DNA of 64,000 nucleotides from a bacterium (lineage in GTDB: Bacteria; SAR324; XYD2-FULL-50-16), in assembly GCA_024275165.1 (NCBI GenBank), contig JAJRZQ010000029.1, forward strand, positions 5,952-69,951, in the 5' to 3' direction. Positions 1 to 64,000 of the stretch are shown in pieces (within the stretch, counting starts at the first letter, position 1; the number at the start of each line of letters is the position of its first letter). The notes beneath the pieces were generated by a model. That model made no database searches. It was not told where the DNA came from and saw nothing but the letters and a program-made list of their open reading frames with translations. The position numbers were made by a program, and so were the translations under genes.

Positions 1-2
1 GT

Positions 3-28
3 CTCTGCACACTCAGAGGCTCTTTTTT
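3..28 (+). terminator. Possible terminator of a gene left of the window
   Basis: A 5-bp stem (CTCTG at 3-7 pairing with CAGAG at 14-18, 6-nt loop) is followed by a T-rich run at 21-28. It looks like a weak intrinsic terminator for a gene that ends before the window. The stem is short and the upstream context is missing. Confidence 0.3.
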
Positions 29-49
29 AACTTAAAGAAAATTAAAAAA

Positions 50-1351
50 ATGAATACCCTGCGAAATTTTCTGCCTGGGGCTCTGGCGGCCTCTGCCTTG
101 TTTTTTCCCTTGAACCTCTTTGCCCAAACCCAAGAGATTCAGGCCGGTGATACGGCCTGGATGTTGGTCTCTACCGCCATGGTCATGCTGATGATCCCCG
201 GGTTGGCGCTGTTTTACGGGGGAATGGTGCGTAGTCGCAATGTCTTGAGCGCCATGATGCATTCCTTCTTCGCTTTGGGCCTTGTCACCCTGCAATGGGT
301 GGTGATCGGTTATAGCTTAAGCTGGGGGACGGATCACGGGGGCTTTATCGGGGGCTTGAACTACGCCTTTTTGCAAGGGGTTGGCTTGGAGGCCAATGGA
401 ACCATCCCTCATGTACTCTTTATGGCTTTTCAGGGGATGTTCGCGATCATCACCCCGGCGATTATCTTAGGGGCCGCGGTGGAGCGGATCAAGTTTTCGA
501 CCTATGCCGTTTTTATCTTTTTATGGAGTACCTTAGTCTACGACCCCTTGTGCCACATGGTCTGGCATCCCGATGGCTTTTTGCTCAATCGTGGCGGCCT
601 TGATTTTGCAGGGGGCACGGTGGTGCATATTTCCAGTGGGGTGAGCGCCTTGGTACTCGCTTGGGTTTTAGGCCGTCGCAAGGGCTACGGCAAACTGCCC
701 ATGCCCCCTCACAATTTGGTTTTAACCCTTTTAGGGGCGGGGCTTTTATGGTTTGGCTGGTTTGGCTTTAACGCGGGTTCCGCCTTAAGCGCCGGAGCCT
801 TGGCCGCCAATGCCCTGGCCGTGACACATATCTCCGCGGCTATGGGCCTGATCGCTTGGGTGGGCTTGGAATGGATTCTTTTAAAGAAACCCAGCGCGCT
901 GGGTGCCGCTTCGGGGTTGGTGGCCGGCCTGGTGGCTATCACCCCCGGGGCTGGTTTTGTGTCGGTTGGGGCCTCGATTTGGATCGGCTTGATCGGAGGG
1001 GCGGTTTGTTTTTATGGGATTCGGATCAAAAGCCGCATGGGGCTGGATGATAGCCTGGATGCCTTTGGGGTGCATGGCATTGGCGGGATCACCGGGGCGT
1101 TGCTCACCGGGGTATTTGCCTCTGTGGCCATCAACCCCGCTGGGGCTGATGGGGTTTTATTCGGGGCCGAGGGTTGGCACCTGTTGTTGGAGCAGGCTAT
1201 TGCGGTTGCCTTTACGGTCGTTTATTCCGGAGGGATCACCTACTTTTTGGTCGTGCTTTTGGATAAAATCATGGGAATACGCGTTCCCGAAGAAACGGAA
1301 CTGGCCGGCTTGGACTCCACCCTGCATGGGGAGCAAGCCTACCAAAATTAG
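50..1351 (+). CDS. amtB: Amt/AmtB ammonium transporter
   Basis: Inner-membrane ammonium/ammonia channel of the Amt/MEP/Rh family, 433 residues, the usual length. It has an N-terminal signal-like hydrophobic segment ending near residue 25 and then about eleven membrane spans. The family signatures are visible: MLMIPGLALFYGGMVRSRN in the first core helix, and the two pore histidines His193 (GGTVVHISSG) and His342 (DAFGVHGIGG), equivalent to the E. coli twin-His pair. The start codon lies in an A-rich leader without a Shine-Dalgarno match. A partner glnK/glnB gene, common next to amtB, is not visible downstream; the next gene is convergent only 15 bp away. Confidence 0.95.
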   Translation: MNTLRNFLPGALAASALFFPLNLFAQTQEIQAGDTAWMLVSTAMVMLMIPGLALFYGGMVRSRNVLSAMMHSFFALGLVTLQWVVIGYSLSWGTDHGGFIGGLNYAFLQGVGLEANGTIPHVLFMAFQGMFAIITPAIILGAAVERIKFSTYAVFIFLWSTLVYDPLCHMVWHPDGFLLNRGGLDFAGGTVVHISSGVSALVLAWVLGRRKGYGKLPMPPHNLVLTLLGAGLLWFGWFGFNAGSALSAGALAANALAVTHISAAMGLIAWVGLEWILLKKPSALGAASGLVAGLVAITPGAGFVSVGASIWIGLIGGAVCFYGIRIKSRMGLDDSLDAFGVHGIGGITGALLTGVFASVAINPAGADGVLFGAEGWHLLLEQAIAVAFTVVYSGGITYFLVVLLDKIMGIRVPEETELAGLDSTLHGEQAYQN

Positions 1352-1366
1352 GGGAGCTTGTTAGGT

Positions 1367-2869
1367 TTAACGGATGCTCTGCCCGTAAAAGGGGCGGTAG
1401 GCCGCCCCTAAAATCAGGCTAAAACAGCCTAAAAGAATCAGGGGGGTGAGGAAATCTCCCCAAGAGTAATAGAGGCTGACTCGGCTCTGCCCCCGCACGG
1501 GGTAGAGCCCTGTTAAGGCTTGGGGAATCCAGGTTCCTAGGTTTTCTTGTTTGTATTTCCCGGCGACAACTCCGCTTATCCCTCCATTGGCAGCGACTAA
1601 AACGGTTTTTAAACTTTGTAGGGACAGAGATACGGCCCGGCGGGATAGGGCCTTTTTCCCCTCGGGGGCCAACTCGAATTGGCGGCTTAAGATGATCAAG
1701 AGGTCCGCTTCTTGGGATTGGCGATAAAAGGAATCGAGGTATTGCTCAAAACAGATCCCCACGGCGATTTTCAATCCCTGGACCTCCAACAGCTCGCGTT
1801 TGCCCGGGCTGTATTCAAAGGAGCGCGGAATCAAGGGAGCGACCCCCATAAACCTAGCCCAAGCGGGCATGTATTCCGCTAGGGGGAGTAAGGTTTCTTT
1901 TTGACTGAGTTGGTAGTTCAAGCCCGGTAGGGGAGCGAGCAGCAGGGCGGAATTGAAATAGTTGAATTGGCTTCCGGCCAAGCGTTGCTCCATCACGCCG
2001 GTCAGTAGGCTTTGCGAGGGCTCTAAAAAGCGGTGGGCCAGTACATCCAGCGCGTTCCCCTGCCCCACAAAACCGGGTAGAGCGGTTTCGGGTAAAATAA
2101 AAAGGTCCGGTTGGTGGGGCCCGAGTGCCTTTTTTTTGGCAAAAAGGTCGTTGATGACCGCTTCTGTGGTGGGCGCTGTGCCTAGGGTTCCATTCCAAGG
2201 CATGACCGCCGCTTGTAGAATCGGCCCTTTTTTTGGAGGAAAGCGACCGGCAAAGGATAAAAAAATCAAAACCAACAGGGGGGTCCAGGGTAGGGTAAAG
2301 AGGGTTTTGGGGTCTGCCTTGCTGATCAAGGGGAGGAGGATCAGCATGAAAAAACTACTGGCCAAGGCCTCGACCCCTTCGCCTCCTAAGAGGGGGTAGG
2401 CCCCGCTAAACCAACTCTGTAAGAGCGGTTGATCCGCTAGGGAAAGCAGGGGGAGGTTGCCTAAGGCGAACAAAGGTAAGAGTTGCAGCCCTAGAAAATG
2501 GGCAAAGGGAAAGCAAAGATAACGGTAATAGGCCCTCTGCTCACTATCGGAGCGGATTAGGCTGAGGGTCCCGTTGACAAAGAGTAGAGCGAGAAACAAA
2601 GGAATGGACAACCAGAGCAGGGTCGAGCAATACAAACCGAAGCTGTCCCAAAAATCGTTTTTCAATTGGGAGAGCGTATCCAAAACCCAGGACTGGGTTA
2701 CGGCAAGCTCGACAAAGACAAAGCTGAACAAGGCCCAGGGGGATTTGCAATTTTTTAAAGTAGCCAGGTAAAACCCGGCCCCCAAAACCCCCAGCCACCA
2801 AGCGGGATGAGGCAGCTTGGTCAAACCCCAAAACCCCCCGGCCAACAGGGGGTAAAAGCATCGGATCAT
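1367..2869 (-). CDS. lnt: Apolipoprotein N-acyltransferase
   Basis: Inner-membrane enzyme that adds the third acyl chain to the N-terminal cysteine of lipoproteins. 500 residues, normal for Lnt. Residues 1-200 are hydrophobic, with six or more membrane spans, and the C-terminal half is a nitrilase-fold domain. The catalytic triad is visible: Glu261 in ILPETALPG, Lys in QKETLLPLAEYMP, and Cys373 in GICFEQ. The start codon overlaps the stop of the upstream corC-like gene by 4 nt (ATGA), so the two are translationally coupled, as in many proteobacterial ybeX-lnt pairs. The window encodes several lipobox proteins (NapB, LpoB-like and others) that could be substrates. Confidence 0.95.
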   Translation of the reverse strand: MIRCFYPLLAGGFWGLTKLPHPAWWLGVLGAGFYLATLKNCKSPWALFSFVFVELAVTQSWVLDTLSQLKNDFWDSFGLYCSTLLWLSIPLFLALLFVNGTLSLIRSDSEQRAYYRYLCFPFAHFLGLQLLPLFALGNLPLLSLADQPLLQSWFSGAYPLLGGEGVEALASSFFMLILLPLISKADPKTLFTLPWTPLLVLIFLSFAGRFPPKKGPILQAAVMPWNGTLGTAPTTEAVINDLFAKKKALGPHQPDLFILPETALPGFVGQGNALDVLAHRFLEPSQSLLTGVMEQRLAGSQFNYFNSALLLAPLPGLNYQLSQKETLLPLAEYMPAWARFMGVAPLIPRSFEYSPGKRELLEVQGLKIAVGICFEQYLDSFYRQSQEADLLIILSRQFELAPEGKKALSRRAVSLSLQSLKTVLVAANGGISGVVAGKYKQENLGTWIPQALTGLYPVRGQSRVSLYYSWGDFLTPLILLGCFSLILGAAYRPFYGQSIR

Positions 2870-3651
2870 GAAGCGATGCGGCTGGGCGCGGGAAGGCGTA
2901 GTTTTAAGAGCCTGCGTTCGTCGCTCTCTTCTACCGTGAACGAGATGTTGTCGATTTTAAAGCTCTCTGCTTTGCTGGGGATCTTGCCCAGCACATGGAT
3001 GGTATAACCCCCAATGGTTTCAATTCCTTCTTTCTTAAAATCCACATGAAAGAGTTCGTTGAAGTCTTCTAAAGCGAAGTTCGCGTCCATGACGATAACT
3101 CCATCACCGACTTCTTCGTAGCTTGGGTCTGAGTCTTTATCAAATTCGTCGGGGATCACTCCCACCAGTTCTTCCAAAATATCAGAAAGGGTCAAGACTC
3201 CGTCTACCCCGCCGTATTCATCGACCACCAAAGCCATATGGGTATGGGCTTGACGGAAGTTCGCCATGATTTGATGGATCGGTTGGGAGTAGGAAACAAA
3301 AAGAGGTTTTCGCATCGCTTTGGAGACCGGTTGGCTCAAATTATCGCTTTCGGCAAAAGGAAAGAGGTCGATGGCGTGCAGGATGCCTACGATGTTGTCT
3401 TCTTTTTTGTCGTAAACGGGGAGGCGAGAATGACCGGATTGATGATGGAGTTTTAAGGCCTCTTTAATCTGCGCCTGGCAATGAATGCTGACGATTTTGG
3501 TACGGGGCTCCATGGCGTCGCTGGCCGTGGCAGAGAAGAAATTTTCCAGTTTGTCTAAGAGGGCTTGAGTTTCTACGCTGCTCTCGCCGCCTTGATGCTT
3601 GAATGAAGCCTTGAGTAGGTGGATCAGACTACTGCCCGATGGACTATCCAC
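2866..3651 (-). CDS. corC: CorC/YbeX-type protein: CBS pair plus transporter-associated domain
   Basis: Cytosolic protein of the CorC/HlyC family (hemolysin-like, linked to magnesium/cobalt efflux), 261 residues. Two CBS motifs span about residues 45-180 (first begins near PRTKIVSIHCQAQ, second contains VVDEYGGVDGVLTLSDILEE). The C-terminal CorC/transporter-associated domain spans about 185-255 (DANFALEDFNELFHVDF...TIGGYTIHVLGKIP). It starts with GTG, supported by an AGGAGG ribosome-binding site 4 nt upstream. It is first gene of the corC-lnt operon behind a good promoter. No N-terminal membrane (DUF21) domain is present, so it is the short soluble type. Confidence 0.9.
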   Translation of the reverse strand: MDSPSGSSLIHLLKASFKHQGGESSVETQALLDKLENFFSATASDAMEPRTKIVSIHCQAQIKEALKLHHQSGHSRLPVYDKKEDNIVGILHAIDLFPFAESDNLSQPVSKAMRKPLFVSYSQPIHQIMANFRQAHTHMALVVDEYGGVDGVLTLSDILEELVGVIPDEFDKDSDPSYEEVGDGVIVMDANFALEDFNELFHVDFKKEGIETIGGYTIHVLGKIPSKAESFKIDNISFTVEESDERRLLKLRLPAPSRIAS

Positions 3652-3676
3652 TTGCCTCCTGATAGGGTTGAAAAAA

Positions 3677-3692
3677 CCTCTTTATAAAGAGG
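3677..3692. promoter_or_regulatory. Perfect 16-bp palindrome in the corC-lnt leader
   Basis: The sequence CCTCTTTATAAAGAGG is a perfect 16-bp palindrome. It lies between the corC-lnt promoter (-10 at 3707-3712) and the GTG start at 3651, just past the expected transcription start. Its position suits an operator for a dimeric repressor; it could also form a short RNA hairpin. No regulator is assigned. Confidence 0.5.
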
Positions 3693-3706
3693 AGAAAATT
3701 AGTTGT

Positions 3707-3736
3707 ATTATAGAATAAGAGATACAGAAATAACAA
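3707..3736 (-). promoter_or_regulatory. Sigma-70-type promoter of corC-lnt
   Basis: Read on the minus strand: -35 box TTGTTA (3736-3731), 18-nt spacer, perfect -10 box TATAAT (3712-3707). Transcription would begin near 3700, giving a leader of about 50 nt that contains the palindrome at 3677-3692. Confidence 0.65.
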
Positions 3737-3843
3737 GGGGAAAAGCCTTGATTTTTGTAAATCTTGCTATTGCGTCGGGGGCTTGCTAATTTAAATCTGT
3801 TCCAGGCAGTTGCGCGTTTATTTTTTTGTTCTCCGCTACCTCC

Positions 3844-4659
3844 ATGCAGCAAGTCCTTGCCCAAGGGGCAAAATATATTAAAGAAGCCAAGGCCTTGATT
3901 CTGACCGCGGGGGCAGGGATGGGGGTGGATTCGGGGTTGCCTGATTTTCGCGGGGATCAAGGTTTTTGGAGGGCTTACCCGCTTTATCAGCAGTTGGGCC
4001 TAAGCTTTGTCGATGCCGCGAACCCCGCTCGGTTTGCGCAAGACCCGTCTTTTGCCTGGGGTTTTTACGGGCATCGCTTAGGGCTGTACCGGCAATGCCG
4101 TCCCCATGCCGGTTTTGCTTTGATTCTCCAATGGGCGGCCCGTTTTGGGCAAGAAATCTTTGTGGTCACCTCCAATGTCGATGGGCAATTTCAGCAGGCG
4201 GGCTATGATGAAGCCAAAATCTATGAGGTTCACGGCAGCATTCACCACCTACAATGTCTGCGCAACTGTCGGCCCGAAATTTGGGAAAATTCAGAAACCC
4301 CGGTAGTGGATTTAACCCAAATGAAAGCAAAAACCTATCCCTGTTGCAAGTTTTGCGGGCGAGTCGCGCGGCCCAATATCTTAATGTTTGGGGACGCCGC
4401 TTGGCAAGGCGCGCGCAGCGCGGCCCAAGAGACGAGATTTCATCAGTTTTTATCTAGGCATCAACCTCACTCTAGGCTGGTTATTGAAATCGGAGCGGGC
4501 CAGGCCGTGCCCACCATTCGTCGGCTCAGCCAAGGCTTAGGCCGCGAGGGGGCTAGGGTGATGCGGATTAATCCTCGAGAAGCGGAGATCACGGCCCCTC
4601 ACTTGAGCCTTCCCCTAGGTGGGTTGGAGGGGCTGACCCGCCTAGACCAAGCTTTATGA
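3844..4659 (+). CDS. Sir2-family NAD-dependent protein deacylase
   Basis: Sirtuin, 271 residues from ATG 3844; a TTG six codons upstream at 3826 is the alternative start and neither has a clear ribosome-binding site. Motifs in order: NAD-binding GAGMGVDSGLPDFR, TSNVDGQFQQAG, the catalytic histidine in YEVHGS, a four-Cys zinc site formed by CLRNC (C-x3-C) and CKFC (C-x2-C), then RPNILMFGD. The second motif reads TSNVDG rather than the commoner TQNIDG/TQNVDG, as in a divergent bacterial sirtuin class. Its stop overlaps the next gene by 4 nt, so it begins a run with the unknown protein and glgA. Its substrate cannot be told from sequence. Confidence 0.88.
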   Translation: MQQVLAQGAKYIKEAKALILTAGAGMGVDSGLPDFRGDQGFWRAYPLYQQLGLSFVDAANPARFAQDPSFAWGFYGHRLGLYRQCRPHAGFALILQWAARFGQEIFVVTSNVDGQFQQAGYDEAKIYEVHGSIHHLQCLRNCRPEIWENSETPVVDLTQMKAKTYPCCKFCGRVARPNILMFGDAAWQGARSAAQETRFHQFLSRHQPHSRLVIEIGAGQAVPTIRRLSQGLGREGARVMRINPREAEITAPHLSLPLGGLEGLTRLDQAL

Positions 4660-5213
4660 ACGATCCCTTGCGAGTATATAAAGACGGGCTGCTGGCCCTT
4701 GCCGGGCTGTTGGCGAAACTTTTGAAGGTCATGGGGCATTCCGACCCCACCGCCAAAGCTAAGCAGGTCGAACTCTATCAAAAATATAAGGCGAACCTGA
4801 AGCTTTATGCGCAGTCGGCAAAAAATCGCTGGCCCTGGCAAGACCTGCTTCTCTACCTCAGAAACTTAGAGGGGGAGTTGGGGAGTGATTTTGAAGTGAA
4901 AGAAACGGTACGCAAAAAGCTGATCAAGGACTTAAGTGAACTCATGGTGCCGCCCGCGGAACTCCCGGAATTTAAAGAGGTCGCTCCGCCATTGAGGCCG
5001 AGATTTTCCAAAGCACAAAAAGAGGTCTTGCGGGCCGCAAAACAAAGGGTGGAAGCCGAGCAAGCGGCCTTTTCTCCTCCTCCCCCTTCCCCCCCCACCC
5101 TGCGCCAGACCCAGGGGACGGCCAGCCTGCTGCGTTTAATCCAAGCGATCAATAAGGTGGGCCCCGATGCCATTGAGGCACAAATCAACAAACATTACAG
5201 GAAAAAGGAATGA
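4656..5213 (+). CDS. Unknown 185-residue protein between a sirtuin and glgA
   Basis: Not recognised. It overlaps the sirtuin stop (ATGA at 4656) and the glgA start (ATGA at 5210), so all three are probably co-translated. Residues 1-115 look alpha-helical and charged. A proline-rich linker (FSPPPPSPPTLRQ, about 145-157) follows, then a short helical tail ending in a basic HYRKKE. No signal peptide, membrane segment or cysteine cluster is seen, so it is probably cytosolic. The coupling suggests, but does not prove, a link to glycogen metabolism or protein deacylation. Confidence 0.8.
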   Translation: MNDPLRVYKDGLLALAGLLAKLLKVMGHSDPTAKAKQVELYQKYKANLKLYAQSAKNRWPWQDLLLYLRNLEGELGSDFEVKETVRKKLIKDLSELMVPPAELPEFKEVAPPLRPRFSKAQKEVLRAAKQRVEAEQAAFSPPPPSPPTLRQTQGTASLLRLIQAINKVGPDAIEAQINKHYRKKE

Positions 5214-6673
5214 GAATCTTAATTGCCGCTACTGAGGCGGTTCCCTATGTCAAGACCGGGGGGCTGGGCGATGTAGCGGGAACTTTAGCTCTCGAACTCG
5301 CCAAGGCGCGCCATGAAGTCGCCTTGGTGCTGCCCCTGCACCAAGCGATTGTTCCCGTAAAATGGAAGTTGGAAATCGCCATGGACAGTCTGCGGGTCAA
5401 GATGGGGGACGCGGACCTCTATTGCCGGGTTTGGGCGCGTCAGGCCCTGGCTCATTGCAGGGTTTATTTCATTGAATATGACCGCTATTTTCATCGCGAC
5501 CCCATTTATAATGACGGGAGCAAGGATTATTACGACAATGGCAGTCGTTTTGCTTTTTTCTCTAAAGCCTGTCTGGACTTGGCTCAAGCCTTGGATTTTC
5601 AACCTCAGGTCATTCAGGCCAACGATTGGCAAACCGCCTTGATCCCCTTTTATTTAAAGACTTGGAATTATGAGGGGTATTTTCGCAAAACAGCAAGTTT
5701 GCTCTCGATTCACAACATGGGTTATCAGGGCCACATGCCTGCCGAGATTTGTTCTTTCATGGGAATCCAGCGCTGGCAGTTTCGAGAATCCGAATTCGAG
5801 TCTTTTGGAGGGGTGAATTTTTTAAAGGGAGGGATTTTTTACGCGGATAAAATCTCTACGGTGAGCCCGACCTATGCCAAAGAAATCTTAGGCGAGCCCG
5901 GGGGAAGCGGATTAAGCCCCTATTTGCAACGGCGCAGCAATGATGTGGCGGGAATTTTAAACGGGATTGACCAAAAGGAATGGAACCCGAAAAAAGATAA
6001 ACTGCTCCCTGCTCGTTACTCGGCGGAGGATTTAAGCGGCAAGGCCATCTGCAAGGCGGAACTGCAAAAAAAGTTCTTGTTGGAGGAAAAGGCAGACAAA
6101 CCGATCTTCGGGCTCGTGGGACGATTGGCGGATCAAAAGGGGTTGGATCTCTTAAAAGAGATCATCCCAGAAATCATGCGCTGGGATTTGCAAATGGTTT
6201 TGATTGGCTCGGGAGACCCGGAGTTGGAACGCTTTTTTGGCGACCTCCCGAAGCATTATCCCGGGAAATTCGGCAGTTATATCGGTTTTGAGCCGAAATT
6301 AGCCCATCTAGTGGAGGCGGGGAGTGACTTTTTTGTCATGCCCAGCAGGTACGAGCCCTGCGGCCTCAATCAAATGTATAGCCTGATCTACGGCACCTTG
6401 CCCGTTGTAAGGGCGACCGGTGGTTTGGCCGATACGGTGGAGAACTTTCAACCCCAGGCCGGGCAGGGGACGGGTTTTGTCTTTCAGGATATTTCTTCAG
6501 CGGCCTTGCGGGATACCTTGGGTTGGGCCTTGCACACTTGGTATCACCAACAAGACGAGATCGCGGCGATGCGGGTACGGGCGATGGAGCGGGATCACAG
6601 TTGGAAGAAGGCGGTGAAGGAATATGTCAAAGCCTATAAGGAGGCTCTAGTGCGCCGTGCTTTGTGGAAGTAG
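5210..6673 (+). CDS. glgA: Glycogen synthase (ADP-glucose type, GT5)
   Basis: Transfers glucose from ADP-glucose to growing alpha-1,4-glucan in the cytosol. 487 residues, normal for GlgA. The N-terminal KTGGLGDVAG motif (ADP-glucose binding) is at residues 15-24. VIQANDWQTAL lies in the N-terminal Rossmann domain, and the C-terminal GT-B signature PSRYEPCGLNQMYSLIYG is followed by VVRATGGLADTV. ATG at 5210 overlaps the previous stop and has an AAAAAGGA ribosome-binding site. No other glycogen genes (glgB, glgC, glgP) are in the window. Confidence 0.95.
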   Translation: MRILIAATEAVPYVKTGGLGDVAGTLALELAKARHEVALVLPLHQAIVPVKWKLEIAMDSLRVKMGDADLYCRVWARQALAHCRVYFIEYDRYFHRDPIYNDGSKDYYDNGSRFAFFSKACLDLAQALDFQPQVIQANDWQTALIPFYLKTWNYEGYFRKTASLLSIHNMGYQGHMPAEICSFMGIQRWQFRESEFESFGGVNFLKGGIFYADKISTVSPTYAKEILGEPGGSGLSPYLQRRSNDVAGILNGIDQKEWNPKKDKLLPARYSAEDLSGKAICKAELQKKFLLEEKADKPIFGLVGRLADQKGLDLLKEIIPEIMRWDLQMVLIGSGDPELERFFGDLPKHYPGKFGSYIGFEPKLAHLVEAGSDFFVMPSRYEPCGLNQMYSLIYGTLPVVRATGGLADTVENFQPQAGQGTGFVFQDISSAALRDTLGWALHTWYHQQDEIAAMRVRAMERDHSWKKAVKEYVKAYKEALVRRALWK

Positions 6674-6718
6674 GGCAAAAAAAGGCTTGCCTGAAACGGA
6701 GAGGGGATGGAGGGCAGC

Positions 6719-7831
6719 TTACTTCTCATAGCGTCGCATTCTTACATTTAAGATTAAACCGATGCCAATCATGTGACTGATCATTGCCGAACCGCCATAG
6801 CTCATAAAGGGTAAAGGCATCCCTACAATGGGCATGAGGCCCAGCACCATAGCGATATTGATGGTGATTTGACTGGCTAAGATAGCGGTCACTCCATAGG
6901 TTAAAATCGTGCCGGAGCGGTCCTTGGTTTGCCCGACAAAGCGCAAACACCAAAAAATCAGGATCAGGTACAGGGTCACTAAAATAACCCCGCCGATAAA
7001 ACCCCATTCCTCGGTAAAAACCGAAAAAATAAAATCCGTATGTCGGGCCGGCAAAAAGTTGAGCTGCGCCTGCGTTCCCTGTAAAAACCCCTTGCCCCAA
7101 ATCCCGCCTGAGCCAATGGCGATTTTCGACTGAATGATGTGATACCCCTTGCCTAAAGGGTCGGACTCGGGGTTGATCAGGGTTAAAATCCGGTTTTTTT
7201 GATAGGGCTTTAAAATAAAATACCAAGCAAAGGGCGCGCTCACCAAAGCGAGCCCTAAGGAAGCCCAAACCACCTTCATTCGCAAGCCCGCCAAAACAAT
7301 AATCGGGACGGCCACAATCAGTAAAACCCCGGCCGTACCCAGGTCCGGTTGCTTGAGGATTAAAATAAAGGGCACCAAGACCAGGGTCAAGGGCCAAAAG
7401 AGATCCTTAAAACCCAAATCCCCGATCCGCCTGGAATCACGAAAGTGATTGGCTAGGGCTAAGACCAAAGAAAACTTAACGAACTCCGAAGGCTGCAAGA
7501 AAAATGGTCCCAGCTTAAGCCAGCGGCTCACCTTGGAGCCCGGGCCACCGGTGCCGTAAAAGAGCACGAGCAGCAAAAGCACAATCAGCACCAGATGCAC
7601 CCAGGGGGCAAGGCGCAACATGAGTTTGTAGTCCACCAACACGGTCGCCGTAATGACCAGCAAGCCAAAGAAAAACCAAAGAATTTGTTTTTGAAAGTAG
7701 AGGGTATCGGTGCCGTAGCTTGCAGAGGCGGAGTAGATCGCCACAAACCCGATCACGCTGATTATCGTGACTAAAGCCAACAAGGCCCAATCAATATTCG
7801 CGATCAGTCTAGGATTGAGCAGCATGGCCAT
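6719..7831 (-). CDS. rodA: Rod-shape SEDS peptidoglycan polymerase
   Basis: RodA/MrdB, inner-membrane SEDS-family glycosyltransferase of the elongasome, 370 residues with about ten membrane spans. Near the C terminus it carries the SEDS signature GLMPIVGMPLPFMSYGGSA, and mid-protein QPDLGTAGVLL with the catalytic-loop aspartate. Alternative starts are ATG 7831 and ATG 7825. The gene overlaps the end of rfaE2 by about 20 nt, so both are on one transcript. Presence of RodA suggests a rod-shaped cell; its usual PBP2 partner is not in the window. Confidence 0.93.
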   Translation of the reverse strand: MAMLLNPRLIANIDWALLALVTIISVIGFVAIYSASASYGTDTLYFQKQILWFFFGLLVITATVLVDYKLMLRLAPWVHLVLIVLLLLVLFYGTGGPGSKVSRWLKLGPFFLQPSEFVKFSLVLALANHFRDSRRIGDLGFKDLFWPLTLVLVPFILILKQPDLGTAGVLLIVAVPIIVLAGLRMKVVWASLGLALVSAPFAWYFILKPYQKNRILTLINPESDPLGKGYHIIQSKIAIGSGGIWGKGFLQGTQAQLNFLPARHTDFIFSVFTEEWGFIGGVILVTLYLILIFWCLRFVGQTKDRSGTILTYGVTAILASQITINIAMVLGLMPIVGMPLPFMSYGGSAMISHMIGIGLILNVRMRRYEK

Positions 7832-8315
7832 ATCTTTGTACTATTCTTTCGATCAAATTACTGGTAGAGCGCTCGGGGATTAGGGGGATCGTAAATACTC
7901 GGCCTTTTTTGGCCTCCACCACCTCTCGCCCGACAATGGATTCCAGTGGCCAGTCGCCCCCCTTGACCAGTAAGTCGGGTCGCAGGCGGGTGATCAAGTT
8001 GAGGGGAGTATCTTCTTCAAAGGGGATCACAAAATCAACAAACCAAAAGTTAGCCAGCATCTCCATTCGTTCCTCTAAGGGGACTAAAGGCCGCTTTGGC
8101 CCCTTGAGCCGTTGAATGGAAGCATCGGAGTTCACCCCGATAATCAGCAGGTCCCCTGCTCTACGGGCAGCGGTGAGGTAGCGAGTGTGCCCGATATGCA
8201 TCAAGTCGAAGCAACCATTGGTAAAGACCGCTTTTTTGCCTTCTTGTTGCAGGGTTTGAAGCTTTAAGGCGAGGTCGGCTAAAGCAAGGAGCTTGGTTTT
8301 TAAAAGGGGGTCCAT
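7809..8315 (-). CDS. rfaE2: D-beta-D-heptose 1-phosphate adenylyltransferase (stand-alone RfaE2)
   Basis: Cytosolic nucleotidyltransferase that makes ADP-heptose for LPS inner core. 168 residues, matching the stand-alone C-terminal half of HldE. Motifs: TNGCFDLMHIGHTRYL with the HxGH signature, GVNSDASIQRLKGPKRP, and PDLLVKGGDW. The kinase half (RfaE1) is absent here and must be encoded elsewhere. Its presence supports a Gram-negative envelope with heptose-containing LPS. It is upstream of, and overlaps, rodA. Confidence 0.92.
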   Translation of the reverse strand: MDPLLKTKLLALADLALKLQTLQQEGKKAVFTNGCFDLMHIGHTRYLTAARRAGDLLIIGVNSDASIQRLKGPKRPLVPLEERMEMLANFWFVDFVIPFEEDTPLNLITRLRPDLLVKGGDWPLESIVGREVVEAKKGRVFTIPLIPERSTSNLIERIVQRYGHAAQS

Positions 8316-8437
8316 AGGTTTTGCCTGCCCCTCGCGGAAGGGATTTTCAATGGATTTTTCTGAGTTGATCAGCTAGTTTGGAGTTTGGTACAAAGCAAGC
8401 GCCCTGTCAACGCGGGGGCATTTTTCTATGGGAGAGC

Positions 8438-9703
8438 ATGTCAAGGGTACTGACATTATACAATTACACCGCTCATGGAGCGGGTCAAGTCGCCCAACTT
8501 GAAGGGAAGGATCTCGTTGCAAAGGAGTTGGCTCTCACCGAACACCTGCGCAATCATCCCGACGACTTTGCGTTATCCTTAGACCTCTTTCATCACCTCA
8601 TGGTTCACTTAATCCAGCAACGCCAAGAGGGGGAAACCACAACCCAAATCCAGTTGCGAGGTGAGGTTTTAGATAAATTGCTGCAAATTATGCAGAGCCA
8701 AAACCAGTTTTTTGGCTATAATTCAGGGAGTGAGTTTTTTCAAGTCATTGATGAGTGGAGGCCACCGCTTTTTGCCCAAGAAACGGCATTGATCAAAGCA
8801 ATCGGGAGTTATTTCCCGCCGCGCCAACCTGAAAAGGAAGAGGGGTACGATTTCCCCGAAAGCTATAACGAACAGGTCGACGCGGACTTGCAACAAACGG
8901 CGAATCGTTGTGAAATGGCCTTTACGGAGATTTTAGAGGTTTTGCCGGTCATGCAGAAGTCGTTTCGGATTAAAGAGCAGTTCCATGCCGGGGACTTGAG
9001 TTTGACCCAAGCCGATTTGGAGACGGCCAAGGTGACCTTTGAGGAATATCGCACCCAGTACCAAAAATACGCCAAGGAAATCGCTTCGGGCATGCCCTTT
9101 GTTCATGGCTGTTTCCAGCATTATCAAGACAACCTCAAGGTACATGGGATTTACAATCAATACTTGGCTAAGCTCTTGTCGAGTCGAGAAGCGCGCTACC
9201 CCGTAGAAGGGTATGTACTGCGCCTGGCCAAGGCCTCTTTTGTCTTTGAAGAGCCGAGCTTTACGGTAGATAAAGAAGAAGAATACCGAGGCATCACCGT
9301 AGAGCAAAAACGAGAAGAGTTTCGTAAGGCAACCCAGGTCGTCACCAACCGCTTAGAGAGCCGATACAAAAAGCGCAAGCTGATGGCGGCTTTGCAAAGC
9401 GGAACCCCGCCTTATAAAATCTTAAAAAAGGTGATCCAGCTCTGCGAAACCGATCCCGATGACATTAAAACCCATATCTTTGCCGCCCGCATGCTGGCAG
9501 AGCAGGGGAAATCCATGACCAATCCGGCAAAACGAATTGAATATCGTGAGCGGGCCTTGGCCCATTGTCAAGAAGCCTTTATCCGGATTGATACCTATTT
9601 GGATATACAGGGCCTGCAAGATTTGCAAGAGCGGGATCGGGTTCGGGTTGGTTTTGTCAAGACCATCTCTGGGGTCAGAAATCCTTTGATTCGAGGGAGC
9701 TGA
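8438..9703 (+). CDS. Unknown 421-residue cytosolic protein
   Basis: Not recognised. The frame is open from a TTG at 8378, but ATG 8438 (MSRVLTLYNY) is the more natural start, with a GGAG close upstream. The protein is soluble, mostly helical and charged, with no signal peptide or membrane segment. Its C-terminal 100 residues (THIFAARMLAEQ..., REALAHCQEAFIRID-like pattern) resemble TPR-type helical hairpins. It lies 3 bp before a YjbQ-family gene that starts next to its stop, so they probably form an operon. Confidence 0.75.
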   Translation: MSRVLTLYNYTAHGAGQVAQLEGKDLVAKELALTEHLRNHPDDFALSLDLFHHLMVHLIQQRQEGETTTQIQLRGEVLDKLLQIMQSQNQFFGYNSGSEFFQVIDEWRPPLFAQETALIKAIGSYFPPRQPEKEEGYDFPESYNEQVDADLQQTANRCEMAFTEILEVLPVMQKSFRIKEQFHAGDLSLTQADLETAKVTFEEYRTQYQKYAKEIASGMPFVHGCFQHYQDNLKVHGIYNQYLAKLLSSREARYPVEGYVLRLAKASFVFEEPSFTVDKEEEYRGITVEQKREEFRKATQVVTNRLESRYKKRKLMAALQSGTPPYKILKKVIQLCETDPDDIKTHIFAARMLAEQGKSMTNPAKRIEYRERALAHCQEAFIRIDTYLDIQGLQDLQERDRVRVGFVKTISGVRNPLIRGS

Positions 9704-9706
9704 TGG

Positions 9707-10126
9707 ATGAAAAGTTATCGTAAGGAGCTTTGGTTTTCCACGCTGAAGCGGATGGAATTGATCAACATCACCCAAGAAGTGCGGCAGTGCCTAAGGGACT
9801 CGGAGATCACCGAAGGGCTTTGTTTGGTCAACGCGATGCACATTACGGCCTCAGTCTTTATCAATGACGATGAGCCCGGTTTGCATCAAGACTATCAAAA
9901 ATGGTTAGAAACCCTAGCCCCCCACGAACCCTTAAGCCTCTACCAGCACAACCGCACGGGGGAAGACAACGGAGATGCCCATCACAAGCGGCAAATCATG
10001 GGTAGAGAGGTTGTGGTGGCCGTTAGTGACGGTCAGCTTGATTTCGGCCCCTGGGAGCAAATTTTTTACGGTGAATTTGACGGGAGGCGCAAAAAGCGCG
10101 TCTTGGTAAAGATCATTGGGGAATAA
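9707..10126 (+). CDS. yjbQ: YjbQ/UPF0047 family protein
   Basis: 139 residues, typical for UPF0047. Members have been reported with secondary thiamine-phosphate synthase activity, but the physiological role is unclear. Signature residues: [17 protein letters not shown], the [19 protein letters not shown] region with clustered histidines and acidic residues near a probable metal/phosphate site, and the C-terminal [13 protein letters not shown]. It follows the unknown gene at 8438 with 3 bp spacing and is followed by a clear terminator. Confidence 0.88.
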
Positions 10127-10138
10127 GGTCCTTTTTTT

Positions 10139-10180
10139 ACCCTTCTGGCCCTGTTGGGGCGGTAGAAGGGTTTTTTTTGT
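10139..10180 (+). terminator. Intrinsic terminator after yjbQ
   Basis: ACCCTTCT pairs with AGAAGGGT around a GC-rich loop, followed by a run of eight T. It ends the 8438-yjbQ transcript. Confidence 0.85.
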
Positions 10181-10191
10181 CTTTTTTTAAT

Positions 10192-10220
10192 TTGCAAGTT
10201 TATCCTAGAAAAAATATCAT
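10192..10220 (+). promoter_or_regulatory. Sigma-70-type promoter of the sensor-kinase operon
   Basis: TTGCAA (10192-10197), 17-nt spacer, TATCAT (10215-10220). Transcription would start near 10227, leaving a leader of about 230 nt before the kinase start at 10458. Confidence 0.45.
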
Positions 10221-10457
10221 ATATTTAAGATAAATCAGCTTGCCGTACTTCGTTTGACGCAGGCTCTTGAGCTAACGCCTTTTTTCACAGGGCGAGCTCA
10301 GCTTTATTTTTGGGGCAATCGGGTTCAAGCGTTCTCCCTTTGCCGTTTTTGGTCAGTCTCTGGTCTCAAGGGGAGGGACGGATCGTTTTGACTCGCAAAA
10401 ACAAGTTTCCTCCTGGGCCGAACACGACAACCCTCTAAGTTTACCGGGTACTCCCCC

Positions 10458-12338
10458 ATGCAGTTGGAAAACGATAAATTGTTGAAGGCCATTCCTTGGG
10501 TTTTATTGGTGGTGCTGGGGCTCGGCGCGTTGGGGGTCGCCTGGTCGAACATGATGCGCGAGGAACAAACCCGCCTCGACAACGAAACCTTAATCTTAGA
10601 AAGCGCTTTTAACCACAATTTCACCGCCCTGTTGGAAGTCAGTCCTTATTTAGATTCCCTTTTTGCCGCCTCTCAAGCGGTCACTGCCGAGGAGTTTCAT
10701 ATCTTTGCTCAGCCCTTGTTGAATCGCATGCCTTTTTTAAAAAGCATCGCCTACCTCCCCAGGGTGCGGTCTAACGAAGTCGAGGCTTTCACCCGGGGGA
10801 TGCGCTCGCAAGGTTTTCTTCACGATGGGTTGAATCAACCCACCCCGGGGGATGTGTTTCCCGTAAAGTATATTGAGCCTCTGAGCGATGAATGGACCCA
10901 AACCTTAGGTTACAACTACTTCGCCCATACCGAATTTCGCCAAAAGGCGATGCAGGCGATTGAAGGCGCCACTCCGCTTTGGTTGCAAAAAGGTCTGGTT
11001 TGTTGCCCAAAGCCTGCTTACTCCATGGTGGTGCAAGCCGGTTACGCCGGCAAAGGCAATCCAGTCGATCCCCAAAAGCTTACTCCTAAGCAACGGCGGG
11101 AAACAGTGAATGCCTTATATATTTTGTCTTTTGATGAAAACCAACTGATCCAGCCAAAATATACCCCTCAAAACCTAGAATTGAAGATTGAGGTTTTTAG
11201 GCATCAGGCCAAGGCACAGGGGCACCCGTTACTTTCTGTTTCTGTGCCAACAAAGCAATGGCGGCTTCCCTGGGGCCAAATCGAGAGCGTGGTTTGGGTT
11301 GACGGGTCAGAGCAGGATTTTCGTATTTCAGCTCAGAGGTCGCTTCCCCTAGCCGAGGTTCATTTTGGCGAATTTTTGTTGGCTCTAGGGGTTGCCGCCC
11401 TCTTGGTGATCTTAGGGACTTTTTTGCTCCGCGCCCAACAGCGCTATAAAGAATTTCTTTTGGCGAGAAACAAAGAGATCGAAATTCAGGTGAGCGAGCA
11501 AACAGGGAGCTTGGCCAATCGAACCATTGCCTTGCAGGCGACCAACCAGCAATTGTTGGAAACCGAAGCGGAGCTGTTTAAATCCAAACGCATGGTCGAG
11601 ATGGTTTTAGACAGTATTCCCGTGCGGGTTTATTGGAAGGATACCAACCTAAAGTATTTAGGGGCCAATCGCCTTTTTGCTCAAGACGCCGGGGTAGCGT
11701 CTCCCAGCGACTTAATCGGCAAAAGTGATTTTGATCTTGTCTGGAAGGCCTACGCGGAGAGCTACGCTAAAAGGGATCAAGAGGTGATGGAGAGCAAAAG
11801 GCCTCGCTTGAATTACATTGAACCCCAAATTAGCGAGCAAGGAAGAGAGTCCTGGTTGGAAATGAGTCAGATTCCCTTAACTTCGGCAGAGGGAGAGGTG
11901 GTTGGAATTTTGGGGGTGTATACAGAGATTACGGAACGAATTTTGGCCCAAAGGGCCTTGCAAGAGCATACCACCAACCTAAATCAAGTGCAGTCCATGG
12001 CTCATGTGGGGAACTGGACCTGGGACATTGCAACGGGGGAGGTCCAATGGTCCGATGAGATTTTTCGCATCTTTGGTTTTGAGCCCGGGGCCTTTACCCC
12101 GAGTTACGAGCGTTTTTTGCAGGCAATTCCCGTAGCGGATCAGCATTTGGTCAAAGAGGGGATTGAGCAGGCTTTAAAGCAAAACCAAGAATACGCGGTG
12201 AATCATCGGATTATACGCCCTAATGGCGAGACGCGTCATCTTTTTGAAAAAGGAGAGGTGTTTTTTGCTTCAGAAGGGAAGCCTTTGCGGATGCGGGGCT
12301 TTATTCAAGACATTACCGAGCATAAGCTGGCAGAATAA
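10458..12338 (+). CDS. CHASE-PAS-PAS sensor, N-terminal half of a split hybrid kinase
   Basis: 626 residues. TM helix at about 13-32, an extracytoplasmic CHASE-type ligand domain at about 60-270 (FHIFAQPLLNRMPFLKSIAY), a second TM at about 305-325, a short coiled coil, then two PAS domains at about 375-490 and 500-622. The last ends FIQDITEHKLAE, the usual PAS-to-next-domain linker. It stops with TAA at 12336-12338, and the next open frame at 12363 continues in exactly the same frame with matching linker sequence. The two are most simply one gene interrupted by a single nonsense codon. Alone, this part lacks any kinase domain. Confidence 0.8.
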   Translation: MQLENDKLLKAIPWVLLVVLGLGALGVAWSNMMREEQTRLDNETLILESAFNHNFTALLEVSPYLDSLFAASQAVTAEEFHIFAQPLLNRMPFLKSIAYLPRVRSNEVEAFTRGMRSQGFLHDGLNQPTPGDVFPVKYIEPLSDEWTQTLGYNYFAHTEFRQKAMQAIEGATPLWLQKGLVCCPKPAYSMVVQAGYAGKGNPVDPQKLTPKQRRETVNALYILSFDENQLIQPKYTPQNLELKIEVFRHQAKAQGHPLLSVSVPTKQWRLPWGQIESVVWVDGSEQDFRISAQRSLPLAEVHFGEFLLALGVAALLVILGTFLLRAQQRYKEFLLARNKEIEIQVSEQTGSLANRTIALQATNQQLLETEAELFKSKRMVEMVLDSIPVRVYWKDTNLKYLGANRLFAQDAGVASPSDLIGKSDFDLVWKAYAESYAKRDQEVMESKRPRLNYIEPQISEQGRESWLEMSQIPLTSAEGEVVGILGVYTEITERILAQRALQEHTTNLNQVQSMAHVGNWTWDIATGEVQWSDEIFRIFGFEPGAFTPSYERFLQAIPVADQHLVKEGIEQALKQNQEYAVNHRIIRPNGETRHLFEKGEVFFASEGKPLRMRGFIQDITEHKLAE

Positions 12339-12362
12339 AAAAAAGAGCGCATCAACGAGGGG

Positions 12363-15300
12363 TTGAGCATTTTGAGTCAATTGCAGTTTAGCAAAACAGG
12401 CAACCTGAACATGATCAACATGGTCATTCAGCAGACCTTGCAGGTCACCTTTTCCAGCATCTGGCTGGAAAGTCAAACCGGGGATGCCCTGGTGCGCCAA
12501 GGCGAGTTTAACGGCTTGACCAATCAACATGAAAAAGGTGGCGAAATCCAACAGGAGCAATATCCTTCTTATTTCAGGTATTACAAAACCTCAAATCTGA
12601 TCGAGATTCCAGATGCCTTAACCCACCCCGCCTTGGTGGAGATGCGCAAAGATTATGTCCAACCCAAGGGGGTGGTTTCCATGTTGAATATTCCCTTTTT
12701 GGTTCTAGGTCAAAAGATTGGCCTGCTTTGCGTTGAGGCAACCGAAACCCGCAGGGACTGGTCGATTGAGGAGAAAAATTTCGCGCTCGCGGCGGCAAAA
12801 ACCCTTTCGTTAGATTATGAACGGTTGGAAAGGGAGCGGGTCGCTAAGGAGTTGCGAATTTCAGAGCAGCGACTGCAACAAATCTTAGACACCATTCCCG
12901 TGCGGGTTTTTTGGAAAGACAAAGAATCAAATTATTTAGGCGGAAATCGCCTTTTCGCGCAAGACGCAGGAGTGAAGGCGACGCAAGACTTAGTCGGGCT
13001 AAAAGATGAAGACCTCCCCTGGAAGTCTTCTGTTGCCGCTCACAGTAACACAGACCGTCTGATTCTTTCTGAGGGGGAGCCGCTGCTCAACTATGAAGAG
13101 GTACAAAGAAACGCCGACCATAGCAAGATATGGATCGAAATGAGCAAAATTCCCTTAAGGGATTTGGAAGGCCGGATTATCGGTGTTTTAGGGGCCTATC
13201 ACGACATCACGGCACGCAAAGAAGCAGAGCAAAAACTGACCCAAGCCAAAGAAGACGCGGATGCCGCCAGTCAGGCCAAGTCTGATTTCTTGGCGAATAT
13301 GAGCCATGAGATTCGCACCCCCATGAATGGGATTTTAGGGATGGTGCAGCTTGCCCTGCAAACCCCTTTGAGTGAAAAACAGGCCGATTACCTCGACAAG
13401 GTTCATCATTCGGCCAACAACCTGTTGCATATTCTCAATGACATTTTGGATTTTTCCAAAATTGAGGCAGGGAAGCTCGAGATTTCCGAGTGCGAGTTTT
13501 TCTTAGATGATCTTTTAGAAGACTTATCTCACTTAGGGGCAAAAGCAGCTTATGACAAGCATTTGGAATTGCTTTTCAAGGTGGACCCAAAGGCTCAACA
13601 AGCCTTATTGGGTGATTCTTTGCGCTTGGGGCAAATCCTGTCTAATTTGCTTTCAAATGCCTTGAAATTCACTGAAAAAGGGGAGGTTCTATTAGAGGTC
13701 CAACAACTTGCGGCCAAGGAAAACGAGGTTTTTTTGGAATTCAGCGTTACCGATACGGGAATCGGTTTAAGCCCAGAACAGCAGGCAAAGCTTTTTCAAT
13801 CCTTTACCCAGGCCGATACTTCCGCCACCCGCCACTTTGGGGGCACCGGCCTGGGTTTGAGTATCAGCAAGCAGCTCGCGGGCATGATGGGGGGAGAAAT
13901 CTGGGTGGTCAGCGAAGTGGGAAAAGGCAGTACCTTTACCTTTAACGCTTGGGTGAAAAAATCAACCCAGTCCTGCGATAAAGCGCGAGTCATCGAGCCC
14001 GATCAGTCGTTGCGGGTTTTGGTGGTTGACGATAACCGCAGTTCCCGTGAGCTTTTAAAACTCTACTTGACGACCATGGGTTGCCAAGCGGCCACCGCCG
14101 CTACGGGAGAAGAAGCGATAACGCTTTTGGAAGCCGCCTCGGACGCGCCTTATGAATTGGTTTTAATGGATTGGAACATGCCCGGTTTAAATGGCCTGGA
14201 AACCATAAAAAAGATACGCCAGCATACCCACCTGCCTCAGCAGCCTATGGTGGTGATGGTGAGTGCCTATGGCCGCGAAATTTTGGTGGAGCAAACCCGT
14301 GAATTGAAGTTGGAGTTTTTTCTCACCAAACCCGTTACCTCCTCCAGCTTGTTTGATACCCTAATGCAGGTCTTAGGGAAGCGAGACAAACGGCTCACGC
14401 CCCAAGTAAAGGGCAGCGGCTTTCAAGATGCGCTACGACCCTTGGCGGGGGCGCGGATTCTTATTGCCGAAGACAATAAAATCAACCAACAGGTGATTGA
14501 AGAGCTCTTAAGCAGTGCCGGATTAAGGGTCACCTTAGCCGACAACGGGCTGGAGGTAGTGCGGTTCTTGCAAAAAGAAACCTTCGACGCTCTTTTGTTG
14601 GATTTGCATATGCCCTTAATGGACGGGTTTGAAGCGACAAAGCGGATTCGCGAAGAGCTTCATCTTTCAGGCCTCCCCATTATTGCCCTCACCGCCAGCG
14701 CGATGGTGGGAGAGCGGGAACGCTGTTTAGCGGCGGGGATGAACGAACATACCGCCAAGCCCATCGACCCTTCTGATTTGGCGGAAAAACTACTTTTATG
14801 GGTGAAACGGGATGCCCTTCCCATTGTCGCGGCGCCCCAAAATGAAAAAGCTTTACAACGAGAGCCCTTGGCCTTGCCTCTCTTGCAAGGTTTTGAGCAA
14901 TCCGCCAGCTTGCTGCGGCTCAACGGCAACCGTCCACTTTACGCTCAACTCCTACTCGGTTTTTTAGATTACCGTAAGGCCGCAACCCAATTGGCAGAGC
15001 TGATCAACAAAAAAGTCTGGTCAGAGGCACAGATTTTGGCCCATACTCTAAAAGGCTTAGCCGGTAATTTAGGGGCTGTTGTATTGAGTGAGGAAGCAGG
15101 GGCGTTAGAGGTGGCTTGTAAAGAGCAAAAAAACGCCGATCCACAACCCCTGAGTATCGCCTTCAATGCCGTAATTGACGAGATTCAAGAAAACGAGGTC
15201 GCTTTGCGCCTTTTAAGCGAAAGCCGGGGGCAGCCTGCCACCGCCATTTCGAACCTGAGCCCTCAAGCATTGTTGGATCAGTTCAAAGAGGCGCTGAAAA

Positions 15301-15464
15301 GTCGTAACCCCACGCGTTGCAATGAGTGCTTGAGTCAAATTAAAAGGGTGCGTTGGGACCCGGCTCAGAGTGTGCTGATCAAAGATTTAGCGGCCTTGGT
15401 CAAAAAATATCAATACAAACAAGCGCTCACTTTACTGGAACAATCAAAGCAAAGCGAATCATGA
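12363..15464 (+). CDS. GAF-PAS-kinase-REC-REC-Hpt hybrid histidine kinase (C-terminal part)
   Basis: 1033 residues with no membrane segment. Domains in order: GAF-like (about 10-160), PAS (about 175-295), HisKA with [14 protein letters not shown], HATPase with NLLSNALKF and [18 protein letters not shown], receiver 1 ([13 protein letters not shown]), receiver 2 ([13 protein letters not shown]) and a C-terminal Hpt with [12 protein letters not shown]. This is a full phosphorelay on one chain. The frame is continuous with the CHASE-PAS gene except for one TAA at 12336. If it is a separate gene, the start is TTG 12363 or ATG 12411. Its PAS domain is a near copy of the first PAS of the upstream half. 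Its stop overlaps the HD-GYP gene by 4 nt. Confidence 0.88.
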
Positions 15465-16564
15465 ATAAGGCTCGTATCTTAGTTGTCGATGATAACCCGA
15501 TGAATCTCGATTTATTAGTGAAGTGTTTGGGGGAGCAATACGATATCCAAGTGGCCCTAGATGGGGAAGAGGCGTTAGAGGCCATGAGCGAGCTTTCTCC
15601 TGATTTGGTTTTACTCGATGTGATGATGCCGAAGATGGATGGCTTTCAGGTGTTGGAGAGGATGCAGCAAGAAAATCTATACCCCGATCTGCCGGTGATT
15701 TTGTTTACCGCCTTAAACGATATTGAAAGTAAAACCAGAGGGTTTAAGGCAGGGGCGGTCGATTTTGTCACCAAACCGGTCAATATGTATGAGGTCGTTG
15801 CTCGGGTCAACACGCACTTGAGTCTAAAAGAGGCCAAAGAGAAATTGAAAAAGCAAAACCTTTTGTTGGAAGAAAAGGTACAAGAGCGCACCCGCCAATT
15901 GGTATCTTTGCAAAGAGCGGTTATTAACGGTTTATCTTCCTTGGCTGAAAGCCGTGACCCTGAAACGGGGTTTCATATCCAACGCACCCAAGAGTATATG
16001 CGCTTTTTGGGGAACAAATTAATCGATCACCCCCAAAAAGCCTATTGCCTGACTTTAGAACAAGTGGAGCAATTCGCCGAGGTGGCCCCCCTGCATGATA
16101 TCGGCAAGGTGGGGATTTCGGATCGGATTTTACTCAAGCCGGGGAAGCTAACCGCGGAGGAATTTGAAGTCATGAAGGAGCATACCCTGTTTGGAGGGAA
16201 GGCCTTGGCCAAGGCAATCGAGTTGGATCAAAGCAATCCGTTGTTGCAGGGGGCCATCGAGATTGCCATGACGCATCATGAAAAATGGGACGGGAGCGGT
16301 TACCCTAAGGGATTAAGGGGGGAGGGCATCCCTCTGCCCGGTCGTCTCATGGCCTTGGCCGATGTTTATGACGCTTTGATCTGCAAAAGGGTATATAAAA
16401 AACCCATACCTCATTCAAAAGCGGTGGAGATAATCCAGCAGGGGAAGGGGCTTCACTTTGACCCTTTGCTGACGGAACTGTTTGTATTGCATCACGATGA
16501 ATTTAGGCAGATCGCTCTTCGCTTGGTGGAATTTGCCGAAAAAAGACAATCTTTGCGGGAATAA
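15461..16564 (+). CDS. Response regulator with HD-GYP c-di-GMP phosphodiesterase domain
   Basis: 367 residues from ATG 15461, which overlaps the previous stop (ATGA). The open frame extends further upstream, but that part lies inside the kinase gene and the receiver begins right at this ATG ([19 protein letters not shown]). Receiver domain at 1-120 with phospho-acceptor Asp in [12 protein letters not shown], short coiled coil, then HD-GYP domain at about 150-350: [31 protein letters not shown] and LADVYDAL. RpfG-like architecture, predicted to break down c-di-GMP when phosphorylated by the upstream phosphorelay. Confidence 0.92.
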
Positions 16565-16575
16565 GGAAAACTAGA

Positions 16576-17706
16576 ATGACCTCTCCAGTAAAACCTCACC
16601 TACTGCTTGTAGATGATACCCCTGAAAATATTGACCTTTTAGTTGAAATGTTAGGGCCTGATTATGAGCTTTCGGTGGCCACGGATGGGGCCTCGGCTTT
16701 GGAGGCCACCGAGGATCAGATTCCTGATCTTATTTTACTCGATATTATGATGCCCGGAATGGACGGCTATGAGACCCTAAAACATTTAAAAGAAAACCTG
16801 GAATGGGCCGCAATTCCCGTGATTTTCCTCACCGCAAAAAATCAGAATGAAGACCTGCTTTTAGGGTTTCAACTCGGCGCGGTCGATTTCATTACCAAAC
16901 CCTTTAATTTAGCGGAATTGCAGGCGAGGATTCGCACCCATATCGACCTTGCCCTGGCCATGCGTGTCATCGAAAAGCAAAAAATAGAGTTGGAAGCGGT
17001 CAATGGTCAGTTAGCGGTGGCAAACAATGAGCAAAAAGAATTGCTGCATGTGCTCTGTCACGACTTGGTTAATCCCTTGGGCAGCATCAATTCCTTTGCG
17101 AAGTTGATGCAGACGGACCCCGATACCGTTGCGATGGGGTTGGAGTTGATCGAAGGCAGTTCTCAACAGGGTTTAGACATCATCGACCTCATTCGCCGCA
17201 TGCGGGCGATGGAAGAATATGAGGTTGAGTTGACCTCTTGGAAGGTAGCCGAGGTAATCGAGAATTCCTTAAAGCAGTTAAAACTTAAATTGGAGGCAAA
17301 AAAGCAGGAAGTTAAGCTCAGTTTAGAGCCCGGGCTGGAGGTCTTGGCCGAACCCTCCTCTTTGGTTCATTCGGTATTGAACAATCTCTTAACCAACGCG
17401 ATTAAGTTTTCTTATCCTCAGCAAACCATTGAGGTTCGAGGGGTCAAGAAAGGGGAACAGGTGAGGTTGGAAATTGAAGATCACGGCATTGGTATTCCCC
17501 CAACTCTGTTGGCGAATCTTTTTCAAATCAACAAAAAAACCAGTCGCCTCGGCACGGGAAAGGAAGAAGGCACCGGCTTCGGCATGCCCCTAGTGGAAAA
17601 ATTCATGCGGCTTTATGGGGGGGAGATTGAGGTTGAATCCACCAGTATCGAGGAAAACCAAGATCATCATGGAACGGTCATGCGCTTGATCTTTCAAGCG
17701 GGCTGA
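16576..17706 (+). CDS. REC-histidine kinase (receiver at N terminus)
   Basis: 376 residues. N-terminal receiver (about 5-125, ILLDIMMPGMDG), a coiled-coil linker, then a kinase core with the H-box HVLCHDLVNPLGS and an ATPase domain with NNLLTNAIKFS, EDHGIGIP and GTGFGMPLVEKFMRLYGGE. This inverted order, receiver before kinase, is typical of phosphorelay intermediates. It lies 11 bp after the HD-GYP gene and is the last gene of the operon. A likely arrangement is hybrid kinase to this protein and to the HD-GYP regulator. Confidence 0.9.
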   Translation: MTSPVKPHLLLVDDTPENIDLLVEMLGPDYELSVATDGASALEATEDQIPDLILLDIMMPGMDGYETLKHLKENLEWAAIPVIFLTAKNQNEDLLLGFQLGAVDFITKPFNLAELQARIRTHIDLALAMRVIEKQKIELEAVNGQLAVANNEQKELLHVLCHDLVNPLGSINSFAKLMQTDPDTVAMGLELIEGSSQQGLDIIDLIRRMRAMEEYEVELTSWKVAEVIENSLKQLKLKLEAKKQEVKLSLEPGLEVLAEPSSLVHSVLNNLLTNAIKFSYPQQTIEVRGVKKGEQVRLEIEDHGIGIPPTLLANLFQINKKTSRLGTGKEEGTGFGMPLVEKFMRLYGGEIEVESTSIEENQDHHGTVMRLIFQAG

Positions 17707-17890
17707 TCCAGTTTTTTTCGAGCGGCGCCGCAAAACAGGTGGTTCCTCCCCCTGGCGGGGTTGAAGTACCTATGTTTTGAATTTCTGAAGGCAAAGTCTT
17801 TTTTTTATTGTCAAGAGGAAGCGACTAGGGTATATTCCTTATTAGGTGACTAGGGTTTTTACCCTAAATTAATCGTTAAAAAGGGGTATC
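17707..17890. other. Intergenic region before the mini-ORF
   Basis: 184 bp between the REC-kinase and the mini-ORF. It contains the strong promoter at 17808-17836. It also has two copies of GACTAGGG (17823-17830 and 17848-17855) flanking the -10 region, and an AGGGTTTTTACCCT inverted repeat just after the expected transcription start. The repeats could be operator half-sites. Confidence 0.45.
17808..17836 (+). promoter_or_regulatory. Strong sigma-70-type promoter of the 29-residue ORF
   Basis: TTGTCA (17808-17813), exact 17-nt spacer, TATATT (17831-17836): among the best promoter matches in the window. Transcription would start near 17843, giving a leader of about 48 nt to the mini-ORF at 17891. 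Confidence 0.65.
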
Positions 17891-17980
17891 ATGAATCAAA
17901 CCGATTATGTGGTGATGACCGCCAAGGCAATCTGCCTCAGCATGATGATGGCTTTAGCTCTCGCCTTAATGCTCGGCTAG
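17891..17980 (+). CDS. 29-residue membrane micropeptide
   Basis: A short open frame MNQTDYVVMTAKAI... that ends ALALALMLG, then TAG. It has an AAAAGGGG ribosome-binding site 6 nt before the ATG and the strong promoter at 17808-17836. The first 14 residues are polar; the rest forms one hydrophobic helix rich in Met, Ala and Leu. It resembles single-span small membrane proteins that act as accessory subunits or regulators, or the first span of a lost longer protein. No family is assigned. Confidence 0.55.
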   Translation: MNQTDYVVMTAKAICLSMMMALALALMLG

Positions 17981-18207
17981 TCGCGAATCCGTTGTATGGA
18001 GCGAAGTTCTTGACCTAGTAGGGATCAACGCAGGTCAAGCGTCAGCGCAGGTCACTTTAGTGGTTCGCGCATGAGCGCTCAGCGTTAAGATGGATATGGC
18101 GGGAATCGACAGGGCGAGAGAAAGAAATTAAGCTTTTGTCTTTTGTCGCGCTTAATATAGAATTTTTTGCCTTTTCTTCGCCTTTGAGTGGCCTGGGCGC
18201 TTGTTTT
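17981..18207. other. 227-bp region with an inverted and a direct repeat
   Basis: No gene was found. An 8-bp inverted repeat, CTTGACCT (18009-18016) with AGGTCAAG (18032-18039), is followed by a direct repeat of GCAGGTCA at 18030-18037 and 18047-18054. A further GC palindrome, GAGCGCTC, lies at about 18073-18080. There is no T-run terminator after the first hairpin. It could be the structured 3' end of the mini-ORF transcript or a regulator site. Confidence 0.4.
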
Positions 18208-18582
18208 TTAGTCCTTCAAATGGTCTAGAACCATTTTTTCCAACACCACTTGGCTGTGCCGTTCCAAGTCCACCTCCCCCACCTTGAGATTGTAGGCGAG
18301 TTGCTTGAAAAAAGCCTGCTCCCGCGCATCAATCCGTAAGTCCGCCCGCGCCACCGCGGCCAAAGCGAGTAGAAACACCTGCTTGGCTAATTTGGAAGAA
18401 AGTTTTTTTGCCAGTTCTCGAATATCCATGTTTCCGGCCAGTTCATGGGGATGCACTTCGGCTTTCAGCATCAATTTTTTTAAAAAATCCTTTTCCTTTT
18501 GATCTACATGCTGGTCTTTTTTTGCCATCAGCAAGGCGGCGTGGGTGATGATAATTAAATCTTGATGATTGATTTCGCTCAT
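18208..18582 (-). CDS. TerB-like single-domain protein
   Basis: 124 residues from ATG 18582, which has AGGA 7 nt upstream; the open frame extends to 18666 but that part has no ribosome-binding site. Nearly the whole protein is one TerB/tellurite-resistance-like helical domain: an acidic-hydrophobic helix (LLMAKKDQHVDQKEKDFLKKL) and a second D-x-R-I-D-x-x-E helix (ARADLRIDAREQAFFKQL), the paired metal-binding-like motif of the fold. It is divergent from the TerB-array gene at 18843, and may work with it. No other ter genes are present, so tellurite resistance itself should not be assumed. Confidence 0.75.
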   Translation of the reverse strand: MSEINHQDLIIITHAALLMAKKDQHVDQKEKDFLKKLMLKAEVHPHELAGNMDIRELAKKLSSKLAKQVFLLALAAVARADLRIDAREQAFFKQLAYNLKVGEVDLERHSQVVLEKMVLDHLKD

Positions 18583-18842
18583 GATTTTATCCTGTTGAAG
18601 GCAAAAGGATGAAGTCTGTAGGCTTAGTCTTACAGGTTTTTTATTTCTTTTAAAGGACTTCTTCAAAGAGCGAGTGACTTTTCTTCAGCCTCTGGCTTGT
18701 ATTTTTTTAGGGGCAAAAAAGCGGATCGACTCTTTGTTTCCTCCCCTGCTTGTAGTAGGGCTTTGGGATGAGGCGGCATAAGGAGTAGGCAAATTGTACC
18801 AAAGCGGCTAGGGTGGCTAAGAATCTATCTCAATAATATAAA

Positions 18843-20573
18843 ATGCTACGATTAATCAAAGAATTCAAACCAGAACAGTTGATTTGGTATGGCCAGTTAT
18901 TGGTGAAAATGGTGATTGTCGATCAAAACTTTTCTCCCTCCGAGTTGCAATTTGTGAAAGAGGTGTTGGCGCAAATTCCCGATGAAAAAGAACGCAAGAG
19001 CCTTGTCGGCTATTTGGAAAAACAACAAGAACCGCCCCTGAGGCAACCTAAAAGCTTAAACAAAGAGGTCTTGGCCCAGGTTTTTATCCAATTGATTCAT
19101 GTTGCCTTAGCCGATAACGAGCTCCATGCGGCAGAATTGGCTTTATTAAAAAGTCTCAGTCGTCTCTTTGATTTTCATCCCAATTACTTAAAGGACTGTC
19201 TTGCCTGGGCGCAAGATGGAATTTACATCCGCCGGTTACAGCAAAAATTGGCCAAGCGCACCCTTTCTTTGCGCAATGAATTGGTGCCGGTCAAAAAGCT
19301 CAACACGGAGCAAAAAAAATGGTATATCGACGCCGTGGTCGCCGCCTTAATCCATGAAGGACTCAAGGAGGAAAAAGAGCTAAACCTGTTAAAGCGGATG
19401 TTTGCCAGCACAGAGAGCCGAGAGGAACAAATCCTGCTGCGCAATCATATCTTGCTGCAACATCGCCCTCCGATTCGTCGGCCTCCCCCCATGCCCGAAG
19501 GGTTGACTCTCTTGATTTTAATGGAGGTCGCTTTAATCGGAGCCCGCAATGGGGATATGAGTTATCAGTCCAGTCAGCATTTGCGGCTTTTAGCCGATGT
19601 AAGTCGCTTGTCGGCCAAATCCTACAACGAATTGATGGAGTGGATCAACCAAAGCGTGCTTTGGAAAAAACGGGAGCGAGACCTCTTAAATCAAGTGCGG
19701 CTCAACTCGAGCGAAGAGGAAGAAGAGGCCAAAAAGCAGGGGCGACTGATCACCCACCCAGACAACAATTCGATTCAAGTCAGAAAGGTTCAGTGTTTTG
19801 TCTGTGGCTCCGGTAAGGATTTACCCCTGTTTCAGTTAAGGCATCTTAGTCAGAAAACCAGCCAAAATATCTTTGGAACCCCTATTTTTTTAGGGGCCAA
19901 TGAAGGTTTTGACCCCATCGACTTCAACCGGATCAAGGTGGTCGTCTGTCCCGCCTGTCTGTTTGCCAGTCCCAAAAAAGAGCATTTTATCCGTCAGAAA
20001 AAGGACCAAACCCCGGAAGAACTCAGCGATCCTCGCTTTAAGGGGGAATGGATCCGTCAGGTCTTAGAGCGTGAAGAGCAAATCGAGCCTTATAAAAAGC
20101 AGATATCCACGATCCAGCGCAGCCTTCCCGCTGCCATTGCCTGTTATGATTTGGCGATTGACGCGGTGCGGCATTATCATGCCCATTTGCCCAAAGAGTC
20201 GAACCAAGGTCAATTGATCAACCTGTATCTCACCTTAGCGGAATTGAAGATGCAAGCGGGCTTGCGAGAAGAAGCCGAAAACGACCTCAGGCTTGCCATG
20301 GACTTGGCGAAACAGATTTATCTCAAAGGGAGAGCGCCTCAACTCGTTTTACGCTGCGCCCGCTTATTGCTCATTTCCGCGCTGTATTTTGAGGATGAGA
20401 AAAATATCGGGGAATACATGAACTTCTTTCACCGCTATAAAACCGATAAGGCCGAGGGGTTTAAGCTGCAAGATCGGCAAGAATTCATGAAGCTTTACCA
20501 GGAGGTCAGCGGAATTTTCTCCCAGCGAGAACGCTATAAAAAATCAGCCCTCAAGGGATTTAAGCTGCTATGA
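18843..20573 (+). CDS. TerB-array protein with C-terminal zinc (DUF2225-like) and helical domains
   Basis: 576 residues, soluble. Four successive TerB-like segments are visible at about 10-60, 75-140, 152-205 and 215-280; each has a hydrophobic helix followed by D/N-x-x-x-x-x-x-E-x-x-x (VIVDQNFSPSELQFVKEVL; ALADNELHAAELALLKSL). A four-cysteine zinc module follows, with C318-x2-C321 and C369-x2-C372 and the core QNIFGTPIFLG...FDPIDFNRIKVVVCPAC, resembling DUF2225. The C-terminal 170 residues are TPR-like helices. It is a full-length paralogue of the protein at 40096-41808. The ATG has no Shine-Dalgarno. Function unknown. Confidence 0.8.
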   Translation: MLRLIKEFKPEQLIWYGQLLVKMVIVDQNFSPSELQFVKEVLAQIPDEKERKSLVGYLEKQQEPPLRQPKSLNKEVLAQVFIQLIHVALADNELHAAELALLKSLSRLFDFHPNYLKDCLAWAQDGIYIRRLQQKLAKRTLSLRNELVPVKKLNTEQKKWYIDAVVAALIHEGLKEEKELNLLKRMFASTESREEQILLRNHILLQHRPPIRRPPPMPEGLTLLILMEVALIGARNGDMSYQSSQHLRLLADVSRLSAKSYNELMEWINQSVLWKKRERDLLNQVRLNSSEEEEEAKKQGRLITHPDNNSIQVRKVQCFVCGSGKDLPLFQLRHLSQKTSQNIFGTPIFLGANEGFDPIDFNRIKVVVCPACLFASPKKEHFIRQKKDQTPEELSDPRFKGEWIRQVLEREEQIEPYKKQISTIQRSLPAAIACYDLAIDAVRHYHAHLPKESNQGQLINLYLTLAELKMQAGLREEAENDLRLAMDLAKQIYLKGRAPQLVLRCARLLLISALYFEDEKNIGEYMNFFHRYKTDKAEGFKLQDRQEFMKLYQEVSGIFSQRERYKKSALKGFKLL

Positions 20574-20580
20574 GGGAGGT

Positions 20581-20620
20581 GGGGCGTGGTGACTGAATCG
20601 GTTCACCCCCCTTTTTTTTT
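20581..20620 (+). terminator. Intrinsic terminator after the TerB-array gene
   Basis: GGTGA (20588-20592) pairs with TCACC (20603-20607), followed by a C-run and nine T (20612-20620). It separates the TerB-array gene from napDAB. Confidence 0.7.
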
Positions 20621-20696
20621 GTTTTCCTGCTTTTTCATTCTATCGTTTTTGCTTGTATTCTGATAGGCTTTCCTTAGCGTTCTAAAAAAAGGCAGC

Positions 20697-20933
20697 ATGA
20701 ACCTATCGGCTCTTCTGATACATACCCAACCGACAAAACTCCCAGACCTCATTACTCGTATTGAGGCGGTGTCTTGGGCCAAGACCCATCACCATGATGA
20801 ACAAGGTCGCTTGATCGTGACCGTTGAAGCTGCTGATCTGCGTGAAGATCAGCAGCGTTTGGAAAAAATTCAAAGCTTGCCGGGGGTGATTTCCGCTGAA
20901 GTCGTTGAGTTCTGGCCTGACATGCAAACTTAA
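20697..20933 (+). CDS. napD: NapD chaperone for periplasmic nitrate reductase
   Basis: 78 residues. Cytosolic chaperone that binds the twin-arginine signal of NapA and supports its maturation. The small ferredoxin-like fold of NapD is suggested by SALLIHTQPTKLPDLITRI at the N terminus and QSLPGVISAEVVEF near the C terminus, matching the family pattern. It lies 12 bp before napA, and its ATG has an AGG-rich ribosome-binding site (AAAAAGGCAGC). Short family members give weak matches, so the call rests partly on the adjacent napA. Confidence 0.88.
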   Translation: MNLSALLIHTQPTKLPDLITRIEAVSWAKTHHHDEQGRLIVTVEAADLREDQQRLEKIQSLPGVISAEVVEFWPDMQT

Positions 20934-20945
20934 TGGGAGGCAAGC

Positions 20946-23666
20946 ATGACGCATCCAAATCGTAGAGAGTTTCTCCGTAACAGCTTGGCGGCAAGCGCGG
21001 CCTTGGCCGTGGGAATGCAATTGCCGAAAGAGGCGCAAGCCGCGTGGATGAAAGATCCGGAAGAATATAAAGGGATCACCTGGGATCGCTCCGCCTGCCG
21101 TTTTTGTGGAACCGGTTGCAGTATTTTGGTGGGAGTGAAAGACGATAAGATTCGCGCGGTCAAGGGCGACCCCGAAAGTCCGGTCAACCGGGGGTTGCTT
21201 TGCGTGAAGGGCTACGCGAACGCTAAAATTCTCTATGGGGAAGATCGCCTGACCACTCCCCTGTTGCGGATGAAAAACGGTAAACACGCCAAAGACGGGG
21301 AGTTTGCCCCCGTGAGTTGGGATCAAGCCTTTAAGGTCATGGCAGAACAATGCAAAAGGGCGTTGAGGCAAAAGGGCCCCAAGGGCATCGCTCTTTTCGG
21401 GAGCGGTCAATACACCATTGACGAGGGGTACGCCGCGGCCAAGCTGGTCAAGGCCGGGTTTCGCTCCAACAATATCGAGCCCAACGCGAGGCACTGTATG
21501 GCCAGCGCCGTGGTGGGGTTCTTTCAAACCTTTGGCATTGATGAGCCTTCTGGTTGCTATGATGACATCGAAGCGACCGACAATATGGTTTTATGGGGGG
21601 CCAACATGGCCGAGATGCACCCCATTTTATGGACTCGCGCTGTGCGCCGCAAGATGACGGCTCCAGACCGGGTGACCATCGTCAACCTTACCACCTATAC
21701 CAATCGCTGTAGTGAACTGGCGGATTTGGAAATCATCTTCAAGCCCAATACGGATTTGGCGATTTTCAACTACCTCGCTCGTGAGGCCATTGCTCGGGGG
21801 GCGATGGACCAAGCCTTTGTGAAAAAGCATTGTGTTTTTTCCACCGGCCCGAGAGACATCGGTTTTGGTTTGGAGGCCTCCCATCCTAAAGAGCAAGAGA
21901 TCGCCTTGAGCAAAGCAGAGGCGATTGCCTGGGGGCTCGGCCCAGAGGGGGAAGGCACCAAGGTGACCCAAAAACATCGAAATGGCGCCTTAAAACATTG
22001 GCTGATCGAATTTGCCGATTTTAAACAGGCTATAGAACCCTATACCCTTGATTTCGTCGCCCAAACCGCTAAGGGAGACGCGGGCGAAGACTTAGAAGGT
22101 TTTAAAAAGAAATTGGTGCGACTGGCCGATATTTACTGCAAAAAGAGCAGCCCTGTGGTGAGTTTTTGGACCATGGGGATGAACCAGCATGTGCGCGGCA
22201 GTTGGGTCAACGAACAGGCTTATATGCTGCATCTGCTCTTAGGGAAACAGGCAAAACCGGGTATGGGGGCCTTTTCCTTGACCGGGCAACCCTCGGCTTG
22301 CGGTACGGCGCGCGAGGTGGGAACCTTTGCCCACCGCCTTCCCGCCGATATGCTGGTTGCCAAGGCCCCCCACCGCGCCAAAGCGGAAGAAATTTGGGGA
22401 CTCCCCGCCGGCACCCTCAATCCTAAGCCGGGCGACCACGCGATTAAAATGATGCGGAAATTGGAACAAGGAGAGATCAAATTCTTTTGGTCTCAGGTTT
22501 CCAACCCCTTTCAAGACTTCCCCAATGCCAATCGCTGGTTCAAGGCAGCGCAAGAGCCCGATAATTTCATTGTGGTTTCCGACTGCTACCCCACCATTAG
22601 CGCCAAGATGGCAGATTTGATTTTGCCGAGCGCGATGATTTTTGAGAAATGGGGCGCTTACGGTAACGCGGAACGGCGAACCCAGCATTGGCGGCAGATG
22701 GTTGCTCCGCCAGGCGAAGCCAAGGGGGATACTTGGCAGTTTTTGGAATTTGCCAAGCACTTTACCATTGCCGAGGTTTGGGGGGCGCGGGGCAAGCTGC
22801 CCGATGTGATTCAAGCGGCGCGGGGCAAAGGGATCAAGGGGAGCGACAGCCTCTATGAAGTGTTGTTTGGGCGCTTAAGAGCCAGCCACCCTTGGAGCAA
22901 AGATCATCCGCTCGCGGAGGGCCGAAAAAACGATATTGCCGAGGAGTTTGGTTTTTTTGTTCATAAAGCCTTGTGGGAGGAATACCGCCTTTTTGGTCAG
23001 GGTCACGGTCACGATTTGGCCCCCTTTGACGCGTATTTTAAGGTTCCCGGCCTGCGCTGGCCCGTGGTGAAGGGCCGGGAAACAGCCTGGCGTTACTTAG
23101 AGGGCTCTGACCCTTATGTTGCCCCGGGAGAAGGCTTCAACTTCTACGGCCCGGCCTTAAAGGCCTTGCCCAAAGGGGATTTGCAGGGGCCAAGCGGGGC
23201 AGATAAGGTGAAGCTCTTTGGCTCCAAAGATGCCCAAGGTCACCTCCGTGGCGGCAAGGCGAAAATCTTTTTTCGCCCCTATCAAGAGCCCCCTGAGGCA
23301 CCGGATCAAGAATACGACCTCTGGCTGTCCACGGGCCGAGTGATCGAGCATTGGCACTCGGGCACCATGACGAGGCGCGTCCCCGAGCTGCATCTCGCCA
23401 TGCCCAACGCCCTGATTTATATGCATCCCGCTGACGCGAAAAAGCGGGGGTTAAAGCAAGGCGATGTGGCGAAGATGACCTCTAGAAGGGGCGAGGTCTT
23501 AGCCCGTATCGAAACCCAAGAGCGCAATCATATGCCCCGGGGCATGATTTTCGTTCCCTGGTTTGACGAACAGGTATTGATCAACAAGCTCACTTTAGAT
23601 CAAACCTGTCCTCTATCCAAGCAGACCGATTATAAAAAATGCGCCGTCAAGGTCGCCAAAGCTTAG
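20946..23666 (+). CDS. napA: Periplasmic nitrate reductase, large catalytic subunit
   Basis: Molybdopterin (bis-MGD) enzyme that reduces nitrate to nitrite in the periplasm. 906 residues, longer than the ~830 of E. coli NapA and nearer the long form of some other lineages. A twin-arginine signal is present ([16 protein letters not shown]). The [4Fe-4S] ligands are C51-x2-C54-x3-C58 and C86. C184 (ARHCMASA) is the expected molybdenum ligand. The C-terminal molybdopterin domain includes [24 protein letters not shown] ribosome-binding site precedes the ATG. It is the middle gene of napDAB. Confidence 0.95.
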
Positions 23667-23674
23667 GAGGGAAG

Positions 23675-24166
23675 ATGAAATACTTAAGGTGGATGTTGCT
23701 GGCGGTTCTTTTGTTTCTCGCCGCTTGCGAGTCAGAGCAAAGAGCAGGTAAGCAAATTTGTGACCAGACCCTTTCTTTGCGTAAGGATTGTGTTTTTAAG
23801 CAGGCTCAGCCCCTGCCCATGGCGCTTTACTCGCAAAAATCTCCCGGTGAATCGACTAAGCTTAACCGGGCTTATGCTACCGCGCCGCCCTTGATCCCCC
23901 ACAGTATTGAAGGGGTCGAGGTCAACGCCTCAATGAACGGCTGTCTCTTGTGCCATAGTGGGGAGATGCCCGATGTCCCCGCTATTCCGGCGAGTCATCG
24001 GCAGATTGCGGTGATAGGGATTTCTCAGGCGCAAAAGCCCCTGGTAACCCAAGTGAAGGGCTTTAAGGCCGCCCCGAGTGGAGTGGATCAAGGTCGTTAT
24101 GTCTGCCTTACCTGCCATGTTCCTCAGGCAGGTAACTTAAAACCCCTGGTGGCCAACCAGTTTTAA
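23675..24166 (+). CDS. napB: NapB-like diheme cytochrome c, predicted lipoprotein
   Basis: Electron-transfer subunit for NapA. 163 residues from ATG 23675, which has a GGAGGGAAG ribosome-binding site; the frame is open further upstream but overlaps napA. Two CxxCH heme sites: C90-LL-C93-H94 and C144-LT-C147-H148. The NapB pattern PPLIPHSIEG precedes heme 1, and H76 and H108 are candidate axial ligands. Unlike the usual soluble NapB, the signal peptide ends in a lipobox (LFLAAC, Cys18), so it is probably anchored by lipid. No napC, napGH, napF or napE is adjacent. Confidence 0.92.
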   Translation: MKYLRWMLLAVLLFLAACESEQRAGKQICDQTLSLRKDCVFKQAQPLPMALYSQKSPGESTKLNRAYATAPPLIPHSIEGVEVNASMNGCLLCHSGEMPDVPAIPASHRQIAVIGISQAQKPLVTQVKGFKAAPSGVDQGRYVCLTCHVPQAGNLKPLVANQF

Positions 24167-24167
24167 T

Positions 24168-24209
24168 CCCTAAGAGGCTTATTGCGCCTCTTCAGGGGCA
24201 CTTTTTTTT
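24168..24209 (+). terminator. Intrinsic terminator of napDAB
   Basis: CCCTAAGAGGC pairs with GCCTCTTCAGGG (one small bulge) around a 7-nt loop, followed by CAC and eight T. It ends the napDAB transcript. Confidence 0.85.
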
Positions 24210-24218
24210 GCTGCGACC

Positions 24219-24917
24219 ATGCTTATCAGTCATCAAGATATCCTAATCCGCCTTTGCGTAGCCTCCATTTTGGGCGGCATCGTTGGGATCGAACGCAATA
24301 TACATGGTCGCCCCGCAGGTTTGCGGACCCATCTCTTAGTGAGCCTCGGTTCTTCGACCTTTATGGTTTTAAGTGTGCTGATCCCCCATCTGTATCCGCT
24401 CTCCGGGACGAGAGGCGTTTTTTTTTCCGACCCGGCGCGTATTGCGGCCCAGATCGTGACCGGGATCGGGTTTTTAGGCGCCGGGGTGATTATTAAAGAC
24501 GGATTGAATATCCGTGGTCTGACCACTGCCGCCTGCTTATGGGCAACGGCCGGCATCGGTATGGCCGCCGGGGCGGGGCTGTTTTTTGTCGCTATAGTGG
24601 CGACCCTGATCGCTTTGATTGGGTTGGTTTTTTTTCCTTGGGTGGAAAAATTATACAAGAAAGACTATTATTATATGCTGACGATTGTTTTTTCCAACCG
24701 CCTTCCCTTAGAAGAACTGTTATGTTTTATCCAGGCTCCCGAGTTCCCCTATCGCAATTTTGAGTATGAAAGGAACTTTGAAACCCAGCAGACCGAAGTG
24801 CAAATCAGCCTAAGCATAAAGCATAAAGAAGAGGCCCCTCAAGTGATGGATGATTTAGTGAAACGAATCGAGCAAAAGGGGCTGCCCCTCATTTCCCTCA
24901 AATGGTTTGCCCCTTAG
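24219..24917 (+). CDS. MgtC/SapB family inner-membrane protein
   Basis: 232 residues. Five or so membrane helices in the first 150 residues carry the MgtC signature: GGIVGIERNIHGRPAGLRTH (residues about 19-38) and IVTGIGFLGAGVIIKDG. The C-terminal 80 residues are soluble, ACT-like in length. MgtC-family proteins are linked to growth at low magnesium and to survival in host cells in pathogens; in environmental bacteria the role is unclear. The ATG lies just after the napB terminator and has no strong ribosome-binding site. Confidence 0.9.
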   Translation: MLISHQDILIRLCVASILGGIVGIERNIHGRPAGLRTHLLVSLGSSTFMVLSVLIPHLYPLSGTRGVFFSDPARIAAQIVTGIGFLGAGVIIKDGLNIRGLTTAACLWATAGIGMAAGAGLFFVAIVATLIALIGLVFFPWVEKLYKKDYYYMLTIVFSNRLPLEELLCFIQAPEFPYRNFEYERNFETQQTEVQISLSIKHKEEAPQVMDDLVKRIEQKGLPLISLKWFAP

Positions 24918-24962
24918 TTGGTCGTAATCAATATTACCATTGAAAAAAAACCTTTCAAAGTC

Positions 24963-24991
24963 TTGGCCAATTCTCAGGTTTTGACTATCAT
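24963..24991 (+). promoter_or_regulatory. Sigma-70-like promoter of the chemoreceptor gene
   Basis: TTGGCC (24963-24968), 17-nt spacer, TATCAT (24986-24991), about 50 bp before the ATG at 25041. The -35 box is imperfect. Confidence 0.4.
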
Positions 24992-25040
24992 AAATATTAA
25001 GATGACTTCTTTTTTGCGACGCCCCTAACCGGATTCCTCC

Positions 25041-27617
25041 ATGAAATTTAAAGATCTGAGCCTAATGGCTAAACTGATGCTGATCAATGGCGTTACTTCT
25101 TTTATTTTAATTACGACTTTATCTATAATTGGTTACTTTGACAGTAAATCCGTGGCGGAAAAATCGGTATTTATTCGTTTGGATAATCTTAGCGAAGCAA
25201 AGGCGGAAGAGATCGCGAGACTGTTCACCTCCATGCAAAACGATTTGAAGTTTTTAAGCACCAACCCCACGGTTGTAGATCACATCGAAAAGCTGATTGA
25301 GGCCTATGATCATTTTGCTCCCTCTACCCCAGGGCAAAAGCGACAGGTGCTGCAAAGTCTGCGAGACGAGTTTTTGCCTCAGTACCAAAAAGTCAACCCC
25401 GGTCAAGGCAAAGCGAGGGATTTTTTGCCCATCAAAGGCAATTCTCAGGCCTTACAATTGGCATATATCGTCAACAATCCCAATAAATTAGGGGAAAAGC
25501 AAAAATTGAGCCGCGCTGGCTCAAGCCCTTATGATCAACTTCATGCCAAATTACATCCCTGGTTGAATGATTTTCTGCAAGCCTACGGTTATTATGATCT
25601 TTTTCTCATTGATGTAAAAAACCTAGATATTGTTTACAGTGTGTTTAAAGAGCGGGACTTTGCCACGAGTTTAAAAAAAGGGCCATTTAAAAACAGTAAT
25701 CTAGCTAAGCTTGTGCAACAGGTTGCTGCTACCGGTGAAGCAGGGCGCGCTGATTTTGCTTCCTATAAACCAAGTTATGGGTTTCCCGCCGCTTTTTTAG
25801 CGGCCCCGATTAAAAGTCAGGGCCGTATTGTAGCCATTGTCGCCTTGCAGATTTCTACGGATCGCTTAAATAAAGTGATGATTGGGGATAAGGATTGGAA
25901 AGGCCACGGTTACGGGGATACGGGCGAGGTTTTTTTAGTGGGGAAAGATCAACTCATGCGCAGCGAGTCGCGTGAATTTATCGAAAACCAAGCCGCTTTT
26001 TTCCAAGCCGCCGGCTCTGAGGTGAGCCGGGAAATCCTTTCTAAAATGAAGCATCTCCATACCACCATTGGGCTTTTTCAAATCGATTCTTCGGCGATTC
26101 GCAAGGCTTTAGCAGGCAAAGAACAGCATGAAATCAGCACTGATTTTAGAGGGATTGAGGTTTTAACCAGTTATCGACCGGTTTCAGTTCCTGGCTTGGA
26201 TTGGGCTGTTGTCGCCAAGCAGGATAAAAAAGAGGCCTTTGTGTCGGTAATCGAGATGGAAAAGAAATTTATTTTCATTGGGTTGTTGATTTTTGCGGTG
26301 AGCATGCTGGTCATCTACTTTATCGCTAAAAAACTAGCGGCACCCTTGTTGCTTTTAACTCGTAAAATTATAGAAATCTCCGATACGAAAGACTTAACCC
26401 TGACTTTAGAGTTGGACCAAAAAGACGAAATCGGACAGACGATTCTTAGTTTCAACAAATTTTTGCACAGCTTGCGCGATATTTTATCGAACATTCGCAA
26501 TGATGCCTTGCAACTGCTGGATTCTTCCCACAGCCTTGCAGGTACCGCGGCGACGATGAGCAACAACGCAGAAGAGATTCAAACGCAAAGCGGGATTATC
26601 GCCTCTGCCTCGGAAGAATTAACCGTGAATATGAACACGGTTGCCTCGGCGACCGAAGAAACCAGCTCCAATTTCAGCCATATTGATGGCGCCATTGGGG
26701 AGCTTTCCTCAAATATTGACGCCATTGCCTCGGCGACCAATGAAGCTTCGACCAACATGCAAGGCATGGAAGACAACTTAAACCGGATTGCCTCTGAAAC
26801 CCAAGACGCGGCCTCTTCCATTACCGACTTGAGCCAAGTGTTGGCCACCGTAAATCAAAAATCGAAACAGGCCTTGGAGATTTCCAGTAAAGCCAGTACA
26901 GAAAGTGAAGAGACCCAAGCCATTTTGGAACAGCTCAATGAAATGGCCGAGCAAATCGGGGGTATTGTGCGCTTGATCGGGAATATCGCCAGCCAAACAA
27001 GCATGCTTGCCTTGAACGCCACCATTGAGGCAACCAATGCGGGGGCCGCGGGCAAAGGGTTTTCTGTGGTTGCGGAAGAGGTCAAGGGTTTGAGCAAAAA
27101 AACTTCAGAAGCAAACGATGAAATCAGAAAAAATATCGAATCCATTCAAAAACAAATTACCATCAGCCGTGGTAAGATTCAAACCGTGGTATCGGTGATC
27201 AATCAAGTTGGTTTGGCCAATCAGGAAATCGCCGAGCAGATGACCATCCAATCGGCGAAGGCAAAAGAAACCTCGAATTCCATGGAATCGATCAATAAAG
27301 CGACCCAACTCTCGGTAGCCAATACCAAAGAAGCCGTGCAGGGGATCAACGAAACCAGTAAATCGGTCTCTGAAATTGCTTCTCATACCCGTGAATCGGC
27401 TCGCAACATCTCAGAAGGGGTTAAGGGAGTCGAAGAAATTGCCCGCAGCTCAGATGAAGCGGCAATCGGGTTGAGCGAGGTCAACCAAAGCTTACAAAAA
27501 AACAGTACCGCCATTCATGAGGTGGACCAACAAGCCCATCAAGTGGCCGAAAGCGCCAAAACCTTAAGTCAAATTGCGGAAGACATGGGAAAAGTTTTGA
27601 GTACGCTTCAATTTTAA
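25041..27617 (+). CDS. Methyl-accepting chemotaxis protein with a large sensor domain
   Basis: 858 residues. TM1 at about 10-30, extracytoplasmic sensor of about 370 residues (Cache-like in size and layout), TM2 at about 409-430, HAMP at about 432-485, then a long methyl-accepting coiled coil. The hairpin tip reads QTSMLALNATIEATNAG, close to but not the same as the canonical [10 protein letters not shown]. It is followed by KGFSVVAEEVKGLS. It should couple to CheA/CheW. The first ATG is preceded by CGGATTCCTCC without a Shine-Dalgarno. A GGDEF-EAL gene follows after 6 bp, probably in one operon. Confidence 0.93.
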   Translation: MKFKDLSLMAKLMLINGVTSFILITTLSIIGYFDSKSVAEKSVFIRLDNLSEAKAEEIARLFTSMQNDLKFLSTNPTVVDHIEKLIEAYDHFAPSTPGQKRQVLQSLRDEFLPQYQKVNPGQGKARDFLPIKGNSQALQLAYIVNNPNKLGEKQKLSRAGSSPYDQLHAKLHPWLNDFLQAYGYYDLFLIDVKNLDIVYSVFKERDFATSLKKGPFKNSNLAKLVQQVAATGEAGRADFASYKPSYGFPAAFLAAPIKSQGRIVAIVALQISTDRLNKVMIGDKDWKGHGYGDTGEVFLVGKDQLMRSESREFIENQAAFFQAAGSEVSREILSKMKHLHTTIGLFQIDSSAIRKALAGKEQHEISTDFRGIEVLTSYRPVSVPGLDWAVVAKQDKKEAFVSVIEMEKKFIFIGLLIFAVSMLVIYFIAKKLAAPLLLLTRKIIEISDTKDLTLTLELDQKDEIGQTILSFNKFLHSLRDILSNIRNDALQLLDSSHSLAGTAATMSNNAEEIQTQSGIIASASEELTVNMNTVASATEETSSNFSHIDGAIGELSSNIDAIASATNEASTNMQGMEDNLNRIASETQDAASSITDLSQVLATVNQKSKQALEISSKASTESEETQAILEQLNEMAEQIGGIVRLIGNIASQTSMLALNATIEATNAGAAGKGFSVVAEEVKGLSKKTSEANDEIRKNIESIQKQITISRGKIQTVVSVINQVGLANQEIAEQMTIQSAKAKETSNSMESINKATQLSVANTKEAVQGINETSKSVSEIASHTRESARNISEGVKGVEEIARSSDEAAIGLSEVNQSLQKNSTAIHEVDQQAHQVAESAKTLSQIAEDMGKVLSTLQF

Positions 27618-27623
27618 CCTTGG

Positions 27624-30350
27624 ATGAATAGAGCGCGGCAAGGCTTCAACAGGCGAGCCCTGGGTTTGGTTGGGATCATGGTCTTGGTGACCTTGATCAC
27701 CAATTTTATAGCGATTTATATTCATTTTAACGCGGTGCTGGAGGGGCAGCAGACCCGTTTGCGCGAATGGGCGCAAATGCAAGCTTATCTACTGGAAGCC
27801 CGGATTGGGCTCCAGCAGGCCAACCGTAAATTATCTCCTTTTTTGTTCAGCTTTGCCCAGGCCCAGGAATCCCTTGCCTCGGTTTCAGGCCACGGTAAAT
27901 CCCCTACCTTGATTCTAGCCCAAAAAGAGGGTGATTCGATTCGTTATCTCGTAATCAGCCCATCCCCTGCAAAAGCAGAGACTCGCTCCCTCCCCTGGCA
28001 GAGTGAGTTTGCTCTTCCTTTGCGCTTGGCCCTGCAAGCAAAGAGCGGAGTCGTGCGGTCGATCAATGTAAAGCGTCAGTCTGTTCTGGCCGCTTATGAA
28101 CCCATTCAGGCGCTTGAGGTCGGACTGGTGGCGCAAATTGAGCTGCGAGAGATATACCGCCCCTTGATCGGCTATGCTTTGAAGCTGATCGCGGTCAGTT
28201 TGTTTTTTATTTTACTCGGTGCCCGTTTTTGTTTTGTTTGGTTTAATCCTGTACTCCATGCCCTTGCCCAAGAGGTGAAAGATAGCAAAGACAAGGAAGA
28301 AACCTCGATATTTCAAGAGAAAAAACTTTCTCGCGTCTTGACCTTGGCCAACATGGGCAGTTGGGAGTGGAGGCGGGAAGATTCCTTTTTCAGTTTTTCC
28401 AAAGAGTTGCAAGAACTTTTAGGGTTAACGGTGCAAGAGCGACAATCTCCCTATGAAGCTTTTTTGGCTTGCATTCATCCAGAAGATCGCGATCAATTTC
28501 AGTTTGCCTTAGACCAAGCGATGAGTAATGGGATGAATTTTTCTCTCGATCATCGAGTGGTGACCGCTTTTGGGAAAGCTTTATATGTTCATTCAACGGG
28601 GGAAGTGGTTTGGGACGCAGAGGGGGTGCCGAGTAAAATGCTCGGGATCATGCAAGATATTACCGAATCCAAATCCGCGACCCAGCGCATTCAACTTTTG
28701 GCCACGGTTTTTGAAAACGCCCAGGAGGGGGTGGTAATCACGGACCATCAAAACCACATTATCGAGGTGAACCCAAGTTTTGAAAAGATCACCGGTTTTA
28801 CCTTTGCCGAAGTCAAAGGGCACAATCCCAAACGGTTGAGTTCGGGGCGTCATAAAAAACCCTTTTACCAAGCCATGTGGGCTAGCATTCAAGAAACCTC
28901 GACTTGGTCTGGTGAAGTTTGGGATCGGAAAAAGTCGGGGGATATTTACCCTAAACATTTGAATATTACGGCCTTTAAAAATGAAATCTCAGGCAAAACC
29001 AATTATCTTGGGGTTTTTTCTGATATTTCACAACAAAAAGAAAACGAAGCCAAATTGGCCCAGATGGCTTATTATGACCCCTTGACCAACCTGCCCAATC
29101 GGAGCTTTTTCATTGCCGACATGATTCGGGAACTGCAATTAGCAGAACGAGCCCAAATCAGTTTGGCCGTACTCTTTTTAGATCTGGACCGGTTTAAGCA
29201 TGTCAATGATTCCTTTGGGCATCAAGTGGGGGATCAATTATTGATTCAAGTAGCTGCAAGATTAAAAGAAGCCTTACGGGAGTCAGACCTGATCGCTCGA
29301 TTAGGCGGTGATGAGTTCGTGGTTTGCTTGAGGAATATCGAAGACCCGGCTGACGCGGGTCAAGTGGCCCAAAATATCTTACAGGCCCTACACCGCTCTT
29401 TTAATTTAGAGGGGCATTTAGTGTATATCAATACCAGCATTGGGATCAGTCTTTACCCCCAAGATGGCTCTGAACCCGGTGTGTTGATTAAGAATGCCGA
29501 TTCGGCCATGTATCTCTCGAAGGAAAAAGGGAAGGGGATTTTCAGCTTTTTTACCCAAGCCTTAAACGAAAAGGCCCAAAAGCGAATTTTTCTCGATTCC
29601 AGCCTCCATCAAGCTTTAGAGCAGGATCAGTTTTTTTTGCAATATCAACCGCAGGTTGAAATCGCCACAGGTCAGATTGTCGGGTTAGAGGCTCTGATTC
29701 GTTGGCGGCATCCCACCCGTGGGTTGATCTCTCCCGTTGATTTTATTGCTCTTGCTGAAGAAACGGGGCTCATTGTCCCCATTGGGGATTGGGTATTGCA
29801 AGAGGCTTGCGCCAAGACTAAACAATGGCAAGACGCGGGTTTAAAGCCGGGAGTGATTTCGGTCAATGTTAGTCAAAAGCAATTTGCTCGGGGGGATATC
29901 TTACAGAGCGTTACTCGTACCTTAAAGCAAACGGGGCTTGATCCGAAGCAATTGAAATTGGAACTGACCGAGAGCCTTTTCATCAAGGGTACGAACCATG
30001 CTATTGAAATTCTGCATCATATTCGCGACTTAGGGGTGGGTTTGAGTATTGATGATTTTGGTACCGGTTTTTCCAGCCTTAGTTATTTGAAAAATATCCC
30101 CCTAACGGATTTAAAGGTAGATCAATCCTTTGTTAAAGGGCTTTTGCAAGATTCCCGCATCGCTGAGGCAATTATCTCCTTGGCGAAAAGTTTGCACCTT
30201 TCGATTATCGCTGAAGGGGCGGAGGAAAAGGCGCAGGTCGATTTTTTAAATCAATTGGGCTGTCAAAGAATTCAAGGTTATTATTATTCCAAACCCCTGG
30301 AAGAAAAAGACCTGCTTCCCCTGCTGCGCCAAGGGAAAATTATGGTTTAG
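27624..30350 (+). CDS. Membrane PAS-PAS-GGDEF-EAL c-di-GMP enzyme
   Basis: 908 residues. TM1 at about 10-32, an extracytoplasmic segment to about 180, TM2 at about 182-204, PAS at about 235-350, PAS at about 355-475, GGDEF at about 485-640 and EAL at about 660-905. The GGDEF active site is intact (ARLGGDEF), preceded by the inhibitory I-site R-E-S-D. The EAL domain has LEALIRWRHP, the DDFGTGFSS loop and LKVDQSFVKG; EVE is replaced by EGAEE. Both domains look active, so the protein may make or degrade c-di-GMP in response to its signal. Co-transcription with the chemoreceptor upstream is likely. Confidence 0.93.
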   Translation: MNRARQGFNRRALGLVGIMVLVTLITNFIAIYIHFNAVLEGQQTRLREWAQMQAYLLEARIGLQQANRKLSPFLFSFAQAQESLASVSGHGKSPTLILAQKEGDSIRYLVISPSPAKAETRSLPWQSEFALPLRLALQAKSGVVRSINVKRQSVLAAYEPIQALEVGLVAQIELREIYRPLIGYALKLIAVSLFFILLGARFCFVWFNPVLHALAQEVKDSKDKEETSIFQEKKLSRVLTLANMGSWEWRREDSFFSFSKELQELLGLTVQERQSPYEAFLACIHPEDRDQFQFALDQAMSNGMNFSLDHRVVTAFGKALYVHSTGEVVWDAEGVPSKMLGIMQDITESKSATQRIQLLATVFENAQEGVVITDHQNHIIEVNPSFEKITGFTFAEVKGHNPKRLSSGRHKKPFYQAMWASIQETSTWSGEVWDRKKSGDIYPKHLNITAFKNEISGKTNYLGVFSDISQQKENEAKLAQMAYYDPLTNLPNRSFFIADMIRELQLAERAQISLAVLFLDLDRFKHVNDSFGHQVGDQLLIQVAARLKEALRESDLIARLGGDEFVVCLRNIEDPADAGQVAQNILQALHRSFNLEGHLVYINTSIGISLYPQDGSEPGVLIKNADSAMYLSKEKGKGIFSFFTQALNEKAQKRIFLDSSLHQALEQDQFFLQYQPQVEIATGQIVGLEALIRWRHPTRGLISPVDFIALAEETGLIVPIGDWVLQEACAKTKQWQDAGLKPGVISVNVSQKQFARGDILQSVTRTLKQTGLDPKQLKLELTESLFIKGTNHAIEILHHIRDLGVGLSIDDFGTGFSSLSYLKNIPLTDLKVDQSFVKGLLQDSRIAEAIISLAKSLHLSIIAEGAEEKAQVDFLNQLGCQRIQGYYYSKPLEEKDLLPLLRQGKIMV

Positions 30351-30567
30351 GGACCCCTCTGAAAAACTCCTTGCCTACCGCTTGCTCAAGCGGTAGGTTC
30401 GTGCCCTTCGGGCTGAGGATAGCCCTTGGGGCGCGTCGAGTTTTTCGGTCTTTTCGGTGGGGAATAAAATCCATAACCTCAACGCGAATCAATAAGTTAA
30501 ACTTTTTGTTTTGGCAAGGCGTCCCTGCCTTGCTGGGAAACTCCGCGTTTTTCAGAGTTTCCTTAGA
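30351..30567. other. 217-bp convergent intergenic region with five perfect stems
   Basis: It lies between two convergent genes. Seen directly: GAAAAACTC (30361-30369) with GAGTTTTTC (30438-30446); inside it an 11-bp stem CCTACCGCTTG (30374-30384) with CAAGCGGTAGG (30387-30397) and a short GCCC/GGGC hairpin at about 30403-30413. Downstream are GCAAGGC (30514-30520) with GCCTTGC (30527-30533), and GGAAACTC (30536-30543) with GAGTTTCC (30555-30562). The first three nest like a multibranch RNA. No long T-run follows, so they are not ordinary terminators. Confidence 0.5.
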
Positions 30568-31677
30568 TTAATAAAAATAGAGCGCGAAACCAAAGCCTAG
30601 GGTGGAGTCCGCAAAGAGTTTGCTCTCGATGAGAGTCGGGTCGAGGGGGGTAGCGCTCTTTTCGAGCAAATAGGAAGTTTCCGCAAGCTTTAGGTTAAAG
30701 TCGAGGTTGCTGTCGTACATGATTCCAAAATTCAATTCGACGACACGCACTTTACGGCGTGAAAGGTAATGGGCCGCTATGGCCTCTTGCAGCTCGGTTT
30801 TGACCCGTTTTTCTAAGCTGATTCCCCGTCCATCCCATTGCAGTCGGTATCCATAGCGATAGCCTTGACTTTTTTCCATACTGTAAAAATTGGACTGGTC
30901 TGCCGCTAGGTTAAACTCTAACCCTCGCTGTTGGCGCTGCATGGAATAAAAGAAGCGGCTGCCGTTTTTTAAGCCATAGCCTAAGGTGCCTTGAGCTAAG
31001 TTCATTTTATAGTCTGCCGGGGCGGCCAAGCTGTCGCCTTCGATGCGGCTTTGTCCCACTTGCCGGAGCAGTAATTCGCTATACAAGCCTTCTCGGTTTA
31101 AGGGCCGCTGGTGAAAATGAACCCCCTTAAACTGGCCTTGCAACTCATAAGAGAGATTAAAGAGGCTTTGGCTTTGTTCAATCCGCCTTGTTTCTTTCAT
31201 GGTCCCCTGAAATATCCCGATTTCCAGCCCTAAAGAGGGCCATAATAGGCCCGCGGATTGATTGCTCTCCATAAATTCGGAGTTGTCGTTGAAAAAATAA
31301 AAGGGGTTGAGAGCGGTTGAGGTCGGGATATTCAAATAAGTATTGCTTTTTTGCCCACTTTGGTCGCCGCGCAAGAAGAAATAACCCAAGGGCAACAGCA
31401 GGCTCGCTTGGCCAAGGGTATCATTGGCGCTGTACTTGTTTCCCGCTTGATTGACTTCAAAGGCTTGGTTGTTATAACTCGCCGCGCCAGCTACAACAGC
31501 TTGAAATTTAAAGGCTCCCCCTCGGCTGAGGAGGTGATCCTTACGGGGGGTTTGCCCATCGGGATTGGTTTCTCTTAAGTTTTCCTGATAGTAGTATTCG
31601 AACTCCATTCCCGTTTCTGCAAACAGAGGAACGGAGAGAGCGAGTAAAACACAAACAAGGAGAATCGCGCTTCTCAT
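30568..31677 (-). CDS. Predicted outer-membrane beta-barrel protein
   Basis: 369 residues, not assigned to a named family. A clear Sec signal peptide (hydrophobic 3-18, cut after LFAE or nearby) is followed by a chain of alternating aromatic and polar strands with no long hydrophobic helix. It ends in an aromatic residue (ALYFY), the usual barrel C terminus. These are features of an integral outer-membrane protein, perhaps a porin or a biofilm-type barrel. It is convergent with the GGDEF-EAL gene and stands alone. Confidence 0.75.
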   Translation of the reverse strand: MRSAILLVCVLLALSVPLFAETGMEFEYYYQENLRETNPDGQTPRKDHLLSRGGAFKFQAVVAGAASYNNQAFEVNQAGNKYSANDTLGQASLLLPLGYFFLRGDQSGQKSNTYLNIPTSTALNPFYFFNDNSEFMESNQSAGLLWPSLGLEIGIFQGTMKETRRIEQSQSLFNLSYELQGQFKGVHFHQRPLNREGLYSELLLRQVGQSRIEGDSLAAPADYKMNLAQGTLGYGLKNGSRFFYSMQRQQRGLEFNLAADQSNFYSMEKSQGYRYGYRLQWDGRGISLEKRVKTELQEAIAAHYLSRRKVRVVELNFGIMYDSNLDFNLKLAETSYLLEKSATPLDPTLIESKLFADSTLGFGFALYFY

Positions 31678-31743
31678 TACCGGATAGGAGTAGAAAGTTC
31701 ATCTCTCTATCGGATCAAAAGGGGGAAAACTTAAGTTAAAAAA

Positions 31744-32649
31744 TTATTCTTTTTGCGAAAGCACCTGAGCGGTCAATAAAACCAAGGAAATCCATACAAG
31801 ATCGGCAATGAAGAGGTGAAACATCTGCAAGCCCACCGGGGCCTTTAAAATCACATTAAAGCTGCCCACCACCAATTGCAGCAAAAAAATAAGGATGAGG
31901 TTGCGGCCTAATTTGCGGGTGGTCGGGTTGAGGCTGCGCCGTTCATAGCTGATGGCCATAAAGATAATATAAAAACCGGTTAAAACGGCAAAAATCGGAT
32001 GAAAGATCCGCAACTCGACTAAGACTTGAGCGGCAAGGTTATCGACCAGCAATTCCCCCATTTGATCTACGGGGAAGAGGGTATCGCCCAAGGCGGTAAC
32101 CGCGCCGCTCATGCCGATGAGGAAAAGGCACAAGATGGCGCCGCCTATTTTTTTGACATTTTTGCTCCATCCCTGGGCAACTGGGGCTTGCCCTCCGCTT
32201 GCCCACCAGGCGGTTAAACTGATGGCCCCGAGGAGTAAAAAGGTGTTGGTCAAGTGAATGGGCATGGAAAAAACCCGCGCCATGCTGACATCATCGGCAA
32301 CCAGTTCAAAGAGTACCAGCCCCGCGCCCAACCCCGCTTCGGTGAGCATCAAGAGGAGGCTCCAAGCCGAGGCTTTGCGGACTAAATGCCCTTTGGGGTA
32401 GGTTTTAAAGGCAAAAATCACCAAAAGAAGGACCCCCAGCAAAGCCAATCCGCTACTCAAGCGGTGGCTGTACTCGATGAGAGTTTGTGCCCCTGGGCTG
32501 CGGGGGATGACCTCGCCTTGGCACACGGGCCAATGGCGACCGCAACCGGCCCCTGAGCCGGTAGCCCGCACATAGGCGCCCCAGATGATGACTAAAAGAT
32601 TGTAGCTTAAAAAGCCCCAGGCATATTTGGCAAAAGCGTTTAGCGGCAT
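31744..32649 (-). CDS. ctaA: Heme A synthase (COX15/CtaA)
   Basis: Membrane enzyme that oxidises heme O to heme A for aa3-type cytochrome oxidase. 301 residues from ATG 32649, with GAGA upstream; an open frame extends to 32712 but its first 21 residues are basic and polar. About eight membrane spans. The N-terminal signature GAYVRATGSGAGCGRHWPVC holds the paired cysteines and precedes the heme-ligand region SHRLSSGLALL; later HLTNTFLLLG and the C-terminal half-repeat with HPIFAV and MFHL are visible. It stands alone; ctaB and the cta structural genes are not in the window. Confidence 0.92.
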   Translation of the reverse strand: MPLNAFAKYAWGFLSYNLLVIIWGAYVRATGSGAGCGRHWPVCQGEVIPRSPGAQTLIEYSHRLSSGLALLGVLLLVIFAFKTYPKGHLVRKASAWSLLLMLTEAGLGAGLVLFELVADDVSMARVFSMPIHLTNTFLLLGAISLTAWWASGGQAPVAQGWSKNVKKIGGAILCLFLIGMSGAVTALGDTLFPVDQMGELLVDNLAAQVLVELRIFHPIFAVLTGFYIIFMAISYERRSLNPTTRKLGRNLILIFLLQLVVGSFNVILKAPVGLQMFHLFIADLVWISLVLLTAQVLSQKE

Positions 32650-32822
32650 ATTAATTCTCTGTGTTTTAGATGTATCCTGAGCCTTTTGTTTTTTTTTTGC
32701 AAGCGCCAGCACCTTAATGTAGCGGTTGGAGGTGTAAAATTCTCAGGAAAATCACTTTAATGAATCAGTTTTTTTTGTCATAGTATAAAGGAAAGAATCT
32801 GAGTTTTTGCAAGGAGTGTGCA

Positions 32823-34541
32823 ATGGTTGTAGGCAAAAAGCTTATTTCAAATAATGCTGTTAATCTTTTGGTATTACTTGGTTTTATTGGTTATTTCTCC
32901 TGGAGTTTGGAACAGGTTGAAACTCAGGTGGAACGAACCCAAACCAAAAGCTCGGTTTTTATGCGCAAGGCCTTGCGCGCGGAAAACGCGGTGATCGAGG
33001 TTCAGCAGTACCTTTCGGATATTTCCGCGACCCGCGCGACCAATGGTTATGACGATGGACTGAGGCAAGCCGAAAAGAGCGCCCAAAAATTTTATCAATT
33101 GACCGGTGATTTTTTGACCCGCTTTCGGGCTGAAAAGGATTCGCCAAGCATTGCCTTGGTAGAAGAAATCAACAAAAGTTTTGAACGATATTACCGTATC
33201 GGCAAAAAAATGGCCCAGGTCTACATCAACCAAGGGCCGGCGGGGGGGAACCGCTTGATGTCGGACTTTGATCTAGCGGCGAGTCAACTTAAGGCAAAAA
33301 CTGATCGCTTGGTAGAGGCTCAAGATCAAGAGTTGGAAAGTTCCATGACCATGATCCATCGTCTTGTAACCCGGCTGATGAATATGATGCTCGGGGTCGC
33401 GGTGGTGGCATCGCTTTTTGCCTTGGGGTTTGGTTATTTATTATACAATTCAATTGTTTCCCTTTTGGTGACCTTGGTCAACGACTTGACCCATTCTTCG
33501 GAGCAAATTACCGGCGCTGCCGAAGAAATCAGTAAGTCTTCGATTCAGCTTTCTCAAGGGGCGACCGAGCAGGCGGCCAGTTTAGAGCAAACCTCGGCGG
33601 CTATAGAGGAGTTGGCCAGTCAAACCAAAGAAAACGCGAGTTCCGCCACCTCGGTAGCGAGCAGTATGCAAGATGTTTTATCCATGGTGCAAGCCTCGGT
33701 GGATATCTCTCAAAAAGCGGCTCAGCTGGCTCAGGACGCGCAAGGTTCCAGCAAAAAAGGAGTGGATACCATGGATGAAATTTCCAAGGCGATGAAACAA
33801 ATTGGAGAGGGCAGTGAGCGCATTGTCGATATCATTGAGGTGATTAATGATATCACCCATCAAACCAAAATGCTTTCGACCAACGCCGCGATTGAGGCGG
33901 CCCGGGCAGGGGAGCAGGGTAAAGGTTTTGCGGTTGTCGCCGATGAGGTGAGTAAATTGGCGGAAAACTCCAAAACAGCGGCAAAAGAAATCGAATCCCT
34001 GATTAAAGCCAGTGTGCGCAGCAGCCAATTGGGGGCGGAAAGATCCCATCAAGGTCAAGAGGTGCTGCAAGAGATCTATACCCGCAGTCAGGATGTCTCC
34101 GGATTGATGGCAGAAACCTTGGAGTCAAGCCACCTCCAAGCGCAGCAGATTGAGCATATCGCTCATCAGATCAACAATATCCAGCTTTCTTCAACCGAAC
34201 AGGCCAGCGGCGTGGCAGAGGTCAGCCGGGCGATTGTTGAAATTGAGCAGGTGACCCAGGGCAACGCGGCGAGTTCGGAAGAGGCCGCTGCCGCTGCGGA
34301 AGAGTTGGCGGCGCAGGCGAAAATGATGCGGGAGTTGGTGGCGCACATCGCTGTTTTTGTGGGAACCCGGCATAGCCAAATCCCTTCTTGGGAAAAGAAG
34401 GAAACAGCCCCCGCCCCCGCGAGCGCCGCTCTTTTGCCTCAGCCTAAAGCCAAACCCAGTTCCGCATCAGGGCCCATGGGCTCGCGTCATGTGAAGCCGA
34501 CGAAGGCGATCCCTCTTCGCGATGATTTTAAGGAATTTTAA
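32823..34541 (+). CDS. Methyl-accepting chemotaxis protein, four-helix-bundle type
   Basis: 572 residues. TM1 at about 10-28, an extracytoplasmic helical domain to about 185 (about 155 residues, the length of a 4HB sensor), TM2 at about 187-212, HAMP, then the coiled-coil signalling domain with the canonical tip [23 protein letters not shown]. The C-terminal tail is proline/alanine-rich and ends DDFKEF, with no NWETF-type CheR-binding pentapeptide. An AAGGAG ribosome-binding site lies 7 nt before the ATG. It is convergent with the DsrE-like genes. Confidence 0.93.
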
Positions 34542-34560
34542 AACTGCTTTGCGGGACTCC

Positions 34561-34857
34561 CTATAAAAGGATCACCTTGTCGCATTGTTGGTGCAAAATA
34601 GCATTGTTCAACTGGGTGCCTTTTTTGATTTTTTTGGGCAAGTTGTCTATGGGAACCTTCAGTTTTTTTGCGCTATATTCGCAAAAGGAGATGGCGACTT
34701 TTTCTGCAAAGGCTAAAACCTCGGGGTCTTCTAAAAGCAAGGTGCCGAAATCATTGATAAACCAACGAACCTCCCAACCCCTGTTTTTTGCCCCTTGCGT
34801 CAAGCCCAAAAGAGCTTCTTTATTGATTTCGTTTAAAACAAAAAATCCGAGTTTCAT
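34561..34857 (-). CDS. DsrE/TusD-like small protein (Cys-containing)
   Basis: 98 residues. The fold pattern of the DsrE/F family is visible: beta-strand KLGFFVLNE, alpha, GWEVRWFINDFGTLLL, and then VAISFCEYSAKKL, where the Cys-x-x-Ser pattern matches the reactive-cysteine region of the DsrE superfamily. Third gene of a three-gene set; its ATG overlaps the middle gene's stop by 4 nt (ATGA). The family includes TusBCD, DsrEFH and membrane-free sulfur carriers. Which sulfur acceptor it serves cannot be told. Confidence 0.7.
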   Translation of the reverse strand: MKLGFFVLNEINKEALLGLTQGAKNRGWEVRWFINDFGTLLLEDPEVLAFAEKVAISFCEYSAKKLKVPIDNLPKKIKKGTQLNNAILHQQCDKVILL

Positions 34858-35039
34858 TGGTGCCCCGTTACTTGCCAGGAGATGACTCGATCTGCCTTTT
34901 CAATGGTATCTAAAATTTCATTCCAATTTTTATTGACTCTTAAATCAATAATTTGGACACTGTGTACTTTTTTTTGCTCATCTAAGATTGTCTGCAGGTC
35001 CGCGCTCAAGTCGCTATTAATGATGTATAGCAATTTCAT
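34854..35039 (-). CDS. Mini DsrE/TusB-like protein
   Basis: 61 residues from ATG 35039, which lies 1 nt after the stop of the upstream gene; the open frame extends to 35066 within that gene. Pattern: strand MKLLYIINS, helix, VHSVQIIDLRVNK, helix, DRVISWQV. This resembles a shortened TusB/DsrH subunit, which is the smallest of the TusBCD set. It has no cysteine. The short length is unusual for the family, so it could be a structural partner only. Confidence 0.65.
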   Translation of the reverse strand: MKLLYIINSDLSADLQTILDEQKKVHSVQIIDLRVNKNWNEILDTIEKADRVISWQVTGHQ

Positions 35040-35040
35040 A

Positions 35041-35307
35041 TCAGTAAAAGAGTAGAACTTGATCAAAACCCAACAAACTTTGACTTAGTTTGTTTAGGGA
35101 TAAAGCGTTTCCCTCCCCAGGATAAAAATGTACCGGAATTTCCATCTCCTTGACCTGCAAGAATTGTTGCTGGGCCATTCCGTCGGTACTGATCTTTTGG
35201 CTTACTACAAAAATCTCGACTTGATCATCAAGCAAGAGCAAACCGAGCGCAACGCGAAACGCCTCTCCTTGACGGTCTTTGGTAATGACTGCATAGCGTT
35301 TTGGCAA
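35041..35307 (-). CDS. DsrE-like small protein, first of three
   Basis: 88 residues starting at TTG 35307, supported by an AAGGAG ribosome-binding site 6 nt upstream. Fold pattern: strand KRYAVITKD, helix FRVALGLLLLDDQVEIFVVSQKIS, and C-terminal FDQVLLFY, as in DsrE/TusD proteins. It has no cysteine, so any sulfur transfer would depend on the third protein of the set. It heads an operon with a plausible promoter at 35321-35351 on the minus strand. Confidence 0.7.
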   Translation of the reverse strand: MPKRYAVITKDRQGEAFRVALGLLLLDDQVEIFVVSQKISTDGMAQQQFLQVKEMEIPVHFYPGEGNALSLNKLSQSLLGFDQVLLFY

Positions 35308-35320
35308 GTTTTCTCCTTAT

Positions 35321-35351
35321 AATATATTTTTCATAAGTCAGCGTATTTCAA
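35321..35351 (-). promoter_or_regulatory. Likely promoter of the DsrE-like operon
   Basis: Read on the minus strand: TTGAAA (35351-35346), 19-nt spacer, TATATT (35326-35321), just ahead of the ribosome-binding site. The spacer is long, so this is tentative. Confidence 0.35.
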
Positions 35352-35562
35352 CAGAAATAAATCAAAGTCACAACCTAATTTAACCTAACTTGACAGAAAA
35401 TTAAGCTTTAACCAAGCCATTTCCCCCTTTCTTTCAATCGGCTTAAGGAGTGGAAAGGGGCTTGCGATTTTTTTTTAAAACTCACAAAATATAACAAAGT
35501 TTTAGGTTCCTCTTTCGGTCCTCTATGTTTTTCCATTGTTCAACGCTTCCCCCCCCTTGCAA

Positions 35563-36192
35563 ATGCCGCAAATTGAGGAAATTCGCTATCAACTCGTTAA
35601 CGCCGACTTAGGGGCAGAAGGTCAAAATTTTTTAAAAAGCAAGGTTTGTGAATATTTTGACGAACTGAAAGCCAAAAATCCCCTTATAGATTATAAAGCT
35701 CAATACATCCTTAACCCGGACCAGCGGCCTTTAGGCTCGGTATTGCTGGCCAATCCTCGTTTTGATCTCATTTTTTCCGGTTTCAATGTTACCCGAAAAG
35801 ATGTGGAGAAAACGAACCAAGCGAGCGCTCAAGCCTTAGTCACTGAAGAAATGGGGCCGGAGCTGCAAATCGACCCGACCTTGAGGTTTCCCGCCTATCA
35901 AGAACTGTTGCGCTTGCAGCAAAGGGGGAGCTTTAATTTCAAGTATCTCTATTTTGTGGGGGATCTCAATCAACGCATTCGTGAATTTCTCCAATACGGC
36001 TTTGTCCTTTCCGCTCGTTTTTTTCAAGACGCCCAGCGTAGCCGGAGGGGGGAAGTCGTTCCTTTAAAGGATATATCCCAATTGCCGAAACTCGGCGCCA
36101 CGCCAGAAGAAGGAAAACTTGATTTATCTAGGATCAGTGAATTGACCCTGGGAGAAATTCGGTTTCATGGCGTGGTCAATCTGTTGGAGTAG
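35563..36192 (+). CDS. Unknown 209-residue protein, first gene of the 35.5-41.8 kb operon
   Basis: Not recognised. ATG 35563 and TTG 35536 are in the same frame; neither has a ribosome-binding site. Soluble mixed alpha/beta protein, no signal peptide. The C-terminal part has two repeated-looking strands (LTLGEIRFHGVVNLLE). Residue pattern DLGAEGQNFLKSKVCEYFDEL suggests an amphipathic N-terminal helix. It lies 15 bp before the 1080-residue gene and should share its transcript. A role with that partner is inferred only from position. Confidence 0.65.
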   Translation: MPQIEEIRYQLVNADLGAEGQNFLKSKVCEYFDELKAKNPLIDYKAQYILNPDQRPLGSVLLANPRFDLIFSGFNVTRKDVEKTNQASAQALVTEEMGPELQIDPTLRFPAYQELLRLQQRGSFNFKYLYFVGDLNQRIREFLQYGFVLSARFFQDAQRSRRGEVVPLKDISQLPKLGATPEEGKLDLSRISELTLGEIRFHGVVNLLE

Positions 36193-36207
36193 CAAGGGCA
36201 CTTTCAT

Positions 36208-39200
36208 TTGCCCGACCCGAGTTTTTTAGATTGCATGAAAAATCTGGGTCTTTTGCATCAAGCCCGTTTAGAGAAGATTGATCAGCTCAAAGAAAGGGAA
36301 AACAAACGACTCATTCACAAAAAAACTGTCTTGGTGGTTTTGGAACCGGCGCTGTGCAAGGTGATTGTTGGCCGTTTACGCTTAGACGAGATGGAGCAGG
36401 TTATCGAGTTCGCCGGGGTGGACGCGGTAATCGAATTTTTGCAAACCGGTCATGCCCGGGGGATAGCTGAGGCCATTGAATCCAAGGGTGCCGAAGAAGT
36501 CGCTAAGCTGTTGAGCGGCGGCGAGCGGGATCAATTTCTTTTAGGCCTTTTAGGCAAGCGCCTTTTTTCTGAGATTTTAACCCAAGAGGCGCAGCAGGGG
36601 GGGAAACGACTGCTTGATTTGGAAGAAGAAAAAAAGAGAGAGCTGGTTTATTTTTTGGATGACGCGGCAACAGAGCATTTTTTGCTTCTTCTGCAAAAAA
36701 GTCATCCCCAGAGCTTTTTAGGCAGAGTCCGCCCCGAGCTGCGAGAAAAGTTGATCTTGGAGTTTTATAAAAATCCAGCTACCGCCTTAGCGGGCTGGCA
36801 GCGCATGGATGAATCCACCCGGGATAACTTTTTATGGCAAAAGACCCCTCAAGTGTTGGCTAGTCTGTATTTGGCAGACAGCAAGCTTTTTGAAAAATCC
36901 TTTCCGGATTCCCCCCTAACCCGGCAAGGGGGGTGGGATTCCACCCAATTTAAAGACCTAAGCCCTGGAGAAGTTCCCGTTCGCTTGAGCCTCTTTGCCG
37001 AGACGCTGCAAGGCTTGCAAATGGACCAAGCTTATTTGGATCGTGTTTTTACCCACAACCAGTGGACGCGAATCATTTCTCGTTTTATCACCCTGCGTTC
37101 GGAGGAGTTTTTTAATTTCTTTGAGCCGGAGGTAAGAAAAATTCTCTGGTATGCTGCGGGGGAGGCGAACTTACAGACTATTTATAAGCGACTCTCGGCC
37201 AAGGAGAAGCTGGATATTTTAGAGGGGGCGCAAGATCAGGTTTTGCGGTTGCTTTGTTCTGAAATAGATTGGCTCGCCCAAGAAGCGAAGGAGGGCCGTT
37301 TACTCGACCTCGCGGGGCACCTCTTGCTGCTGCTGAAGCAAGGGAATCAGCTTGAGTCGAAAGCGGGCTTGCGCAAACGCGTCGCTATGGACCCCAATCT
37401 GAGGCAATATCGCTTGGATAGTTTAGCGGAGTTTTTCGCTAGTCCCAGGGGGAAAAAGCTTTTGGGGAAGGTTTCTTTTATTTTGGCGGAGACGCAAGTC
37501 CATTTTGAGGCCGTGGTCTGCTTAAACGAAGCGGTCGCCCCCTTAAGGGCTCAAGCAGAACTCCAAGAGGCGCGGTTTATCGAGGTCGATTCGCTGCTCG
37601 ATTTTTCCCTTTTGGACTTGCTGAAAAAGGGGTCTTTAGATTTAAAAAAGTATGAACAAATGCAAGGAGAGATCGAAAAAAAGATTGAAAAGGCCAAGGC
37701 AAAGTTGCTGGATTCCGGCAAAAGCGACCCGGTTGGGGTTTACGCGAGTGAAACCCTGTTGCTGATGGTGCAACTCACCCACAAGGCGATGCAGAATCAA
37801 CTGGACGCGGGGATGCTCCCACAACTCGATGAGCGCCAACAAGCCAAAACCCGTATTTTGGATCAGGTGAAAGAGAGGATCGCGCGCTTAGAGCAAACCC
37901 TAAAAACTGCGGAAGAAAGGTTGCCGGGGCTGCGCAGCAGAAATCGGGTCTTGGCGCAGAGTTTTAAGGAGCTCAAGCAAGAAACCCAGAATCGGCTTTC
38001 TCACCTGCAAGGGCGGCTGAAACTTTATGGAGAGTACCAACAACGCTTAAAGGCCTTGGAGGTGGAAAAGCGAAAGCTCGCGGCAGCGCAAAAAAAATTG
38101 TTCCGGCAATTTTTTCAGCTCATTGCTCCTCCGATGCTGAACCGGCTCACGCGCCTACCGGGGACTTTGAGCAAGCTGGTTTCAGGGTTGAAAAAGACCT
38201 TCAACCCAGAAGAAGCCCAGCGTCGACGAAAGATATTTCGCTTTAGTGAAGAGCAATTCCAACAGCTTACCAAGCGAGATATCGTTTTTTTAACGGAAGA
38301 CCCTATTTTAAAGGGTTTTATCTCAACCTGCTTGAAAATTGATGGGCTCGACAATCGCTTCTTGCGGGTTTTAGCCCCTCAAGATTTAAGCTTTGGGGTG
38401 GAGATTCTTTTTGTGGGGGCGGACTTAATCCATCAAGACTTCAGCGCCATGGTCGAGCCTAAATTCCAGGTTCCCTTGGTGGACCCGAACTTTTATGAGG
38501 CCTTAAAACTCAACGAGGGCAAAAAGCAGGGGATGCGCAAAAGCTTACAAAAGTATAAAAACGCCTTGGTGGAACTGAAACGCTACCTTGAAACAGAAGG
38601 GGGGAATTTAAAAAAAATGGCGGTGATTGTAAAAAGTAGAGAGAGGGAGGTTCAGCGCAATCGAGAAAAAGAGCAGGAACTTAAACTTATTTTATCTCAA
38701 GAGGTTAAAAGCCTAAGGGCTTTAAAGGCGGAAGAAGAGGGCTTGGAAGTAAAATTAGCCTTGGTGGATCAACAATTCGAGCAGGCTAAAACCTCTATCG
38801 AAGCCGCCTTAAGCAAGGAGGGGGAAGAAAAGGTGACGATATTAAAAGAACAGGCCCAACCCTTTTCAGGCTCTTTAAGTCAAGACCTGCTTCAACTCAA
38901 CAAACAGCTTGCCGGGCTGATGATGATTCAAACCATTAAAGAATCCAGCGGGATCGTCAGTCAAAAAACCCAAGAGGGGCTCCGGCTCAAACTCGAGGCC
39001 AACAGCCGCTTGCCGGGGGGCAAGGCGGCGCTCAAAGAACTCACTCTGGCCAGTGATGGAGGGGTTTTGAGCGAAGAAATTCTCAGAACCTTAGAACCAG
39101 CCTGCAAGGATTATTTTGGGCAAGCGGTCCACTTAAAGCAAACCCCCTTTGCCAAGGTAGAAAATGAGATGGCAGAACAAGAATCCAGGCCGCAAATGGT

Positions 39201-39450
39201 GATTTTCATCGGAGATGACAGCGCAAACCATCTTTCCTCCTTTAAAGAGCGGTTTTTTCACCTCAAAGCTTGCGGCGCCCAGAGCCATTTTGCTCTCATC
39301 ACCCCCTATCCGACGGATCCGCTTTCCGCTGATTTAGAAAGAAACCTCACGGTTTTAAAAGACCTCTGTTTTGTCGCCAACAGCCAGTTGGAAGATTTCA
39401 CCAATCCCTCTGTGATCCATCCCTTTTTACAAAGCTTGGTTCCAGGATGA
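36208..39450 (+). CDS. Unknown 1080-residue coiled-coil protein
   Basis: Not recognised. TTG 36208 is the first start, with AAGGGC upstream; ATG 36235 is the alternative. The N-terminal 450 residues are helical with FliG/MgtE-N-like alternation (LDEMEQVIEFAGVDAVIEFLQ; LLGLLGKRLFSEIL). Residues about 500-660 and 770-890 are long coiled coils rich in Glu, Lys and Gln. Two short alpha/beta segments (DIVFLTEDPILKGFISTCL; QMVIFIGDDSANHLSS) look like degenerate receiver-like or Rossmann-like units. No membrane segment. It sits in a tight operon: 15 bp after the 209-residue gene and 4-nt overlap with an O-methyltransferase gene. Confidence 0.75.
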   Translation: MPDPSFLDCMKNLGLLHQARLEKIDQLKERENKRLIHKKTVLVVLEPALCKVIVGRLRLDEMEQVIEFAGVDAVIEFLQTGHARGIAEAIESKGAEEVAKLLSGGERDQFLLGLLGKRLFSEILTQEAQQGGKRLLDLEEEKKRELVYFLDDAATEHFLLLLQKSHPQSFLGRVRPELREKLILEFYKNPATALAGWQRMDESTRDNFLWQKTPQVLASLYLADSKLFEKSFPDSPLTRQGGWDSTQFKDLSPGEVPVRLSLFAETLQGLQMDQAYLDRVFTHNQWTRIISRFITLRSEEFFNFFEPEVRKILWYAAGEANLQTIYKRLSAKEKLDILEGAQDQVLRLLCSEIDWLAQEAKEGRLLDLAGHLLLLLKQGNQLESKAGLRKRVAMDPNLRQYRLDSLAEFFASPRGKKLLGKVSFILAETQVHFEAVVCLNEAVAPLRAQAELQEARFIEVDSLLDFSLLDLLKKGSLDLKKYEQMQGEIEKKIEKAKAKLLDSGKSDPVGVYASETLLLMVQLTHKAMQNQLDAGMLPQLDERQQAKTRILDQVKERIARLEQTLKTAEERLPGLRSRNRVLAQSFKELKQETQNRLSHLQGRLKLYGEYQQRLKALEVEKRKLAAAQKKLFRQFFQLIAPPMLNRLTRLPGTLSKLVSGLKKTFNPEEAQRRRKIFRFSEEQFQQLTKRDIVFLTEDPILKGFISTCLKIDGLDNRFLRVLAPQDLSFGVEILFVGADLIHQDFSAMVEPKFQVPLVDPNFYEALKLNEGKKQGMRKSLQKYKNALVELKRYLETEGGNLKKMAVIVKSREREVQRNREKEQELKLILSQEVKSLRALKAEEEGLEVKLALVDQQFEQAKTSIEAALSKEGEEKVTILKEQAQPFSGSLSQDLLQLNKQLAGLMMIQTIKESSGIVSQKTQEGLRLKLEANSRLPGGKAALKELTLASDGGVLSEEILRTLEPACKDYFGQAVHLKQTPFAKVENEMAEQESRPQMVIFIGDDSANHLSSFKERFFHLKACGAQSHFALITPYPTDPLSADLERNLTVLKDLCFVANSQLEDFTNPSVIHPFLQSLVPG

Positions 39451-40082
39451 AAGAGCGACTGAGCCCTACCGAGTTTTTGGATTGTTTTTCCTCTCGGTTG
39501 CCTATATTTCAAGAAATTCAAACCTATGGGCGAGCCAATCAGGTGCCCATCTTGAGTGATGCCGCGGGTCGGGCTTTGGCGATGCTGGTGGGGCTCTTTC
39601 GCCCTGAGCGGATTTTGGAAATCGGTTGCGGAATCAGCTATTCCACCCACTGGATGCTCACCGCCAGTGAATCCAGCCAGATCATTGCCTTAGACACCAA
39701 CCTGGTGCGTTTGGGTTTAAGCGAGCGGTTTCTCACGCGTTCTAGATTGTTGCCCCGAGTGGAATTGGTACATCAAGCGGGTTTGGAATATTTAACCCAA
39801 TCCAAGGCGCTTTATGACTTGATCTTCATTGACAGTACCAAAAAGGGGTATGCGGAGTTACTTGATGAGTGCTATAAGCACCTATCCCCTGAAGGATTGA
39901 TCATTGCCGATAATATCTTTTTTGGCGGCTTGATGTTTTACCCTGATTTATCTCTGGTTCCCCGAAATAAAGCAGGGGTGCGACAGATGCAAAACTTTTG
40001 CGCCCGGGCCAGCTCTCACCCCCGCCTCGACTGTTATTTTTTGGAGTTGGGGGACGGCTTGATGGTAGCCCGAAAAAAATAG
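39447..40082 (+). CDS. SAM-dependent O-methyltransferase (COMT/caffeoyl-CoA type)
   Basis: 211 residues, the usual size for class-I Methyltransf_3 enzymes. The N-terminal PILSDAAGRALAMLVGLF is the substrate-side helix. SAM-binding ILEIGCGISYSTHWML follows, then FIDSTKKGYAELLDECY (the acidic loop near FIDA in family members) and GLIIADNIFFGG. Start ATG overlaps the 1080-residue gene by 4 nt. The substrate is unknown. Placement suggests it could modify the neighbouring proteins or a cell-surface metabolite, but no evidence chooses between them. Confidence 0.85.
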   Translation: MKERLSPTEFLDCFSSRLPIFQEIQTYGRANQVPILSDAAGRALAMLVGLFRPERILEIGCGISYSTHWMLTASESSQIIALDTNLVRLGLSERFLTRSRLLPRVELVHQAGLEYLTQSKALYDLIFIDSTKKGYAELLDECYKHLSPEGLIIADNIFFGGLMFYPDLSLVPRNKAGVRQMQNFCARASSHPRLDCYFLELGDGLMVARKK

Positions 40083-40095
40083 ACTCCAACGATTT

Positions 40096-41808
40096 ATGAC
40101 CGTACCTGTTTCCACTCTCACTCGCATTGAAAAACTCTGGTATGCCGACCTTGTTCTAGCCGCTATCTTGGCGGATCAAGAGATCAATGTATCGGAGGTT
40201 GATTTTTTAAAGCAGGTGATTTCCATCTTGGGTCCGGCGGATCGGCCGGGCTTGGTGAAAAAGATCGAAGCCAAGATCATGCCTCAACTTCAGCCGCCTC
40301 CGCAGGGCATTGCCGATGATCTCTTAGGGGCAATTTTCATGGAGTTGATTTTAATCGTCATCAGCGATAAGGATTTTGCCGAGGGGGAAAAAGCCTTTTT
40401 AGAGCAGGTAGGCGCTCTTTTTGGCTTTACCGATTCTTACCAATTTCTTTTGATGAAGTGGTTGAAGGCGGGGCTCGCTTGGAAAAAGGGGCAAACGCGC
40501 CTGCTCCCGGGCGGGAGCAGCTTGGAGCGGGTTCCCCTAAAGCAATTCAACAGTGCCCAAAAGAAGTGGTACGCTACGGTTTTGGTTTCCACGATTCTTT
40601 TGGATGGTCAGGTTGACGCTCTAGAAATGAGTTTTTTGAAAATGGCCATTTCCTTTTTAGAGGAAAAAAGGGATCAGGCAGAACTGATGGCCTATGTAAA
40701 AAACCGCATGTGCCCGAAAATCGAGGTTCCCCCCGGGTTGAGCTTGGAGGTTTTGACCCTGATTTTCATTGAGGTCTTACTGCTGATCTCTGCGGATGAA
40801 TCCATTAGCTTTACCGAGCAAAACCACTTACAGCAACTTGCCAAGCAATGTGATTTTGACGCGGCTCATCTGCGCCAGTTGATTGAATGGTGCAAGCAGG
40901 GGGTGCAGTGGAAAAACGAGAAAAACAGTTTAATCGCGAAAGTCAAACGCAACCGCCACGACGCGGCGGCCAGCGGTCCCCAAACCACTCAGGGGAACAA
41001 CGCCTTGATCTCTCGTCAATTTTTCTGCCCCCTCTGCCAAGGCCCGGTAACCTATTATCAGTTGAAACCGAAAAGCCAAAAACTGAGCCGCAATATTTTT
41101 GGAATGACCACCTATAAGCAGGCAATGCCCGGCTTTGACCCGGTTGATTATAATCACCTGGGGCTGCTCCTTTGCCCTAGCTGTTATTATGCTTCTTTAG
41201 ATAAAGACCGTTTTTTGCGCCAAAGCGCGGACAGCCCTCCTGCGGTTTTTGCCAATGGAAGGTTCGCTCAGGTATGGAGCGCCGCCAAAGGGAAGCATAA
41301 AGAAAAATATGCCCAGCAGCTTGAAGGGTTTCAGGGGATCAACCGCAGTCTCGGCAGTGTCGTAGCGGGCTACCATTTAGCCATGGAGGGGGAAAAACTC
41401 TTTTATGAAATCACCAACAACGAAGCGCATCATTGGGCATTGCTCTCCCTCAGGCTGTTGCTGGCAGAGATTTTAACCTCCGCGGGGAAAGACAAACAAG
41501 GGGTCGATTTAATCGCCGGGGTCGTCGAGGGGGCCAAAAGCATTTTTGAAAGCCGAGCCAAGCACACTCTAATCTACAAAGCGGGGCGGATCCTTTTTTT
41601 TATTGGGCTTTTTTTCAATAAAAGGGATGAATATTCCACCTATTTGAACTTTTTCGCGAATCTTTGCCAGAATAAAAAAAATGAAGAGGTCTCCCCAGAG
41701 GAATTGAAATTCCTGCATAAGATTTACGCTGAAATGAGAAAAGCTTTTGAAAACCGGAGCGATTACCGCAGAGAAGCCCTCAAGGGGTTGCACTTGAGGA
41801 CATTTTGA
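40096..41808 (+). CDS. TerB-array protein with zinc domain, paralogue of 18843-20573
   Basis: 570 residues. The same architecture as the protein at 18843: three or four TerB-like segments (LAAILADQEINVSEVDFLKQV; LIVISDKDFAEGEKAFLEQ; VSTILLDGQVDALEMSFLKM; LLISADESISFTEQNHLQQ). A zinc module follows with C311-x2-C314 and C360-x2-C363 and a shared core (SRNIFGMTTYK...GFDPVDYNH). The TPR-like C terminus ends YRREALKGLHLR, matching YKKSALKGFKLL of its paralogue. Last gene of the operon, 13 bp after the methyltransferase. Function unknown; the shared layout suggests a structural or scaffold role. Confidence 0.8.
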   Translation: MTVPVSTLTRIEKLWYADLVLAAILADQEINVSEVDFLKQVISILGPADRPGLVKKIEAKIMPQLQPPPQGIADDLLGAIFMELILIVISDKDFAEGEKAFLEQVGALFGFTDSYQFLLMKWLKAGLAWKKGQTRLLPGGSSLERVPLKQFNSAQKKWYATVLVSTILLDGQVDALEMSFLKMAISFLEEKRDQAELMAYVKNRMCPKIEVPPGLSLEVLTLIFIEVLLLISADESISFTEQNHLQQLAKQCDFDAAHLRQLIEWCKQGVQWKNEKNSLIAKVKRNRHDAAASGPQTTQGNNALISRQFFCPLCQGPVTYYQLKPKSQKLSRNIFGMTTYKQAMPGFDPVDYNHLGLLLCPSCYYASLDKDRFLRQSADSPPAVFANGRFAQVWSAAKGKHKEKYAQQLEGFQGINRSLGSVVAGYHLAMEGEKLFYEITNNEAHHWALLSLRLLLAEILTSAGKDKQGVDLIAGVVEGAKSIFESRAKHTLIYKAGRILFFIGLFFNKRDEYSTYLNFFANLCQNKKNEEVSPEELKFLHKIYAEMRKAFENRSDYRREALKGLHLRTF

Positions 41809-41813
41809 CCCGC

Positions 41814-43055
41814 TTACAACAAGTGACTGACCAGCCCATCGACCAATTTGGGTTCAAACCAAGTTGACTTTGGGGGCATGATCTCATCGGCATCGGCCAC
41901 TTGCATGATTTGCTCCATCTTGGTGGGGTGCATGCCAAAGGCTAAGGCAAACTCCCCGGTATCCACTCGTTTTTTTAGCTCCTCCAGCCCTCGAATCCCC
42001 CCAATGAAGTCGATTCGCTTATCGGTTCTTGGGTTGCCGATTCCTAAAATCGGGGCGAGAATCAAGTCATAAAGCAGGCTTACATCTAAACTTGCCGTGG
42101 GGTCTCGCGGTATTTTTTCTTTTTTGACTTTCAGTTGGTACCATTGCCCGGCAAGGTATAAAATCATTTCTTGGGGATGGGCTGGCCGCTCCACCGCCTT
42201 GGCCGCCGCAACCTGAAAAGCGGGCTCTAGGGCCTGCAAAAAAGCTCCTGGGGTCATTCCATTTAAGTCGGTGATCGCCCGGTTGTAATCTAAAATCTTC
42301 ATTTCATCAGCAGGGAAGATCACGGAAAGAAAATAATTGTAGCTCTCTTGCCCCCTGTGATTCGGGTTGGCCGCTTTTCTGCGCGCCGCGATTTGACTGG
42401 CGGCGGCAGAGCGATGATGCCCATCGGCGATGTAGAGCTTTTGAAAGCCCCCTTGGTTAAACAATTGATCCAACTCCCGCATTACAGCGGGGTCGCCCGC
42501 TAGCCAAAGGCGATGAACCACCCCCCGCTCATCTTTTATCTCGTTTTCTGCCGTAGTTTGCAGCACCGGGGCGATGATTTCGCGAAATTTCGGTGAGGCG
42601 GGGCAAGCGAGCAGGACAGGGCTTGCTTGAGCGTTCATGCCGTCAATCATGCGAATTCGGTCTGTTTCTTTCTCCTTGCGGGTGAGTTCGTGTTTTACGA
42701 TTTGGTTTTGGTTGTATTTCTCTACGGAGGCAAGGGCCACCAAACCGGTCTGGATGTGCGCCCCATCCTGCATTTGATAGAGGTAATATTGCTTTTGTTT
42801 GTCTTGGAGCAGGTTCCCCTGAGCCCGCATTTCCTCTAGGCGCTTTTTCCCCTGGTCGTAAACCTGGTCGTCATAGGGATTGGTAACCTCGGGGAGGTCG
42901 ATTTCCGGCCTAGAGATATGCAAAAAGCTCAAAGGCTTGTTTTGCGCCAGTTCTGAGGCCTCTTGGCGGGAAACCACATCATAGGGAGGAGCGGCGACTT
43001 GCGCCGCCAGGTTTTGTTTCGGTCTGAGCCCGCGAAAGGGTTGGATAAAGGTCAT
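41814..43055 (-). CDS. DUF1015 family protein
   Basis: 413 residues from ATG 43055, with AGGAAG before it; the frame is open to 43121 inside the upstream gene. The N terminus MTFIQPFRGLRPKQNLAAQ and AAPPYDVVSR, then YIADGHHRSAAASQIA with the ADGHHR motif mid-protein, are strongly characteristic of DUF1015. The family is widespread and lacks an established reaction. The gene overlaps the upstream kinase stop by 77 nt, more than usual, so the end of that kinase or the start of this gene is unusual. Confidence 0.88.
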   Translation of the reverse strand: MTFIQPFRGLRPKQNLAAQVAAPPYDVVSRQEASELAQNKPLSFLHISRPEIDLPEVTNPYDDQVYDQGKKRLEEMRAQGNLLQDKQKQYYLYQMQDGAHIQTGLVALASVEKYNQNQIVKHELTRKEKETDRIRMIDGMNAQASPVLLACPASPKFREIIAPVLQTTAENEIKDERGVVHRLWLAGDPAVMRELDQLFNQGGFQKLYIADGHHRSAAASQIAARRKAANPNHRGQESYNYFLSVIFPADEMKILDYNRAITDLNGMTPGAFLQALEPAFQVAAAKAVERPAHPQEMILYLAGQWYQLKVKKEKIPRDPTASLDVSLLYDLILAPILGIGNPRTDKRIDFIGGIRGLEELKKRVDTGEFALAFGMHPTKMEQIMQVADADEIMPPKSTWFEPKLVDGLVSHLL

Positions 43056-45147
43056 GCTCTTCCTTGATTGATTCGTTGGTGGAGTCGATAGGCAGCGACA
43101 GTACAAAGCTTGTCCCCACACCGTGGGTGGAGCGAATCTCTAATTCCCCTCCTGCCTCGGTTATTGCGTTGGATACCGCGTCTAAACCCACGCCCCGGCC
43201 ACTGGTATCGCTCACCTCTTCCTTGGTGCTCAAACCGGGAAGCAGCAGCAACTCGAGGGGGCGTTGTTGTTGGATCAGGGATTCAACTCGGTTTTGGTCT
43301 AAATGTGGGTTCTCTCGCGCTCGGGCGCAGAGCTTGTGGGGGTCAATACCCTGACCGTCGTCTTTAATGATCATTTTCAGGTTTTCCCCCTTTTTGTCAA
43401 AGGTGACCTGGATGCGTCCAAACTCGTCTTTTCCCAGAGTTTGCCGTACTTCGGGTGTCTCTATTCCATGATCCATCGCATTGCGCAACAAATGGACCAA
43501 CACCGGGCCCAGGGTTTGATACAACTGGGGAGGAATTAAGATTGGTTCCCCCGTAACCTTGAGCTTGACCCGCTTTTTCAGTTTTTGACTCAAGCGGTCA
43601 ACCTCATCGGGCCATTGCTTGACTAAGTCTCGAGCCGGAACCCCATCGAGCCGGTTGAGGAGGGAATGCAACGCCGATAAATCACCGGCAAGCACCGCGG
43701 TTTTGAGGTGATTGAACTCTGTTGGGCTCAATACCTTGCCGGTGAGGCGGGCTTTGAGGTCTTCTCCTAGGCTGTCCAAGAGCTTTTTGGCCAGTTCTTG
43801 TTGGGTTTCAAAAACCCGGAGTAATTCTCTAAAATCATGTAGATTAAACTTTTCCGGATGGTCGATGGCCGGGGTCAATTGGTTTTCCAATTGATGGCAG
43901 CAGCGTTTGCTGGCCTCTAACAAAAACAGGGCGCTCAATCCCTTTAAGCTATGCAGGCGGCGCAAGAGGCCCGCCTCGACTTGAAGCTTGCCCTCTCTTG
44001 CCTGCTTGTACCCTGTTTCTAATTCGCCGGTGAGCTTCGCGAAGAGATCTAAAAATTGCAGGTAGCCTTGCGGGTCATGGTATATCTTTTGTTGGGTCGC
44101 CCTTTCTTGTTCCAACTTGGCGCGCTTGTGGGCTGATTCTCGCTCCGCGGTGACATCCCTTAAACCGACATCCACCCCGGTGACCTTTCGCCCCGGCCCC
44201 TTGGTGGGGTAATAACTGAGTTGAAAGATTTTTTGCGTGCCCTTGGGCTGGGTATATTTCATTTCCTTCGGCAGTAAACCGGCAATGGCGCCGCTTCCCA
44301 TGAGGTTGGATTCAAACATGAGGGGGAAGACCTTTTGCCACTGCGCCCTCATTTTCTCGGTTTGAAAAAATTCCCTAAAGGGTTTGCCCGTGAGCTGGTG
44401 AGTGCCGAAGTATTCCACGCATTTGCTGGAATACTCATCGGTGATGCGCCCCTTTTCATTGAGTAGAATTAAGCCTTCGGCGCTGTGCTTGAGTAAATCC
44501 GCCTTGCGTTGACTCGCGGTTTGAAAGCGATTGGTCATCTCCAAAAAGACGCTCCGCCATAATTGAGGCAAGCGATTCACCGCGCCTAAGAATTGATCTC
44601 GCTCTACGGCCCAGACCTGGCAGTCTCCTAAGGCGCGCACGGTCGCAGAGGCTTCTTTTTCGCCTCGTAGGCAACTCATTTCCCCAATGGAATCCCCTTG
44701 GGCGCGTTGGGCAACAATTTCCCCTCCAACCAGAATTTCCACCTGTCCTTGCTGGATAAAATATACTGCCGCCGCCTCGCAGCCTTGGCAGAGTAAATCT
44801 TGCCCCGCCGCAATATTTTGCGGGCGCATGACGCGGGCTAGGGGGGCCAATTCCTCAGGGGTGAGGTCCTTAAAGAGGGGAAGCTTTTGTAAAAGGTGAA
44901 TCTTGTTTGCCAGTTCAATGGATTGCGGAGCTTGGTTGTGTGGTCTTGTGGTCGCCTCCAGCAAGGTGGCGATCAGGTGATGCACCCCCTGGAGCAGGTC
45001 GAGGTTCTTTGGACTGGGGGCCTTAAAATGCAGTAAGGGGTACAGGGCTTGTAAAAGCTCGATATAAGAGGTGGTTGGCAGCTGTTGGGATAAAGCTTCA
45101 AGCTTGTCATCCAGCTCCCGAATGAGGTTATTAGGGCGATCACTCAT
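42979..45147 (-). CDS. cNMP-binding, PAS, Hpt and CheA-like ATPase protein
   Basis: 722 residues, cytosolic. Helical N terminus (1-90), cyclic-nucleotide-binding domain (about 95-195; PLFKDLTPEELAPLARVM, GDSIGEMSCL), PAS (about 205-330), Hpt with LHSLKGLSALF (about 370-450), and a CheA-like ATPase core with LLRNAMDHG, IIKDDGQGID and SGRGVGLDAV. The final 30 residues overlap the DUF1015 start. It lacks a CheW-like P5 domain, so it is unlikely to be an ordinary chemotaxis CheA. It should phosphorylate its own Hpt and pass the phosphate to a separate receiver. A promoter is visible just upstream of ATG 45147. Confidence 0.9.
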   Translation of the reverse strand: MSDRPNNLIRELDDKLEALSQQLPTTSYIELLQALYPLLHFKAPSPKNLDLLQGVHHLIATLLEATTRPHNQAPQSIELANKIHLLQKLPLFKDLTPEELAPLARVMRPQNIAAGQDLLCQGCEAAAVYFIQQGQVEILVGGEIVAQRAQGDSIGEMSCLRGEKEASATVRALGDCQVWAVERDQFLGAVNRLPQLWRSVFLEMTNRFQTASQRKADLLKHSAEGLILLNEKGRITDEYSSKCVEYFGTHQLTGKPFREFFQTEKMRAQWQKVFPLMFESNLMGSGAIAGLLPKEMKYTQPKGTQKIFQLSYYPTKGPGRKVTGVDVGLRDVTAERESAHKRAKLEQERATQQKIYHDPQGYLQFLDLFAKLTGELETGYKQAREGKLQVEAGLLRRLHSLKGLSALFLLEASKRCCHQLENQLTPAIDHPEKFNLHDFRELLRVFETQQELAKKLLDSLGEDLKARLTGKVLSPTEFNHLKTAVLAGDLSALHSLLNRLDGVPARDLVKQWPDEVDRLSQKLKKRVKLKVTGEPILIPPQLYQTLGPVLVHLLRNAMDHGIETPEVRQTLGKDEFGRIQVTFDKKGENLKMIIKDDGQGIDPHKLCARARENPHLDQNRVESLIQQQRPLELLLLPGLSTKEEVSDTSGRGVGLDAVSNAITEAGGELEIRSTHGVGTSFVLSLPIDSTNESIKEEHDLYPTLSRAQTETKPGGASRRSSL

Positions 45148-45157
45148 TGCTAGTCTG

Positions 45158-45187
45158 AATATAAGTTCTATTTAAACCTTAGACCAA
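45158..45187 (-). promoter_or_regulatory. Likely promoter of the cNMP/PAS kinase gene
   Basis: Read on the minus strand: TTGGTC (45187-45182), 18-nt spacer, TATATT (45163-45158), 10 bp before the ATG at 45147. The start would lie very close to the ATG, giving a near-leaderless message. Confidence 0.4.
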
Positions 45188-45248
45188 ATCGTGGCTCTGG
45201 CAAAGGCAAAAGTGGGGTTTTTAGAGCCGAAGCGAGGTGAATGCCGGA

Positions 45249-45277
45249 TTGTGAAGGCCTTACCCTGGTGGTATACT
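45249..45277 (+). promoter_or_regulatory. Sigma-70-type promoter of the broken lipoprotein gene
   Basis: TTGTGA (45249-45254), exact 17-nt spacer, TATACT (45272-45277), about 49 bp before ATG 45326. A GGGGAG ribosome-binding site sits before that ATG. A good promoter ahead of a frameshifted gene suggests recent decay. Confidence 0.55.
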
Positions 45278-45325
45278 AAAGATGGGGGAGAGCATAAAGA
45301 CAACTTTCCCTTTGGGGAGAAAAAG

Positions 45326-45698
45326 ATGTGTGGGCAAACAAAAATCATTTTAAGCTTTATCTTGAGCGCTTTTTTGTTGCTCGGCTGCCAGAGAAGAAGG
45401 TTCCCCCGGCGAGCTTTGGCGATGCCGCGTTGGAGCCCATGATCAGCGATAAATCCATTGCCGCGGCAGAGATCGGCGGCAACCGCATGACTTTATCTTG
45501 GCAAAAGGCCACGAAGAACGGCGAAGCCGACGCGACCCTGACCTATCAGGCCTCACCCGAAGTGTGAGCGGCGTGGTGACCGAGAGTCAATCTCAGTTGG
45601 AAGTTCCGATCAGCACTACCCTGGTCGGGTTTGATTGGTTTGTCACCTACACCCATGTGGGGTTTCGCTTTGAGGTGGCCAAGTGGAAGGGGCCTTGA
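45326..45698 (+). pseudogene. Frameshifted lipoprotein gene
   Basis: ATG 45326 has a GGGGAG ribosome-binding site, and the first frame gives a signal peptide with lipobox LLLGC. After the cysteine, the meaningful sequence continues in the next frame (VPPASFGDAALEPM...MTLSWQKATKNGEADATL) and then, after a second shift, in the third frame (VSGVVTESQSQLEV...FVTYTHVGFRFEVAKW). The MTLSWQKATKNG part looks like a beta-sandwich (fibronectin-III-like) strand. Two shifts in about 370 bp, with a good promoter, fit a decaying gene; assembly or sequencing error is possible. Confidence 0.55.
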
Positions 45699-45852
45699 CC
45701 GACATCACCCCCGCCCGTAGGTAGACCTTGATTTTGGTGGCCCCTTGGTCAACTTCGGTTTTTTTCTGCTCTATTGATTCCCCTTTGCCTTGCCAAGTTT
45801 TGACTGTCGGAGTATTCTAAACCAATTCAACCTACTTTCACGAGATTGAGCG
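45699..45852. other. Intergenic region before the LpoB-like gene
   Basis: 154 bp without a gene. It has a promoter-like pair, TTGCCA (45790-45795) and TATTCT (45813-45818) with a 17-nt spacer, ahead of the lipoprotein start at 45853. Confidence 0.35.
45790..45818 (+). promoter_or_regulatory. Sigma-70-like promoter of the LpoB-like operon
   Basis: TTGCCA, 17-nt spacer, TATTCT, 35 bp before ATG 45853. The match is moderate. Confidence 0.4.
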
Positions 45853-46455
45853 ATGAAACGCCTGTTCTTCTTGACTTTATCCTTCAGCCTTTTTGTCTTA
45901 ATCGCGGCTTCCTGCTCCAGTAAACGGGTCGCGCGTCTTGAGACTTCTATTGTAACCGATTTATCGGGGAAGTGGAATGACACCGATTCCAGATTGGTTT
46001 CTGAAAATATGATCAACGATGTGCTGAGTCGCCCTTGGATTGGTGAATTTCGCGCCAGCGCCAGCCGCAAACCAAGGGTTATCGTGGGTACGGTGATCAA
46101 TAAAAGCCATGAGCACATCGCGATTCAAACCTTTACCAATGATTTAGAGCGGGCTCTGCTCAATTCGGGGAAGGTCTCTTTTGTCGCCACCGCCCAAGAA
46201 CGAACCGAACTGCGAGCCGAACGAGCGGATCAAACCGAACAAGCCGGCCCGGCAGGCAGACAACTCAAGGGGGAGAAGGCTGCCGACTTTATGCTCAAAG
46301 GCAGTATCAACTCGATTTTAGATGAGTTGCAAGGCACCAAGGTGGTCTTTTATCAGATCGACTTAAGCTTGATCCAAATCGACACCAATGAAGTGGTTTG
46401 GATCGGGCAAAAGAAAATCAAAAAGATCATCGACCGCGATTCGTTGAAGTGGTAA
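45853..46455 (+). CDS. LpoB-like outer-membrane lipoprotein
   Basis: 200 residues. Signal peptide with a lipobox-like end (IAASC), then a periplasmic domain. The C-terminal half matches the LpoB pattern: RVIVGTVINKSHEHIAIQTF, DLERALLNSGKVSFVA and ADFMLKGSINSILDEL, with VVFYQIDLSLIQIDTNEVVW. LpoB-type proteins activate bifunctional penicillin-binding proteins from the outer membrane, but many family members have not been tested. It is followed after 9 bp by a TPR/barrel protein, an arrangement seen elsewhere for this family (COG3417 with COG3014). Confidence 0.85.
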   Translation: MKRLFFLTLSFSLFVLIAASCSSKRVARLETSIVTDLSGKWNDTDSRLVSENMINDVLSRPWIGEFRASASRKPRVIVGTVINKSHEHIAIQTFTNDLERALLNSGKVSFVATAQERTELRAERADQTEQAGPAGRQLKGEKAADFMLKGSINSILDELQGTKVVFYQIDLSLIQIDTNEVVWIGQKKIKKIIDRDSLKW

Positions 46456-46464
46456 ACGACCCTC

Positions 46465-48402
46465 ATGCCCTTACTCCTACTTATTTTTTGCCTTTTTTGG
46501 TCTTTTCCTGCGGCAGCGATTGAGTTCAGTCGCTTTTACCCTTCTTTAGAGCAGCAGGTCGCCCAAAAAAAATACGACCAGGCGATTCGCCAATTAAAAA
46601 AGTCAAAGAGTGAGTTTTCTGGGAATCACCAAGTCTTATACCAGCTTGAAATGGGGATGTTGTTGCATCTTGCGGGTCGTTACCAAGAAAGCAACAGACT
46701 GCTTCACGCCGCGGAAGATGCCATGGAGGACTTTTATACCACCAGCGTTTCGAGCGAAATCACCGCTTTTTTAACCAATGACCTCAATCGCCCCTTTGAA
46801 GGGGAAGACTTTGAAAAGGTTTTGGTCAATTTGATCAGCGCGCTCAATTACTCTCTTTTAGGCCAACCAGCCGAGGCTTTAGTCGAGGCCCGCAAGGTGG
46901 ACCATAAATTAGGCCTCTTAGAAGCACGCTTGGAAAATGAAAAAACCAAGAATGCTTACCGGCAAGACGCCTTTGCCCGTTACCTCTCGGGGATGCTCTA
47001 CGCGTCGATGCAAGAATGGAACGATGCTTATATCGCCTATCAAAAAGCCTTTGAGGGGTATCAAAGTTATCGCCGCTATTACCAGACCGAAATTCCACCT
47101 AACCTAGGGGATGAGTTGCTGCGCCTCAGTACCCGCTTAGGCTTGAAAGCCGACCGGGCCAAATGGGCCAAAGCTTTTCCCAAAGCTAAAGGGAAAGCGA
47201 TTCCCCCAGGTTATGGGGAGGTGGTGGTACTCAACTATAATGGCTTGATCCCCATTAAAAAGCCAAAAGTGAAAGAGATTTTCGTTCATGTTTTAGGGGC
47301 TCCCTACCTGATGAAAATCTCTTTTCCCTATTACCTGAATCGAGCCAACCCGGTCGCTTACGCTCAATTGCGGTTGCAGGACGCTAAGGGTAAAAGCTAT
47401 AGCGGGCAGAGCTTTGTGGTGGAAAATATCTCCGCCATTGCCCTGCGGGATTTAAGAGACCGCATTGACCGCATCGAATCGAGAGCCATTGCCCAAGCGA
47501 CCACGAAATTCGTGGCCATCAAAGCTTTAGAGATGAAGGCAAATGACGATTACGGTTTTCTCGGGGGGTTGGCCGTGGGGCTCGCGGGCAATATATGGGC
47601 CTTTCAAACCGATAAGATTGATGATCGCGGTTGGCGTTTTCTCCCCGGTGAGGTCCAGATGACGCGGTTGTGGGTGCCCCCGGGGAAATATCAGGTTGAA
47701 GTGGAATACTTTTCTTCTCAAGGCCGCTCCTTAGGGGCTGAGTCTTTAGAGCAGGCCGAGGTCAAACCAAAGCGCGTGACCTATTTAAAGACCCGTGAAA
47801 GCCCGAGCAGCGGATTTGACCCGGATATGCGGCTTGCTTCACGCTACCGGAATACGCCCGATGAGGAACCTTCACCGATTTCGCCAGGCCGCGCAAAAAG
47901 CGAAAAAACCAATCGAATCGAACTCTCGACGCCTCTAGCCATGACCCTCAACGACTCTAGAGGGCAAGCCATTCCCACCCAATCCCAAGGCGGAATCCAG
48001 TTCAGTTGGATCCAGTGGGGAAAAGAACTCGATTATCATTGGGGTGTAGGTTTTTTAACCTTTTCCAGTATCTTGCCCAACACCAATCCAGACCAGCAAT
48101 TGCAACTGGGCAATAGTTACTTTACCTTTGATTTTCGGATGGATTTTACCCCCTCTTTTTATGGTGGTGTTGACTTGGGTCTCGGCAGTAGTTGGGTGAG
48201 TTGCGCCTCTTGCAATTATTCGTCTCAAGGGGCGGCCATTGGGCTGTTGGTTTTTGGCCTGGAAGGGGAAAGTCTCGGGGGAGTTTTGAAGTTGGGCCCC
48301 TATAGCGGCAGTGCCACGGCAATGAACGCGCAGGGGGGCATGAGCCAAAGCCTCACCTGGTCGGGAACCCTCGCCACCTTAGGGGTGACTTATAAGTTTT
48401 GA
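46465..48402 (+). CDS. COG3014-like TPR protein with C-terminal beta-barrel-like region
   Basis: 645 residues. Signal peptide (LLLIFCLFWSFPAAA), then TPR-like helices at about 25-230 (YDQAIRQLKKSK; LNYSLLGQPAEALVEARKV), a COG3014-type middle region (GYGEVVVLNYNGLIPIKKPKVKEIF), a Pro/Ser-rich linker near 455-490, and about 150 C-terminal residues of alternating strands ending in Phe (GVTYKF), like a small outer-membrane barrel. The barrel-like tail on a COG3014-type protein is not the family norm as I know it. It is probably exported to the outer membrane with the LpoB-like lipoprotein. Confidence 0.75.
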   Translation: MPLLLLIFCLFWSFPAAAIEFSRFYPSLEQQVAQKKYDQAIRQLKKSKSEFSGNHQVLYQLEMGMLLHLAGRYQESNRLLHAAEDAMEDFYTTSVSSEITAFLTNDLNRPFEGEDFEKVLVNLISALNYSLLGQPAEALVEARKVDHKLGLLEARLENEKTKNAYRQDAFARYLSGMLYASMQEWNDAYIAYQKAFEGYQSYRRYYQTEIPPNLGDELLRLSTRLGLKADRAKWAKAFPKAKGKAIPPGYGEVVVLNYNGLIPIKKPKVKEIFVHVLGAPYLMKISFPYYLNRANPVAYAQLRLQDAKGKSYSGQSFVVENISAIALRDLRDRIDRIESRAIAQATTKFVAIKALEMKANDDYGFLGGLAVGLAGNIWAFQTDKIDDRGWRFLPGEVQMTRLWVPPGKYQVEVEYFSSQGRSLGAESLEQAEVKPKRVTYLKTRESPSSGFDPDMRLASRYRNTPDEEPSPISPGRAKSEKTNRIELSTPLAMTLNDSRGQAIPTQSQGGIQFSWIQWGKELDYHWGVGFLTFSSILPNTNPDQQLQLGNSYFTFDFRMDFTPSFYGGVDLGLGSSWVSCASCNYSSQGAAIGLLVFGLEGESLGGVLKLGPYSGSATAMNAQGGMSQSLTWSGTLATLGVTYKF

Positions 48403-48406
48403 TTTT

Positions 48407-49183
48407 CTATTCCCCAACGGGGGTGGGCATCTTGACATTTGGGCGAACGAGTTCGTTTTTTTGGTTAAACCAGTTTTTTTGCGGTCGCGTCTCTTGACTG
48501 GGGTGTTCAATGTATTCAACCAGCTTGCGAATCGCTCCGTCATGACTTTGGGCAAACTCAGGGGTATAAAACCATTCTCTCGTTTTTTTCTTGCCCCCTT
48601 CATTAATAAAAACACTGCGCTGTAAGCCTTCTTTTTTTTGGGTTCGTGGGGTGTAAAAGCCTTCTATTTTTGTCACATGGCCCTGCTCGTCATAATGCGT
48701 TATTTTTTTTGCGAGCCCTTCGATATTGTTCGGATACACCCACTCCATACGGGTTAACTTCGCGTCCATATCGAAATATTCCACCGAGTATCCCATGTTT
48801 TTAATGACGAAGTGGTTTTCTTTTTTTTGCAGGGTTCCCGTGGCTTGCTCAAAGTAGGTCACCCTATGGCTGACGAGGCGTAAAGCTTGGTATTTTTTGG
48901 TATAATAGAGGGTCTCTTTGGTTTTTACATCAAAGAGAAAATCCATTGTCTTGCGGGCAATCCCCGTTGATAAGGCGTACTCTTCGGTATAGGCTCGATC
49001 TTGACGCATGATGGCTCCACCGGAGTCATAGAAATTTTTTCCCCGAAAAATTCCCTTTTTATGATCTTGAAAGATAATGGTTCTCCCTCCGAACTCGTTA
49101 TTTTCTTCTTGATCGAGTTGATCATAGGCCCAAAGGGAAGCGGAAAAATAAAATAAGAGGAATAGAAAAAGGCCAACGCGCAT
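48407..49183 (-). CDS. Unknown exported protein with MORN/YD-like strand repeats
   Basis: 258 residues from ATG 49183 (the frame is open to 49294). The N terminus is a good Sec signal (MRVGLFLFLLFYFSASLWA). The mature part contains repeating short beta elements of the toxin-immunity/MORN-like kind (KITHYDEQGHVTKIEGFYTP; RTIIFQDHKKG; YFEQATGTLQKKENHF). The function is unknown; such repeats often mediate surface contact. It is the last gene of an unknown minus-strand set, but its stop lies 4 bp from the convergent TPR/barrel gene. Confidence 0.7.
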   Translation of the reverse strand: MRVGLFLFLLFYFSASLWAYDQLDQEENNEFGGRTIIFQDHKKGIFRGKNFYDSGGAIMRQDRAYTEEYALSTGIARKTMDFLFDVKTKETLYYTKKYQALRLVSHRVTYFEQATGTLQKKENHFVIKNMGYSVEYFDMDAKLTRMEWVYPNNIEGLAKKITHYDEQGHVTKIEGFYTPRTQKKEGLQRSVFINEGGKKKTREWFYTPEFAQSHDGAIRKLVEYIEHPSQETRPQKNWFNQKNELVRPNVKMPTPVGE

Positions 49184-49313
49184 GATGAATTTTTGGTTGA
49201 AGGAAGTTTGATTTCTGAAAGACGCGCCGCGGATGAGGGTAGCCTGCTCCATGAACAGCTTTGCGAGGGAGGTTGAAAACAGCCCAATCCGCAATGCGCC
49301 TTTCCTTTAAGGT

Positions 49314-49580
49314 TTAAGGGCTTAAATAAAGCTGGTCGCAAGCTTCTTTGAGTTTATTTTGGGAAAAACGACTCAGCGTGCCCGCGTTGAGTTCATCTAA
49401 AAAATCGTCGATTTCAGCCCCTTGTTGATTTAAGCCGAAATTGATTGCCGTCATGCCCACCATGGCTAAAAGCATCCAGATTAAAAAACCTTTTTTATAC
49501 AATTGGTAGGCCGCAAATAGAGTCAATAGCGCCCCTACCACCAAGAGAATGATGGATAAATAATCGAAGTTTAGGTTCAT
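49314..49580 (-). CDS. Small two-span membrane protein
   Basis: 88 residues. Two hydrophobic helices at about 7-27 and 31-49 (LSIILLVVGALLTLFAA; FLIWMLLAMVGMTAINFG) and a polar, acidic C-terminal tail. Start ATG overlaps the upstream gene by 4 nt. No family is recognised. Confidence 0.65.
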   Translation of the reverse strand: MNLNFDYLSIILLVVGALLTLFAAYQLYKKGFLIWMLLAMVGMTAINFGLNQQGAEIDDFLDELNAGTLSRFSQNKLKEACDQLYLSP

Positions 49581-50401
49581 TGCATTCCCTTTTTGTATTG
49601 TTTTTTTCTCAACAAAAAATGTTGGTCCAATTGATTTTTTAAGTCTTGCAGTTTGAGGTTGTATTCCCCCTGCTGTTCGAGTCTACGGAAATATTGATCC
49701 AGTAAGGCCTTTTCTTCAACGGTAAGGGTTTCCATGTACTGGGTCGATTCTTTGAGCCTGCGTACCATATCGGGAGCGGAGCGATGTTTGCGCGCCTTGA
49801 CATCCTTTCTGGTTTGTTCTTGGATGGGATTTTTTCTTTTTTTTAAAACATTTTTAGCGAAGTCGCTGTTTTTAATTATTTTATTGATTAACAGCATCGC
49901 TTGATTTTGATGTTCCACTTTACAGGCTCCATCCAAAATAACAAAGGCCCGGCGGAATTTAGGCCGGGAGGCAATGAACTTGTTCCAGCGTGGCTGTTGC
50001 AAGAGTTCAATCACGCTGGTGCCTTTGGGGAATTCGTTCCAGGTGCCGGAAAAATACCAGACATCTTTGTTTCCCACTTTTAATTGTTGTTTGCGAATCT
50101 TTGAGTTCAGTTGTTTTACCGTACCGGAACGCATGGCGAGCAGGGTTTTCAATTCTTCGGGAATATTTTTTTTACAGCGGGTGAGGTTTATTTTTTTTTG
50201 AATGGGAGTAAAAAGCCCTCCCCTAGTGTTGGAGATGGTGGCCAAGTAATACCATTGATCCAATAAAAGTTGATGGATTATATCTAAGGTTTCCTCCCAA
50301 TCTCGATGAGGGGCAAGCTTATGCTCCAACCCCTGCCCTAGGCCTGGGTCCGCCATACTGTCGATTTTAGGGGCAAAATATTGGTTTTTTGTTTTGCTCA
50401 T
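49577..50401 (-). CDS. Unknown 274-residue soluble protein
   Basis: Not recognised. No signal peptide or membrane segment; basic, helical, with a lysine-rich middle (RKDVKARKHRSAPD at about 195-208) and a long helical C terminus. Its stop overlaps the small membrane protein (4 nt), so the two should be co-translated. It may act with the membrane pair at 49314 and 50445. Confidence 0.65.
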   Translation of the reverse strand: MSKTKNQYFAPKIDSMADPGLGQGLEHKLAPHRDWEETLDIIHQLLLDQWYYLATISNTRGGLFTPIQKKINLTRCKKNIPEELKTLLAMRSGTVKQLNSKIRKQQLKVGNKDVWYFSGTWNEFPKGTSVIELLQQPRWNKFIASRPKFRRAFVILDGACKVEHQNQAMLLINKIIKNSDFAKNVLKKRKNPIQEQTRKDVKARKHRSAPDMVRRLKESTQYMETLTVEEKALLDQYFRRLEQQGEYNLKLQDLKNQLDQHFLLRKKQYKKGMQ

Positions 50402-50444
50402 GGTTGGAGTTTACTGAGCGGTAAGCGAAGGGGCAAGCGCTTTC

Positions 50445-51779
50445 CTATGCGGTCTTTAGAACAACCTGTCGCAGGCGATGGGTCACAGAATAACGCAGGC
50501 GGGAAAGGGTTTCTTCTAATTGCTCACGGTTCATTAAGGCCTGATTGCGCTCGGGTATTACAGAGAAAACATAGGTTAAAAAATCAGGCATATGCTGTAA
50601 TAAAGCCGGGTCATCCACCTCTTTTATCAAGCGGTTTAAAAGGCTTGCCATCTGATTTTGACTGCATTTTTTTAAAATGGGAACCAAGAGACCGATCTCT
50701 TGTTCCAGCACATCGGTCTGATCTAGCGGGTAAAATCGGGCCATGATCTGGCGGGTTAAAAGCAGGCTGGGCAACAGGGCGACTAAGGCGAGAGAAACCA
50801 TGCCGAATACATCCAGTTCGTAAAGTTCCATTAAACCCGCCCCAATGCCACTGACCCCTAAAATGAGGGGGAAGAGTTGCATGGCCACCCGTTTCTTTTC
50901 CATTTTCATATAACGGAAATTGTAATCTTTCGCCTCTCGAAATAAACGCAGGGCGTTTTTGAAAGGGGGGTAGGTTTTGATGATTTCTTCGGCGCTCGCT
51001 TCTCGTTCTTTCATTTCTTTTTCCAGTTGTTTTTTTCGTTCCAAGGCTCTGCGGGTTATCGCGTCTTGCATGCAATAGCGTTTGGTTGAGCGCAGACGGT
51101 CGGTTAAAAGCAGGATAAATTCGTTGGGGTTTTCTTGATTGAGCGTTTCGGAATGAAAACGCGCCCGCTCCGTGAGGTAATCAAAGATGTCGTCGTAAAG
51201 CTTTTTCTGGTTGGGCGTTTTTGTGGTTTGAGCTTTTTTCTTTTGCTGGGGTTTTAATTTTTCTTCTTGCCGCTGAGTCTCCATTTTCATTTCATAGCGG
51301 ATCAAGTGGGAATAAAGCTCACTAATCGTATCGTAATGCTCGGAGGAAAGCTTCATCATTTGGATGAAGTTTTCCCCCCAAGTATAGGCATAGGTGGAAA
51401 AATGACGACCTGATTTCTTATGGGCGTATTCACCTAAATCCCGTTGCCAATGCCCTCTTGCGGAGCGCTCTATGAGTTGTTGCAAAAAATCGGCATAGCC
51501 CTCTTTATTTTGCTCGTTCCAAAAGAGGGTGGTCAAGAGTTTGGGGGCATAGGCAGAGGTTTCTTCATCCTCTAAGAGTTCTTGCAGAAAGGGAATGAAG
51601 TAGGTTTGCTTTTCGGGGGGGGCAAAGGCCTCAAAAACCTGTTTTACCGCTTCTTCAGCGGCTTTGGCCCCATCTAATTCGCGTTCAAAGGTGAATTGCG
51701 CCTTTCTCACCATGGAGGAAATCAAACTTTTTTGTTCTTTATTGAAGGTCGGTGGAGAGGGCTGGCTTTGCATGTTCAT
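50445..51779 (-). CDS. Unknown 444-residue protein with a central membrane pair
   Basis: Not recognised. Helical, charged N-terminal 180 residues, a Lys/Gln-rich linker (KPQQKKKAQTTKTPNQK at about 178-194), another helical part, then two hydrophobic spans at about 305-345 (LFPLILGVSGIGAGLM; VSLALVALLPSLLL) and a helical C terminus. It would be anchored in the inner membrane with large cytosolic ends. First of four unknown minus-strand genes. Confidence 0.65.
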   Translation of the reverse strand: MNMQSQPSPPTFNKEQKSLISSMVRKAQFTFERELDGAKAAEEAVKQVFEAFAPPEKQTYFIPFLQELLEDEETSAYAPKLLTTLFWNEQNKEGYADFLQQLIERSARGHWQRDLGEYAHKKSGRHFSTYAYTWGENFIQMMKLSSEHYDTISELYSHLIRYEMKMETQRQEEKLKPQQKKKAQTTKTPNQKKLYDDIFDYLTERARFHSETLNQENPNEFILLLTDRLRSTKRYCMQDAITRRALERKKQLEKEMKEREASAEEIIKTYPPFKNALRLFREAKDYNFRYMKMEKKRVAMQLFPLILGVSGIGAGLMELYELDVFGMVSLALVALLPSLLLTRQIMARFYPLDQTDVLEQEIGLLVPILKKCSQNQMASLLNRLIKEVDDPALLQHMPDFLTYVFSVIPERNQALMNREQLEETLSRLRYSVTHRLRQVVLKTA

Positions 51780-51895
51780 GGAAAAATCACCAAAAATTAA
51801 CGAGGCAAGATTTGCTCTTGAATGATTTTATGCAACTGTAGTGCCCCTTTGCCTGGATGAAGGCGCTAAAGGAATATAAATGAAGGAAGTTTAAC

Positions 51896-52555
51896 TTGCC
51901 CTGTGAGAGGGCGGGGGCTGAAAGCCCCAGACCCCCGTGGTTTTTTAACCTCAGGAATGATATAGGGGTTTCATTAGTGTGCGGTTGTTTCTTGTTGGTT
52001 TTGTTTATTTGTTTTATGTCTATACAACATTACACCCGAGGCCGCGGCCGGCGGGGCGGCTCGCGCGAGCGCTCGCTGGGCGTAAGCGCCCCGCTACTTA
52101 AATATGCTCCGCGGTCTGGGGCTGAAAGCCCCAGACCCCCGTGGTTTTTTAACCTCAGGAATGATAATAGGGGTTTCATTAGTATGCAGTTGTTTCTCGT
52201 TGGTTTTGTTTATTTGTTTTATGTCTATACAACATTACACCCGAGGCCGGTGAGCTCGACCTCGCTACAGGCAGGGCAAAGGCCTTGGTTCAGTCAAAGC
52301 GTAGAGCTCCACCTAAATGGAGTCCGGGTTTTGCGCCAGAGTTTTCCTGATCAAAGCAGCTGTATTCAAATCCCAGACAGCGCGGAACGGGTTTGCTTAC
52401 CCCCCCCAAAGAAAATGCGCGGGGCGCCGGTTTTAATCCAAAGTTGGCCCTTGGCAGGCGCAAAGGGAGTGGGGTTTTTGTATGCCGATCAAGTCGAATG
52501 CGCCTATATAAAGAGCCAGCTTCGCTGCAAGTACAGAGCAGGCTTAAAGGAGTAG
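51896..52555 (+). CDS. Composite gene: prepilin-like protein with a duplicated 5' end
   Basis: The frame opens at TTG 51896 with AAGGAAG 6 nt upstream. Its first half consists of two copies of one DNA repeat, so residues AESPRPPWFFNLRND occur twice. In the second copy the protein reads LRNDNRGFISMQLFLVGFVY, which resembles a type IV prepilin/pseudopilin start (G then F, hydrophobic helix), with Gln instead of Glu at +5. The next 100 residues carry four cysteines and resemble a periplasmic domain. In copy one a missing base changes the frame after the repeat. The real start may be elsewhere, and the protein may be non-functional. Confidence 0.45.
   Translation: MPCERAGAESPRPPWFFNLRNDIGVSLVCGCFLLVLFICFMSIQHYTRGRGRRGGSRERSLGVSAPLLKYAPRSGAESPRPPWFFNLRNDNRGFISMQLFLVGFVYLFYVYTTLHPRPVSSTSLQAGQRPWFSQSVELHLNGVRVLRQSFPDQSSCIQIPDSAERVCLPPPKKMRGAPVLIQSWPLAGAKGVGFLYADQVECAYIKSQLRCKYRAGLKE
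51914..52044 (+). repeat. Direct repeat, copy 1
   Basis: 131 bp, nearly identical to 52118-52249. It begins with the hairpin GGGGCTGAAAGCCCC. It differs from copy 2 by three substitutions and one missing A (about 51962). Confidence 0.85.
52045..52117. repeat. GC-rich palindromic spacer
   Basis: Between the two direct repeats lie overlapping perfect palindromes GCTCGCGCGAGC and GCGAGCGCTCGC, flanked by GGGGCG and CGCCCC, then AT-rich TACTTAAATATG. The composition differs sharply from its surroundings. It could be the remnant of a small repeat element. Confidence 0.5.
52118..52249 (+). repeat. Direct repeat, copy 2
   Basis: 132 bp, offset 204-205 bp from copy 1. Here the leading hairpin has an 8-bp stem (CTGGGGCT/AGCCCCAG). 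This copy is continuous with the rest of the prepilin-like frame. Confidence 0.85.
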
Positions 52556-52630
52556 ATTGCCTTAAGCCAATTCATCGACGGTGTAGCTTGACTTGGCAGG
52601 TTGCCCCCGGTCTGGGAGCCAGGGGTTTTT

Positions 52631-55141
52631 TCAGCGGTCCGTTTTTGTGGTAGGGGTTAAATTCCTTTTGATCATTTGCCGTAATTCTTCCATGTTGACG
52701 GGCTTGGCCAGATAGTCATTCATCCCCGCGTTGAGGCACTCTTGTTTGTCTTCTCGTAAAGCATGGGCGGTGAGGGCGATGATGGGGACTTCTGGGTTTA
52801 GGCTCCCGTTGGTGTTGGAGCGAATCAGGTTGGTCGCCGTAATTCCATCCATCACGGGCATTTGAATGTCCATCAAGATCAAGTCAAAGCGATTGCCGCT
52901 TTTTAAGATGGATAAGGCCTCTTCTCCATTGCCGGCTACTTCGGTCGTGGCTCCGAATTGTTCGAGCATTCTTTTGGTTAAGGTTTGATTGAGTTCTTTA
53001 TCTTCAACAATTAAAATCTTGATTCCCGAGAGCTCATTGCTGATTACTTCCCGCTTTATGTTGGTTGTGGTCATGGGCTCCCCTAATAAAGCGCAGAGGG
53101 TAAAATAAAAGTGGCTCCCCTCCCTAGGGGTGGATTCGACCCAAATCTCCCCCCCCATCATGGCCACTAGGTTTTTGGAAATGGAAAGGCCGAGTCCTGT
53201 CCCTCCGTATTCGCGGGTTGCCGAGCCATCGCCTTGAGTGAACACATCAAAGATGCGGTCTTGGCGGTCTAAGGGAATCCCAATCCCCGTATCGCTCACC
53301 TCGAATTTAAGCTTTACGAGGTCTTGGTCTAACTGCATGACCTCAACCCGAATGCGGACCTCCCCCTTTTTGGTAAATTTAAGCGCGTTGGACAAGAGAT
53401 TCATCAAGACTTGCTTCATCCGCGCCGCGTCGCCACGCAAAACACTGGGGACTTCTTTAGAAATCCTTAAGCTAAGTTTCAACCCCTTGGCTTTGGCCTC
53501 TTCTTCTTTGGTTTGCACGAGGTTGGATATTTCTTCAAAGGGGTGAAAGGGGGTTTCTTGTAATTCTAAGCTGCCCGCGTCAATTTTGGAGAGGTCTAAA
53601 ATCTCGCTGATGGTTTGTAAGAGGCTTTCGCAAGCGGAATGAATGATCTTAATGTTGTCTTTTTTATCTTTATCTGTTTCCGACTCCAACAAGAGGGTGG
53701 ACATCCCCATGATGACATTCATGGGAGTGCGCACTTCGTGGCTCATATTGGCTAAAAATTGGCTCTTTGCCCGGTTGGCCATTTCGGTTTCTTTCATGGC
53801 CTGAAAAAGCCGCTCGACCATCTGTTTGCGTTCGGTTACATCACGCATAATAGCAAGTATGGCGGGGGCCTTAAGGTATTGAATGGCGCTGATACTCACC
53901 TCCACCTGCAATTCGCTCCCGGCAATGCTCTTGATCATGCTTTGCACGGTTTTATTTTCTTGGGGGCGATCTGAAGACAAAGCTTTTTTTAATTCCGAGC
54001 TGGATTGGGGATGTAAAAAAGTGGAGATCCACTGGTCATGCAACTCACTTTCAGGGCATTCCAACATTTTTGCCGCTTGTTGATTCCCGAATAAAATCTT
54101 TTGTTTTTGCAGGATCAAGATACCGTCTTTTGCTTCTTCCACAACCAAGCGATAATGTTTCTCGCTTTCGGCGATGTGCTGCTGGTCTTGCTCTTGATTC
54201 AGCCTTAATTTTGTTACGCCTAAGGCGTATAAAAGCAGCAAGAAACTCAACCCCCCATAGGTCGACCACAACCAAAGCGCGAAGGGGGTATTGTAGAGCT
54301 GCATTTGCTCATGGGTTTGGAACAAGGTGAGTTTCAATTGCCCCTTCATCAGCAGGCTGATCGCTTCTCCTTCTTTTTTGTGCAGTTGAGGGATGAGGAG
54401 GTTTCGAGTCAGATAGGCCCCTTCTTGATTTTGATACCAATTGGTCTTGAGGAAACTAGCCAATTTTTGGCCATCAACTTGTAAAAAAGCAGGAGTTAAG
54501 TTGACCAACGGGCGGTAGTCCGCGTCTAAAATAGCGATTTGAACCCCTTTCCCCAATGAACTCGAGGTGATTTCATCCAGTAAAGCCTGGAGGCGCAAAG
54601 AGAGGAGTAAAAAACCTTGTTTGCCTTCTACGCCGAGTTTTTGCGTTAGATAGAGATAGGGTTCCGGTTCCGATTTGCTGATCGTGAGTAGAATCGCGTT
54701 TTGACTCAAGCGATTGACCTCGATTTGGTTGATCAACTCGTCTAGGAAAACGGAAGATTTTTTGCCGATTTGTGCTTTTTGCACCCAATTGTGGTCATAT
54801 AATAAAATATTATCGATCCCAGGTTGTAACTTTTGCAGCATTTGCAATGCTTTGATTACGCCTTGCTGCGATGGCGCGTTTGCCGTCTCCTGGTTCAGCC
54901 CGTCAAAACCCTTAAAGATAAGAAAGTCAAAGAGGATATGCTTGAACTTGCTTAAGAGCAGCTTTTCGACGACCATCGCCTTTTGGGTCAGATTCTCTTT
55001 CGCTTCAATGTATTCATGGGAGAAAAAGGCCCATGTCGAACCAGAAGCCAAAAGGCTGATCGCAATAAACAGAGGCAGAAAGAGCCGAATAAACTGCTTG
55101 AAAAAGTTTGCGCTGCTATTGTTTAAATGTTCTTGGAACAT
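52631..55141 (-). CDS. Membrane hybrid histidine kinase (sensor-PAS-HisKA-HATPase-REC)
   Basis: 836 residues from ATG 55141; the frame is open to 55180. TM at about 15-35, an extracytoplasmic sensor of about 250 residues, TM at about 298-318, PAS at about 330-450, kinase core with the phospho-His in [30 protein letters not shown] and [18 protein letters not shown], then a receiver with LILMDIQMPVMDG. It lacks an Hpt domain, unlike the 12363 kinase, so it needs a separate Hpt or a direct response regulator. No target gene is adjacent. Confidence 0.92.
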   Translation of the reverse strand: MFQEHLNNSSANFFKQFIRLFLPLFIAISLLASGSTWAFFSHEYIEAKENLTQKAMVVEKLLLSKFKHILFDFLIFKGFDGLNQETANAPSQQGVIKALQMLQKLQPGIDNILLYDHNWVQKAQIGKKSSVFLDELINQIEVNRLSQNAILLTISKSEPEPYLYLTQKLGVEGKQGFLLLSLRLQALLDEITSSSLGKGVQIAILDADYRPLVNLTPAFLQVDGQKLASFLKTNWYQNQEGAYLTRNLLIPQLHKKEGEAISLLMKGQLKLTLFQTHEQMQLYNTPFALWLWSTYGGLSFLLLLYALGVTKLRLNQEQDQQHIAESEKHYRLVVEEAKDGILILQKQKILFGNQQAAKMLECPESELHDQWISTFLHPQSSSELKKALSSDRPQENKTVQSMIKSIAGSELQVEVSISAIQYLKAPAILAIMRDVTERKQMVERLFQAMKETEMANRAKSQFLANMSHEVRTPMNVIMGMSTLLLESETDKDKKDNIKIIHSACESLLQTISEILDLSKIDAGSLELQETPFHPFEEISNLVQTKEEEAKAKGLKLSLRISKEVPSVLRGDAARMKQVLMNLLSNALKFTKKGEVRIRVEVMQLDQDLVKLKFEVSDTGIGIPLDRQDRIFDVFTQGDGSATREYGGTGLGLSISKNLVAMMGGEIWVESTPREGSHFYFTLCALLGEPMTTTNIKREVISNELSGIKILIVEDKELNQTLTKRMLEQFGATTEVAGNGEEALSILKSGNRFDLILMDIQMPVMDGITATNLIRSNTNGSLNPEVPIIALTAHALREDKQECLNAGMNDYLAKPVNMEELRQMIKRNLTPTTKTDR

Positions 55142-55270
55142 GGCCCCTGTAAAATATTTAAGGTTCTGGAAAGGATACAAGAAAGGTCAAAAAAAATACA
55201 GAGTCTTTTTTTTCTTCCTAGTCAGTAAACTCGAAAACTCATAGAGTGGGCCTGTTATGGGAGAGTGGGA

Positions 55271-55510
55271 ATGATTGAAACAGTAATACAGGCCGCGATA
55301 ACTCTGTTGAGTGGCGCGGCGATTTGGTTGGTGAGCCGCAAAGAACATTGGCGGCGTTGGGGGTATATACTCGGGTTGCTTTCTCAGCCTTTGTGGCTTT
55401 ATGTTACCTATGAGGCCAAACAATGGGGGATGTTTACCTTAAGCGTTTGGTATACCTACTCTTGGATTCAAGGGGTTTGGAATTATTGGTTTTTTCCTCA
55501 AGAAGAATAA
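55271..55510 (+). CDS. Small Trp-rich membrane protein
   Basis: 79 residues from ATG 55271, with GGGAGAGTGGGA just upstream. Two or three hydrophobic segments (VIQAAITLLSGAAIWLV; GLLSQPLWLYVTYEA; VWYTYSWIQGVWNYW). The WxYxYSWIQGVWNYW end resembles the last spans of PnuC-like or other small membrane families, but this is not certain. It is convergent with yciO and its stop overlaps that gene's 3' end by 13 bp. Confidence 0.6.
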   Translation: MIETVIQAAITLLSGAAIWLVSRKEHWRRWGYILGLLSQPLWLYVTYEAKQWGMFTLSVWYTYSWIQGVWNYWFFPQEE

Positions 55511-56121
55511 AACCAACTTAGATCCGCGCTCCCTTCGCGGATGACTTCCGGCGGGCGGGTGGTACAATCGATGATGGCCGATTGGGTGACAAAAATTTCC
55601 CCCACATCCAGCACCGCGTCGACCTGTTTATGCCATTGCTCGAATAAAATTCCCCCTTCCATCCGGTCTTCCCCCTCGGGCAGGGGCACGCTACTGGTTA
55701 GAATCGGTTCGCCCATGGCCTCGACAAGTGCCTGGGTGGTTGGGGCTTGGGGGATTTTTACCCCGATGGTAGCGCGGGGGCTCAACAACACCTTCGGAAT
55801 CAATTTGCTGGCCTCGAAAATAAAGCAATAGGGGCCTGGGACCGCGGATTTGATAACCCGGAACAAAGGGGTCGAGATGCCTTTGGTATATCGCTCAAAT
55901 TGAGCCGTATCGGCACAGACAAAGGTAAGAGGCTGTTTGCGGTCGATCTCTTTGAGTTGATAGATCCGCTGCATCCCCCTTTTGCTGGAGATGGCGCAAC
56001 CAAAAACATAACTTGTTTCCGTGGGGAAGATAATCACCCCGCCCTCTTGCAAGACATTCACCGCAATGGCTATTTTTCTGCTCTGGGGGCCGTAGGGGTT
56101 GATTTCCAGTCGATTACTCAT
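55498..56121 (-). CDS. yciO: Sua5/YciO/YrdC family protein
   Basis: 207 residues from ATG 56121; a longer frame goes to 56163 inside trmL. The start lies inside the trmL stop region (TATGAGTAA), so the two are coupled. Motifs: GGVIIFPTETSYVFGC, KRGMQRIYQLKEIDRKQPLTFVC and GVKIPQAPTTQALV. The N-terminal sequence resembles the YciO subgroup of threonylcarbamoyl-AMP synthase-like proteins, used in tRNA t6A synthesis or of unknown use in YciO. Confidence 0.87.
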   Translation of the reverse strand: MSNRLEINPYGPQSRKIAIAVNVLQEGGVIIFPTETSYVFGCAISSKRGMQRIYQLKEIDRKQPLTFVCADTAQFERYTKGISTPLFRVIKSAVPGPYCFIFEASKLIPKVLLSPRATIGVKIPQAPTTQALVEAMGEPILTSSVPLPEGEDRMEGGILFEQWHKQVDAVLDVGEIFVTQSAIIDCTTRPPEVIREGSADLSWFYSS

Positions 56122-56578
56122 AGGGGGGCTGGGTTGTTTGGCGAATTGCCTCAAAAAGAACAATTCCTGTTGCGGTTGCCAGATTTATACTTCGTACGCA
56201 GGTAAAGTCAATGGGAATACGGTAAACCCGCTCCGGGTAGGCTGTCAGCAAGTCAGGGGGCAGGCCTTGGGTCTCTGAACCAAAAACCAAGGTGTCCCCG
56301 GGTTGAAATTTCGCTTGAAAATAACTTTGCTTTCCCCGGGTGGAAAAGAGAAAAAATCTTCTGGCTCGCAGCTCTTTGAGATAAGTTTCCAACTGGGGGA
56401 AGAGGTGCAAATCGACGCTTTTCCAATAATCCAACCCCGCTCGCTTGAGTTGTTTGTCTTCGATACTAAAGCCCAGCTTTCCCGCGAGTTCCAGCCTTGT
56501 CCCCGTAGCGGCGCAGAGTCGAGATATATTCCCCGTATTGGGGGGGATTTGCGGCTCTACCAGGCTTAGGGTAAACAT
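56114..56578 (-). CDS. trmL: tRNA (cytidine/uridine-2'-O-)-methyltransferase TrmL
   Basis: 154 residues, the expected size. SPOUT-fold RNA methyltransferase that modifies the wobble base of tRNALeu. Motifs: VEPQIPPNTGNISRLCAATG at the N terminus, LDYWKSVDL, VFGSETQGLP and IPIDFTCVRSINLATATGIVLFEA, which form the SAM-binding trefoil knot. Its start overlaps the end of hisA by 13 bp, giving the order hisA-trmL-yciO. RSLNL is replaced by RSINL. Confidence 0.92.
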   Translation of the reverse strand: MFTLSLVEPQIPPNTGNISRLCAATGTRLELAGKLGFSIEDKQLKRAGLDYWKSVDLHLFPQLETYLKELRARRFFLFSTRGKQSYFQAKFQPGDTLVFGSETQGLPPDLLTAYPERVYRIPIDFTCVRSINLATATGIVLFEAIRQTTQPPYE

Positions 56579-57339
56579 GCGAACTCCTTTTTTTGCGCCA
56601 AGGCCAATTCGGTAAATTTAAGCCCTGTGCCGCCAAAAAGGTCTAAGGCGCTGCCCACCGTGAAGTCCAGGGCGCCTCTGCCTAGATTTTGCAGTTGGGC
56701 TACATCCTCCCAAGAGGAAATTCCCCCTGCGTAGGTCATGGGTAGACCGGCCCATTGGCCTAAGTGGTGGATTAATTCGTGATCGACTCCGCAGCCTTTG
56801 CCTTCGACATCCACAGCGTGAATCAAAAATTCAGAAGCAAATTGGGAAAAGTAACCCAATTGACTGTGGGTGAGTTCGACCTCGGTAAAGTTTTGCCACA
56901 AATCGGTGACGATGAAGTAACGGCCTGCTTTTTTTCTCACCGAAAGGTCCAAGGCCAGCCGCCCTGGCCCCACCTGCTTAGAAAGCGCTTTTAGATTGAT
57001 TTCATTGACTTGCCCCCCTTGAAACACAAAGCTGGTGACAATCACCTTTTCCGCGCCTCGCTCCAGCCAGTTCACGGCGTTTTCCAAATGGATCCCCCCG
57101 CCGATCTGCATGCCCCCGGGCCAAGCGGCGAGGGCCTCTTTCGCCGCCTCCAAATTGCCCTGTCCAAGTTGGATCACATGGCCGCCGCGTAGGTTTTCCG
57201 CCTTGTATAAGCGAGAAAAATAGGCCGGGGGTTGCCTCGCCTCAAAGTTGGTTTGGAGTTGGCGATTCTTCCCTAGGGTAGAGCCCACGATTTGTTTGAC
57301 CTTCCCTTGATGCAGGTCGATGCAGGGGCGAAATTTCAT
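56566..57339 (-). CDS. hisA: HisA, eukaryotic (HIS6) type
   Basis: 257 residues from ATG 57339, which has AAGGA upstream. ProFAR isomerase of histidine synthesis, (beta/alpha)8 barrel. The start MKFRPCIDLHQGKVKQIVG and the acid-base residues Asp8 (CIDLH) and the GLPMTYAGGISS region fit the eukaryotic-type HisA rather than the common bacterial form. It stands outside any his operon, in a set with trmL and yciO. Acquisition by transfer or an old alternative lineage are both possible. Confidence 0.87.
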   Translation of the reverse strand: MKFRPCIDLHQGKVKQIVGSTLGKNRQLQTNFEARQPPAYFSRLYKAENLRGGHVIQLGQGNLEAAKEALAAWPGGMQIGGGIHLENAVNWLERGAEKVIVTSFVFQGGQVNEINLKALSKQVGPGRLALDLSVRKKAGRYFIVTDLWQNFTEVELTHSQLGYFSQFASEFLIHAVDVEGKGCGVDHELIHHLGQWAGLPMTYAGGISSWEDVAQLQNLGRGALDFTVGSALDLFGGTGLKFTELALAQKKEFACLP

Positions 57340-57395
57340 GTTCCTTCTTGGCAGTTTGCCGTTAGTGGAGTTAGATTTGAGCACAGCATACGCAT

Positions 57396-59261
57396 TTGAA
57401 AGAATTTCGCATAGCCCTACCCCCTTATGTTTGCCCTACTCGCTTGGCTGCTTTTTTATTCCTTCCCTTTTTGTTGGGTCGTTTGGGTTTTTTATTCCTC
57501 TATGGTTCCGACTTGAGCCAATTGAGTGGAGGGCAGGCCGCCTGGGGGTTGATCGAGGGAATGCGCTTTGACTTCTCTTCGATTGCCATCTTTTCTCTAC
57601 TGCCTCTGCTGGCTTTTGTGCTTCCCTTTCGCTTCGGTCAACAGCCTGCTTGGCGGTTTTTTTGGGGTCTTATCTTAACTTTGGAAGGGGTTGCGGCGCT
57701 TGCTTTTTTGCTGGGCGATTTAGCTTATTACCCCTTTGTGCGCCGTCATTTAAGCTTTGAATTAAATCTGTTGGGGCAGCAAGAGGTCTCGGTTATGACG
57801 AAGCTGGCCTGGCAAGGTTTTAAGGGTTTTTTGGGGCTTTTTTTGTTGGGGGCGGCGCTGGTTTTGCTCAGTGGGTTCAAGTTGGCGCGTTCCCCCTGGA
57901 AGCCCGTTCCCTTCAAAGCCTTGGTCCCTTTGTTTTTTTTGTTTGCCTTGGTGGGCCGCGGGGGCTGGGGGCCGAAACCGATCAGCGTGATGGACGCTTA
58001 CGCAAAAGGGAACGCCGCCTATGCCAACCTGATCTTAAACGGGGTCTTTACGGCGAGCCAAGCGGCCTGGGCAGGCACCGGGCCGAGCCATGAGCACATG
58101 CTTTTAGCCGAGGCCTATCGGGTTTTGGGCTTGAGGCAAAAACCCTTTCCCCTGACGCGGAGCTACCCCGGCAAGGAGGGGAAGCGACCCAATTTGATTT
58201 TTATCTTTGTAGAAAGTCTCTCCAGTCGCTATGTCGGGCTTTTGAATCCAGGTCAAGTCAGCTTAACCCCCAATTTAGACCGTATTTTTGCGGGCAGCCA
58301 CCTCTTTACGCGTCAATATGCCGCGGGTCAGCGCAGCTTAGAGGGCTTACAGGCGGTGTTGACCGGAATACCCAGCCTAAGGGGAATGCCGACTTTAGGG
58401 GTGGGGGTTATCGCCAACAGCCCCCGTTTAGGGCATATGCTGGCGAGCAATGGCTATGAGACCTTGTTTGTTCAGGCCATGGAACGCAAAAGCTTTCGTG
58501 GGGAGGCCGTTGCGGGTTTTACGGGGTTTGCCCATTATTATGGGAAAGAAGACATGAGCCCTAAACTGGCCTACCCCGATTTGGATCAAGCGATTTTTGG
58601 TTGGGATTACGAAACCTTTTTTCTCACCTTGGAAAAAATCAAGAAGCTGCAGCAACCCTTTGCGGCCTTCATGGTCACCAGCAGCACCCACACTCCATAC
58701 ATTGAGCTACCCCCTGGGTTGGCACGCTTCCCCCATAACGCAGAAAGCGAAGGGGGTTTTAAAAACAGTTTGATTTATACAGATTGGGCCTTGGGAGAAT
58801 TTTTAAGAGCCTGTGAAAAAGAGCCCTGGTTTGCCAACACCCTGTTCGTGATTACCGCGGATCACGCGCAACCGCATTATGGTCAGGGGATTAAGCTTTT
58901 GGATTTTTTCAATACCCCCTTAGCCTTTTACCAGCCCAGCGCGATCAAACCCGTTAGGGACGGGCAAATTGCCAGCCAGCTGGACATCTTGCCCAGTTTG
59001 GCCGATTTTTTAGGGCTCAAGGGAGAGTGGGGGTTTTGGGGCCACAGCCTGTTTCGCGAGAGGAAGAAGGCCGCTGCCTGGGCACGCAATGGAGATTTAC
59101 AGCTTTTGATTACAGAGCAAGGTTATTTGCGCCATAGCCTGACCCAGGCCCTGGAAAAACCAACCGACCCGCAATTGGCGCAGGAGTTGACCCAGCGCCT
59201 TTTAGCCTCGGATCAAGTGGCTTATGAACTCTTAAAGGCCAATCGCTGGCAAAAGCCCTAA
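57396..59261 (+). CDS. LTA synthase-like membrane sulfatase-fold enzyme
   Basis: 621 residues from TTG 57396. Five membrane spans in the first 210 residues, then an alkaline-phosphatase/sulfatase-fold domain. Motifs: LIFIFVESLSSRYVG (metal-binding Glu), YAAGQRSLEGLQAVLTGIPSL where Ser replaces the usual catalytic Thr, SSTHTPY, and FVITADHAQPHYG. The family includes LtaS, OpgB-type phosphoglycerol transferases and related enzymes; the substrate is uncertain. It ends with a 4-bp overlap with the convergent ftsY. Confidence 0.87.
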   Translation: MKEFRIALPPYVCPTRLAAFLFLPFLLGRLGFLFLYGSDLSQLSGGQAAWGLIEGMRFDFSSIAIFSLLPLLAFVLPFRFGQQPAWRFFWGLILTLEGVAALAFLLGDLAYYPFVRRHLSFELNLLGQQEVSVMTKLAWQGFKGFLGLFLLGAALVLLSGFKLARSPWKPVPFKALVPLFFLFALVGRGGWGPKPISVMDAYAKGNAAYANLILNGVFTASQAAWAGTGPSHEHMLLAEAYRVLGLRQKPFPLTRSYPGKEGKRPNLIFIFVESLSSRYVGLLNPGQVSLTPNLDRIFAGSHLFTRQYAAGQRSLEGLQAVLTGIPSLRGMPTLGVGVIANSPRLGHMLASNGYETLFVQAMERKSFRGEAVAGFTGFAHYYGKEDMSPKLAYPDLDQAIFGWDYETFFLTLEKIKKLQQPFAAFMVTSSTHTPYIELPPGLARFPHNAESEGGFKNSLIYTDWALGEFLRACEKEPWFANTLFVITADHAQPHYGQGIKLLDFFNTPLAFYQPSAIKPVRDGQIASQLDILPSLADFLGLKGEWGFWGHSLFRERKKAAAWARNGDLQLLITEQGYLRHSLTQALEKPTDPQLAQELTQRLLASDQVAYELLKANRWQKP

Positions 59262-60334
59262 TCGGCAAATAATCCGGCGGCAAAGCCAGTAGCGGAAAAA
59301 TGCTGTAGGTGCTCCACCCCTTCGCCCACCCCGATATAATAAATGGGCAGGTCAAATTCATTGACGATGCCGATAATCACCCCGCCTTTCGCGGTGCCGT
59401 CAAGCTTAGTGACAATCAAGCCGTCGAGGTCCACCACTTCAGAGAATTCCTTGGTTTGCAAAATGGCATTTTGCCCCGTGTTGGCGTCTAGAACCAAAAT
59501 GGAGGCATGGGGGGCGGTGGGGAGTACCTTTTGAATGCTCCGCTTCATTTTTTTCAGTTCTTCCATGAGATGGCTTTTTGTATGCAGCCTGCCCGAGGTA
59601 TCGCACAAGAGTACATCAAACCCCTCTTTTTTTGCCCGTTCGCAGGCTTCATACAGCACTGCCGCCGGGTCGGAGTTCAATTCCCTTTGGACTAAGGGGA
59701 TGTCCACCTGTTTGCACCAATGGGCCAATTGTTCAATTGCCGCGGCACGGAAGGTATCGCCCGCCGCGGCAAGCACTTTTTTGCCCTCCCCCTTGAGTTG
59801 CGCGGCGAGTTTGCCGATGGTGGTTGTTTTTCCCACCCCGTTGACCCCCACAAAAAGGTAGACGGTGGGGCCTGTTGTCGCTTGGGGTAATTGGGGGTCT
59901 CCCTTGGCTAAGATCTCCGTAATTTTGGCCTGCAAGCTGGCGATTACTTCTTCTTGGCTTTGTATCTCTCCCAATTCCAAGGCCTCGCGCACCAAGCCCA
60001 TTACCCGCATGCAGGTGGCCGCGCCTAAGTCAGCGGTAAAGAGCCTCTCTTCCAACTCTTCTAAAAAATCCTCATCCGCTTTTTCAATGTTGGCGAGGCT
60101 GAAGATGCTGTTTTTAAAAAATCGCTTGGTTTTGGCCAGACCGCTGTAGAGCGCGCCTTTGGGGGCGGTGGCGGTGACTTGCAGCTCCTTTTTTAAGAGG
60201 GGTTCTTTCTCTTTTTGCGCGGCGCGGGCTTGCTCAATCTGCTCACCGAGCCCCTTGGCTTGTTCGAGGTGGGCCTTGGCCTCTTTTTGGAGGCGTTTTT
60301 TTTCTTCTCGTTTGGTTTTATTAAAGAAAGCCAT
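59258..60334 (-). CDS. ftsY: SRP receptor GTPase FtsY
   Basis: 358 residues. Docks ribosome-SRP complexes at the membrane. A short charged A-region of about 60 residues is followed by the NG domain (about 65-356): P-loop GVNGVGKTTTIGKL, GDTFRAAAIEQLAHW, DTSGRLHTKSHLMEEL (Ser where DTAGR is usual), the G4 motif TKLDGTAKGG and GVGEGVEHLQHF. The start ATG is at 60334. Confidence 0.95.
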   Translation of the reverse strand: MAFFNKTKREEKKRLQKEAKAHLEQAKGLGEQIEQARAAQKEKEPLLKKELQVTATAPKGALYSGLAKTKRFFKNSIFSLANIEKADEDFLEELEERLFTADLGAATCMRVMGLVREALELGEIQSQEEVIASLQAKITEILAKGDPQLPQATTGPTVYLFVGVNGVGKTTTIGKLAAQLKGEGKKVLAAAGDTFRAAAIEQLAHWCKQVDIPLVQRELNSDPAAVLYEACERAKKEGFDVLLCDTSGRLHTKSHLMEELKKMKRSIQKVLPTAPHASILVLDANTGQNAILQTKEFSEVVDLDGLIVTKLDGTAKGGVIIGIVNEFDLPIYYIGVGEGVEHLQHFSATGFAAGLFAD

Positions 60335-60408
60335 AGATCGTTTGATTGGGGGGGTGGATACAAAGCAAACCCTTTTTTAATCCTCTTACCGCCCTTTGAC
60401 AAGGAGGC

Positions 60409-60437
60409 AAAAAAAAACCCGGTGACCCGGGTTTTTG
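60409..60437 (-). terminator. Intrinsic terminator after motB
   Basis: ACCCGG (60417-60422) pairs with CCGGGT (60427-60432), and the stem extends into flanking A/T runs. Read on the minus strand it ends in a long T-run (60416-60410). It terminates motAB and insulates it from ftsY. Confidence 0.8.
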
Positions 60438-60438
60438 T

Positions 60439-61086
60439 CTACATGCCGTCAGGCTTGACCAGAATATCAATTCTGCGGTTGAGCCGCCTCAAGCTGGGAA
60501 CCTCGTTGCTCACCTTGGGCCTTGTATCTCCATAACCCGCGATTTCCATGCGGTTGCTTTTGACTCCGAAGCCCTCTAAAAGCCGGACCACGCTCCCTGC
60601 TCGAGCAGCGGAAAGCTCCCAATTGGATTTAAAGGGCCCGCCGCGCATCGGTACATTGTCCGTATGGCCTTCCACTATGATATTATTGGAGACGGCGTGC
60701 AGAATGCGACTGAATTTTTCGATGATCTCCCCCCCTTTTTTTGTGGGTTCGGCTCGACCGGGCTCAAACATCACCGCGTCGGAAAAACTGACCGTAATCC
60801 CTCGATCATCGACAGTGATATCGGTGACCTCGGAAATATCACTTTTTTTTAAGCTCATTTCTAAGCTTTCCATAAAGGTCGGCATTCCCGAAAACATAAA
60901 GGGCGAGGCCGGGGGGCCCCCCTTAAAACTCGCCGAAACCGCGGTAAAGAGGTTTTCTTCAGACTTCGACATGGCAAAGAGCAACACAAAAAAGCACATC
61001 AAGAGGGTAACCATATCCCCATAGGTGTAAATCCAATCGACCCGTTCTTCGACTTTCGGGCATTTGCATTCTTCTTGAACGGCCAT
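60439..61086 (-). CDS. motB: MotB/PomB-like flagellar stator subunit
   Basis: 215 residues. Short N-terminal tail with ECKCP, one TM helix at about 22-44 carrying the ion-binding Asp (TYGDMVTLLMCFFVLLFAMS), linker, and a C-terminal OmpA/peptidoglycan-binding domain (VEGHTDNVPM, ELSAARAGSVVRLL, NRRIDILVKP). The ECKCP segment is like PomB, so sodium coupling is possible. Translation is coupled to motA: the ATG immediately follows the motA stop and has an AGGAGG ribosome-binding site inside motA. Confidence 0.92.
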   Translation of the reverse strand: MAVQEECKCPKVEERVDWIYTYGDMVTLLMCFFVLLFAMSKSEENLFTAVSASFKGGPPASPFMFSGMPTFMESLEMSLKKSDISEVTDITVDDRGITVSFSDAVMFEPGRAEPTKKGGEIIEKFSRILHAVSNNIIVEGHTDNVPMRGGPFKSNWELSAARAGSVVRLLEGFGVKSNRMEIAGYGDTRPKVSNEVPSLRRLNRRIDILVKPDGM

Positions 61087-61896
61087 TTAGCCTCCTGATT
61101 TGTCGGCACTGAATTTCAGTTCCTCGTATTTTGCTTTCAAGACGGGGTTGAGGTAGTTCATCAAATCTTGTTCGATAAATTCTGCCCGCTCGTTCTTTTC
61201 AATAAATAATACCCCATCGCGGATCATTTCGTCCAAAACCTTTTCATTTTCATTGGCAAAGCTGAGGGAGTTGGCCCAGGGGATAAAGATCCCGTTGGAC
61301 AACAAAGAGCCGTAAAGGGTCGTAATCAAGGCGACCGCCATTTTAGGCCCTACGGTTGAAATATCATCCAAGGACTGGAGCATCAAGATTAAACCAATCA
61401 AGGTGCCCAACATCCCAAACCCCGGCGCGAGGGAAGACATAAGCTTGATCAACAGCATATCGGCTTCTTTTTTTTGCGCCGCGTATTTCATCTCGCTGGA
61501 CATGATTTCGGTAATTAATTCCCGATCAACCCGGTCTACCACCAATCTCAGTCCATTGCGTAAAAATTCGTTTTCAATGCTCGGTAAACTGTCTTCAATG
61601 GCCAATACATTTTTCCTGGCTACCTTTGCAACATCGACAACGATGACTAAGGTTTCGATAAGGGGGACATTTTTCGCTCTATAGACCTTGCCGATTGATT
61701 TTCCGATTCCGGCAATCATCTCCATGGGGTAGGCGGCGACGGTGGCGACTAAGGTGCCGATTACGACGATGATAACGCTGGGAGCGTTCCACATGTATTG
61801 GAGGTATTCAGGGTGAAGGGATCCTTCTTCATACATTACCCCGAAGCAGAAGAGGAGGAAAATTCCCGCTGAACCGACGACTGCAGCTAAATCCAT
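61087..61896 (-). CDS. motA: MotA/PomA-like flagellar stator subunit
   Basis: 269 residues. Four membrane spans (about 4-22, 33-55, 150-170, 185-205) with a cytosolic loop between the second and third. Signature residues: SLAPGFGMLGTLIGLILMLQ and GPKMAVALITTLYGSLLSNG of the proton/sodium-channel region. It forms the stator with motB. A flagellum is therefore expected, though no flagellar structural gene is in the window. Confidence 0.93.
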   Translation of the reverse strand: MDLAAVVGSAGIFLLFCFGVMYEEGSLHPEYLQYMWNAPSVIIVVIGTLVATVAAYPMEMIAGIGKSIGKVYRAKNVPLIETLVIVVDVAKVARKNVLAIEDSLPSIENEFLRNGLRLVVDRVDRELITEIMSSEMKYAAQKKEADMLLIKLMSSLAPGFGMLGTLIGLILMLQSLDDISTVGPKMAVALITTLYGSLLSNGIFIPWANSLSFANENEKVLDEMIRDGVLFIEKNERAEFIEQDLMNYLNPVLKAKYEELKFSADKSGG

Positions 61897-62089
61897 GATA
61901 ATTTCTCGAATATGCGGTTGTGCCGCCCTATGACGGTGGCCTTAGCAAAGCAATAATTCGGCCAAAAATTCAATTTTATCAAATTTCCTTTTTTTTTTCT
62001 CTTTGGGCTCAGGAGGTAAAAAAGGGCAGAGCCCTTGCATTTCCATAAAATATAGAATTTTGACCCCTCGACTCAAAGGAACGCAAGCG

Positions 62090-62517
62090 ATGAAAGCTTT
62101 TTGGATAATCCTTTTGGCAGGCCTGTTCTTTGGCCTTAGTGGTTGCACCATGTTCGCCAGTGAAGACCTAGCTGCCCGCAAACCGACGCGAAGATATTGC
62201 GCTGAGCCGCGTATGGCTTCGAGTATTAAATTTCATCGGCGGGCAAAAAGCTATTTGATGAGTTATTATAAAACCCGCAAAGAGAGCGAACTCTTTTTGC
62301 CTGGTATGCCTCGGAAGATAGCGATTACATGGCAAAAACGATTCGTCGCTGCTGGGATAAACGAAACAAACATTGGCACGCGGTGCAAAATATTCAACGG
62401 AAAAACAAAATATTACAAAAATTAATTACCCAAAACATGCGCCTTGACAGCCACACCCAAGTGAGTGAGCTTTTTTTGGGTGAGTACCGTAAAATCTTTG
62501 TACGCGATATTCAGTAA
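62090..62517 (+). pseudogene. Frameshifted small lipoprotein gene
   Basis: ATG 62090 has AAAGGA upstream, and the frame gives a signal peptide with lipobox LSGC. At the T-run 62294-62298 the reading frame breaks: the first frame ends as a short tail to 62425, while the next frame gives a sensible continuation (AWYASEDSDYMAKTIRRCW...VSELFLGEYRKIFVRDIQ) to a stop at 62517. One missing T restores one gene of about 142 residues. It could be a sequencing error in a homopolymer or a real mutation. The stop is 3 bp before mnmE. Confidence 0.6.
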
Positions 62518-62520
62518 CCC

Positions 62521-63900
62521 ATGAGTTTAGACTTTTCCGACAGCATTGCGGGCATTGCCACTGCCCCGGGCCAGGGGGGGATTGCCGTAATTCGCCTCAG
62601 CGGCCCGCAGGCGTTGCGGATCGCGGAAAAAATCTTTTACCCTGCCGGGGGCCGGGCCTTAAGTCGGCATCCCAAGCGGAAAATGGTCTACGGTTGGGTC
62701 AAGGAGCAAAACATCACCCTAGATGAGGCCCTAGCCTGCTATATGCCCGGCCCTCAAAGTTTTACCGCTGAAGATGTGGTGGAGCTCCACGCCCACGGAG
62801 GGATTTACCTCAGCCGCCGAATCTTAGAACAATGCCTAAGCCAAGGGGCAAGGCTCGCCCGCCCCGGTGAGTTCACCCAAAGAGCCTTTATCAATGGGAG
62901 GATTGATTTAACCCGCGCCGAGGCGATTGGCCAGATTACCGAAGCTAAAACGGCTTTGGGCTTGGAACTGAGCGTCAATCAGTTGAAGGGGCGGCTGTAT
63001 GAAAAAATCCAAAGCTTAAAAGAGAAGTTGCAATGGGTTCAATCCCTCGTCAACGCGAGTATCGACTTCCCTGAAGAAGGGGTCGTCTTTTTTCATAGTT
63101 CGGATATCCAAAACCGTTTAATCGCTTGTGAAAGTGAATTGGTTTCCCTTCTGGAACGCTCCAAAAACGGGATTTTAGTTCGCGAAGGTTTTAAGGCCGC
63201 CTTAACCGGCAGGCCCAATGTGGGGAAATCCAGCCTGCTCAACGCCTTGCTGCAAGAAGATCGGGCCATTGTGACCGCGACCCCGGGCACCACCCGGGAT
63301 GTGATTGAAGAAGGGATTGACTTAATGGGGATTCCCCTAATCCTAACCGATACCGCGGGGATTCGCAAAACAGAGGATCAGGTCGAGCAGGCGGGCATCA
63401 GCAAAAGCATCAAAGCCTTGGAGCAAGCCGATATCGTGCTGTGGATCGTGGACGCCACCAACCCGGATATGACCCTTTTGCAAGAAGAAGCGAAAGTGAA
63501 AGCCAACAAACCGGTTTTTTTAATCGTCAACAAGAGGGATCAAGTGGGTCGCCCTCCAGAGCTTCACCCTCCCTTAGAGATTGTGGAACGGATAGACCTC
63601 TGCGCTTTGCGAGCCCTGGATATGATCAAGCTTAAGGAGCGCTTGGGAGCCTATTTGCAAGAGCGGGTTTCCGGGGTTTTAGAAGAGACCGGCTTAACCA
63701 ACCTGCGCCAGCAAGCAGCGGCCCAGTCGGCCTTAAAAGCGCTGCGGCAAGCGAACGCCTGCTTTAAAGAGGCTGCTGGGGAAGAGTTATTGAGCGTTGA
63801 TTTAGCCCAGACTTTATCGAGTTTAGGAGAAATCGTCGGAGAAACCACCCCTGAAGAGATTTTGAACGGAATTTTCGCCAACTTTTGTATTGGGAAATAG
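62521..63900 (+). CDS. mnmE: tRNA modification GTPase MnmE
   Basis: 459 residues. With MnmG it builds cmnm5U at tRNA wobble uridines. N-terminal formyl-THF-binding domain (DSIAGIATAPGQGGIAVIRLSG), helical domain, G domain with GRPNVGKSSLLNAL, DTAG and NKRD, and the C-terminal catalytic FCIGK. All conserved motifs are intact. An unknown gene starts right after its stop. Confidence 0.95.
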   Translation: MSLDFSDSIAGIATAPGQGGIAVIRLSGPQALRIAEKIFYPAGGRALSRHPKRKMVYGWVKEQNITLDEALACYMPGPQSFTAEDVVELHAHGGIYLSRRILEQCLSQGARLARPGEFTQRAFINGRIDLTRAEAIGQITEAKTALGLELSVNQLKGRLYEKIQSLKEKLQWVQSLVNASIDFPEEGVVFFHSSDIQNRLIACESELVSLLERSKNGILVREGFKAALTGRPNVGKSSLLNALLQEDRAIVTATPGTTRDVIEEGIDLMGIPLILTDTAGIRKTEDQVEQAGISKSIKALEQADIVLWIVDATNPDMTLLQEEAKVKANKPVFLIVNKRDQVGRPPELHPPLEIVERIDLCALRALDMIKLKERLGAYLQERVSGVLEETGLTNLRQQAAAQSALKALRQANACFKEAAGEELLSVDLAQTLSSLGEIVGETTPEEILNGIFANFCIGK

Positions 63901-64000
63901 ATGAAACATAAAGATTGGGTTCTTCGCGCCTTGGTGGAGAAGAAAAGAGAGCTGTTGAGCGATCTCTTAAGGCTTTCGAGGCGCTCCATGGTTTTGCAAA
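63901..64000 (+). CDS. Unknown gene, cut by the window edge
   Basis: ATG 63901 follows the mnmE stop (TAG) directly and the frame is open to the window end (33 codons). The visible part is helical and charged (MKHKDWVLRALVEKKRELL). Adjacent placement suggests it is the next gene of the mnmE operon. The product cannot be named. Confidence 0.5.
   Translation, partial: MKHKDWVLRALVEKKRELLSDLLRLSRRSMVLQ

Follow-up and report, generated by a model that had tools for sequence, protein, structure and literature searches.

A SAR324 gene for a large receiver-like protein, interrupted by an in-frame TAG, and its possible link to flagellar motor genes

Four open reading frames and an in-frame TAG

The window analysed here is a 64,000-nucleotide stretch of DNA from a genome of SAR324/Lambdaproteobacteria, and the locus of interest lies at positions 35536-41808. 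The features identified there are as follows.

35536-36192, + strand: ORF of 218 aa, called from TTG 35536
36208-39450, + strand: ORF of 1080 aa, starting at TTG 36208
39447-40082, + strand: methyltransferase ORF of 211 aa (Methyltransf_3)
40096-41808, + strand: TerB plus DUF2225 ORF of 570 aa
35563-39450, + strand: BIG, almost certainly a single interrupted gene with a product of about 1,295 aa (frame continuity, uninterrupted homologues, single profile match)
36190-36192, + strand: in-frame TAG splitting BIG

A preliminary description of this DNA had counted four tightly coupled genes. The spacings it gave were confirmed from the ORF coordinates (in order, a 15-bp gap, a 4-nt overlap and a 13-bp gap), and four ORFs are indeed present on the forward strand, but the first two turned out to be parts of one gene containing a TAG. 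One TAG separates the 218-codon ORF from the 1080-codon ORF, the two being in frame, and translation across it gives ...FHGVVNLLE*QGHFHLPDPSF..., where the relatives run unbroken as ...FDGVINMEEDGGHFYIKDFT.... Six complete homologues are each encoded by one ORF of 1,293-1,308 aa that spans both window ORFs, and one more, incomplete because its contig ends, also continues through the TAG site. Because the two window ORFs have a common frame and full-length homologues span both, we regard 35563-39450 as a single gene with near certainty and refer to it as BIG. A profile of the BIG family gave one match in this genome, covering positions 6-1296 with "1 TAG" inside, and the same search found no internal stop in the other full-length homologues, the TAA counted for BIG of genome G004 being the terminal stop of that gene. 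The codons at the TAG column in the homologues are GAC, GAG, GTG, GAG, GAG and GTG, so a single substitution, GAG to TAG, would suffice to create the stop. Homology also places the start of the gene at ATG 35563, downstream of the called TTG 35536. The gene model is corrected accordingly; otherwise databases would receive two unknown proteins.

Architecture and distribution of BIG

BIG matched no Pfam, NCBIfam or PADLOC family. Two AlphaFold2 models, one for the N-part and one for the C-part, were built from a seven-sequence alignment and reached mean pLDDT values of 79 and 71. In the predicted layout, alpha/beta domains form the two ends; between them come, in order, a long region made of helices alone and two long coiled coils that flank a small alpha/beta segment.

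35581-36273, + strand: N-terminal receiver-like alpha/beta domain, straddling the TAG (model residues 7-237)
36346-37443, + strand: all-helical region, possibly repeat-like (model residues 262-627)
37834-38139, + strand: first long coiled coil (helix 172-273 of the C-part model)
38281-38475, + strand: small internal alpha/beta segment (strands and helices 321-385 of the C-part model)
38485-38814, + strand: second long coiled coil (helix 389-498 of the C-part model)
39028-39447, + strand: C-terminal receiver-like domain, degenerate (VIA and alignment columns)

Foldseek against the PDB returned no match at E <= 0.001 for the BIG models, the helical middle being barely covered. With VIA, the N-terminal domain matched RitR with Z 9.1 (126 aligned residues, 3.2 Å) and the FrzS receiver with Z 8.1, where a Z of about 9 is moderate and only moderately above background. 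The C-terminal domain matched CpaE-type atypical receivers with Z 12.3 (117 residues, 2.6 Å) and 12.1. In the N-terminal domain the phospho-acceptor Asp after strand 3 is absent from all seven sequences; in the C-terminal domain an Asp occurs there in five of seven (N or Q in the others), acidic residues after strand 1 are retained, and an invariant Asn occupies the expected Lys position at the end of strand 5, all these site positions being assigned by secondary structure and not by residue-level superposition. Response_reg of Pfam had no match in the BIG members scanned. Since the fold matches coincide with missing phosphorylation-site residues, "degenerate receivers" is a fair description of both ends of BIG at the level of fold; the coiled coils and small receiver-like alpha/beta parts proposed beforehand are thus borne out by the models and the VIA matches. 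CpaE/TadZ, which gave the C-terminal domain its highest Z values, likewise have a degenerate receiver in a polar or localisation protein. CpaE/TadZ carry a MinD-like ATPase domain, and Pfam detected none in BIG.

A FliG or MgtE_N identity for the helical region was also considered but gained no clear support. The best MgtE_N score was 23.7 bits (cut-off 25.9), with sub-threshold matches in four of six homologues, and hhalign gave 28% probability to MgtE and 2% to FliG; this profile comparison is unsupportive, although its control is weak, as MgtE against FliG itself reached only 4%. The sequence matches of the BIG profile in the PDB were set aside as coiled-coil and helical look-alikes only.

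The profile search found BIG in 11 of 52 SAR324 genomes. By family, it occurs in three of ten genomes of f1 and seven of ten of f4 (one as a 57-residue fragment), f2 has a distant 964-aa version, and f3 has none. The distant version comes from the same order, in a genome of 1.5 Mb (G010:C39, L075:6-2900). One further hit, in G001, was not counted, as it was confined to positions 980-1087, which are coiled coil, and the ORF of the 1011-codon frame concerned appears CheB-type by eye. An alignment search of the contigs of 84,980 species yielded seven BIG loci, all from Lambdaproteobacteria, SAR324 or Deltaproteobacteria by label or contig identity; the same contig search with a single BIG protein as query gave no match. 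The two closest homologues come from the Ca. Lambdaproteobacteria MAGs RIFOXYD2_FULL_56_26 and RIFOXYD2_FULL_50_16. Judged by these searches, in which it was found only in SAR324, BIG appears to represent a SAR324-restricted, hitherto unnamed family of about 1,300 aa. Most of the SAR324 phylum is uncultured, and nearly all of its members have flagellar genes (PMC9031357); FlhA is present in 51 of the 52 genomes used here. A link between BIG and the presence of flagella is therefore uninformative, and BIG is no core motor part, because it is missing from most flagellated SAR324 genomes.

Meaning of the stop

The three stop codons are used evenly in the window, where TAG ends 14 of 44 genes, and a CUA anticodon is absent from all 42 tRNA genes found in this genome, which is 98% complete. 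Recoding is unlikely on both grounds, and we rejected it: TAG is an ordinary stop here, with no suppressor tRNA found. Readthrough of the TAG, by suppression or in a context-dependent manner, would yield full-length BIG plus a short form, and the frame past the stop is indeed open for 1085 codons and conserved. The same stop usage and tRNA complement speak against it, however, and no homologue has a stop at the TAG column, so we consider readthrough highly improbable. Functional fission is an unlikely but less improbable reading, in which the two ORFs are translated separately, with re-initiation at TTG 36208, and the products reassemble, giving four proteins in this species. An SD-like AAGGG lies about 9 nt before this TTG, and its duplex energy of -3.7 kcal/mol falls in the range seen at other window starts; a gap of 15 bp is what coupled genes typically show; and both parts are well conserved with no further stops. 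However, no other BIG homologue is split, and the break falls within a predicted domain and not between domains. In the model the TAG is at residue 210, in a hairpin of strands 208-210 and 213-215 that precedes the last helix of the N-terminal domain (220-247), and a functional split is poorly placed there. A further point against fission is the frameshift in another conserved gene of the window, which encodes a small lipoprotein (62063-62514, + strand); this favours mutation or error. The shift, from frame 2 to frame 1, was located by tblastn with the relatives' proteins in a T-run at about 62293-62299, and the gene adjoins motA in relatives of f1.

We therefore interpret the stop in BIG as a nonsense mutation or an assembly error, a functional split being less likely. 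The two disruptions within 64 kb, the TAG in BIG and the frameshift in the lipoprotein gene, suggest assembly errors or decay. Translation ending at the TAG would leave the N-terminal domain without its final strand and helix. The BIG product of this genome is therefore probably a truncated one; alternatively, the assembly is wrong at this codon and the protein is intact. Identity to the BIG of locus L017 is 44% for the N-part and 32% for the C-part, compared with 67 and 62% between L017 and L018; the degree of conservation of either half is about what other homologue pairs lead one to expect, so any inactivation of BIG would be recent. A literature search on stop codons in MAGs found nothing relevant.

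Partner genes, neighbourhood and proposed role

The gene after BIG had been described as an O-methyltransferase, and its match to PF01596 (Methyltransf_3, E 1.3e-17) supports this. Its best solved relative is YrrM (5zw3, E 1.7e-19, residues 21-211), with which it shares the metal-site motifs FID..K and DN. YrrM/TrmR converts ho5U34 to mo5U34 in tRNA (PMC6599085), so a tRNA substrate is the default assumption, and the sequence favours, by a modest degree, a predicted TrmR-type tRNA wobble-uridine enzyme. TrmR/YrrM differs in context, since its operon in B. subtilis contains trhP1/trhP2 (PMC6599085), whereas the genes here are motAB and TerB. The proposal that this enzyme modifies the scaffold found no evidence, its best match being a tRNA enzyme, and most likely it only shares the operon. 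The 570-aa protein that follows contains two TerB-like repeats and a C-terminal DUF2225 (PF05099, PF09986), its Pfam matches exceeding the gathering scores (30.1 bits for the TerB domain against 24.4). In G002 and G004 the TerB protein is 290 aa long and the DUF2225 part is absent. The paralogue reported for it is real, lying at 18843-20573 with 29% identity. Neighbours typical of ter operons (TerC/TerD etc.) were absent among the genes examined. With PADLOC, only the methyltransferase matched, and only to stretch 265-394 of mad2; we rejected a defence system, as this support comes from the generic methyltransferase part alone.

All ten f1 genomes have the methyltransferase and TerB genes side by side, and in nine of them this pair lies downstream of motA-motB, directly or with BIG between. 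In G001, G003 and G005-G009, motA-motB is directly upstream with at most one small gene between. The order in G004 is motA-motB-BIG-methyltransferase-TerB, and in G002 it is motA-motB-hybrid histidine kinase-BIG-methyltransferase-TerB. In close relatives the pair thus stands behind the flagellar stator operon motA-motB, whereas motAB of the window is distant, about 18.6 kb from the pair and on the opposite strand, followed by ftsY.

61087-61896, - strand: motA (PF01618)
60439-61086, - strand: motB (MotB_plug and OmpA domains)

At the f4 loci that were read, BIG is not beside motAB; in two of these genomes, G028 and G034, a gene for a CheY-like stand-alone receiver directly precedes BIG. The distance from flhA to a single-domain TerB gene is 4.0-5.1 kb in 11 genomes of f3. 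These neighbourhoods point to motility by position, not by function, and as f1 is one family, its motAB linkage does not amount to many independent observations. We found no literature on TerB together with MotB.

Our best overall explanation, which we favour slightly, is that BIG is a scaffold whose gene is associated, by its position, with those of the flagellar motor. That BIG is a pseudo-receiver scaffold we consider probable, while its link to the flagellar motor or chemotaxis stays tentative, at a little under even chances. The nearest parallel is FrzS of Myxococcus xanthus, whose receiver cannot be phosphorylated and binds a partner, while its coiled coil localises the protein (PMC11580455). 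BIG too has an N-terminal pseudo-receiver followed by a large coiled coil, FrzS acts in a motility setting, and FrzS structures are among the VIA matches of the BIG N-terminal domain. In contrast, FrzS contains a single pseudo-receiver, at its N-terminus, and its target is the type IV pilus, whereas BIG is about 1,300 aa long, carries a receiver-like domain at either end and a long helical stretch in the middle, and has a flagellar neighbourhood; the likeness is at the level of structure only. By this analogy BIG would be a cytoplasmic scaffold making contacts through receiver-like domains that are poorly or not phosphorylatable, its coiled coils might set an oligomeric or polar arrangement in the manner of FrzS, and it may tune the output of the flagellar motor or of chemotaxis. 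A more specific version, which we think improbable, makes BIG an undescribed lineage-specific motor or stator regulator, a double pseudo-receiver scaffold gained by part of SAR324 that joins chemotaxis-type receivers, MotAB and TerB/DUF2225.

A competing account, less probable than the scaffold explanation yet a serious one, holds that the methyltransferase and TerB/DUF2225 genes are housekeeping genes cotranscribed with motAB and that BIG is an unrelated insertion. BIG stands between motB and the pair only in G004 and G002, is separable everywhere else and lies elsewhere in f4, and the closeness of the methyltransferase to the tRNA enzyme YrrM (PMC6599085) fits this account as well. Coincidence explains less readily why the pair follows motAB so consistently in f1, why TerB also occurs near flhA in f3 and why BIG adjoins a CheY-like gene in two f4 genomes. 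The preliminary description had instead seen a dedicated new system of four parts, a scaffold, a partner, a modifying enzyme and a metal-type protein. Its tight spacing and the order BIG-methyltransferase-TerB common to G002 and G004 agree with such a system, but two of the parts belong to a single gene, and the remaining modules come apart either way, BIG occurring without the pair in f4 and the pair without BIG in seven of ten f1 genomes. The existence of homologues without these neighbours largely refutes the four-part system, to which we give very little credence. The BIG family and the adjoining TerB/DUF2225 protein gain here their first testable context, the flagellar motor genes.

Several minor observations were also made. 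In G040 (f4), a single-domain TerB at L024:5404-5964 lies about 3 kb from BIG on the other strand. A protein of 115-133 aa with a hydrophobic N-terminal stretch, probably membrane-anchored, is encoded between motB and the methyltransferase gene, the place of BIG in G004, at L068:1876-2229, L069:2003-2404 and L071:11348-11695. Weak MgtE_N/FliG_M matches were seen in f3 in frames that encode about 550 aa; these frames occur, for example, in several contigs (G017:C23, G020:C239, G021:C21, G026:C240, G038:C4, G049:C11) and adjoin a MotA/ExbB-like gene in several f3 genomes. Just upstream of BIG in the window, two small ORFs on the reverse strand (34561-34857 and 35041-35307) are DsrE/TusD-like by eye, with no Pfam match. 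Elsewhere in the window, a CHASE-PAS-PAS protein without an output domain (10458-12338, + strand) is encoded in the same frame as the next ORF, a GAF-PAS-kinase-REC-REC-Hpt protein (12363-15464, + strand) that follows shortly after it, with one TAA in between; together they are possibly another interrupted hybrid kinase.
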